Below, in pieces: positions 1 through 34,474 of a DNA stretch of 34,474 nt (its first letter is position 1; each line of letters opens with the position of its first letter). The DNA is from Methanolobus sp. GTDB taxonomy: Archaea > Halobacteriota > Methanosarcinia > Methanosarcinales > Methanosarcinaceae. Both the position numbers and the translations under genes were made by a program. The stretch spans positions 1-34,474 of the forward strand of contig NZ_JAUXNK010000095.1 in assembly GCF_030682845.1 (NCBI RefSeq), in the 5' to 3' direction. The notes beneath the pieces were generated by a model. That model did no database searches, was not told the origin of the DNA, and saw only the letters and a list, made by a program, of their open reading frames with translations.

Positions 1-172
1 ATACGCTACAGGAACTAGCGGAATTGGTGTTTGTTGTTCTTCATAAAAGGTCAATAGACACTAACGCCCTCGAGATACGGGAAAAGGAAAGAACCAAATA
101 AATTTTTTCATAATAACCCGAATCGATGAAACGGGAAGCCCCTTCCTTCAGGGAGGGGAGGTTCACTATGTT
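1..172 (+). pseudogene. Decayed 3' end of a TnpB-type transposon (IS200/IS605 right end)
   Basis: One frame reads YATGTSGIGVCC, hits two stops, then resumes as RIDETGSPFLQGGEVHY, the readthrough pattern commonly seen over the last bases of archaeal IS200/IS605 elements with tnpB. Bases 139-158 form a hairpin: CCCCTTCC (139-146), loop TTCA, GGGAGGGG (151-158), followed by GGTTCAC. This matches the right-end hairpin of such elements, which is also the 3' end of the omega-RNA that guides TnpB. The gene body lies outside the window, so whether the full element is active cannot be judged; the early stops suggest decay. The reading rests on pattern recognition only. Confidence 0.5.
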
Positions 173-309
173 GGTCTTTTTACTCAAACGTGATAAACGG
201 ACAAGTCATAGTCCATTTCCTAGTGCTCCTACTTAAATCTTAAGTACTAGAACTCTAATCATATGCACTATTTCTATCAATATTTATCAATCCATAACCG
301 TGTGATCAC

Positions 310-1152
310 ATGTCATATAAGATCCTTGAAAAGAAGCAGATAGCACCCCAAGTGCATCTGATGAAGGTGCTGGCACCGGATGTAGCTAAGGCTGCAAAGG
401 CAGGCCAGTTCATTATTTTACGCATCGATGAAACCAGTGAGCGTATCCCTCTTACAATTGCTGATTTTGATGCAGGCGAAGGTTACGTCACAATTATCTT
501 CCAGGAAATGGGCAAAACCACAAAGCAACTAGCAAAAATGACTGATGAGGACGTACTGCAGGATTTTGTCGGACCGCTGGGAAAACCTGCTGACGTGAGG
601 AAGCTGGGCACTGTCATCCTTGTGGGAGGAGGCGTTGGAATCGCCCCCGTATATCCTCAGGTCAGGGCCTATCGTGAAGCCGGGAACAAGGTCATATCCA
701 TCATTGGTGCAAGGAACAAGGACCTGCTCATACTGGAAGATGAGATGCAGGACGCAAGTGATGAACTTTATGTGGCTACAGATGATGGCTCCAAAGGTCA
801 CCATGGCTTTGTGACCGAAGTCGCAAAGAAGATCCTTGACAGCGGCGAGACGATCGCAAGGATAGTTGTCATAGGCCCTCCCATCCTGATGAAGGTGGCA
901 GCAGGCATGACAGCTCCATATGGTGTGGAAACTATCGTCAGCCTGAACCCGATAATGATAGACGGCACCGGCATGTGCGGCGGCTGCAGGGTCTCTGTCG
1001 GTGGCGAGACAAAGTTCGCCTGTGTGGACGGTCCAGAGTTCGATGCACATAAAGTTGATTTCAATCTGCTTATGAGCCGCCTTGGCCTGTACAGGAGCGA
1101 AGAGGCACAATGTCAGGAGAATCATAACTGCACATGCAAAGGTGGTAACTGA
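310..1152 (+). CDS. NfnA/SudB-like ferredoxin:NADP oxidoreductase, FAD/2Fe-2S subunit
   Basis: 280-residue flavoprotein of the ferredoxin-NADP reductase superfamily, the small subunit of NfnAB/SudAB-type enzymes (also annotated sulfide dehydrogenase or dihydroorotate dehydrogenase electron-transfer subunit). RIPLTI (45-50) is the FAD-binding strand, GGGVGIAP (from 106) starts the NAD(P) site, and D218, C223, C226 and C238 fit the one-Asp, three-Cys ligation of the 2Fe-2S cluster described for NfnA. The Cys-rich tail (QCQENHNCTC) is unusual. Its stop overlaps the start of the next gene by one base (TGATG), so the two subunits are probably translationally coupled. Expected role: cytoplasmic electron transfer between reduced ferredoxin and NAD(P)H, possibly by flavin bifurcation. 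Which nucleotides it uses cannot be read from sequence. Confidence 0.85.
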   Translation: MSYKILEKKQIAPQVHLMKVLAPDVAKAAKAGQFIILRIDETSERIPLTIADFDAGEGYVTIIFQEMGKTTKQLAKMTDEDVLQDFVGPLGKPADVRKLGTVILVGGGVGIAPVYPQVRAYREAGNKVISIIGARNKDLLILEDEMQDASDELYVATDDGSKGHHGFVTEVAKKILDSGETIARIVVIGPPILMKVAAGMTAPYGVETIVSLNPIMIDGTGMCGGCRVSVGGETKFACVDGPEFDAHKVDFNLLMSRLGLYRSEEAQCQENHNCTCKGGN

Positions 1153-2525
1153 TGGCAGCAAGACAGCCAATGCCTCATCAGGACGCCAAAGAGAGGGCCC
1201 GGAACTTTGATGAGGTGGCGCTGGGGTATACCAAAGAGCAGGCGATCGCTGAAGCTTCACGCTGCCTTGAGTGCAGGAATCCCAAATGTGTCCAGGGATG
1301 CCCCGTGAACATTGATATCCCTGGTTTTATTGCACAGATAAAAACCGGGAACTTCGATGAGGCCATCGCCACCATCAAGCTGACCAATTCCCTTGCAGCT
1401 GTATGTGGCCGCGTCTGCCCTCAGGAGGTACAGTGTGAAGAGTTGTGCGTGCTTGCAAAGAAGGGTGAGCCGGTGGCTATCGGCAGGCTTGAGCGCTTCT
1501 GCGCTGATCATGAGCGGGAAAAGGGGGTAGTTCCTCCGGTGCGCACCCAGCCAAGCGGCAGGAGCGTGGCTGTTATAGGAGCGGGGCCTGCCGGGCTTAC
1601 TGCTGCAGCAGACCTTGCAAAAGCAGGCCATGCTGTCACCATCTTTGAGGCACTTCATGATACGGGAGGAGTGCTGACCTACGGGATACCCGAGTTCAGG
1701 CTCCCAAAGTCTATCGTGCAGGAAGAGGTTGATTACATAAGGCAGTTAGGTGTTGATCTCAAGGTCGACTATGTTATCGGGAAGATAAAGACCCTTGATG
1801 AGATGAGGAATGATTTCGATGCAATTTTCCTTGGCACGGGTGCCGGCCTTCCGAAGTTCATGGGCATCGAGGGAGAAAACCTGAATGGCGTTTACTCTGC
1901 CAATGAGTTCCTCACAAGGGTCAACCTGATGAAAGCTTACCTCTTCCCATATCATGGCACTCCCGTCAAGAGAGGCAAGAAAGTTATTGTGGTAGGTGGC
2001 GGCAATGTTGCAATGGATGCTGCGCGCAGTGCGCTTCGCCTTGGAGCCGAAGAGGTAAGTATCGTCTATCGCCGTGGAGAGGACGAGCTCCCTGCCAGAA
2101 AGGAAGAGGTGGAGAACGCAAAGGAAGAAGGCATAGTATTCAGGCTTCTCACCAACCCTGTCCGTATCCTGCAGGGTGAGAACATGACCGTAAAAGGTGT
2201 CGAATGCATCAGGATGGAGCTTGGCGAGCCGGATGAGTCCGGGCGCAGGAGCCCTGTTGTGAAAGAGGGTTCTGAGCATGTGATCGATGCCGATATTGTT
2301 ATCATTGCCATAGGCACATCCCCCAATCCGATGATACTGTCCGGCTCAGATGGGCTGAAGGTAGGGGCACGTGGCAATATAATCGTAGATGAATCCGCAA
2401 GGACATCCCTTGAAAACGTCTGTGCGGGAGGGGATGCAGTGACAGGCGCGGCAACCGTCATCAGTGCGATGGGAGCCGGCAAGCTTGCAGCCCAAACTAT
2501 TAATGATTATCTGGTGAATAACTGA
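1152..2525 (+). CDS. gltA: NfnB/GltA-like NADPH oxidoreductase (glutamate synthase small-subunit family)
   Basis: 457-residue Fe-S flavoprotein. The N-terminal domain carries two 4Fe-4S cysteine sets (C38, C41, C46, C50 and C85, C89, C95, C99). GAGPAG at 143-148 starts the FAD domain, GGGNVAMDAA from about 282 binds NADPH, and GGDAVTGAATV near the C-terminus closes the FAD site. Length and order match the large subunit of NfnAB/SudAB and the stand-alone GltA-type glutamate synthase subunit; lying directly behind an NfnA-like gene favours the Nfn/Sud reading. No glutamate synthase large subunit is present here. The symbol is the usual automatic label and is not meant to assert glutamate synthase activity. 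Confidence 0.85.
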   Translation: MAARQPMPHQDAKERARNFDEVALGYTKEQAIAEASRCLECRNPKCVQGCPVNIDIPGFIAQIKTGNFDEAIATIKLTNSLAAVCGRVCPQEVQCEELCVLAKKGEPVAIGRLERFCADHEREKGVVPPVRTQPSGRSVAVIGAGPAGLTAAADLAKAGHAVTIFEALHDTGGVLTYGIPEFRLPKSIVQEEVDYIRQLGVDLKVDYVIGKIKTLDEMRNDFDAIFLGTGAGLPKFMGIEGENLNGVYSANEFLTRVNLMKAYLFPYHGTPVKRGKKVIVVGGGNVAMDAARSALRLGAEEVSIVYRRGEDELPARKEEVENAKEEGIVFRLLTNPVRILQGENMTVKGVECIRMELGEPDESGRRSPVVKEGSEHVIDADIVIIAIGTSPNPMILSGSDGLKVGARGNIIVDESARTSLENVCAGGDAVTGAATVISAMGAGKLAAQTINDYLVNN

Positions 2526-2577
2526 ACTAGCGGAGTTAACCTGTCTTCATGGGCTCGATCTGGCCTGAAGGGGTTAA

Positions 2578-4632
2578 ATGCCTTCTATTTTACCGATGGG
2601 CTACGGCTTTACTCAGACGATAGAAATCCGGACTATAATGAACAAAAATAAATATTCAGGAAAGCCTCCAAAGCGAAAGGAACGTTCTCCTGCAGGCGTT
2701 AAAGGTGCAATGGAAAAGGGCAGGATCAGTCCAAGGTATGCAAGTTATGAGAAGGACTACATCTTCTGGTGCATAACTTGTAATGTCCCGCTCATCGATA
2801 CCAGATGCTGCACCTGCGGGCATGAGGGACAAAAGATAGTTTTATCCCAGCCAGCGGATGTAAGGTTCTGTTCACCCTATGAAAGATCAGTTCTGCACGA
2901 ACATCTTCTGAGGTCTTTCGGGTGCGACCCTATAGGGGAGCGCCTTGTGCTTCTCAACAAGATACCGGGTGATGACAAGACTGATGAGGTAATTGTTGAC
3001 GGCCTGTACTTTGGTGTGTTGAGTTTTGACATGCACTTAATGGACTACGGTTTTGAGCCTATGGTCGATGGGGCAAAGATCCTGCTGGGGCATTCATCCG
3101 GGAAGCTCGTAACTTTAAGGAAGAGCAGCAGGCATCTTAATGGCAAGAAGGTCGATGTCTCTGCGGTCGAAAGCATGTCACCTGACATAAAAACGGGTGA
3201 CAGCGTTCTGATAATGTCCGGTGCCCTTACAGGCTTTGGTGTTTCATACTGTAATGCGCAAGACCTTCCCTTTTGTGAGGGTCCCGTAGTCAGGGTGCGC
3301 AAAATTGATTCTCATTCCGTTTCGCTTAGTCCTAAGGTTTCTTCTATTGATGATGCTGTGGCTGCGAATATCGGGCATCTGCGCAATCTGGGGAAAGACG
3401 CGATCAATACCATCAAGGGCATAGCAAATCAGAAAGACTACCGGGATCTTCCGGTGCATGTTTCTTTCAGCGGTGGAAAGGATAGCCTTGCAGTCCTGGA
3501 CCTGACCCGCAGTGCTCTGAGGAACAGGGATGTAAAGGCATTCTTCCTCAATACGGGCATCGAGTTCCCGGAAACTGTGGACTTTGTGCATGAATATTGT
3601 GCTGATAACAGTATAGAGCTTATTGAAAAGAAGGCAGGGGACAGTTTCTGGGACAATGTGGAGACCTTTGGCCCCCCAGCCAAGGATTTTAGATGGTGCT
3701 GCAAGATATGCAAGCTTGCCCCGGCAAATGCAGCCATTGAACAATGCCTGGAAAAAGCTCCTATGTGCCTGACCATTGACGGTAAGAGAAAACATGAATC
3801 ATTTTCAAGGGCAAGGATCGCTGTCAGCGAAAAGAACCCATTTGTTCCGGGGCAATTGAACATATTCCCTGTGAAGGACTGGAGAGCTATCGAGATATGG
3901 CTGTATATCTATTGGAGAGGCCTGAAATACAACCCGCTTTATGACATGGGCTTTGAGAGGGTCGGATGTTATCTCTGTCCAGCAGCGCTTTCCTCCGAAT
4001 ACCAACGATTCCGGGAACTGCATCCAAAGCTTTATGACAGGTGGGACCGGTTCCTGTCAGACTGGGCTGAAAAGACCGGTCTTTCCGAAGAGTTCATCAC
4101 ACATGGATTGTGGCGATGGAAAGAACTCCCTCCCAAGATGATCAAGCTCTGTGAGCAGATGGGTATATCCATATCCGGCCGGGAGGAAACATCTCCTTTC
4201 AGGATTGAGGTAACTTCAGGAATATCCCCGTGCAGGGCAGGCGGTTACTCTGTCGAGGGAGCCATACAGGGTCTCTCCATGAAAAAGGCTGGAAATATCT
4301 TAAACATTATAGGTGCCACCACTTTTTCAGAAGAGCTGGGGCTTATGCTTGCAAAAACCTCCTCTTCCAATGTGAAACTGTTCTCTTCCGGAAGCCTGGT
4401 CGTGAATGCAGAAGACAGGGAAGAAGCCGACAAGCTCTTTTTAGCGGTTTCCAGGCAGCTCCTGAGAAACCACAAGTGTACTGGGTGCGGAATATGCCTT
4501 AAGGCCTGTCCCGTAGGAGCAATATGCCTGGACGGTGCAAACGGGGTGGCAATCGATGAGAATTGCATTCACTGCGGTAAATGTACCGGCTCGTGTGTTA
4601 TAATGAAGTATTTTGATAAAATGAAACTTTGA
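2578..4632 (+). CDS. PAPS-reductase-like PP-loop protein with zinc ribbon, PUA-like and 4Fe-4S domains
   Basis: 684-residue multidomain protein of a family found in methanogens. Visible parts: N-terminal zinc ribbon (C65xxC68 and a second CxxC near 80); a PUA-like segment at about 140-240; the PP-loop SGGKDS at 298-303 for ATP or adenylyl binding; the PAPS-reductase-like cysteine stretches RWCCKICK and GCYLCP; and a C-terminal two-cluster ferredoxin domain (C634, C637, C640, C644 and C663, C666, C669, C673). The layout suggests redox chemistry on an adenylylated substrate or a thiolation-type reaction; substrate unknown. It lies 52 bp behind the Nfn-like pair, a plausible electron source. Start uncertain: ATG 2578 follows GAAGGGG, ATG 2638 is possible, and ATG 2710 follows AAAGGTG at good spacing. 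Confidence 0.8.
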   Translation: MPSILPMGYGFTQTIEIRTIMNKNKYSGKPPKRKERSPAGVKGAMEKGRISPRYASYEKDYIFWCITCNVPLIDTRCCTCGHEGQKIVLSQPADVRFCSPYERSVLHEHLLRSFGCDPIGERLVLLNKIPGDDKTDEVIVDGLYFGVLSFDMHLMDYGFEPMVDGAKILLGHSSGKLVTLRKSSRHLNGKKVDVSAVESMSPDIKTGDSVLIMSGALTGFGVSYCNAQDLPFCEGPVVRVRKIDSHSVSLSPKVSSIDDAVAANIGHLRNLGKDAINTIKGIANQKDYRDLPVHVSFSGGKDSLAVLDLTRSALRNRDVKAFFLNTGIEFPETVDFVHEYCADNSIELIEKKAGDSFWDNVETFGPPAKDFRWCCKICKLAPANAAIEQCLEKAPMCLTIDGKRKHESFSRARIAVSEKNPFVPGQLNIFPVKDWRAIEIWLYIYWRGLKYNPLYDMGFERVGCYLCPAALSSEYQRFRELHPKLYDRWDRFLSDWAEKTGLSEEFITHGLWRWKELPPKMIKLCEQMGISISGREETSPFRIEVTSGISPCRAGGYSVEGAIQGLSMKKAGNILNIIGATTFSEELGLMLAKTSSSNVKLFSSGSLVVNAEDREEADKLFLAVSRQLLRNHKCTGCGICLKACPVGAICLDGANGVAIDENCIHCGKCTGSCVIMKYFDKMKL

Positions 4633-4635
4633 GGA

Positions 4636-4682
4636 TTATGAGCGAAGTATGCGGTGTGATAATCGTCATTTTACGCTCATAA
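4636..4682 (+). terminator. Inverted repeat after the PP-loop gene, possible terminator or operator
   Basis: TTATGAGCG (4636-4644) and CGCTCATAA (4674-4682) are perfect 9-bp complements with a 29-nt loop. They begin 3 bases after the upstream stop codon. No long T-run follows directly, so termination is only one option; a regulator site for the next gene is another. Confidence 0.35.
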
Positions 4683-4760
4683 CTTCATCATCGTGAATTA
4701 TTAATACTCCAAGTATTATATTACACCTTCAATATTTACTTTTAATTATGGCTGATAAAA

Positions 4761-5852
4761 ATGGTTCAAACTCAACAGGACGGGGTATCCCGCATACTTG
4801 ATTCAAAGTGGAGGATTGCAGCGGTAGCAGCAGTCCTGTTGCTTTTAATTCTTCAGGTAGTCATATTCCTCCCTCTTGCCGACGGTATTATCCTTGGGCT
4901 TGTGTTTGCATACATATCAAGACCTATATTCCTTAAAATGAACAGGTTTCCCAGAATAGGTGCCTTTGTAGCAACAATGTCCATCGTCGTGCCTGTGGTC
5001 TTTATTATAGGTTGGGGCCTGCTGGAGGTTGTCCGTAAGATAGCTTGGATATTTGAGAACCAGGCCTACGTGCTCAATGCTTTGTTCGATTATTCAAGGA
5101 CAATAAATATCCCGGCAGGTTACGGGGATGATGTGAACCAGTTTATCTGGAACATTTCAACCTCCTTTCTCCCCATAATAAGCAATGCGGGTGTATTTTC
5201 ATATGCTTTTGACATTATAATGTTTGGCCTCAATCTTGTGGTTGCTGTGTTTGTGTGCTACTTCCTCCTTGCTGACGGGCACAGGCTATATGGCGCTGTC
5301 GTGGATATTTTCCCTGACGACAGCAAAGCTTCCGTAATCAGGTATTTTCAGCATCTTGACGTCATTCTTCAGGGTGTTTTCATCGGTAACGCTGCAGCAG
5401 CACTGATCGTAAGTATCCTGGCAGTAATAGTATTCTACGCATTCGGGCTCTCTAATATACTCGCATTATCTGCACTCATTTTCCTGGCGTCTGTCATTCC
5501 CATGTTTGCTGGTTACACGGTACTGCTGGCAATCTCGGCATATCGCTACTTTGAGTATGGTTCAGAGAGTGCTATCATTTTCTTTGTGGTATCATCTATA
5601 GTTATCTATGTACCGCCTGAGCTTTTCCTGCGTCCCTACCTTTCAGGTATAAAATCTCAGGTACACCCTCTTTTGATTCTCCTTACATTCCTTGGAGGGG
5701 CATTTGTGGGTGGGATTGGAGGATTCTTTGCGGCACCTATACTGCTTGGTGCACTAATAGCAGCTTACAGGGTGTACAGGAATGATGTGTCATATGCATA
5801 CCTGTCTCCTGGCAAGGAGCCTGTTGCAATTGAAGAGAATGTGCCCGAATAA
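4761..5852 (+). CDS. AI-2E family (PerM-like) transporter
   Basis: 363-residue integral membrane protein with about eight hydrophobic helices. After a short charged N-terminus come two helices (about 15-55 and 65-90), a soluble stretch with amphipathic segments (about 95-160), then a membrane block to about 345. PPELFLRPYLSG and the glycine-rich segment GGAFVGGIGGFFAAP are typical of the AI-2E exporter/PerM superfamily. Some members export autoinducer-2, others act as Na+/H+ antiporters; the archaeal substrate is unknown. ATG 4761 has no clear SD, while an AT-rich TATA-like stretch (about 4727-4738) lies about 26 nt upstream, so the mRNA may be nearly leaderless. Monocistronic by spacing. Confidence 0.85.
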   Translation: MVQTQQDGVSRILDSKWRIAAVAAVLLLLILQVVIFLPLADGIILGLVFAYISRPIFLKMNRFPRIGAFVATMSIVVPVVFIIGWGLLEVVRKIAWIFENQAYVLNALFDYSRTINIPAGYGDDVNQFIWNISTSFLPIISNAGVFSYAFDIIMFGLNLVVAVFVCYFLLADGHRLYGAVVDIFPDDSKASVIRYFQHLDVILQGVFIGNAAAALIVSILAVIVFYAFGLSNILALSALIFLASVIPMFAGYTVLLAISAYRYFEYGSESAIIFFVVSSIVIYVPPELFLRPYLSGIKSQVHPLLILLTFLGGAFVGGIGGFFAAPILLGALIAAYRVYRNDVSYAYLSPGKEPVAIEENVPE

Positions 5853-5962
5853 GGGCAATTATCCTTTGCAGTTTATATGGTGGGTTTCCGTTCCGGATAG
5901 AACTGAAAAAGATTAATAAGGACCTGCTATAATTAGGTTAGCATTATCTCAAAGGTGAACCA

Positions 5963-7876
5963 ATGCAACTATTATTGATCCATTCTGATTATATCGAATA
6001 TGAAGTAAAAAAAAGTACTCCCGTCGCGGAGGAAATAGAAGAGTCATTCAGGACCGGAAGGCTGGAGGAGGCTCTGACAGCCTTCATGGCAGTAGAAAAA
6101 GCCGACGAATCCGATGTTGACGATATCATTAACAAGGCAGTGGGCGAGATCAGGAATGTGGCAGGCCAGGTAAAGGCTGCCAATGTCATGCTTTATCCTT
6201 ATGCTCATCTGAGTTCGGATCTTTCCTCACCTAAAGTTGCTGTCGCTGTCCTCAAGGGCGTTGAGAAAGCGTTATCCGGTGACTATAATGTTAAGAGGGC
6301 ACCATTTGGATGGTACAAGGCTTTCAGGATCAGCTGTAAGGGTCATCCTCTCTCAGAGCTCTCCCGCTCGATAGTCCCGCAAGGCAAGCCTGCGGTTTGC
6401 GCAGAACCTGTAGTGTGCATCCCGGAAGAGAAAGAAGAGGTCGTATCCGAGGCATTGAAAGCCGAGAGCACTGCCAAGTCATACTGGCATATACTGACAC
6501 CTGACGGCCAGCTGCACAGTACAGAAGACTTCGACTTCACCGGGCACGAGAACCTGAAAAAGTTCGTTAACTATGAGATATCAAAGCAGAGGGCAGTTGA
6601 AAGAGCTCCGCCTCACGTGGAGCTGATGCGCAGGCTGGAGATTGCGGACTATGAGCCAGGTTCGGATTCCGGCAATATGCGTTTTTATCCCAAGGGACGG
6701 CTGATAAAATCCCTGCTTGAGAACTTCGTACTGGAAGAATCCTATAAGGTCGGTGCAATGGAGGTGGAAACTCCCCTGATGTATGATATGGAGCATCCGA
6801 CACTGAAGAAGTACCTTGACAGGTTCCCTGCAAGACAGTATTCAATAGAATCTGATAAGAGGCATATGTTCCTCAGGTTTGCGGCATGTTTTGGGCAGTT
6901 TCTCATGAACCATGACATGACCATTTCCTACAAGAGCCTGCCACTGAAGATGATCGAGATGACCAGGTACAGTTTCCGCAAGGAGCAGCGCGGGGAACTT
7001 GTCGGGCTCCGGCGTCTGCGTGCATTCACCATGCCTGACATGCACAGCCTTTGCACAGATATGCAGCAGGCTGTGGAGCAGTTCGATGCGCAGTATAATA
7101 TGTGCATATCCGTCCTGGATAAAGTTGGCATCAAGGTCGATGATTTTGAGGTTGCTGTTAGATTTACCAGGGACTTCTATAATGATAACAAGGACTTTAT
7201 CACGAATCTGGCAAAGACTGTCAAAAAGCCTGTCCTTGTGGAGATGTGGGACACGAGGTTCTTCTATTTCGTGCTCAAGTTCGAGTTCAACTTCGTTGAT
7301 GCACTGGCAAAGGCAAGTGCTCTCTCGACTGTACAGATAGATGTGGAAAATGCCGAAAGGTATGGCATCAACTATATCGACACCGACGGCGTGGCAAAGA
7401 AGCCGGTCATACTGCACTGCTCCCCAAGCGGGGCTATTGAGCGCTGCATATACGGTCTCCTGGAGAAAGAGGCCATGAGGACTGAGAATGGCGGAGTGCC
7501 CATGCTCCCGGTATGGCTATCGCCGACGCAGGTAAGGGTGATACCCATATCTGATAAACACATGGAATTCGCTCAGCAGATCGCAGATCAGCTCCAGTGC
7601 CGCGTTGACATCGATGACCGCGAGGATACTGTAGGAAAGAAGGTGCGTGAGGCTGCCCGTGAATGGATACCATACGTCGTCGTTATAGGTGACAAGGAGG
7701 CTGAGACTGGCAACATCAACGTGACCATCCGGGCGGAGTCCCAGCCTGAGAAGCCAAAGAAGGTCGAAATGACAGCTGAACAGCTCAATGCCCGGATACT
7801 TTCCGAGACAGAAGGCATGCCTTACAAGGGTCTGCCTCTGGCAAAGATGCTGTCCGTAAGGCCAAAGTTCTTATAA
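5963..7876 (+). CDS. thrS: Threonyl-tRNA synthetase, archaeal type
   Basis: 637 residues, the usual archaeal length. The N-terminal 140 residues (start [15 protein letters not shown]) are the archaea-specific, D-aminoacyl-tRNA-deacylase-like editing domain that removes Ser from tRNA-Thr. The class II core follows: motif 2 [20 protein letters not shown] at about 335-354 and motif 3 GAIERC at about 489-494. The catalytic zinc ligands are C309, H361 and H485, equivalent to the bacterial Cys/His/His set. The C-terminal anticodon-binding domain starts near 515 ([15 protein letters not shown]). AAAGGTGA 6 nt before ATG 5963 fixes the start. The acylphosphatase gene follows after 21 bp. Confidence 0.97.
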
Positions 7877-7897
7877 TCCGCACACAAATAGAATAAT

Positions 7898-8200
7898 ATG
7901 CAGGATGAAAATACGAATGCAGAGGCGCTTGCTTCTGCTACTGTCATAGCTTCTGGGAAAGTTCAGGGAGTCTATTATCGCAAGTTTGCGCAGGAAAATG
8001 CAATCAGACTCGGGCTGGCGGGGTTTGCCCGCAACCTGCCTGACGGCCGGGTCGAGATAGTGGCTGAAGGTTCACGTGCAGCTATTGAGGAACTGATAAG
8101 CCTGCTTCATGAGGGACCTGCTTTTGCCGATGTGGCTGGTCTGGATATCATCTGGTCCTCTCCTTCGGGCGAATTCCCTGACTTCAGGATAAAGAGATAG
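7898..8200 (+). CDS. acyP: Acylphosphatase
   Basis: 100-residue small ferredoxin-like-fold enzyme that hydrolyses acyl phosphates. The family signature is intact: GKVQGVYYRKFA carries the phosphate loop and catalytic Arg, and GFARNLPDGRVEIVAEG carries the catalytic Asn. The second aromatic of the usual VGFR is Tyr (VYYR), a conservative change. The first 12 residues (MQDENTNAEALA) extend beyond the family core. It follows thrS by 21 bp in the same direction and is probably co-transcribed. Confidence 0.92.
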   Translation: MQDENTNAEALASATVIASGKVQGVYYRKFAQENAIRLGLAGFARNLPDGRVEIVAEGSRAAIEELISLLHEGPAFADVAGLDIIWSSPSGEFPDFRIKR

Positions 8201-8251
8201 GCCCATGGCCTGGATTAAGTTTAATTAATATGCTTTGGATTGATGCGCATG

Positions 8252-9421
8252 ATGAACGATGTAGTCATTGTCAGATATGGTGAGCTTGCCCTCAAGAGCA
8301 GCAGTGTCAGGAACTGGTATGAAAAGACCTTGATGAGCAATATCGAGGCAATGCTCAGGCAGTATGGGGTATCCTATTCAGGTATAAGTCGTGAATGGGG
8401 CCGGGTATTCATCCATGGTACTGATCTTAACACATCAAGGATAGTGGCAGATGTCTTTGGTGTAGTTTCCACCTCTCCTGCCAGGACAACTGAAGCAAGC
8501 ATTGAGGCTGCTTCTAAAATGTGCGCAGAAATTGCTGATGGCTTTATCCTGGAAGGGGAATCATTCGCTATCCGTACAAGACGCACCGGAAATCACGATT
8601 TCTCCTCACAGGAGCTGGGAATAAAATGCGGTGATGCAGTATGGACAATGCTTGAATCTAAGGGCACGACTCCCTCTGTGGACCTGAGTAATCCGGATCG
8701 GGAAATATTTGTTGAGATGAGGCAGAAGCATGCCTATGTATTCACTCAGCATGTGCATGGGGTGGGTGGGCTGCCCCTTGGCACCCAGGGCAAGATGGTA
8801 TCTCTTGTATCCGGAGGTATCGACTCTCCTGTAGCGACATGGATGCTGATGAAGAGGGGTGTGGAAGTGATCCCTGTCTACTGCAACAATGAGCCATACA
8901 GTGATGAGCGTGCGAGACAACGCACTATGGATTGCATCAACCAGCTCCAGAAATGGTGTCCCGGGCGTCCCTTCAAGGTCTATGAGGTCCCAAACGGCCA
9001 GAACCTGGGGGCTTTCATCGATAATTGTGATCGTGCGAAGACCTGCGTGCTGTGTAAGCGCACCATGTACAGGATCGCGCTTGAGATCATGAATATAGAA
9101 AATGCATCAGGTATCATTACCGGTTCTTCTCTTGGACAGGTTGCTTCCCAGACAGCAGCTAATATGCATGCTGAGGTCTTTGGCCTTTGCGCTCCTCTCT
9201 ATCATCCGCTGATCGGTCTTGATAAGGATGAGATCATTAACATCGCAAAGAAGATCGGGACTTATGATATTTCTATAAGGCCGGCAGCAAGTTGTGGGGC
9301 GGTCCCTCAGCACCCTGAGGTCAAAGCCAAGTTTGCATCCCTTCCTCTTGAAGAAGGTAAAGTGGCTATTGAAGACCTGGTACGCTATTCTGTTGCAAAT
9401 GCCAAGATCTCCAAAGTGTAA
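8252..9421 (+). CDS. thiI: tRNA 4-thiouridine synthase ThiI, archaeal type
   Basis: About 389 residues. An N-terminal ferredoxin-like/THUMP tRNA-binding region (1-165) precedes the PP-loop adenylation domain (SLVSGGIDSPVATW), which activates U8 of tRNA. The C-terminal rhodanese domain of E. coli ThiI is absent, as in methanogens. Counting from ATG 8252, C265 and C268 (TCVLCKRTMYR) and C348 (AASCGAV) match the three cysteines that I recall hold the Fe-S cluster of methanococcal ThiI. Starts at TTG 8240, ATG 8243 or 8249 are also in frame; none has a strong SD. TTTAATTAATATG just upstream is a probable TATA element, so the leader is short. Confidence 0.93.
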   Translation: MNDVVIVRYGELALKSSSVRNWYEKTLMSNIEAMLRQYGVSYSGISREWGRVFIHGTDLNTSRIVADVFGVVSTSPARTTEASIEAASKMCAEIADGFILEGESFAIRTRRTGNHDFSSQELGIKCGDAVWTMLESKGTTPSVDLSNPDREIFVEMRQKHAYVFTQHVHGVGGLPLGTQGKMVSLVSGGIDSPVATWMLMKRGVEVIPVYCNNEPYSDERARQRTMDCINQLQKWCPGRPFKVYEVPNGQNLGAFIDNCDRAKTCVLCKRTMYRIALEIMNIENASGIITGSSLGQVASQTAANMHAEVFGLCAPLYHPLIGLDKDEIINIAKKIGTYDISIRPAASCGAVPQHPEVKAKFASLPLEEGKVAIEDLVRYSVANAKISKV

Positions 9422-9724
9422 TATCTATGTAGAATGTGCATGGTCTCTCAAGACCTTTCCTTACTTTTTTGAAAATAGTGACATCTCAGAAGAGCATCGT
9501 AATAGTTCTGTGTGAACTCAGTGTTCTCTGTGGTCACCTATTATGATTTGTCCTTTCTATACTCATTTCTCGTTCCTGGTTTCTATAAGCCTTATTTTAT
9601 CAAGTGGAAATTAGTATGTATAAATAATATATTACTGTGAGAACTCAATAATTTATATCATCTTTAAAAGACCATTTCATCATCGGCTCATCATGTTTTT
9701 TGCTTTAGGAAGTGCTTGGTAAGA
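9422..9724. other. AT-rich intergenic region after thiI
   Basis: No convincing gene on either strand. The stretch holds many stops, a T-rich patch just after thiI that may serve as terminator (TTACTTTTTTG, about 9460-9470), and scattered AT-rich elements. The promoter of the candidate RNA begins at its right edge. Confidence 0.5.
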
Positions 9725-9733
9725 TTTATATAT
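9725..9733 (+). promoter_or_regulatory. TATA box of the candidate RNA
   Basis: TTTATATAT is a near-ideal methanogen TATA box. Its centre lies about 24 nt before base 9752, where the stem of the candidate RNA begins, the standard archaeal TATA-to-start distance. Confidence 0.6.
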
Positions 9734-9751
9734 CTTTATTTCTAATGCACA

Positions 9752-9843
9752 TTTAGGCGCACAAACCCCACAACAATGAATTTTAGCACAAATTTCATCC
9801 GTTATCTCTCGTCCATTCCCTCAATTATTCCCGTGCGCCTAAA
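9752..9843 (+). ncRNA. Candidate structured small RNA, about 92 nt, closed by an 11-bp terminal stem
   Basis: TTTAGGCGCAC (9752-9762) and GTGCGCCTAAA (9833-9843) are perfect 11-bp complements closing a 70-nt interior. An inner hairpin pairs ATGAA+TTT (9777-9784 region) with AAA+TTTCAT around the loop TAGCAC. The remaining 3' interior is pyrimidine rich (TCTCTCGTCCATTCCCTC) and unpaired, so it could reach SD-like purine runs of mRNAs. A TATA box sits at the correct distance. No long ORF covers it and it does not resemble tRNA, 7S, RNase P or C/D-box RNA (no CTGA box). A large inverted repeat bound by protein is the alternative. Confidence 0.5.
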
Positions 9844-10049
9844 CTCTTCTCAAAATTCAAATAAAATGTGAGAGTTCTGATAGCTTTTCTCCCGTTGGAT
9901 ACAGTTTTACGATAACTTCTTCTTCAGCCCATTGTTCCGGAATTGGTCTTGCTTGTACTGAAAATGCCAAGAGCAAATTTTATATAAAAACGAATCGTAT
10001 AATATTAATGCATATATATTAATCCATTTCTATTATATGGCTGGTTTCT

Positions 10050-12818
10050 ATGACTGAATTCCCATGGGATATCAAAAAAGGCTCTGACAATAAATCCCCC
10101 AATGCTGTGCAGTCTGCTCCAGAACTGCCTGCCTTCCTGACAGGCAGGGGCGGACCGGGCGAATCTATTCCTTCGAATGCAAATTCTATCCCTAATATTC
10201 TCGCCAGTGCATTCTCCGGGATGCCTATGGAAGAGATCAAGATCGAGATGCCATCTTTTGAGAACAAGCCTCAGGGGCAGCCAGCCCCGTTCGCACCTCC
10301 AAATTTTGATAATTTTAACGATCTCTCCGGGATGTTCAATAAACCACCAAACAACCCCGGGGCTGCCGGAGAGTTGAAACCGTCATTCAATCCATCATTC
10401 TCCCCTCAACTCTCTTCGCAATTATTCCCGGGTTTCTCTCCTTCCGGAGACATCCCTTTCCTGCAATCCCTGAATACAGGGGCTGCGGAGAAGAGCTCAG
10501 ATATGCCTCCGTTACAAGGCACACCAGGCACCGGCCAGCTTCCTTTCAGGGATGCCAAAGTTCCTCCGACGGGTACCTCAAATACCATGTCTCCTCCCAA
10601 GGCAGGTAAAAGATCTCCTCCTCCCCTCTTCAAACTGCAGCTCCCGGACGAAGAAGTACAGGATACTAAAATCCCCGGTCTGCCTGATGTGGGTACTGCA
10701 GGATCGCCTGTTTTCCCATTCTCTGCCGGACCGACGGAATCCAAGGAAGAACGATCTCATGCATCGTTTTCATTTCCGGGAAATCTTCCCGGGAATCCCT
10801 TTTCCCCATTCAGTGACTCACTGCCTGACTATGTGGCTCCTTCCCCTGATCCTTTCAAGGGTTTTGTAACCCCGACAGAAGATCCTTTGCAGTCTCAAGC
10901 AGCCGGCAGTAATTCTCCTTTACATGTGCAGCAGCAAAGTCCGCTTCCAGGAGCGTCAGACTTCGGGGCAGATCCCTTTGCCGGCCAGATGCAACCGCCT
11001 GTTCCTCCCTTGCAGGGCCAGGCCAGGCCTCCGGTCAATCCGTTTATCGACCAGGGACAGCCTTCTTCCAGTCCGTTCCCTGGACCTGCACAGCAGTCTT
11101 CAAACCCTTTTGCACCGCCATCTGGTGGAGATCCGTTTTCTGGCACTCCATCCTCCCCGTTCGATCCGTTTACAGGAGGTACACAACCGTCAGGTAATGC
11201 TTTCCCGGGTCAGGTGCCTTTTCCTCCCGGACCGAAGCCTTCCAGGAATCCCCTATTAAAGATGGATGTCCTCCTGAAGAATCTCGATAGTGCCACAAGT
11301 GCGGTGAAGTCACTGTTCAAGGGCGTTGTTATGGGAAAAAGCCTGATCGAAAGAATGGAAGAGATAAAGGACGAACCTGTCCCTGCAGATATTCCAGACG
11401 TTCAGATGCCTTTTGCACCACACGCTGCGCAGGCAAATCCCTTTTTAGATAAAGAACCACCTGTTGCTGCTGATGCACCTTGCAATGTTACAAGTTCCAC
11501 AGGATATGTGAATCCTTTTGATATGGAAGGGAATGATGTCGGGAAGGTGGTGGAGGAGCCTTTCACAACTCCTGATCATGAGGGCATAAGAAAGGTTACC
11601 CCAATAGCAGCACCTCTGATGGAATTAAGGGAAGAGGACCGGATAGATCTTTCCCCGGATGAAGGTCCGCAGGAGTGTGTTCCTGGTCCTGATGATGAGT
11701 TGAAGAATATCATATCTGTGAAAAAAGATGACTTTGAGCCTTTATCTTTGGACAGGGAACGTTCGGCTAAGGGATGTCCGGGTATGTCCCCGCTTGATGT
11801 GCTCTCCGGGGATGGGCATGGACAGATAGAAGCACTTTCATCTGAGATACGGGACATGAAGGAGGAAATGGGGAACGCACTAAGGCGCTTTGCAGATATT
11901 GATGGCAATGTGTTTGGCCTTTCATCGGATGTGGAAAAGCTTGGCTCCATGGTAGCAGGGCTTAAGGAAGGGGAGCAGCACCTGGCAGATACTGTCAATA
12001 AGCTGGGTTCCCTGGATGAGAAGGTCGTTTCTCTTGAAAACGGGCTTATAAGTGTGCTTTCCGAGAACTCTGGTATCAGGGCTGAGCTGGCAAGGATCGA
12101 AGAGGGTATTTCGGAGCTTGTCAATTCCTATACTGCCCTGCTGGTGCAGATGCATGAATCCTCACAGGAGGCTGATGCAAGGTTCTCACGGCTTGAGGGT
12201 GCTATCGCGAATTTATCTCCTATGGAGGACCGCCTGCGCAGTGTAGAGAAAGCTCATGGTGAATCACAGTCCATGTCAATGGAGCTTGCGAAGTCGATAT
12301 CCTCTCTGATGGACGGACTGGGAACAACATCCGGTGACCTGAGGGATTTCAAAGAGGTTTCGGAGCTCAATAACACCAAAATCCGGGAAGATCTCAGCCT
12401 TCTTACCGAGTATGTCGATTCAGAACTGAAAAAGGTCGGAGCCCGCAGCTATAAAGGATATGGTCAGAGCGTCCACCTCTCCAGCATAACCAAGAACTCA
12501 TCCAACATGAAGCTCTGTATGGAATGGCTTGAGTTCCTTATGGGTCTTGTGGGAAGGAACAATCTTTCTGAGATTCTTTCGTACTATGAGGAGCTTGGCT
12601 GGCTCACCGAACAGGTCAGGTCCGAGCTGATGCAATATGCCGAGGGCATCGACTTCTACATGGAAAAACCTGACTGGAAGCTCACACCTGATGACCACGT
12701 CAAATCCATCTGGTTCATAGAGAGCCTTGCAGGACTGAAGGTGGACAAGAACCGGCTTTCGGTAATTGATAGGGATGTCGAGAGGGTTAAGAAGGGTACT
12801 GAGATATACGGGATTTGA
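10050..12818 (+). CDS. Large FlaD/E-domain protein with a long disordered Pro/Gly-rich N-terminus
   Basis: 922 residues, roughly two to three times a usual archaellum FlaD/FlaE protein. Residues 1 to about 405 are low-complexity and rich in Pro, Gly, Ser, Phe and Gln, with repeated NPF and DPF tripeptides (NPFSPF, NPFIDQ, NPFAPP, DPFSG, DPFTG). The middle (about 585-790) is a heptad-rich coiled coil. The last 120 residues, from RSYKGYGQ to EIYGI, match the FlaD/E C-terminal domain (archaellar motor scaffold or cytosolic collar). No other archaellum genes are nearby, so it may serve another filament or a chemosensory or scaffolding role. The leader is short: a TATA-like ATGCATATATATT lies about 30 nt upstream and there is no SD. 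Confidence 0.75.
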   Translation: MTEFPWDIKKGSDNKSPNAVQSAPELPAFLTGRGGPGESIPSNANSIPNILASAFSGMPMEEIKIEMPSFENKPQGQPAPFAPPNFDNFNDLSGMFNKPPNNPGAAGELKPSFNPSFSPQLSSQLFPGFSPSGDIPFLQSLNTGAAEKSSDMPPLQGTPGTGQLPFRDAKVPPTGTSNTMSPPKAGKRSPPPLFKLQLPDEEVQDTKIPGLPDVGTAGSPVFPFSAGPTESKEERSHASFSFPGNLPGNPFSPFSDSLPDYVAPSPDPFKGFVTPTEDPLQSQAAGSNSPLHVQQQSPLPGASDFGADPFAGQMQPPVPPLQGQARPPVNPFIDQGQPSSSPFPGPAQQSSNPFAPPSGGDPFSGTPSSPFDPFTGGTQPSGNAFPGQVPFPPGPKPSRNPLLKMDVLLKNLDSATSAVKSLFKGVVMGKSLIERMEEIKDEPVPADIPDVQMPFAPHAAQANPFLDKEPPVAADAPCNVTSSTGYVNPFDMEGNDVGKVVEEPFTTPDHEGIRKVTPIAAPLMELREEDRIDLSPDEGPQECVPGPDDELKNIISVKKDDFEPLSLDRERSAKGCPGMSPLDVLSGDGHGQIEALSSEIRDMKEEMGNALRRFADIDGNVFGLSSDVEKLGSMVAGLKEGEQHLADTVNKLGSLDEKVVSLENGLISVLSENSGIRAELARIEEGISELVNSYTALLVQMHESSQEADARFSRLEGAIANLSPMEDRLRSVEKAHGESQSMSMELAKSISSLMDGLGTTSGDLRDFKEVSELNNTKIREDLSLLTEYVDSELKKVGARSYKGYGQSVHLSSITKNSSNMKLCMEWLEFLMGLVGRNNLSEILSYYEELGWLTEQVRSELMQYAEGIDFYMEKPDWKLTPDDHVKSIWFIESLAGLKVDKNRLSVIDRDVERVKKGTEIYGI

Positions 12819-12952
12819 ACTTTCTTTTTTATGAAGTGGCATATCTGAGTTCCACGTATTTGAGCTATATCTCTCGTCCTGTAGTTAATCGCATCAACAA
12901 GTTTGCGTATCCTCTGGAGGCAATGCAGCGTTAAGAATCCAAAGAAATTACG

Positions 12953-12990
12953 TAAAAAAAGCTTGTTTGCAAATCCCGTGACTTGCAAAC
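12953..12990 (-). terminator. Hairpin terminator of the 13021-13599 gene
   Basis: GTTTGCAA (12965-12972) and TTGCAAAC (12983-12990) form an 8-bp stem with a 10-nt loop. Read on the minus strand the hairpin is followed by seven T (A-run at 12954-12960), about 60 nt after the stop of the minus-strand membrane protein. On the plus strand it is followed by TATTTTC, so it may work both ways for the converging genes. Confidence 0.6.
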
Positions 12991-13020
12991 TATTTTCTAT
13001 CAATTCTACTTTTCACTTTC

Positions 13021-13599
13021 TTATGCAACTGTCGTTGCAGAGACATCTTCGCTCAGAGCGGTCGTCCCTGACACTTCCATGGTTGCCCTTACAAGGAATA
13101 TCATGGAAAGTGGTGCTGTTATAAGCAGGCCGATACCAAGTGCTATTACTCCGATCACATTCAGCACAGCTATGATTATGTAGAGTACTAGGCTTTCTAC
13201 CGGATTTGTCTTTACAAGTTCAAACGTCTCTTTTACGGCGTCTACGCCACTGTATCCCTTGAGCACAAGCAGGGGCATACCAAAGATAAATATGATTCCT
13301 ACGATGGTGCTCAGGATAGAAGCTATCTGGCCGGCTATTCCTACAACTATCAGGTATATTATCATATATATCCAGCTTCTGACGAAATTGCCGTTCCTGA
13401 ACCCTTCAAAAACGTCATTGATCTCCACAGGCTGGGACCGTGCGCCCTTTACTGCCATGTGCACAAGCCCATAATACAGAGGGGCTATGGTGACTATAAA
13501 TATCGAACCAACAAACGCTATCAGCGTTGCAACTGCATAAACTACTATATTGTCTTTCTGGAAATTCCAGGAATCTTTTAACAAACCTTCATAATTCAC
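13021..13599 (-). CDS. Multi-pass membrane protein (DUF4013/DUF975-like)
   Basis: 192 residues with about five hydrophobic helices. The first loop (PLYYGLVHMAVKGARSQPVE, then a DVFEGF segment) and the amphipathic segment GYSGVDAVKETFELVK resemble small archaeal and bacterial membrane families of the DUF975/DUF4013 type. Function unknown. The start is GTG at 13599, preceded by AAGGATGTGG; a TATA box (ATTTATATA on the minus strand, about 13622-13630) lies about 27 bp upstream, so the transcript has almost no leader. A clear terminator follows. Confidence 0.7.
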   Translation of the reverse strand: MNYEGLLKDSWNFQKDNIVVYAVATLIAFVGSIFIVTIAPLYYGLVHMAVKGARSQPVEINDVFEGFRNGNFVRSWIYMIIYLIVVGIAGQIASILSTIVGIIFIFGMPLLVLKGYSGVDAVKETFELVKTNPVESLVLYIIIAVLNVIGVIALGIGLLITAPLSMIFLVRATMEVSGTTALSEDVSATTVA

Positions 13600-13908
13600 A
13601 AAACCACATCCTTTGATTGGTTATATAAATAGTCTGTTCTATCCGGTATATATACTTATTTAATATTTACAAATATGCATGAAAAAAGCTATCTAAATGG
13701 AGTTAAAGCAATTCTATTTACCACAGGGGTGCCTGTCAACATTCAAAATGAACTCTTTTAAGGCAGTGGTTCAAATCTTTTTCATAAAAGCAAATACAAC
13801 TCTGGAAAAAACATCTTTGAAAAAAGGAATGTTTCAGATAAACCTTTGTTCAGGCAGATATGATGTGATCATCATCCTGCCCAAAGCAGGTTTCATCTAT
13901 AATCCATT
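13600..13908. other. Intergenic region between two membrane-protein genes
   Basis: It contains the promoter of the 13021-13599 gene at its left edge and the trailer of the 13909-14241 gene at its right. A plus-strand frame at 13697-13978 is open but starts in AT-rich DNA, lacks an SD and overlaps the end of the real gene, so I do not call it. No repeats seen. Confidence 0.5.
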
Positions 13909-14241
13909 TTATAACGCATTTTCTAATTTGTCAGCAAAGTCTGCAACAACTGGTAATCTGTACATGTTACCTTTGTAGGCCATGAACATCAGGTATATCC
14001 ACAGTACAAAACCAACAAATGGCAAAAGTAATGCTATTAACCAGCCGATAACTGGTATAAATCCCAAAACAATGCTTATTATGAACAGGCCACCAAACAC
14101 GACAGTAGACTGCGCTGCATGGAAACGTACAAATTTGTTTTCCTTCTCAATAACCAATAAAACTATGCCGGTAATAAATCCCAGAACGTAGGCTACTACT
14201 CCGGATAAATTTTCAGCTAAACCTATCTTAGTATCGCTCAT
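13909..14241 (-). CDS. DUF4870 (Tic20-like) small membrane protein
   Basis: 110 residues. The family pattern is clear: a first helix (SGVVAYVLGFITGIVLLVIE), the motif KFVRFHAAQS, then a helix pair separated by IPVIGW and a C-terminal WIYLMFMAYKGNMYRLP. Members are widespread and uncharacterised. ATG 14241 follows GGAG and an ATATTTATATGG TATA element (about 14256-14267). It is monocistronic and oriented as the neighbouring membrane-protein gene. Confidence 0.85.
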   Translation of the reverse strand: MSDTKIGLAENLSGVVAYVLGFITGIVLLVIEKENKFVRFHAAQSTVVFGGLFIISIVLGFIPVIGWLIALLLPFVGFVLWIYLMFMAYKGNMYRLPVVADFADKLENAL

Positions 14242-14449
14242 TTTTCATAACTCTCCATATAAATATCTATAATCGTCAGCACAGATCCTTGTAATGGAAA
14301 ATATCTCCAATACGGATTGCAACGACAAATCTTAATAATATACAAATGTATATTCTATTAAGAAACTATTTATACCTATCTTAGATTCTAATGCGCATAC
14401 TCAGGTTATTCAATACCAAAAGCAACTTTTTAATTGTTGACGCTTTTGT

Positions 14450-14483
14450 AAAAAAGAGAAAAGAATGACGCACGAGGCGTCAT
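14450..14483 (-). terminator. Terminator behind pilin copy 1
   Basis: On the minus strand ATGACGC, loop CTCGT, GCGTCAT (stem arms 14477-14483 and 14465-14471) is followed by a T-rich tract to about 14450. The same hairpin and T-tract follow the other two pilin copies, almost unchanged. Confidence 0.75.
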
Positions 14484-14493
14484 GTGTTTAGGT

Positions 14494-14859
14494 TTAGAAC
14501 CTGACGTTCATGTCTGCAATCATCTGCTGGCTTGCGACGTCAATTATCTTGACGTTAACTGTTTCAGTTACAGCTGCGACAACTTCAAGTTTAGCAGCAT
14601 CGACAGCTTCCACGTGACTGTTTAAGCCTACTTTGAGAGTAGCATTGCTGGTATCATTGTACAGATATATCGTGCTATCTGCTGTAAACTCATAATCCGC
14701 TGCGGGTGCAATAGTTGCGACAGCCGTTCCATCAGCCACTATTATGGCATTGCTCAGATAGAAGTTGTCTCCACCCTGATGTTCCAGCTTGATTGTCTTG
14801 TTGGTGTCAACAGTCTCAGCGCTCGCCCTGATGCTCGCCTGCGGTGCCTGTTCTGGTGG
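14494..14859 (-). pseudogene. Pilin copy 1: 5'-truncated (silent) type IV pilin gene
   Basis: This frame encodes a complete pilin head from PPEQAPQASIRASA, through KLEHQGGDNFYLS, to the conserved end VNVKIIDVASQQMIADMNVRF, as in the intact copy at 20767. The first 40 or so residues (signal peptide and hydrophobic helix ending FVFGMG) are absent. A TGA stop (14860-14862) sits immediately before PPEQ and the upstream DNA belongs to an unrelated gene fragment. The stored head shows no stop or frameshift, unusual for random decay. It cannot be exported or assembled as it stands; it may be a silent donor cassette. An internal ATG at 14739 gives an 81-codon frame that is probably not a gene. Confidence 0.8.
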
Positions 14860-14860
14860 T

Positions 14861-15049
14861 CAGGGAGCATTCATCACCACTGCAGATTTTGCAGAGCAGT
14901 GCAGCAGATATTGCGATGTAAACAGGCTTCCTTCGCATTGGGCTTATCAATGGAAGGCAATTAGTGGATCTACTTGTCGAGTACTGGAATGACTACCTAA
15001 GGAATTTCAGGACCGGCTGGGATTAAAGCCTGGGCTGGTCAGAGTCTGA
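14861..15049 (+). pseudogene. C-terminal fragment of an Mrr-family restriction endonuclease
   Basis: Three plus-strand frames join into the C-terminal end of an Mrr-type type IV restriction enzyme: QGAFITTADFAEQCSRYC (from 14861), then GFLRIGLINGRQLVDLLVEY (from 14925), then EFQDRLGLKPGLVRV and stop (15002-15049). Mrr proteins carry a GVFITTS-type strand just after the PD-(D/E)XK core and an RIVLIDG-LADLM-type segment near their end, matching the first two pieces. The two frameshifts and the missing catalytic core make it dead. Its left edge coincides to the base with the break in pilin copy 1. Confidence 0.6.
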
Positions 15050-15070
15050 AGTAGTATGAATCTCGGCGGT

Positions 15071-15140
15071 ACCAATATCTACCAATATCTACCAAATTGG
15101 CAGTAACTCTTTTATTCCAATAACTACCAATATCTACCAA
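15071..15140 (+). repeat. 10-bp-phased ACCAATATCT repeats upstream of fic, probable operator
   Basis: CCAA recurs at 15072, 15082 and 15092 and again at 15117, 15127 and 15137: two clusters of three sites, each at exactly 10-bp spacing, mostly within the unit ACCAATATCT. Sites on one helix face suggest cooperative binding of a regulator. The gene's own C-terminal winged helix is an obvious candidate. GGATTGGTAG next to the start codon supplies an inverted half-site. Confidence 0.65.
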
Positions 15141-15160
15141 AAAGGAACGGATTGGTAGGT

Positions 15161-16456
15161 ATGAAGATTCCACAGAAAGCACCGGATATGTGGGAGATAG
15201 TCAGGAGGAATCCTGAGTTGCTCCTTATGTTCGTTGATCCGCAGATGCAGGATCTGGTTGCAAAGTACAACCGGGAATATGTACATTGGGAAGAGCTCCG
15301 GCACCGCAAACTGCCTGTGGAGGCTGAAAAGCTCTGGGCTTTGATCAAAAGCGCAAGGACATTGCAAGCCAAGCGTGTTGAGTTTGGAGAGTGGACCTTC
15401 CGGTATGTCTTATCCGGAGATACGCTCAGGAGATTGCACCTGCTGGACACAAAAGGCGCCGGATATCTTGAAAGCGGGCCAGGGGGTGTGAGTGTAGCAG
15501 ACAGGAAGCGGTACATTGTTAATTCGCTTATGGAAGAAGCCATCGCATCAAGCCAGCTGGAAGGAGCCGCAACCACACGGGAAGCAGCCAAGAAAATGCT
15601 GCGTCAGGAACGAAAACCCAGGGACTACTCTGAAAAGATGATCATCAATGGCTATCAGACAATGTGCAGGATAGCACAGATGAAAACAAAGTCCATTGAT
15701 GTGGAAACACTGCTTGAGATCCACAGGGAGATCACACACGACACGCTTGAAGGTCCCGAACATGAAGGCAAGTTCAGGGACAACAACGAGATTGTCGTGG
15801 CTGACCCACAGGATGGTAACAAAGTATATCATATCCCGCCTGACTACCAGAAAATTCCCTCTCTCATGGAAGAGTTCTGCAGGTTCGCCAGCAACGATGA
15901 AGAGGATTTCATCCATCCTCTTATCAAAGGCATTATACTCCACTTCCTGATAGGTTATGTCCACCCCTTCACCGATGGTAATGGGCGGTCTGCAAGGTCG
16001 ATCTTCTACTGGTACATGCTCAGCCGTGGCTACTGGCTCTTTGAGTACATGCCAATATCCAGGATACTGCTGCGGTCCAAAACAAGTTATTCACTGGCTT
16101 ATCTGTATACGGAAACCGATGAGAACGACCTTACCTACTTCATAAACTACAACCTCTCAGCAATAGAAAAGGCATTGAAGGATCTCGAAGAGTATATCGC
16201 TCTCAAAAAGCAGGAGAATTATGATACAATGCACATCATCGAAACCTCTGAGAACCTGAATCTCAGACAGGCCGACATACTCAAGAACCTGCTAAAAGAA
16301 CCTGACAGGTATTTCTCAATTGCTGAGATCAAAGGGAAGTATAATGTTGCCTATGATACCGCAAGGAACGATATGCAACATCTCGTCAAACTGGGATATG
16401 TGGAGAGAATAGAAAGAGGTAAAAGTTATATGTACAGGTATAAAGGAGTTAAATGA
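15161..16456 (+). CDS. Fic-domain protein (AMPylase-like) with C-terminal winged helix
   Basis: 431 residues from ATG 15161 (TTG 15152 is also in frame). The Fic active site HPFTDGNGRSAR is complete (H268 to R279). The autoinhibitory motif [S/T]xxxE[G/N] is present upstream as S130-SQL-E134-G135, making this a class II Fic whose own helix blocks ATP until relieved. The C-terminal 70 residues (YFSIAEIKGKYNVAYDTARN) form a winged helix-turn-helix. Expected activity: transfer of AMP or another nucleotide to a target hydroxyl; target unknown. It stands alone without an antitoxin partner and is bracketed by phased repeats. Codon use and GC resemble the core genome, so a recent foreign origin is not obvious. 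Confidence 0.9.
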   Translation: MKIPQKAPDMWEIVRRNPELLLMFVDPQMQDLVAKYNREYVHWEELRHRKLPVEAEKLWALIKSARTLQAKRVEFGEWTFRYVLSGDTLRRLHLLDTKGAGYLESGPGGVSVADRKRYIVNSLMEEAIASSQLEGAATTREAAKKMLRQERKPRDYSEKMIINGYQTMCRIAQMKTKSIDVETLLEIHREITHDTLEGPEHEGKFRDNNEIVVADPQDGNKVYHIPPDYQKIPSLMEEFCRFASNDEEDFIHPLIKGIILHFLIGYVHPFTDGNGRSARSIFYWYMLSRGYWLFEYMPISRILLRSKTSYSLAYLYTETDENDLTYFINYNLSAIEKALKDLEEYIALKKQENYDTMHIIETSENLNLRQADILKNLLKEPDRYFSIAEIKGKYNVAYDTARNDMQHLVKLGYVERIERGKSYMYRYKGVK

Positions 16457-16465
16457 GGAATTGAA

Positions 16466-16500
16466 TACCAATAACTACCAATTTGTACCGGATTGGTAGT
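16466..16500 (+). repeat. Downstream copy of the fic-flanking repeat
   Basis: Just 9 bases after the fic stop the pattern returns: TACCAATAACTACCAATTTG, then a CCGG and GGATTGGTAGT. It parallels the bases just before the fic start (CCAATAACTACCAATATC through GGATTGGTAGG). CCAA again lies at 10-bp spacing (16468, 16478). TACCAAT and ATTGGTA form a 7-bp inverted repeat. The gene is thus framed by near-identical direct repeats of about 35-45 bp. Confidence 0.65.
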
Positions 16501-16591
16501 AAACTCTCTCTGAGTTTATCCAATTAGAATTTTTATTTAAAAGTTCATTCATTTTTTTTATTAAGACTATCTGTTTTTCAAACAACTGCCT

Positions 16592-16691
16592 AGACACGGA
16601 TTTACAGGATTAACACGGATTTGCAAAGACATTGGATTTTAGAACCCCGCAAAAAATGAGATCCGTGTAAATCCCGTGTTAATCCGTGTCT
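16592..16691. repeat. Long imperfect palindrome of the ATCCGTGTAAATCC type
   Basis: AGACACGGATT (16592-16602) and AATCCGTGTCT (16681-16691) are perfect 11-bp arms. Inside, both arms carry GGATT-AACACGGATT-like units, so most of about 30 bp per side can pair. Variants of ATCCGTGTAAATCCGTGTTAATCCGTG are known to me as dispersed intergenic repeats in many prokaryotes. No ORF spans it. Confidence 0.7.
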
Positions 16692-16763
16692 GAAAATACC
16701 AATAAGAGCGATCTAACAATTGCAAGTTAAGGATGATAAGACCACCTGGATATCTAAGACACG

Positions 16764-16854
16764 CCATTGCTGCTATGCCATACGCAAAATAAACCAAGTT
16801 GCGGCACTCTCTGGAGTTAGGTAAAAAAGAGAAAAATGACGCACGAGGCGTCAT
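16764..16854. repeat. Pilin-downstream repeat module, copy A
   Basis: CCATTG, TGCTATGCCATACGCAAAA, GTTGCGGCACTCTCTGGAGT and the AAAAAAGAGAAAA-hairpin terminator occur in this order, and again in the same order and spacing at 20663-20756. The segment between the copies is about 3.9 kb. Copy 1 of the pilin shares only the terminator part. Confidence 0.75.
16822..16854 (-). terminator. Terminator behind pilin copy 2
   Basis: Stem ATGACGC/GCGTCAT (16836-16842 and 16848-16854) with a 5-nt loop, followed on the minus strand by a T-rich tract to 16822. It starts 11 bp after the pilin stop codon. Confidence 0.75.
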
Positions 16855-16865
16855 AAAGATTATAT

Positions 16866-17362
16866 TTAGAACCTGACGTTCATGTCTGCAATCATCTGCT
16901 GGCTTGCGGTGTCAATTATCTTGACGTTGACTGTGTCACCTGTTGAACCCATCGCAGAACCTGTGGCAGTTGCGTTTGTTTTGGTTGCATCTACGTACAT
17001 TACGCCTGCAGTAGAGGTGTTAATGATGTAAACAGTTTCTCCAGCATCAAAGTCAGCGTCAGCAGAACCATATGTAACAGTTGTGCCATCCACAACAATC
17101 TTGGTTGTGGCACTATCCAATACTATTTGGTCACCGCCTTGGTGTTCCAGCTTGATTCCGGTGTAATCTGTTGCAGTAGCAGTAACAGTGGTTGCGCTCG
17201 CTCTCAGGCTCGCCTGCGGTGCCTGCTCTGGTGGTCCCATGCCGAAAACAAATGCTGCGATTACTGCAGCGAGAATGACAGTAATTGCGACCATCAGGAT
17301 TACGCCGATGACCGGGGATACTGCATCCTCTTCCTGTTCCTTTTGTGGTTTAGAGGTAGCAT
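16866..17362 (-). pseudogene. Pilin copy 2: type IV pilin gene without an in-frame start
   Basis: The frame carries the complete PF07790 N-terminus (QEEDAVSPVIGVILMVAITV, then LAAVIAAFVFGMG) and a full head ending VNVKIIDTASQQMIADMNVRF. Upstream of the signal region no ATG, GTG or TTG occurs in frame before a TAG. The only well-placed ATG (17362) is one base out of frame: adding one base to the four-base A-run (minus strand; 17341-17344) would give MLPLNHKKEQEEDAVSPVIG, a good prepilin leader. The first in-frame ATG (17294) lies inside the helix and would remove the signal. DNA identity to the intact copy stops at the GAAGAGGAT codons, and an integrase starts 39 bp away, so an insertion may have removed the 5' end. 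Confidence 0.65.
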
Positions 17363-17401
17363 ATACTTTCTTTCTCTATCGTCGCCCTTGTGGGTGAGTG
17401 T

Positions 17402-18250
17402 ATGGTATCAGATTCGATGAAAAATTTGAGTGCGTATGTCAAATATGAAGATTTCTTGAAACTTGAAAGTGCGGCACGTGACTATGAAGGGTATGCGATA
17501 AGGAAAAAAGCACGTGATGGTGAATATCCATTGCTCATACGATTGCTATTTTTTACGGGTGCCCGTATATCTGAAATTGTCGGAAGCAATCAGCGTATTT
17601 TCACACAGTGTCTATATCCCGGGTTCAAAAAACGTAAGGGTAATTGTCCAAAGTGGGCGATATCAAGGGACGATAAGACATGTATCGATAGTGGATGCAA
17701 ATACTTGGCTGCATACGTACAAAAAGCACATCATGGAATCAGGGTGAAGGATATTGTTTTCAAGGACAGGATAATTGCAGTATATGGAAAAAATGTCAAG
17801 TCCGATGAACTCAAACCCCGAACTGTCATTGTTGATACTGAAACACTTGAATTATTGAAGATGCACATAGAGCGATATGCTCTGCGCCCAAATGACAAAA
17901 TCATCAGCATTAATGAGAATGGGGCAAAAGTGTTAATCAATACATTACGTGATATTGTAGAGATGCCTTGGCTGAGTGCCCATAAGTTCAGGCACGGTCA
18001 TGCTATATATTGTATCCAACAAGGAATGGACATTAGGACACTTCAGCAGCAATTGGGGCATACTGATATGGGTACCACTGCAATATATCTACAATTCGCG
18101 ATCATAGACCGGCAAAAAGCGTATGATAAGGTGTTTGGCAGGAAACACGATTGTATGAAACTACAATGTCCGGCATGTGGTCTAAATTTCAAAGTATCCA
18201 AAAGTGGTGGAGTTGATTTAGAGGATAAGATAAAAACGATATTTAGATGA
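17402..18250 (+). CDS. Tyrosine recombinase (integrase) with Cys-rich insertion
   Basis: 282 residues from ATG 17402, preceded by GGGTGAG (GTG 17390 is the longer option). The catalytic set is visible: R55 (TGARISE), H194-KF-R197 (AHKFRHGH), H220 (QLGHTD) and the nucleophile Y229 (AIYLQF). Two oddities: the usual N-terminal SAM-like arm domain is reduced to about 40 residues, and four cysteines sit between R55 and the central sheet (QCLYPG, NCPKWA, TCIDSGC), like a zinc knuckle inserted in the catalytic domain; a further CPAC pair lies near the C-terminus. It likely moves the adjacent AAA+ module or drives inversion or deletion at the pilin locus. It stands head-to-head with pilin copy 2. Confidence 0.85.
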   Translation: MVSDSMKNLSAYVKYEDFLKLESAARDYEGYAIRKKARDGEYPLLIRLLFFTGARISEIVGSNQRIFTQCLYPGFKKRKGNCPKWAISRDDKTCIDSGCKYLAAYVQKAHHGIRVKDIVFKDRIIAVYGKNVKSDELKPRTVIVDTETLELLKMHIERYALRPNDKIISINENGAKVLINTLRDIVEMPWLSAHKFRHGHAIYCIQQGMDIRTLQQQLGHTDMGTTAIYLQFAIIDRQKAYDKVFGRKHDCMKLQCPACGLNFKVSKSGGVDLEDKIKTIFR

Positions 18251-18480
18251 ATCTTGTCTTAATGTGTACTACTTTTTGGGCCACCTTTCCTGAGTTGCGG
18301 CATAATCTAGAGGATTTCAAGTATTGGTATTCAAGAAAGGTAACATTAAATGATATTTTTCGCAAAAGGCAATTTCTATTTGGCTTTATATTAAAAAGAC
18401 ATATTTTAATAAAGTATTTGAAACCCCTCAAAGATGGGTATAGGATTAAACCCTCGATCTTACAGAGGTTATCAAGATAG
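18247..18480 (+). CDS. Small basic hypothetical protein behind the integrase
   Basis: A 77-codon frame whose ATG overlaps the integrase stop (ATGA), suggesting coupled translation. The product is basic and aromatic-rich (DFKYWYSRKVTLND; FGFILKRHILIKYLK). I recognise no family. The region is AT rich and an 86-codon frame is open on the opposite strand, so coding status is doubtful. Confidence 0.3.
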   Translation: MNLVLMCTTFWATFPELRHNLEDFKYWYSRKVTLNDIFRKRQFLFGFILKRHILIKYLKPLKDGYRIKPSILQRLSR

Positions 18481-18502
18481 GACGATTTAATCTTAAATAA
18501 CA

Positions 18503-18517
18503 CCCACTTCCAGTGGG
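18503..18517 (+). terminator. Short hairpin between integrase and ATPase genes
   Basis: CCCACT, loop TCC, AGTGGG form a 6-bp stem. A second overlapping pairing (CCAGT/ACTGG) is possible. No T-run follows; it may equally be a regulator site. The surrounding 18481-18785 is otherwise AT-rich leader DNA with a TATA-like run (TATAAATTATATAATATATT, about 18548-18567). Confidence 0.3.
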
Positions 18518-18785
18518 GTTATAACTGGAATAAGGCGAATGCATGTGTTATAAATTATATAATATATTATTTAAGTCTCATTTGTTGGCCAATGGTTTAA
18601 ATATTGCAACTTTCAGTTTTCCTTCGATGACTTCCAAAAACAATCTGATAGAACAGTTAGAGAAAATAGGAGTCATAGGCCTAGCAATTTCTACATTATT
18701 ATATTTATGTAGTTATAATGTAGTGTTGTATAGATATTATAGCCAGATTGTTTGTGGGTCATACCCATATCTAAGGAAATGTAAT

Positions 18786-19937
18786 ATGTCAGAAGAAAAT
18801 GATATTACGAACCACATAAGAACAGCAGTCGAACAAATTATGGAAAATGAGGATCCAGTGGAATATATCCTTAATGAGCATCAAAAATTGCACATAGGAG
18901 ATAAAGAGATAGCTAAGACCTTACTAGTCTCAATAGGCGTACAATCCGCCTTAAACAGTGAGGGTATTCAGCCTAAAGTAAATGGAGCATCAGGAAAAGG
19001 TAAAACACATTGTTGTAAGGCCATGAAACATCTTATGCCACCTGAATGGATTATAGAAACCATGCTTTCTGATAAGGTTATTTATAGGATGCAGCTAAAT
19101 TCGGGAGTCGTCATATTTTGTGATGACGCTGACCTTTCACCGAGTTTGGAAGGCACCATAAAAAGGGCAACAACGAACTTTCAAGCAGAGACCATTTTTA
19201 CAACACTTGATAAAGAGCATAAAGTAAAATCCTTGCCTATACCGCCTCACATTGTATGGTGGTTAACATCTATAGACGATGATCAGAGTTTACAGCTTCT
19301 CAATCGGCAGCTTAGTGCAGGAGTTGATGAAACTCCAGATCAGGACAGAAGAGTTTTAGAGCATCAAATAGATCAGGCTTTAACCGGTAAGATGGCCTTT
19401 CCCGAAACAGAAGAGGTTAGGATATGCCGTGAAATAATAAGGACTATCAAACAAAAGGAATTCGTAGTAAAGATACCATTCGCCAAAGATATAGAATGGA
19501 CTAATGAATCAAATAGGCGTAACTTCCCACTGTTTTGTGACATTATGGCCGGCTTTGCTATATTCAGGTTCAAGCAAAGGAAATTGGATGAAACAGGGGC
19601 CTTACTGGCAGACCTTAAAGATTTTATATCTGCAGCAGAGCTGTACAATAAAAGAGCCAAAAACCAGCAACTAAAGATAACCAATAAGGAAGAGGAGCTA
19701 TTAGCAGCTATAAAGGAGTTGAACGGAAGAGCAACTTATGAAGACTTATGCAAAAAACTGCGTGTAGGTTCCAGTCGAATAAGCCACCTCTTAAATGGAA
19801 AAGGAGGGAATCATGACTCGGGACTACTTTATAAGGTACCGGGACTATCGACAGAACAGGATGGTAAGAAAACTATGGTCATCTTTGATGGATCTTATGA
19901 GGAGGGAAACTATGAAGTAAAACTACGGGGGGTATGA
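18786..19937 (+). CDS. AAA+/P-loop ATPase with C-terminal helix-turn-helix (plasmid or viral replication type)
   Basis: 383 residues from ATG 18786, which has AAGGA 9 nt upstream. Walker A GASGKGKT lies at 67-74, Walker B VIFCDD has its acids at D113-D114, and LPIPPHIVWWLTSIDDD holds a sensor-like strand. Near the C-terminus, ATYEDLCKKLRVGSSRISHL is a winged helix-turn-helix. The layout resembles replicative helicase-like ATPases of archaeal plasmids and proviruses. The frame stays open to ATG 18543, adding 81 residues with a hydrophobic helix (VIGLAISTLLYLC); I treat that as leader because a promoter-like AT run lies inside it. AT-rich codons set this gene apart from the core genes. Confidence 0.7.
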   Translation: MSEENDITNHIRTAVEQIMENEDPVEYILNEHQKLHIGDKEIAKTLLVSIGVQSALNSEGIQPKVNGASGKGKTHCCKAMKHLMPPEWIIETMLSDKVIYRMQLNSGVVIFCDDADLSPSLEGTIKRATTNFQAETIFTTLDKEHKVKSLPIPPHIVWWLTSIDDDQSLQLLNRQLSAGVDETPDQDRRVLEHQIDQALTGKMAFPETEEVRICREIIRTIKQKEFVVKIPFAKDIEWTNESNRRNFPLFCDIMAGFAIFRFKQRKLDETGALLADLKDFISAAELYNKRAKNQQLKITNKEEELLAAIKELNGRATYEDLCKKLRVGSSRISHLLNGKGGNHDSGLLYKVPGLSTEQDGKKTMVIFDGSYEEGNYEVKLRGV

Positions 19938-20120
19938 TTACCTCCCTTTACTATTTATTTACTTAAATAAACAGTATCAAGGGCTTCATATTTACCTCTT
20001 TACCCACTTTACTGCATTAGAGGTTCTGAAGTATGCGCGCAATCTTGTATCTCTATAATAGAGGTAATATATGTAAATTGGTAAAGTATGTGGCTATAGA
20101 TGATGTTTTTTGAGAAAAAG

Positions 20121-20150
20121 TATTAGTAAACAATAGTAAACTGCAGTAAA
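20121..20150 (+). repeat. Three AGTAAA iterons at exact 10-bp spacing
   Basis: AGTAAA occurs at 20125, 20135 and 20145, giving three 10-bp units of form NNNNAGTAAA. Related GTAAA/TTTAC words occur upstream (CTTTACCCACTTTAC near 20015; GGTAAAGTA near 20080). The array sits directly before the TATA box of the small ORF. It could be a repressor operator or replication iterons for the neighbouring ATPase. Confidence 0.6.
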
Positions 20151-20156
20151 CCAAAG

Positions 20157-20166
20157 ATATTTATAT
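20157..20166 (+). promoter_or_regulatory. TATA box next to the iterons
   Basis: ATATTTATAT follows the last AGTAAA by 6 bp. Transcription would start near 20187, after the longest possible start of the small ORF (20165), which rules that start out. A factor bound at the iterons would overlap the BRE. Confidence 0.5.
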
Positions 20167-20257
20167 GCATTCTGTTATATATCTATATAGGAATATATGT
20201 GTAATGCATTTGACAAACACGTATGTGCATATTAAGAAGTGTAGCCGGAGGCTGTCG

Positions 20258-20374
20258 ATGGAAGATCTTGATGAATTAATCGAAGAGATGGAATTTATTA
20301 ACTTGAGGGAAAAGACTGTTGAAGATTTACTTAATGAAAAGCCTAAGGAAGCCTACAGGGTGAACTACCAGTAA
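20258..20374 (+). CDS. Small acidic hypothetical protein of the mobile module
   Basis: 38 residues from ATG 20258, chosen for a perfect GGAGG (20247-20251) 6 nt upstream. The product is acidic and helical (MEDLDELIEEMEFINLREKT). A 56-residue version from ATG 20204 would add a basic segment (HIKKCSRRLS) and could be a small DNA-binding protein. It is separated from the ATPase by the iteron-promoter region and followed by a terminator. No family recognised; size and position suit a copy-control or antitoxin-like protein. Confidence 0.5.
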   Translation: MEDLDELIEEMEFINLREKTVEDLLNEKPKEAYRVNYQ

Positions 20375-20393
20375 CCTATTAATTATGGCCCCA

Positions 20394-20408
20394 GTACCCA
20401 TAATGGGT
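20394..20408. promoter_or_regulatory. Perfect 7+7 palindrome
   Basis: TACCCAT A ATGGGTA is a perfect dyad with one central base, 19 bp after the small ORF. Size and symmetry fit a dimeric repressor site; no function is shown. Confidence 0.3.
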
Positions 20409-20449
20409 AATAAATAGCTTCCTCAGAAGGCATCATAGCATTAAGCATA

Positions 20450-20478
20450 GGGGCTAATATAAAGCAACCCCTTTTTTT
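20450..20478 (+). terminator. Terminator of the mobile module
   Basis: GGGGCT (20450-20455) pairs with AGCAACCCC (the CCCC at 20468-20471, with a small bulge), followed by seven T (20472-20478). Confidence 0.55.
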
Positions 20479-20662
20479 ATTTTTGTATTCAAGGTTTAAT
20501 ATTATTATATGGTGAATTATCCATATCAAGCGCACCAATTGGAGTTAAGCTTATATGAATTGAGAATATCTTATCACTTATCACGGTTCAATTAAGATTG
20601 TCGTGATTTCAAATGAGGTGACTTATAGAGGAAACCTATAGAGCTATCCTAAAACATAGCGT

Positions 20663-20756
20663 CCATTGATGCTATGCCATACGCAAAAGGAATTAGGTTG
20701 CGGCACTCTCTGGAGTCAGGGTAAAAAAGAGAAAAGAATGACGCACGAGGCGTCAT
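20663..20756. repeat. Pilin-downstream repeat module, copy B
   Basis: Same order and nearly the same sequence as copy A at 16764-16854: CCATTG, TGCTATGCCATACGCAAAA, GGTTGCGGCACTCTCTGGAG, then the terminator. The shared part continues into the pilin 3' ends. Confidence 0.75.
20722..20756 (-). terminator. Terminator behind pilin copy 3
   Basis: ATGACGC/GCGTCAT stem (20738-20744, 20750-20756), 5-nt loop, followed on the minus strand by a T-rich tract to 20722. Copies 1 and 3 share the longer string ATGTGTTTAGGTTTAGAACC between hairpin and coding end. Confidence 0.75.
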
Positions 20757-20766
20757 GTGTTTAGGT

Positions 20767-21252
20767 TTAGAACCTTACCATCACGTCAGAAATCATCTGC
20801 TGGCTTGCTGTGTCAATTACCTTGACATTAACAGTTTCACCAGATGCGCCTACGTGAGCGGCTGGGAGAGTAGTTGTGGTGTTATTACCTAGTGAGTAGG
20901 TGTTTGCCGCTGTGGCAAATATGTAAACTGTCTCTCCTGCACTAAATGCATTTGTGCTCGCATCTGCTATGGTTGAAGTGACTTCAGTTCCATTGCACAT
21001 TACTTTGGTATTTGTACTGGCTAAGTAGAAATCATCTCCGCCCTGATGTTCAAGCTTCACAGAGTTCTGACTATCAATAACAACAGCGCTCGCTCTTATG
21101 CTCGCCTGCGGTGCCTGCTCAGGTGGTCCCATGCCGAATACGAATGCAGCAATGACAGCTGCTAAGATAACAGTAATCGCGACCATCAGGATTACGCCGA
21201 TGACCGGGGATACTGCATCCTCTTCCTTAAGGAATTGGTTTGATTTGCTCAT
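20767..21252 (-). CDS. Pilin copy 3: intact archaeal type IV pilin
   Basis: 161 residues from ATG 21252, which follows GAGAGGA; the longer ATG at 21273 would place this SD inside the coding part. The leader MSKSNQFLKEEDA precedes VSPVIGVILMVAITVILAAV, the PF07790 class III signal and helix, with prepilin peptidase (EppA/PibD) cleavage expected before VSPV. The mature head starts PPEQAPQASIRASA and ends VNVKVIDTASQQMISDVMVRF. The head middle (about 65-140) differs from copies 1 and 2, while both ends are conserved. Only this copy has signal, start codon and an upstream operon partner, so it is the likely expressed filament subunit. Confidence 0.9.
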   Translation of the reverse strand: MSKSNQFLKEEDAVSPVIGVILMVAITVILAAVIAAFVFGMGPPEQAPQASIRASAVVIDSQNSVKLEHQGGDDFYLASTNTKVMCNGTEVTSTIADASTNAFSAGETVYIFATAANTYSLGNNTTTTLPAAHVGASGETVNVKVIDTASQQMISDVMVRF

Positions 21253-21277
21253 ATATGTTCCTCTCTCATTCAAAAGT

Positions 21278-21484
21278 CTACACTTTCTTTTGCTTCTTTT
21301 TCTGGACTACTTTTTCAAGTTTCTTAGCCCACATTTTATCGTCGAGGTTAATATACTCACACTCGAGATAATGTTGCACTGCTATACTCAGCGCTTCTTT
21401 TGTTGAGGACTCGTTACACTTCTTTTTTAGAGCTGCAAGCTCATCCTCGGTGAGTACAGTTTGTGCATGTACAATTTTTACCAT
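21278..21484 (-). CDS. DUF5371-like small protein, operon partner of the pilin
   Basis: 68 residues, highly charged: MVKIVHAQTVLTEDELAALK at the start, a helical middle with ESSTKEALSIAVQHYLECEY, and a poly-Lys end (VVQKKKQKKV). It resembles a methanogen-specific family I recall as DUF5371; the ESSTKEAL--AV-HYLEC part looks like the second half of a ribbon-helix-helix protein. It ends 25 bp before the pilin start on the same strand and shares the promoter (AGTATATATAG on the minus strand, about 21564-21574). A regulator or chaperone of the pilin is a reasonable guess. Confidence 0.7.
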   Translation of the reverse strand: MVKIVHAQTVLTEDELAALKKKCNESSTKEALSIAVQHYLECEYINLDDKMWAKKLEKVVQKKKQKKV

Positions 21485-21925
21485 TGTATATCGCCTAGTG
21501 TTCGACTTGATTCATCTGATGGGCATTTCTGCCAATCTCATCATTATTATAATATTATCTTTTCTATATATACTTTTTTAATATAAATTTGCTGTTGCGG
21601 CCTGATAAGGCTACTGTAGCTTTATTTTATATTAATCAGCATATATATCGGACAGGGATGGCACATCAGGACATGCAAGATGCTTCATCCGACTAATCTC
21701 ACATATATGAGCATCAAAATTACTATCATTAATAGTATATATAGTGTGCTGAGTCCCTTTTCGCTTTAAACCATCCGGGGATATCATATTCATGGAAATA
21801 TGGCATTCATTCCGGAAATCTCAGGGCCGCCTGTAATTTACTGACAGGCATCTATAGGGAAAATCAAAATATGACCTCTTCTATTATAGATGCAAACATC
21901 ACTTACATCCTTAAAAGGTAAAACC
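21485..21925. other. Divergent intergenic region between pilin operon and ACT operon
   Basis: It holds the minus-strand TATA box of the DUF5371-pilin operon (about 21564-21574) and two plus-strand TATA-like elements, AGTATATATAG (about 21733-21743) and CTATTATAG (about 21886); the second suits the start at 21926. GCCTGATAAGGC near 21600 forms a small hairpin. No gene seen. Confidence 0.5.
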
Positions 21926-22204
21926 ATGGTCCCAAGTCGTTTCATAATAACAGTCATAGGTATCGACAAGGTCGGTATTGTAGCAGGCATCACCCGGGTG
22001 ATGGCGGATTTCAATGTCAATATCGTTGACATCAGCCAGACGATCATGCAGTCCCTGTTCACAATGATAATGCTCGCAGAGATAAAAGAAGAGAACTTCG
22101 ACCTGTCCTCCTTCCAGAAAGCCATGGCAGCTAAAGGGCATGAGTTCGGGGTCGAGGTCAAAGTGCAGCATGAGGACACTTTCCGCTTCATGCACAGGAT
22201 ATAA
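21926..22204 (+). CDS. ACT-domain protein, UPF0237 family
   Basis: 92 residues, a single ACT domain (FIITVIGIDKVGIVAGITRV, then DFNVNIVDISQTIMQSLFTM). UPF0237 proteins occur next to UPF0210/PFL proteins in many bacteria and archaea, as here (16 bp apart), and probably sense a small ligand for that partner. ATG 21926 is chosen over 21890 because the family starts at PSRFIITVIG and AAAGGTAAAACC precedes it. Confidence 0.9.
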   Translation: MVPSRFIITVIGIDKVGIVAGITRVMADFNVNIVDISQTIMQSLFTMIMLAEIKEENFDLSSFQKAMAAKGHEFGVEVKVQHEDTFRFMHRI

Positions 22205-22220
22205 GCCCGGAGGCTTTTGA

Positions 22221-23582
22221 ATGCTGATCCATCCCGAAGAGATCCTTGAGACCATTAAAATGGTGACCAACGAGAACCTCGATATCAGGACCGTCACCAT
22301 GGGCATAAGCCTGCGCGACTGCTGCCATCCCGATATCGACACGTTCAACGAGAACATCTACGAAAAGATAACCACCTGTGCAAAAGACCTGGTAAAGACC
22401 ACCGACGATGTGCAGAGCCTCTACGGCATCCCCATCATCAACAAAAGGATATCCGTCACTCCCATCGCCATCGTTGCGGAAAGCTGCAAAGAGCCGGACC
22501 TCACCTCCGTTGCCCGGACACTGGACCGGGCTGCCCACGACGTAGGCATAGACTTCATAGGCGGCTTCAGTGCCCTCGTGCAAAAAGGCATGACTCCGGG
22601 CGACCTGCGGCTCATCAACTCAGTCCCCCAGGCCCTGGCAAGCACAAAGAAGGTCTGCTCGTCCATCAATGTCGCCACAACAAAGGCCGGCATAAACATG
22701 GACGCTGTGGCCCTCATGGGCAGGGTGATCAAGGAGACCGCCCACCTTACCCGCGACCAGGGGGGTATCGGCTGCGCTAAGTTTGTGGTCTTTGCAAACG
22801 CGCCCGACGACAATCCTTTCATGGCAGGAGCTTTCCATGGCATAGGCGAGCCCGAGTGCACCATCAATGTCGGTGTCAGCGGTCCCGGAGTGGTCAATTC
22901 GGCCGTGCGCGCCCTGGAGGACCCTTCACTTGGCGATATCTCGGAGTGTATCAAGAAGACAGCATTCAAGATAACCCGCGTAGGAGAGGTCATCGGCAAA
23001 GAGGTTGCAAAACGCCTGGACGCAAGGTTTGGTGTGCTTGACCTCTCTCTCGCCCCGACGCCAGCCATCGGTGACAGTGTCGCCGCAATACTTGAGGCCA
23101 TGGGTCTGGAGAGTTGCGGCACCCACGGCACAACTGCAGCACTCGCACTGCTCAATGACGCTGTTAAAAAAGGCGGTTCAATGGCATCCTCCTCCGTCGG
23201 GGGCTTAAGCGGGGCCTTCATCCCGGTAAGTGAGGACGCAGGCATGATAAACGCAGTATTGTGTGGCTCCCTCAGCCTTGATAAGCTTGAGGCGATGACC
23301 AGCGTATGCTCGGTAGGGCTTGACATGATCGCTATCCCCGGTGACACCCCTGCATCCACGATCTCTGCCATAATCGCAGATGAGATGGCCATTGGCATGA
23401 TAAACAAGAAAACAACGGCTGTAAGGCTCATCCCCGTTCCAGGTAAGACTGTGGGCGACATGGTAGAGTTCGGCGGACTGCTTGGCAGGGCCCCCGTCAT
23501 GTCTGTGAACAGGTACAGTTCCGAGAAATTCATCGCAAGGGGAGGCAGGATCCCCGCACCCATACAGGCGCTGACAAACTGA
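22221..23582 (+). CDS. PFL-like protein, UPF0210 (DUF711) family
   Basis: 453 residues, full length for the family. Starts [15 protein letters not shown], with the conserved segments [46 protein letters not shown] and [20 protein letters not shown]. The fold is related to pyruvate formate-lyase, but no C-terminal glycyl-radical motif is visible; the reaction is not known. GGAGG lies 9 nt before the start. It follows the ACT gene and probably forms one transcript with it and the kinase-like gene. Confidence 0.92.
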
Positions 23583-23655
23583 TGACAACTCTCCCACCGT
23601 TTCAGACAGCCATCAGTCAGGCAGACGACCTGACAAGACCCGTTCAGGAGTTCCC

Positions 23656-24165
23656 ATGATAATAACCCTGATAGGAATGCCGGGCGCCGGGAAAAGTTCT
23701 GTCGGGAAAAGGCTTGCACGCCTCATGGGGTATACCTTCATCGACACGGACAACCTGATCATCCATGCTGCAGGCGCCCTGCTCCAGAAAATTGTGGATG
23801 AGCAAGGTGACATGGCGCTCATAGGTGTTGAGGAGCAGAGTATCCTTGGCCTTCAGTTAAAGGACAACAGTATCATTGCAACAGGTGGAAGTGTGGTCTA
23901 TTCAGAAAAAGCAATGCAATTCCTCAAAGTAAACTCGGTCGTTGTTTACCTTGATGTTCCCTTCGAGGCTATCGCCCGAAGGCTTTCCAACATTGATACA
24001 AGGGGTGTTGTAGGTCTCAAGGGCAAGGGCCTGCGGGAACTCTACCGGGAGCGCACAGGACTTTACACTGCTTATGCCGATGTGACCATCAAGGTCGGTG
24101 CCAGGGACAAGGTGCAGGATGTAGTAACCCGGATTGGGGAAAAATTACGTGATAGAGGACTCTGA
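23656..24165 (+). CDS. Shikimate-kinase-like P-loop kinase with altered substrate site
   Basis: 169 residues with the fold of bacterial shikimate kinase: P-loop GMPGAGKSS at 7-15, DTD at 30-32, ATGGSV near 77 and ERTGLY-ADVTI near the C-terminus. Archaea normally use a GHMP-type shikimate kinase. Key shikimate contacts are changed: the Arg of the bacterial GE-GFR motif falls on Ile (DMALIGVEEQS), the GGGS loop lacks one Gly, and the lid RPLL reads RGVVG. I therefore expect ATP-dependent phosphorylation of another small molecule. SD-like CAGGAG precedes ATG 23656. It trails the UPF0210 gene by 73 bp and converges on the DUF2284 gene. Confidence 0.75.
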   Translation: MIITLIGMPGAGKSSVGKRLARLMGYTFIDTDNLIIHAAGALLQKIVDEQGDMALIGVEEQSILGLQLKDNSIIATGGSVVYSEKAMQFLKVNSVVVYLDVPFEAIARRLSNIDTRGVVGLKGKGLRELYRERTGLYTAYADVTIKVGARDKVQDVVTRIGEKLRDRGL

Positions 24166-24183
24166 GCCTCTAACGCCTGCATT

Positions 24184-24840
24184 TCACTCCAGCAAGATGA
24201 TTGTGTACTGGGAAGGAACTGCATCATTTAAGGGGAATTTTTGAAGAGGTGTCCCTAATTTATCCAAAGTTTTGTCCAGCCGTATCCCAAGGCCCATAAG
24301 ACATGGTCTGCGAATTGTCGGATGGTGGCATGGCCCCTTAGAACCCGCACAGTTGACGCCGGAGTAGTCACTGGTGGCACACCATGTGCACATGCCCGGA
24401 AAAGTAGCAAGGGCAGTATTGTATCCCAGTTCCCAGGCGAGTTTCTCAAGTTCGATACTTCCTGGCTGTATCCTTTCCTTTCGTTCTCTCATCACGGTTT
24501 TTAAGGTGTCCTGGTACTTTTCTTTTGTAATTTTATCTTCAGGTGGAATGATGCTGTATTTTACAAAATTCTCACTGATCTCTCTTGAAAAACGGTTATC
24601 TGACTTCCAGTCTACAAGCAGCACCCATTCATAATCATTAAGCATTTTCCTGAATTCGTCCACCGGGGGTATGAACGGGGGACAGACCTGACTGCCATAA
24701 CCATTGCAACCAAATTCGCATTTCAGGATTGTTCTGTTCTCGACGATTAAATATTCAACAGGTATTAATCTGATATTTTTTGCTCCCTGCTCTTTGGCCT
24801 TCTCTTCCAGAAGCCTGTAATTCTCTTCGGTTATTCTCAT
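24184..24840 (-). CDS. DUF2284 cysteine-rich metal-binding protein
   Basis: 218 residues. The N-terminal cysteine set C41, C45, C53 (KCEFGCNGYGSQVCPP) and a C-terminal set (GMCTWCATS, NCAGSKGPCHHP, RRPCLMG) are the hallmark of DUF2284, predicted to bind metal or an Fe-S cluster. It is frequent in methanogens and other anaerobes with no established function. TATA-like GGTAAATATGC lies close upstream on the minus strand, so the leader is short. It ends 18 bp from the converging kinase gene. Confidence 0.88.
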   Translation of the reverse strand: MRITEENYRLLEEKAKEQGAKNIRLIPVEYLIVENRTILKCEFGCNGYGSQVCPPFIPPVDEFRKMLNDYEWVLLVDWKSDNRFSREISENFVKYSIIPPEDKITKEKYQDTLKTVMRERKERIQPGSIELEKLAWELGYNTALATFPGMCTWCATSDYSGVNCAGSKGPCHHPTIRRPCLMGLGIRLDKTLDKLGTPLQKFPLNDAVPSQYTIILLE

Positions 24841-25007
24841 CCTTTATGCATATTTACCTGAGCACAGATTTAGTTTCTGCTCTCCTACTCCGGAACTCTT
24901 TCATTGGGGTTCGCTGCAAATATCTGGAAAACCTGGGAGAGTGCACTTATTTGTAGCTTGGCAAAGAATAATCTATAAGACTGGTAAAAGAGAACATAAA
25001 AAAGAAA

Positions 25008-25085
25008 TGGTGCTCCGATCGGGATTCGAACCCGAGTCGCAGGAGTGAGAGTCCTGCATGATTGGCCGTGCTACACTATCGGAGC
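25008..25085 (-). tRNA. tRNA-Glu (anticodon CTC), CCA encoded
   Basis: Minus-strand cloverleaf: acceptor GCTCCGA/TCGGAGC, anticodon stem CAGGA/TCCTG with loop CTCTCAC, so anticodon CTC decodes GAG; T-loop GGTTCGAATCC; discriminator A followed by genomic CCA (25008-25010). No intron is visible. Confidence 0.95.
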
Positions 25086-25178
25086 AAGATGTTTTGATTT
25101 GCTTTGGCTTAACAGCATCTCTGAAAGTAGTTTATAGAATATTAACCTTTCGTTAAATAATGGAAGGGTATGTTTGTT

Positions 25179-26417
25179 TCAGGCAAACATACCGTGGGGG
25201 ATATTGTTCTCTTCTTCCGAGACTACTTTGTCGTAGGCATCTGTAAGGTCCTTCATGGTTATCTCTGTACCACGTCTTCTTAGGACGAACATGCCAGCTT
25301 CCTTTGTGATCACCTTGATGTCGGCACCACTAAGGCTGGCAGTCATTTTGGCGATGCTCGCAATGTCTACGTCCGGGGCAAGTTTCATCTTGCGGGTGTG
25401 TATCTTGAATATCTCTGTGCGGCCCTGCTCATCGGGTAGCGGGACCTCTATCACTCTGTCAAAACGTCCCGGACGCAGCAATGCTGGATCAAGCAGGTCT
25501 ATACGGTTAGTTGCGGCAATGATCTTCACGTTGTTTGTTGCATCAAAGCCGTCCATCTCCGCAAGCAACTGCAGCATAGTCCTGTTGACCTCTGCAGATC
25601 CGGTCGTGCCATCATGTGTGCGCATGCCGCCTACTGCATCGATCTCGTCAATGAACAGGATGGTAGGTGCTTTGTCGCGTGCCATCTGGAACACGTCCTT
25701 GACAAGCCGCGCACCTTCTCCTACAAACTTCTGAATGAGGTCTGAACCGGACATGCGTATGAAGGTTGCCTGCGCGCGGGATGCAACAGCCTTTGCGATA
25801 AGTGTTTTACCTGTACCCGGGGCGCCGTAGAGCAATACTCCTGTGGGTGGCTCGATGCCTATGCGCTCAAAGAGCTCGGGCTCTGTCAGCGGTAATTCCA
25901 CGGATTCAATTACCTCTTTAAGTACATCATCAAGCCCGCCGATCATATCATAATCTATTCCGGGTGATGTGATAAGCTCCATTACCTGTGCGCGGACATC
26001 GGCAGCCCTGCTTATTATAGATACTATAGAGAATGCGGCATTGACACAGACTCTCATTCCTGCCTGTATCTCGCCCTGGAAATGAGTTGGGATCTTAGTC
26101 ACAACTTCCTGATTGTTCCCGTGCTGCCTTATGAGTGCCATGTCCTTTTCGACTTCCATGACACTTGCGATGAACAGGGGCGGCCTTGTCAGCTGCTCGA
26201 TCTGTTTTTTGAGTTTACCGGATTCGTCGAGATAAGTGTTCGCCATCATGCTTGCCTCAAGGAGTTTTGCACGCATGTTCTCGTTATTGATCTTTAGTAT
26301 CTCGATCTCCTGCAGTAATGACTCTACATCCTTTTTGTTAACATCATCTGGCTCAGACTGAGCAGCCAGCTTTGGATTCCGAGTGTCAGCCGGTGATTCG
26401 GCACTACTGTTAGACAT
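25179..26417 (-). CDS. pan: Proteasome-activating nucleotidase (PAN)
   Basis: 412 residues, standard length. The N-terminal coiled coil (about 25-80) is followed by the OB domain (RPPLFIASVMEVEKDMALIR), the AAA+ core with Walker A GAPGTGKT at 198-205, Walker B ILFIDEIDAVG and the second-region-of-homology element AATNRIDLLDPALLRPGRFD. PAN unfolds substrates and feeds the archaeal 20S proteasome. The C-terminus is GMFA, where the gate-opening HbYX motif would usually give hydrophobic-Tyr-X; Phe stands in for Tyr. TATA GTTTATATTA (minus strand, about 26441-26450) gives a short leader. Confidence 0.96.
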   Translation of the reverse strand: MSNSSAESPADTRNPKLAAQSEPDDVNKKDVESLLQEIEILKINNENMRAKLLEASMMANTYLDESGKLKKQIEQLTRPPLFIASVMEVEKDMALIRQHGNNQEVVTKIPTHFQGEIQAGMRVCVNAAFSIVSIISRAADVRAQVMELITSPGIDYDMIGGLDDVLKEVIESVELPLTEPELFERIGIEPPTGVLLYGAPGTGKTLIAKAVASRAQATFIRMSGSDLIQKFVGEGARLVKDVFQMARDKAPTILFIDEIDAVGGMRTHDGTTGSAEVNRTMLQLLAEMDGFDATNNVKIIAATNRIDLLDPALLRPGRFDRVIEVPLPDEQGRTEIFKIHTRKMKLAPDVDIASIAKMTASLSGADIKVITKEAGMFVLRRRGTEITMKDLTDAYDKVVSEEENNIPHGMFA

Positions 26418-26948
26418 AGGGGCATACTATACGCACCATCTAATATAAACTCAACTATGGGTAACCTATAAACCAGGCCGTGTGGATTTATAGCAAACCG
26501 GGTACCTGCAAAGAAAGCTCATCAGAATCTGGTGGGATTGTAGCTTATCTTTATCATATCTTGCTGTTCACTTGAAACACTGTTTTTGGCAATATTTCTC
26601 TGTTACACTGCATTTTAAAGTCCAATGGAGCTTAATTTTCGAAATAGTAACTTGAATGCTGTATTTGCGTGATTAACTCTCTCATTAATGCTCCTATTGA
26701 ACAAAAAAGAAATATTTATCTAGCATGAATTGCAGTTATTATATTGTTGATAGAAGGATTTGGCTGTATTAATCTCTTCAAAATATGAACGAAGAAATAA
26801 TATGCCTTTAATTCTCCTTAAAACAAATGAGCACTGAAATAAAAGAAAAGATTTATATATTATTACTTCCATTTAAGTAATTGCAAGGCACAACGCAACA
26901 AAGTGTTCCGGATGTGTTAACGCAAAAACAGATCAAGATTAAACGAGC
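26418..26948. other. AT-rich intergenic region between divergent PAN and winged-helix genes
   Basis: It holds the PAN promoter on the left and, on the right, GATTTATATATT (about 26849-26860), a good TATA box for the plus-strand gene; this predicts a start near 26882 and a leader of about 90-150 nt. No ORF of note, tRNA or repeat was found in the AT-rich middle. Confidence 0.5.
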
Positions 26949-27009
26949 AACCATTATCTGAGGGGATAAATGGTTTGTGAATCCATTATATCTGAGGGGA
27001 TGAATGGAT
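26949..27009 (+). promoter_or_regulatory. Two tandem hairpins with SD in the loop and AUG in the stem
   Basis: Copy 1 (26949-26975): AACCATT-ATC pairs with GAT-A-AATGGTT. Copy 2 (26981-27009): ATCCATT-ATATC pairs with GAT-G-AATGGAT. Both loops are TGAGGG or close to it and expose most of the SD GAGGGG; both 3' arms contain an AUG. The compensating outer bases (AACC/GGTT against ATCC/GGAT) support pairing. The ATG of copy 2 (27004) opens a 9-codon frame whose TGA overlaps ATG 27030 of the main frame (ATGA). The ATG of copy 1 (26970) is in frame with the protein. Confidence 0.55.
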
Positions 27010-27029
27010 CTGCAACAAGAGGCAAAAAG

Positions 27030-27905
27030 ATGAAGGTTCGGCTTGAGATCATCGATGAAGATGGCATTGAGAGCACAAATGTCGAGTTTGGCGGGAAGCA
27101 CTGGAAACGGTGTCTTCTTGCATTCATTGACTCTATCGAGGACGCGAATCCAAAACACACCGAACCTTCGTCTGCTTACTCACACACGAATGTTACTTCT
27201 AATCCTGTTAATTACAATGGTGTTCCGGGCTCACAACCTTCTAATGTTCATGATCATGCCCAGCAGCCTGTAATGGCACAGCCGTTTATGCAACAGCAAC
27301 AGGCTATGCAGCAGCAGGCTTTCTTCCAGCAGCAAGCTCAGCAACAGGCCCAGTACCAACAGCAGCAGCAATCGCCTTATCAGCAGCAGTCTCAATATTA
27401 TCTACCTCCTGCGGTGGCCCCGTATTATTACTATGGACAGCCGGCTCAGAATATATCCTCTAGCAACTCCCAACAACCACTCCACTATCCACCAGTCCAG
27501 CCGGCTGCTCCGGAGGTAATGCCTGTCAGGCAGCAGGATGCTTATAATGGCAGTGTCCGGCAGCGTGTCACAGGACGCACCGCAAGTTTACAGGAACGGA
27601 TGAACGATTCTTCTCTCACTATCAACGAGAGGCTTGAGCTCTTCCTGAAGTACGAGTATCCTCGTGTCTGGTTCTCCTCGCAGGACGTCCAGCAGCACTA
27701 CGAGCAGATATACGGCACGATAAAACAGAGCACGGTTTCGACCTATCTCTCAAGGATGTTCCAGAAAAACATGCTGGAGCGTCGTGGCAACAGGACTCAG
27801 CGGGAATATAAGTACATCGGTGGCGAGATAAGCAGTCCGCGTCAGCCGGTTCCTGCTCAGGCAGGTGTTCCGCCTTTTTACAGGAACTCCGTGGAATATG
27901 GTTAA
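27030..27905 (+). CDS. Gln-rich winged-helix protein
   Basis: 291 residues from ATG 27030 (AGAGG 7 nt upstream); 311 residues if ATG 26970 is used. An N-terminal alpha/beta segment of about 45 residues (MKVRLEIIDEDGIESTNVEF) is joined by a Gln-rich, Tyr- and Pro-containing linker (about 75-190, with runs of up to five Gln) to a C-terminal winged helix (INERLELFLKYEYPRVWFSS through STVSTYLSRMFQKNMLERRG). The linker is disordered and prion-like in composition, rare in archaea. Likely a DNA-binding regulator; targets unknown. The leader hairpins suggest translational control. No closer family recognised. Confidence 0.7.
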   Translation: MKVRLEIIDEDGIESTNVEFGGKHWKRCLLAFIDSIEDANPKHTEPSSAYSHTNVTSNPVNYNGVPGSQPSNVHDHAQQPVMAQPFMQQQQAMQQQAFFQQQAQQQAQYQQQQQSPYQQQSQYYLPPAVAPYYYYGQPAQNISSSNSQQPLHYPPVQPAAPEVMPVRQQDAYNGSVRQRVTGRTASLQERMNDSSLTINERLELFLKYEYPRVWFSSQDVQQHYEQIYGTIKQSTVSTYLSRMFQKNMLERRGNRTQREYKYIGGEISSPRQPVPAQAGVPPFYRNSVEYG

Positions 27906-27929
27906 GTCCAACGACAACGTATCCTGAAG

Positions 27930-28169
27930 ATGAAATTTTTTCAAAATGCTCTCAAAACCGGCATTATTTTACTATTCATCGGTTTTATACTTGTTTTTCT
28001 GGGCACACTATTCTCTTCAGGTGAAAGCAATAGTGGTTTCGGAGGCCTTATTCTCATTGGTCCGATACCGATAGCCTTTGGCTCCTCTCCCGCAATAACT
28101 TCTACTATGCTGTGGGCAGGTGTTGTGCTAGCATTTGTTTATCTCTTCATGTACAGGAGAGTTCGATAA
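27930..28169 (+). CDS. TIGR00304/DUF131-like small membrane protein 1
   Basis: 79 residues: helix 1 (TGIILLFIGFILVFLGTLF), a Gly-rich loop with GGLILIGPIPIAFGS, and helix 2 ending in basic YRRVR. The GG-ILIGPIPI-FGS motif marks this archaeal family of unknown function. Its stop overlaps the next start (TAATG), and the neighbour is a paralogue. Confidence 0.8.
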   Translation: MKFFQNALKTGIILLFIGFILVFLGTLFSSGESNSGFGGLILIGPIPIAFGSSPAITSTMLWAGVVLAFVYLFMYRRVR

Positions 28170-28462
28170 TGTCTTTGCTTATCTATGCAGGTATTTCCCT
28201 TATATTCCTGGGCTTCATTCTTATTGTCATAGGAAGTATCGGCTCTTTTCTGGGGGATATTTTTGGCAAAGGAAACCTTAAAACAGACGAACCCGGGACG
28301 GATGGATCTAAAACCCATGTAAGGGGTGGTGGCATCATAATGATTGGCCCTGTCCCTATAATATTAGGCTCTGACCGCGGAAGCTTAAAGACTCTCATAA
28401 TGCTTGCCATAGTTCTGATAACAATATATTTCGTGTTTTCTTCCTGTTACCCTTCCTGTTAA
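28169..28462 (+). CDS. TIGR00304/DUF131-like small membrane protein 2
   Basis: 97 residues from ATG 28169, the overlap start; an upstream in-frame start at 28112 would lie inside gene 1. Helix 1 (LIYAGISLIFLGFILIVIGS), a longer polar loop, the motif GGGIIMIGPVPIILGS and helix 2 mirror the preceding gene, pointing to tandem duplication. It ends in SSCYPSC, two cysteines not shared with copy 1. Confidence 0.8.
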   Translation: MSLLIYAGISLIFLGFILIVIGSIGSFLGDIFGKGNLKTDEPGTDGSKTHVRGGGIIMIGPVPIILGSDRGSLKTLIMLAIVLITIYFVFSSCYPSC

Positions 28463-28587
28463 TCAGGTGATATTTTGTGGTGAGCATGTGATCGTGTTGG
28501 CCTGTTATAAGTGTGACAGGGAGGTGGAATAAACATGCTCTTCCATTGTGAACATGTTTATACAGGTTCAGTCCAATATTACATTTA

Positions 28588-30570
28588 ATGCGCCAGTTCA
28601 AACTTGTGTCCGACTACGAACCAAAGGGTGATCAGCCCAAAGCTATAGCCCAGCTGACAGAGGGTATCCGGAAAAACATGAGGCAACAGACCTTGCTGGG
28701 TGTTACGGGATCCGGCAAGACCTTCACAGTGGCAAATGTCATCCAGAAAGTGCAGATGCCTACACTTGTGATAGCACACAACAAGACGCTTGCAGCACAA
28801 CTTTATTCCGAGTTCAGGGAGTTCTTTCCGGACAATGCTGTGGAGTATTTTGTGAGTTATTATGATTACTACCAGCCTGAGGCCTATATACCCACTACGG
28901 ATACCTATATTGAAAAGGATGCTTCCATCAATGAGGAGATAGACAGGATGCGCCTCTCGGCGACAAGATCACTGCTTGAGCGCCGTGATGTGATCGTAGT
29001 ATCCAGTGTATCCTGTATCTACAACCTGGGTTCCCCCGAAGAATGGCGCAAGATGTCCGTCTTGCTGACCGTGGGAGATGAACTTGACAGGGCGTCCCTC
29101 TTTGAGGATCTAATCAATATACAGTATGAGCGCAACGACGTCGAATTCACGCAGGGTAAGTTCCGCTCCAGGGGGGATACTATTGAAGTATATCCAGCTC
29201 AGGAGCGCCAGGGCATTCGCATCGAACTCTTCGGTGATGAGATTGACCGCATAGCTTACTTTGATCCTGTTAGCGGGAAAGTACTCCATGAACTAAGGCC
29301 TGGCGAGAGCACCATGATTTATCCTGCCAAGCACTTCGTCATGTCCGAGGAGCACATGGCAGGTGCGCTGGAATCAATTGTGGCTGAGCTTGAGGCTGAG
29401 TTGCCCCGGCTCAGGTCCCAGAACAAGCTGCTTGAAGCACAAAGGCTTGAGCAGCGCACCAGGTTTGACCTGGAAATGATACGGGAACTCGGATACTGCA
29501 GCGGTATAGAGAACTACTCACGTCACTTTGATGGAAGAAAACCCGGGGAACCCCCTTCTTCCCTGCTGAATTTCTTCCCGGAAGATTACATGGTCGTCAT
29601 TGATGAATCCCATGTCACCATCCCGCAGGTAAGAGGTATGCATAACGGTGACCGCGCAAGGAAAGAGTCCCTCATTTCCTACGGTTTCCGTTTGCCTTCT
29701 GCGTATGATAACCGTCCCCTGCGATATGACGAGTTCGAAAGGCAGCTTAACTATGTACTTTACGTATCCGCCACGCCTGCCGAATATGAGATTCAGAGAA
29801 GTGGCGCCGTGGTGGAGCAGATCATCCGCCCCACGGGACTTGTTGATCCGGAGATCCTTGTACGGCCTGTTGAGAACCAGGTAGATGACCTTATAAGTGA
29901 GGTGCGCAAAGTGACTGCCGCAGGCTATCGGACACTTGTGACGACTCTCACGAAAAGGATGGCTGAAGACCTTACCGATTATCTTGTAGAACTGGGCATC
30001 AGGGTGCGGTACATGCATTCGGATATTGATACTCTTCAGCGGGTTGAGATAGTAAGGGACCTTAGAAAGGGTGAGTTCGATGTGCTTGTAGGCATAAACC
30101 TGTTGCGGGAGGGACTGGACATTCCAGAGGTGGCCTTTGTTGCAATTCTCGATGCTGATAAGGAAGGTTTCCTGCGTTCGGAACGTTCTCTTATACAGAC
30201 TATCGGGCGTGCATCCAGGAATGTGGACGGGCATGTGATACTGTATGCAGGAAACATTACCGGTTCAATGGAGCGTGCAATAAAGGAAACCAACAGGCGT
30301 CGCAAGATCCAGGTGGAATTCAATGAAAAGCACGGTATCACTCCTAGATCCATACAGAAAGCACTGCAGAAAGAGATGGTGGAGCACAGGGAATATCCCG
30401 AGGGTTCCGAGCTCATGGCGATTGCGGAAGACCTGTCTTCAGTGGAGCTCTCGGACATGATAATAGACCTTGAGTCCGAAATGCACCTGGCTGCCAGGAA
30501 CCTTGAGTTCGAAAAAGCAGCTGAGCTTCGCGACAGGATAAAAGAACTGCGTGAGAGCTATGCAATATGA
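28588..30570 (+). CDS. uvrB: Excinuclease ABC subunit B
   Basis: 660 residues, full length. Walker A GVTGSGKT at 38-45, the DNA-inserting beta-hairpin region [20 protein letters not shown], helicase motif II DESH, motif [11 protein letters not shown] and the C-terminal UVR domain ([18 protein letters not shown]) for UvrC contact are all present. UvrB verifies lesions in UvrABC nucleotide excision repair, a bacterial system also found in many methanogens. uvrA and uvrC are not in the window. ATG 28588 has no SD; GTTTATACA lies about 28 nt upstream, so the mRNA is probably leaderless. Confidence 0.97.
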
Positions 30571-30579
30571 TTGGCACTC

Positions 30580-31581
30580 TCATCTTCTGAGTATGCGCCG
30601 CATCCTGCCCTTTGGCTTGCCGGGGGTACTTTCGTCGTCCCTGATATCCTTTCCGGTGTAATGAAGAAAGACATCATCAAGTGTTGGCTTGTGCAGGTTG
30701 ACGGACTCTATCGTGAGACCAAGTTGTGCGGTGGTTCCCAGAATATCCGGTATCTCACGTTCTCCGTTGGCGGCTGTGATGCGCACCAGGTTTTCAGATG
30801 TGGATATGTTATTCACTCCCGGACGGGTGCTGAACTGTTCAGCTAGTGCTCGTGCTTCATATTCTGAAGTGAGGCCGAGTGTAATGATATCCCCGCCCAG
30901 GGATGACTTTAGCTCATACGGGGTGCCAATTGTGATTATCCTGCCGTGGTCGATGATCGCTATCCTGTTGCAGAGCTTGTCGGCCTCTTCCATATAGTGG
31001 GTGGTGAGCACCATGGTAATATTCTTATCCCGGTTCAGCTCCCGGATGTACTCCCATATATGGTTCCTTGTCTGGGGGTCAAGCCCGATGGTCGGCTCGT
31101 CCAGGAAGAGCAGGTTTGGGTAATGCATCAGCCCCCGGGCTATCTCCAGGCGGCGCATCATCCCGCCTGAGTACTTCTGAACTATCTCATTTTCCCACTT
31201 TGACAGCTCCACCAGTTCCAGGACCTCTTTCATCCTTTCAGAGCGTTGTTTCTTATTGAGGCCGTAGAGCCTGCCATGCAGATCCAGATTCTCCCTGCCT
31301 GTCAGCTTCTGGTCAAGGGTCGTTTCCTGGAATACCACGCCTATGGACTGGCGGACCCTGGTGGGATTCCTGCTGATGTCATACCCCCAAACGGTAGCTT
31401 TGCCCGATGTGGGTCTGAGCATTGTGGAGAGCATGGATATAAGAGTGGACTTGCCTGCCCCGTTGGGCCCAAGAAGCCCGAAAAGCTCCCCCTTCTCCAC
31501 AGTGATGTCGATATTGTCCACTGCCGTCAGGTTGTCATACTGCTTGGTTATTCTCTCCGTGTGGATTGCGGCGTCGCTCAT
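30580..31581 (-). CDS. ABC transporter ATP-binding protein, DrrA (drug export) family
   Basis: 333 residues. Walker A GPNGAGKST at 38-46, Q-loop GVVFQE, signature SGGMMRRLEIARGLM, Walker B LLFLDEP, and a C-terminal extension typical of DrrA/CcmA-type exporter ATPases. It pairs normally with an ABC-2 permease, but downstream lies only the convergent uvrB (10 bp away) and upstream a tRNA, so no partner is encoded here. SD-like AGGGGTAAG precedes ATG 31581. Confidence 0.92.
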   Translation of the reverse strand: MSDAAIHTERITKQYDNLTAVDNIDITVEKGELFGLLGPNGAGKSTLISMLSTMLRPTSGKATVWGYDISRNPTRVRQSIGVVFQETTLDQKLTGRENLDLHGRLYGLNKKQRSERMKEVLELVELSKWENEIVQKYSGGMMRRLEIARGLMHYPNLLFLDEPTIGLDPQTRNHIWEYIRELNRDKNITMVLTTHYMEEADKLCNRIAIIDHGRIITIGTPYELKSSLGGDIITLGLTSEYEARALAEQFSTRPGVNNISTSENLVRITAANGEREIPDILGTTAQLGLTIESVNLHKPTLDDVFLHYTGKDIRDDESTPGKPKGRMRRILRR

Positions 31582-31682
31582 TCTTACCCCTGGAACAATG
31601 GCTTAACGTTCAAATATACTTATGTATTCAGCGCCGGGCGAAAATGTTATATTCAAAAAAACGCTTGTATGGGTTACACTCT

Positions 31683-31754
31683 GCGCCGATGGTCTAGCGG
31701 CTATGACTGGGGCCTTCCAAGCCCTAAACCCGGGTTCGAATCCCGGTTGGCGCA
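31683..31754 (+). tRNA. tRNA-Gly (anticodon TCC)
   Basis: Acceptor GCGCCGA/TTGGCGC (one G-U pair), anticodon stem GGGGC/GCCCT with loop CTTCCAA, so TCC decodes GGA; T-loop GGTTCGAATCC; discriminator A at 31754; CCA is not encoded. T-rich DNA follows and could end transcription. Confidence 0.95.
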
Positions 31755-31903
31755 TCTGTCCCTTCATTCTTCTTCTTAATATTCAAGAATTTTAATAGAA
31801 TCTACTCTATTCTTTTTTATATGGTAATTATAGAGTATATATAGAAAATTTTTATATAGTCTCGATAATGTTTTAATACTACTTCTGTAAAACGGTGGTA
31901 GTA

Positions 31904-32056
31904 GTGGAGTTATTAGAAAGCTTTGAAAGAGACCTGACTATCCGCAGGAGATCGATTCGGACGGTCCAGGGATACAGCAAGATAATAAGAAAGTTCCTGG
32001 AATACTTTCCGGAGCCTAAGAAACATGCATCTTCTCATCCTGCACGGCCGGCTTAA
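31904..32056 (+). pseudogene. Truncated tyrosine recombinase, N-terminal part only
   Basis: 50 codons from GTG 31904, preceded by GGTGG. VELLESFERDLTIRRRSIRT and GYSKIIRKFLEYFPEP form the start of a SAM-like core-binding domain typical of archaeal integrases. The frame then leaves the family and stops at 32054. The catalytic domain is gone. It lies 150 bp after tRNA-Gly in the same direction, the classic position for an element integrated in a tRNA gene. Confidence 0.65.
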
Positions 32057-32292
32057 TGTGGAGACCGCCCACTACTACAGCCGCGCCCCGATGGACGACG
32101 GTGTAACTGAATGGGGGGTGTGGAAGGGCTTGGGGCACGGATGCGCGAGGGCACAATCAGGCCATGTCCTGCGGACATGACCAAGTTAAGAAGTGTGAGC
32201 GTATGACTTGTTGTATTATACTGTATTATAAGGCATTAATAACAGCATATAATAAACTATAAGTGTGTATAAGTCCTTATACTTTATAACAA
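32057..32292. other. GC-rich scar followed by the AT-rich toxin-antitoxin promoter
   Basis: From about 32025 to 32180 the DNA is distinctly GC rich, with an open 51-codon frame (MHLLILHGRLNVETAHYYSR at its start) that I do not recognise; it may be a gene fragment left by deletion. From 32190 on the DNA is AT rich and contains the toxin-antitoxin promoter (TTATACTTTATA, about 32276-32287). Confidence 0.4.
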
Positions 32293-32307
32293 ATGGAGCA
32301 AAAGTAC

Positions 32308-32505
32308 ATGACACACAACGCACCAACAACCATACCAACCACAAAGGTGGTGAGAGACCGACTGAAAAGCTATGGTCAAAAGGGGGAGACCTATAGTGAT
32401 ATTCTTGAACGCCTGATGGATAAAGTCGATAAAGACGAATTCATGGACCGCATGTACAGGCGCTTAGAGGAAAAGGATCAGTTTGTCTCACTTGATGAAC
32501 TCTGA
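32308..32505 (+). CDS. Antitoxin of a RelE/ParE-type pair
   Basis: 65 residues from ATG 32308; ATG 32293 is also in frame but sits only about 10 nt after the TATA element, so 32308 with a near-leaderless mRNA fits better. IPTTKVVRDRLKSYG resembles the DNA-binding start of archaeal VapB/DUF7557-like antitoxins, GETYSDILERLMDK its second helix, and the acidic tail (YRRLEEKDQFVSLDEL) would wrap the toxin. The toxin starts 10 bp downstream. Autorepression by the complex is the usual mode. Confidence 0.8.
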   Translation: MTHNAPTTIPTTKVVRDRLKSYGQKGETYSDILERLMDKVDKDEFMDRMYRRLEEKDQFVSLDEL

Positions 32506-32515
32506 AGTGAGTTAA

Positions 32516-32782
32516 ATGAAATATCGAGTAAGTATACATCCACATGTCCGGAAATTCCTGAATGCACTTGATCTTGAAACTAAAAACAGACTTGTAGAAG
32601 GCCTTCGTAAATTGGAGGACAATCCATTAGATAATGATGTTAAAAAACTAAAAGGAACTAAAGGCCGGCAAGACCTTTACAGGTTACGCATTGGAGATTA
32701 CAGAGCTATTTTTGCAATTGAAGGCGACATTATATACGTACTCGAAGTTATTAACCGCGAGCATGGTTACAAATGGCTTTGA
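32516..32782 (+). CDS. RelE/ParE-family toxin
   Basis: 88 residues. YRVSIHPHVRKFLNALD, LEDNPLDNDVKKLKG, DLYRLRIGDYRAIFAIEG and IIYVLEVINREHGYK are the consecutive strands and helices of RelE. R-RIGDYR and the C-terminal REHGYK carry the basic and aromatic residues used by RelE mRNA interferases, so the toxin appears intact. Likely action is ribosome-dependent mRNA cleavage. GAAGTGAG precedes the start. Confidence 0.9.
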   Translation: MKYRVSIHPHVRKFLNALDLETKNRLVEGLRKLEDNPLDNDVKKLKGTKGRQDLYRLRIGDYRAIFAIEGDIIYVLEVINREHGYKWL

Positions 32783-32795
32783 TTAACCCTTCTTA

Positions 32796-32883
32796 TTAAT
32801 CCGGATCGTCTTCATCAGGATTGCCGATCTCGGCCCAATATTTAATATCTGTCGTTTGATCAGAGAGACCGGTATATACTCAT
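32796..32883 (-). pseudogene. Frameshifted small ORF with a perfect SD
   Basis: AGGTGATATT (32884-32893 on the minus strand) is an excellent SD for ATG 32883, yet that frame stops after seven codons. One base off, the frame runs as YTGLSDQTTDIKYWAEIGNP, then EDDPD and stop at 32796. Removing one base near TACCGG would give a protein of about 29 residues. It follows the PHP gene and its readthrough extension, so it may be a broken operon partner. Confidence 0.35.
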
Positions 32884-32982
32884 AATATCACCTCATGGAT
32901 CCGCATACAATCTCCCCTTAACAAAATGCTCGTTACCTCTGGCCTTATACCTATTCAGGAAATCCCTGATTATCGGATTCTC

Positions 32983-33972
32983 TCAGGCGTTGACCATCCT
33001 TTCTATCCTGGTCACCTGTGACTTTTTGGAAAGCATGTGCAGGAATACGGGTAAACGGGAGCTTGCTACCTGTCTTGCCAGACTTGCTGTTGCTTTATTC
33101 AATTTGTTGCTCCTGTCCGGCATGTCTCTTGCCAGAGCGCTCATCACCCTGTCGAAAGCACCAATTCCGGTGGAAAAACCAGTTTCCTCCCATATCCCCT
33201 TATCGATGCTGAACAACAGTTCGATAAGGCCTCCTAACTCTGCAGCAAAGTGTTTCCAAGCGGGTTCCTCCATGACCAGGTAGGAACGCCCTTTGCTGAT
33301 ATTGGAAAAGTATTCATGGAAAGTATCGCCCTGTGCGAGTGTGTATACCTTTCCTATATTGCCGGTATGGCTGTCAGTGTTAATTGCAATTCCCTTGTTA
33401 TATCGCTGTGCAAGGACCATGGAGAAGAAATTCTTCTGCCGAAGGTCCTGAGCATTGTACTCCACCACAGGAAAATGCTTAACGAGCTCGGGCACTGCAA
33501 GTATATTTGGCTTTTCACCGAACTTGAACCAGAAGGGGTGGTTGTAGATATAAGGCAGGTCATTACTTTTAAGATAGTCAATGACGCTGTAAATGTTCTT
33601 CTCCTTCTTTGCCAGAAGCTCTATTTCCTGATATTGCTCCCTGTCAAATGCGAAGGCGTTCATATGTACTGTATGCCCTACGTTTTCGATGTCCTTTATG
33701 GATATCTCTACACCAGGGGTCAGGTCTTCCCTGTTCCATCCCAGCATATCGTAGGCCTTTATAGTATCATGGTCCGTGAACGTGACATAGTCAAGTCCCA
33801 TACTTTTCGCTTTCTCAAAAAGGCGGGCGGGGTGGGACTGCCAGGCAGGAGGGACATCATGCGAGCAGCATGTATGTACATGCATATCAGCTTTGCACCA
33901 TCCGTCCTCCATAAGTTCGGCTGCCCTTTCTGAAGAAATGATCTTATCTTTTATCTCGGAGGTCTGAAACAA
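32983..33972 (-). CDS. PHP-domain phosphoesterase
   Basis: 329 residues. The PHP metal-site motifs are intact: DMHVHTCCSHD (H31, H33, H38), FTDHDT, GVEIS, YNHPFWF and NTDSHTGN. The C-terminal 100 residues are helical and basic (LSKKSQVTRIERMVNA at the end) and outside the PHP core. The enzyme is expected to hydrolyse a phosphoester using two or three metal ions; substrate unknown. The longest start is TTG 33972; the first ATG is codon 21, still before the motifs. The frame continues 29 sense codons past the TGA (32983-32985). Confidence 0.85.
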   Translation of the reverse strand: MFQTSEIKDKIISSERAAELMEDGWCKADMHVHTCCSHDVPPAWQSHPARLFEKAKSMGLDYVTFTDHDTIKAYDMLGWNREDLTPGVEISIKDIENVGHTVHMNAFAFDREQYQEIELLAKKEKNIYSVIDYLKSNDLPYIYNHPFWFKFGEKPNILAVPELVKHFPVVEYNAQDLRQKNFFSMVLAQRYNKGIAINTDSHTGNIGKVYTLAQGDTFHEYFSNISKGRSYLVMEEPAWKHFAAELGGLIELLFSIDKGIWEETGFSTGIGAFDRVMSALARDMPDRSNKLNKATASLARQVASSRLPVFLHMLSKKSQVTRIERMVNA

Positions 33973-34255
33973 TTTATCACAGCGCGGTTTGTGGGTGGTG
34001 GTATTATAGAGTACAATCTTTGAAACGGGATGATATATAACTATATTTATTAATTCCGTATTTTAAGTACTAACTATATATCTGCATACGCGGCTATTTA
34101 TTATTAATTATTATGTTATTAATGAAATAATATCTGATCGTCATCTATCCCTGTCTGTTCGATTCTCATAGTTTGATCCTGCTGTAATTATTCCTGCGTT
34201 TTGTTCCTGGTCGTTTTTTGCTAAAACCTTTAACTTTGCAGGTCTATTATCTTTT
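33973..34255. other. AT-rich divergent promoter region
   Basis: Between the PHP gene and the photolyase leader. It has several TATA-like runs (GATATATAACTATATTTATTAA near 34030 includes candidates for either direction). No gene or repeat recognised. Confidence 0.45.
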
Positions 34256-34339
34256 ATGGAGAGATCAGAAATCGTTTTTGGGATGCTGGCTGAAGTTGCC
34301 ATGTCCGGGGTGTGTCAGAATGCAGAAGCAGGTAACTAA
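34256..34339 (+). CDS. Possible 27-residue upstream ORF of the photolyase gene
   Basis: MERSEIVFGMLAEVAMSGVC is followed by seven residues and TAA, ending 9 nt before the photolyase ATG. No SD is visible before it; a TTTAACTTTGC stretch about 25 nt upstream could place the transcription start at or near the ATG, making it leaderless. It may be a leader peptide coupling translation, or just an open stretch. Confidence 0.3.
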   Translation: MERSEIVFGMLAEVAMSGVCQNAEAGN

Positions 34340-34348
34340 TGAGGTTGA

Positions 34349-34474
34349 ATGATGGCGGATATCAACAGATCGATCTTCGTTTTCAGGAGGGACCTGCGCA
34401 TCGACGACAATCTGGGTCTCAGGGCAGCCGTGGAGTCTTCAAATGAAGTAATCCCTTGCTTCATATTCGACCCA
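34349..34474 (+). CDS. phr: Deoxyribodipyrimidine photolyase, N-terminal part (cut by window end)
   Basis: 42 codons are visible. RSIFVFRRDLRIDDNLGLRA is the characteristic start of the photolyase/cryptochrome alpha/beta domain, and VIPCFIFDP is the following strand. The tandem ATGATG (34349-34354) is preceded by GAGGTTGA. FAD and antenna sites lie outside the window, so the photolyase class cannot be fixed; the gene is probably CPD-type. Confidence 0.85.
   Translation, partial: MMADINRSIFVFRRDLRIDDNLGLRAAVESSNEVIPCFIFDP

What the first reader, a model, noticed from the sequence alone, without database searches (positions are those of the whole stretch)
26949..27033. Tandem SD-in-loop, AUG-in-stem hairpins plus a coupled minicistron
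Two near-identical units occur in the leader, each a hairpin with the SD in the loop and the AUG buried in the stem; outer base pairs differ but still pair. The AUG of unit 2 drives MDLQQEAKR and stop, overlapping the main start as ATGA, while unit 1's AUG is in frame with the main protein. This looks like a translational switch choosing between two protein forms, or sensing temperature or a binding protein.
Basis: partly seen in the sequence, partly recalled or inferred. Interest (0 to 1): 0.63.

Follow-up and report, generated by a model that had tools for sequence, protein, structure and literature searches.

The report
Conserved tandem leader hairpins in methanogens
Two copies of a small RNA hairpin sit just before one methanogen gene, are kept across a whole order of archaea by paired mutations, and recur in a separate small RNA, which points to an unrecognised RNA switch read by an RNA-binding protein, possibly the gene's own product.

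Summary
The two hairpins are real and much more than chance. They are two copies of one conserved RNA hairpin: a UGAGGG hexaloop on a short RUC/GAU stem, an internal loop, and an outer stem. They lie in the roughly 150-nt leader of a gene for a ββα + Q/P-rich linker + winged-helix protein in a Methanolobus genome. An exact tandem pair occurs once per genome in 57 of 112 family genomes. Hairpins with the same kind of loop precede the same gene in other families. The loop stays fixed while the outer stem changes with compensation (0 of 2000 permutations). It is not in Rfam.

The reading frames, the minicistron and even the AUG are not conserved, so neither two protein forms nor a coupled minicistron is the function. 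A thermometer is unlikely.

Searching with the hairpin found a second carrier: an unannotated ~95-nt structured RNA just downstream of rtcB. In this family it occurs in nearly the same genomes as the gene (63 both, 45 neither, 4 discordant).

Best explanation (inferred): a protein-recognition hairpin for translational control of this gene, most simply autoregulation, with the second RNA as the same protein's partner or decoy. Protein binding is untested.

The parts
26852..26859 (+). TATA box (TTTATATA); predicted transcription start near 26874-26886, so a leader of about 150 nt
   Evidence: Present about 92-115 nt upstream of the unit-1 core in nearly all genera; TATA box 19-22 nt from mapped starts in M. 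psychrophilus (PMC5378194). The start itself is inferred, not mapped here.
26949..26975 (+). Unit 1 hairpin; hexaloop UGAGGG 26959-26964, inner stem AUC 26956-26958 / GAU 26965-26967, outer stem CCAU 26951-26954 / AUGG 26970-26973
   Evidence: R1 hit 38.1 bits
26975..27015 (+). Unit 2 hairpin; hexaloop UGAGGG 26993-26998, inner stem AUC 26990-26992 / GAU 26999-27001, outer stem CCAU 26983-26986 / AUGG 27004-27007 extended by UUGUG 26975-26979 / UGCAA 27011-27015
   Evidence: R1 hit 33.4 bits
27019..27022 (+). GAGG Shine-Dalgarno of the main gene, 4 nt after the unit-2 stem
   Evidence: Conserved as AGAGGC in most relatives
27030..27905 (+). Regulated gene: 291-aa protein with N-terminal beta-beta-alpha domain (1-38), disordered Q/P-rich linker, C-terminal winged helix (about 187-265)
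   Evidence: Homology starts at MKVRLEIID in relatives; AlphaFold model m92fcdcd031f0; Foldseek to winged-helix folds
27004..27033 (+).
   Evidence: Reading frame not conserved
26970..27029 (+). In-frame N-terminal extension from ATG 26970 or ATG 27000; judged a clade-specific open frame
   Evidence: Open and in frame in 8 of 51 distinct relatives

Best explanation
The leader carries two copies of a conserved protein-recognition RNA hairpin that controls translation of the downstream gene. Shown by comparison: the transcribed strand forms, or is under selection to form, hairpins with a fixed UGAGGG loop and a covarying outer stem; they sit just upstream of the gene's own SD and start; the same hairpin occurs in a separate structured RNA next to rtcB. 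Inferred: a dimeric RNA-binding protein binds the two loops, and because the unit-2 stem ends 4 nt before the SD, the bound protein blocks the 30S subunit. The simplest candidate is the encoded winged-helix protein itself (negative feedback). The rtcB-adjacent RNA would then be that protein's structural partner, whose site the mRNA mimics, or a decoy that titrates it. The AUGs and the minicistron are by-products of the stem sequence CCAU/AUGG.
For: Exact tandem pair once per genome in 57 of 112 family genomes and nowhere else in 238 class genomes; no hits with the reversed control pattern. The fetched pairs all lie just before this gene. Core 11-mer unique to the leader in the own genome. Hairpins with the same loop precede the same gene in families f2, f3 and f5, and in one genome of another family, f21. 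Fixed loop with changing outer stems (CCAU/AUGG, CCAC/GUGG, CCGU/ACGG, CCCCCGCA/UGCGGGGG, GCCACA/UGUGGC): permutation 0/2000; 30 two-sided cells against 10.4 expected, 0/500 shuffles. Core C-G becomes U-A in L115. G-U pairs tolerated, as in RNA. TATA box ~100 nt upstream in nearly all genera. Second RNA with the same hairpin: GUUUGAGGGGAUGAAUGG; its closing stem covaries. In the family it occurs with the gene in 63 of 112 genomes, neither in 45, gene only in 2, RNA only in 2 incomplete MAGs. Encoded protein has a winged-helix fold.
Against: No binding data for any protein; winged helices more often bind DNA. Methanotrichaceae-like family f7 keeps the protein without a recognisable hairpin, so the hairpin is not obligatory for the gene. 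Family f5 has one altered unit (GGAGGG, different stem), and unit 2 is degenerate in genus g5 (L036). The five genera lacking both gene and RNA may be one clade, so their co-absence may be a single event. g23 has the gene without a detected RNA, and R2 finds no such RNA in f2, f3, f5 or f7. The leader transcript is inferred from the TATA box, not mapped here.
Confidence: 0.5

Rival explanations
1. The hairpins are recognised by a different trans-acting factor (another RNA-binding protein, or a ribonucleoprotein that also uses the rtcB-adjacent RNA), and the winged-helix gene is only its target.
For: The same hairpin lies in an RNA next to rtcB and, in genus g5, in a third hairpin at another locus. 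Family f7 keeps the protein without the leader element.
Against: No other gene is consistently associated with the hairpin, and the RNA and the gene co-occur almost perfectly within the family.
Confidence: 0.3
2. DNA operator: two inverted repeats bound by the winged-helix protein as a transcriptional autorepressor, the RNA pairing being incidental.
For: Winged helix similar to BlaI/MecI and other repressors; near-palindromic arms.
Against: G-U pairs are kept; left and right internal loops vary in length independently (2-7 and 2-4 nt); the loop between the arms is the most conserved part and is not palindromic; the spacing of the units varies 31-38 nt with no helical phase; the sites lie ~100 bp downstream of the TATA box; the same hairpin lies inside a structured RNA at the 3' side of rtcB.
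Confidence: 0.1
3. Ribosome standby or decoy sites: GAGG in the loops binds the anti-SD of 16S rRNA and feeds or traps 30S subunits near the main start.
For: The loop holds GAGG, a match to the archaeal anti-SD CCUC, and families f2 and f5 have GGAGG.
Against: Explains neither the fixed flanking bases, nor the fixed G at a position where an SD would have U (GAGGUGAU), nor the copy in the rtcB-adjacent RNA, nor the distances of about 35-100 nt to the start.
Confidence: 0.07
4. One reading: alternative starts or a coupled minicistron choosing between two protein forms, or a thermometer.
For: Literally present in this genome and its close relatives.
Against: Frames and AUGs not conserved; the main SD is outside the stem; the loop sequence is fixed.
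Confidence: 0.03

Closest known systems
Csr/Rsm system (CsrA with GGA hairpins in leaders and in titrating RNAs)
   Same: SD-like G-rich loops on small hairpins near a ribosome site, more than one per leader, and a separate small RNA bearing the same hairpin
   Different: Loop is UGAGGG rather than ANGGA; archaeal; candidate protein is a winged helix, not a CsrA fold; the small RNA has one such hairpin, not many; binding not shown
Ribosomal-protein-type autoregulatory leaders (mRNA mimics the protein's structural RNA)
   Same: A leader motif next to the gene resembles a site in a separate structured RNA that occurs with the protein
   Different: The protein is not a ribosomal protein and its RNA partner is unproven
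Guanidine-II (mini-ykkC) riboswitch
   Same: Tandem small hairpins with identical conserved loops close to the ribosome site
   Different: Loop UGAGGG, not ACGR; tied to one regulator gene; no Rfam match
SD-masking stem-loops in Methanolobus psychrophilus long 5' UTRs (PMC5378194)
   Same: Same genus, long leaders, stem-loop near the ribosome site
   Different: Those are temperature-dependent start-site isoforms; this is a sequence-conserved hairpin family kept across several families

Membership tests
RNA-level structured cis-element | Covariation of stems with a conserved loop | tested here: met
   (0/2000 and 0/500)
RNA-level structured cis-element | Located in the transcribed leader | tested here: inconclusive
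   Conserved TATA box upstream; no mapped start was readable
Upstream ORF / translational coupling | Conserved small reading frame ending at the main start | tested here: not met
   Unit-2 frame ends at the start in 16 of 51
Alternative-start switch | Conserved in-frame upstream AUG | tested here: not met
   8 of 51; AUG replaced by GUG or ACG
RNA thermometer | SD paired in a temperature-labile stem, loop unconstrained | tested here: not met
   GAGG is in the loops, the main SD lies outside the stem, the loop is invariant; melting was not measured
Csr/Rsm | ANGGA in the loop | tested here: not met
   Loops: UGAGGG 83, GGAGGG 21, AGAGGG 3, others 2
Csr/Rsm | A protein of the CsrA family | not tested
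   No CsrA search of the genome was run
Csr/Rsm | A separate RNA carrying the same hairpin | tested here: met
   R2 RNA, one hairpin
Autoregulatory mimicry leader | The encoded protein binds the leader | not testable with these tools
   Needs a binding assay
Known Rfam family | Covariance-model match | tested here: not met

The most novel reading that the evidence does not exclude
A three-part post-transcriptional circuit of Methanosarcinales: a winged-helix RNA-binding protein, an mRNA leader with tandem UGAGGG hairpins that it represses, and a ~95-nt RNA next to rtcB carrying the same hairpin that titrates or assembles with it. This would be a Csr-like arrangement in archaea, built from unrelated parts.
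Probability: 0.25. Interest if true: 0.85.

Novelty: new variant of a known kind. Interest (0 to 1): 0.63.

Why it matters
Protein-read cis-regulatory RNAs appear to be few in archaea (my general knowledge, not surveyed here). This one is conserved across a whole order of methane-cycling archaea, has a simple testable loop, a candidate protein and a candidate partner RNA, and none of it is in Rfam. It would give a tractable handle on post-transcriptional control in methylotrophic methanogens and their relatives.

Tried and rejected
K-turn/K-loop (CUGA ... GAUGA) for L7Ae: unit 1 reads GAUAA in Methanolobus, which breaks the required pair; rejected from the sequence. Alternative pairing of the 5' leader (UGAUGUAUUCAC) with the unit-2 left arm: near-perfect in some Methanolobus but lost in other genera; not pursued. 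A large regulon: the own genome has only three R1 hits, two in the leader and one in the rtcB-adjacent RNA. Hits in Methanosarcina and some other distant genomes are mostly inside coding sequence and look like chance. A conserved peptide in the rtcB-adjacent RNA: frames differ. Rule '1 unit with a duplicated N-domain, 2 units with a single one': L177 breaks it. Sequence relatives of known structure: only low-complexity noise.

Full report
WHAT IS THERE. The window is a contig of a Methanolobus-like genome; six relatives in the named collection are titled Methanolobus or Methanosarcinaceae. Upstream of the ORF at 27030-27905 lie two near-identical hairpins. Each has an inner stem RUC/GAU closing a UGAGGG hexaloop, an asymmetric internal loop, and an outer stem CCAU/AUGG that continues outwards with different bases in the two units. 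The gene has its own SD, GAGG, 4 nt beyond the unit-2 stem. The TATA box TTTATATA at 26852 is strongly conserved, and in M. psychrophilus starts lie 19-22 nt from the TATA box (PMC5378194). The predicted leader is therefore about 150 nt and contains both hairpins.

CHANCE AND CONSERVATION. The fold of the 85-nt stretch has z -2.76. The 11-mer core occurs only twice in the genome. An exact tandem pair occurs once per genome in 57 of 112 family genomes and in no other genome of the class, and the reversed control pattern gives no hits. Gene-anchored loci from eight genera show the pair in front of the same gene. Genomes without the gene (Methanosarcina-like genera) lack it.

ORDER-WIDE ELEMENT. 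Homologues in families f2, f3 and f5 align only over the winged helix, but they share a similar MKIRLEI-type N-terminus and carry units with the same kind of loop in their leaders. In f2 the second unit is a continuous stem around the same loop, for example CCCCCGCAAUC-UGAGGG-GAUUUGCGGGGG. Family f5 has one altered unit, AUCGGAGGGGAAAUCC. One genome of another family, f21, has gene and unit (L242). Family f7 keeps the protein but shows no recognisable unit.

RNA, NOT START CODONS. With the loop fixed, the outer stem changes by compensation: the best-stem score of 16 representatives exceeds all 2000 random re-pairings of arms, and 30 cells change on both sides against 10.4 by shuffling, 0/500. 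Inside the family, examples are CCAC/GUGG in L035 and L115, CCGU/ACGG in L077, and a C-G to U-A swap in the core of L115. G-U pairs are tolerated and internal-loop lengths vary, which speaks for RNA and against a DNA operator. Within single units of the family the shuffle test alone is not significant, because the sequences are close; the strength comes from comparing families. The AUG in the arm is replaced by GUG or ACG where the stem changes.

READING FRAMES. Across 51 distinct elements the unit-1 codon is in frame and open into the protein in 8, the unit-2 minicistron ends at the main start in 16, and all three frames occur. Because the main start reads ATGA, any upstream frame of the right phase ends there automatically. 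The two-forms and minicistron ideas are therefore not supported.

A SECOND CARRIER. A covariance model of the unit (R1), run over the order and phylum, returned a recurring second locus. It is a ~95-nt RNA with closing stem GAGGAAACG.../...CGUUUCCUC and an invariant GUUUGAGGGGAUGAAUGGUUU, just downstream of rtcB (Pfam RtcB, E 6.5e-184) and upstream of a TGT_C2/PUA gene. RNAalifold independently places the same GAGG-loop hairpin in it, and 4 pairs of its predicted structure (all in the closing stem) have compensated changes. It has no Rfam match. A model of it (R2) finds one copy in 65 of 112 family genomes. From I count 63 genomes with both gene and RNA, 45 with neither, 2 (g23) with the gene only, and 2 incomplete MAGs (G131, G134) with the RNA only. 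Genera without either may form one clade, so this may reflect few events. R2 finds it in no other family of the class, although three f3 genomes carry a related motif at another locus.

THE PROTEIN. AlphaFold gives a confident small beta-beta-alpha domain (1-38), a disordered Q/P-rich middle and a confident winged helix. Foldseek matches are generic winged helices, both DNA- and RNA-binding (Zalpha, BlaI/MecI, Fur, eS25), all weak. No Pfam family passes its cut-off and no NCBIfam family matches.

MECHANISM. I commit to a protein-recognition hairpin controlling translation of this gene. The unit-2 stem ends next to the SD, so a bound protein would block initiation, and two copies suit a dimer. 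Autoregulation by the encoded protein is the simplest reading, because gene, leader element and second RNA travel together. The steps 'protein binds', 'represses' and 'RNA titrates or assembles' are inferred and untested.

LIMITS. Genomes searched are unnamed; relatedness inflates counts; E-values from the short calibration are rough; the transcript start is inferred; whether the rtcB-adjacent RNA is a separate transcript or part of the rtcB mRNA is unknown.

Noticed in passing
Own genome contig C79:36720-36814 (L003:1485-1579): Unannotated ~95-nt structured RNA between rtcB and a TGT_C2/PUA-domain gene, conserved in eight genera of the family, not in Rfam, containing the same UGAGGG hairpin.
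   Followed up: partly
L223, L230, L232 (family f3), second R1 loci: Another predicted structured RNA with GCGUUUGAGGGGAUGGAUGG inside a closing stem such as GGAAUUCGGGA/UCCCGAAUUCC, next to a divergent conserved ORF that looks like a RibD-type protein.
   Followed up: partly
L111 and L113 (genomes G030, G083): UUCUGAGGGGAUGAAUGG inside a strong AGGUUGG/CCAACCU hairpin at an unrelated locus, in the genus where leader unit 2 is degenerate.
   Followed up: no
Families f3 and f5 homologues (e.g. L130, L131): The N-terminal beta-beta-alpha domain appears duplicated, and the long Q/P-rich linker is short or absent.
   Followed up: no
Family f5 leaders (e.g. L132, L133, L168): A second, plain strong hairpin replaces unit 2, followed by CCUC(C) about 8 nt before the GAGG SD, which could pair with and hide the SD.
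   Followed up: no
window 26880-26948: The 5' half of the leader (GUGUUCCUGAUGUGUUCACA...GGAUCAAGAUUAAA) is well conserved in Methanolobus and partly complementary to the unit-2 left arm, but not in other genera.
   Followed up: partly
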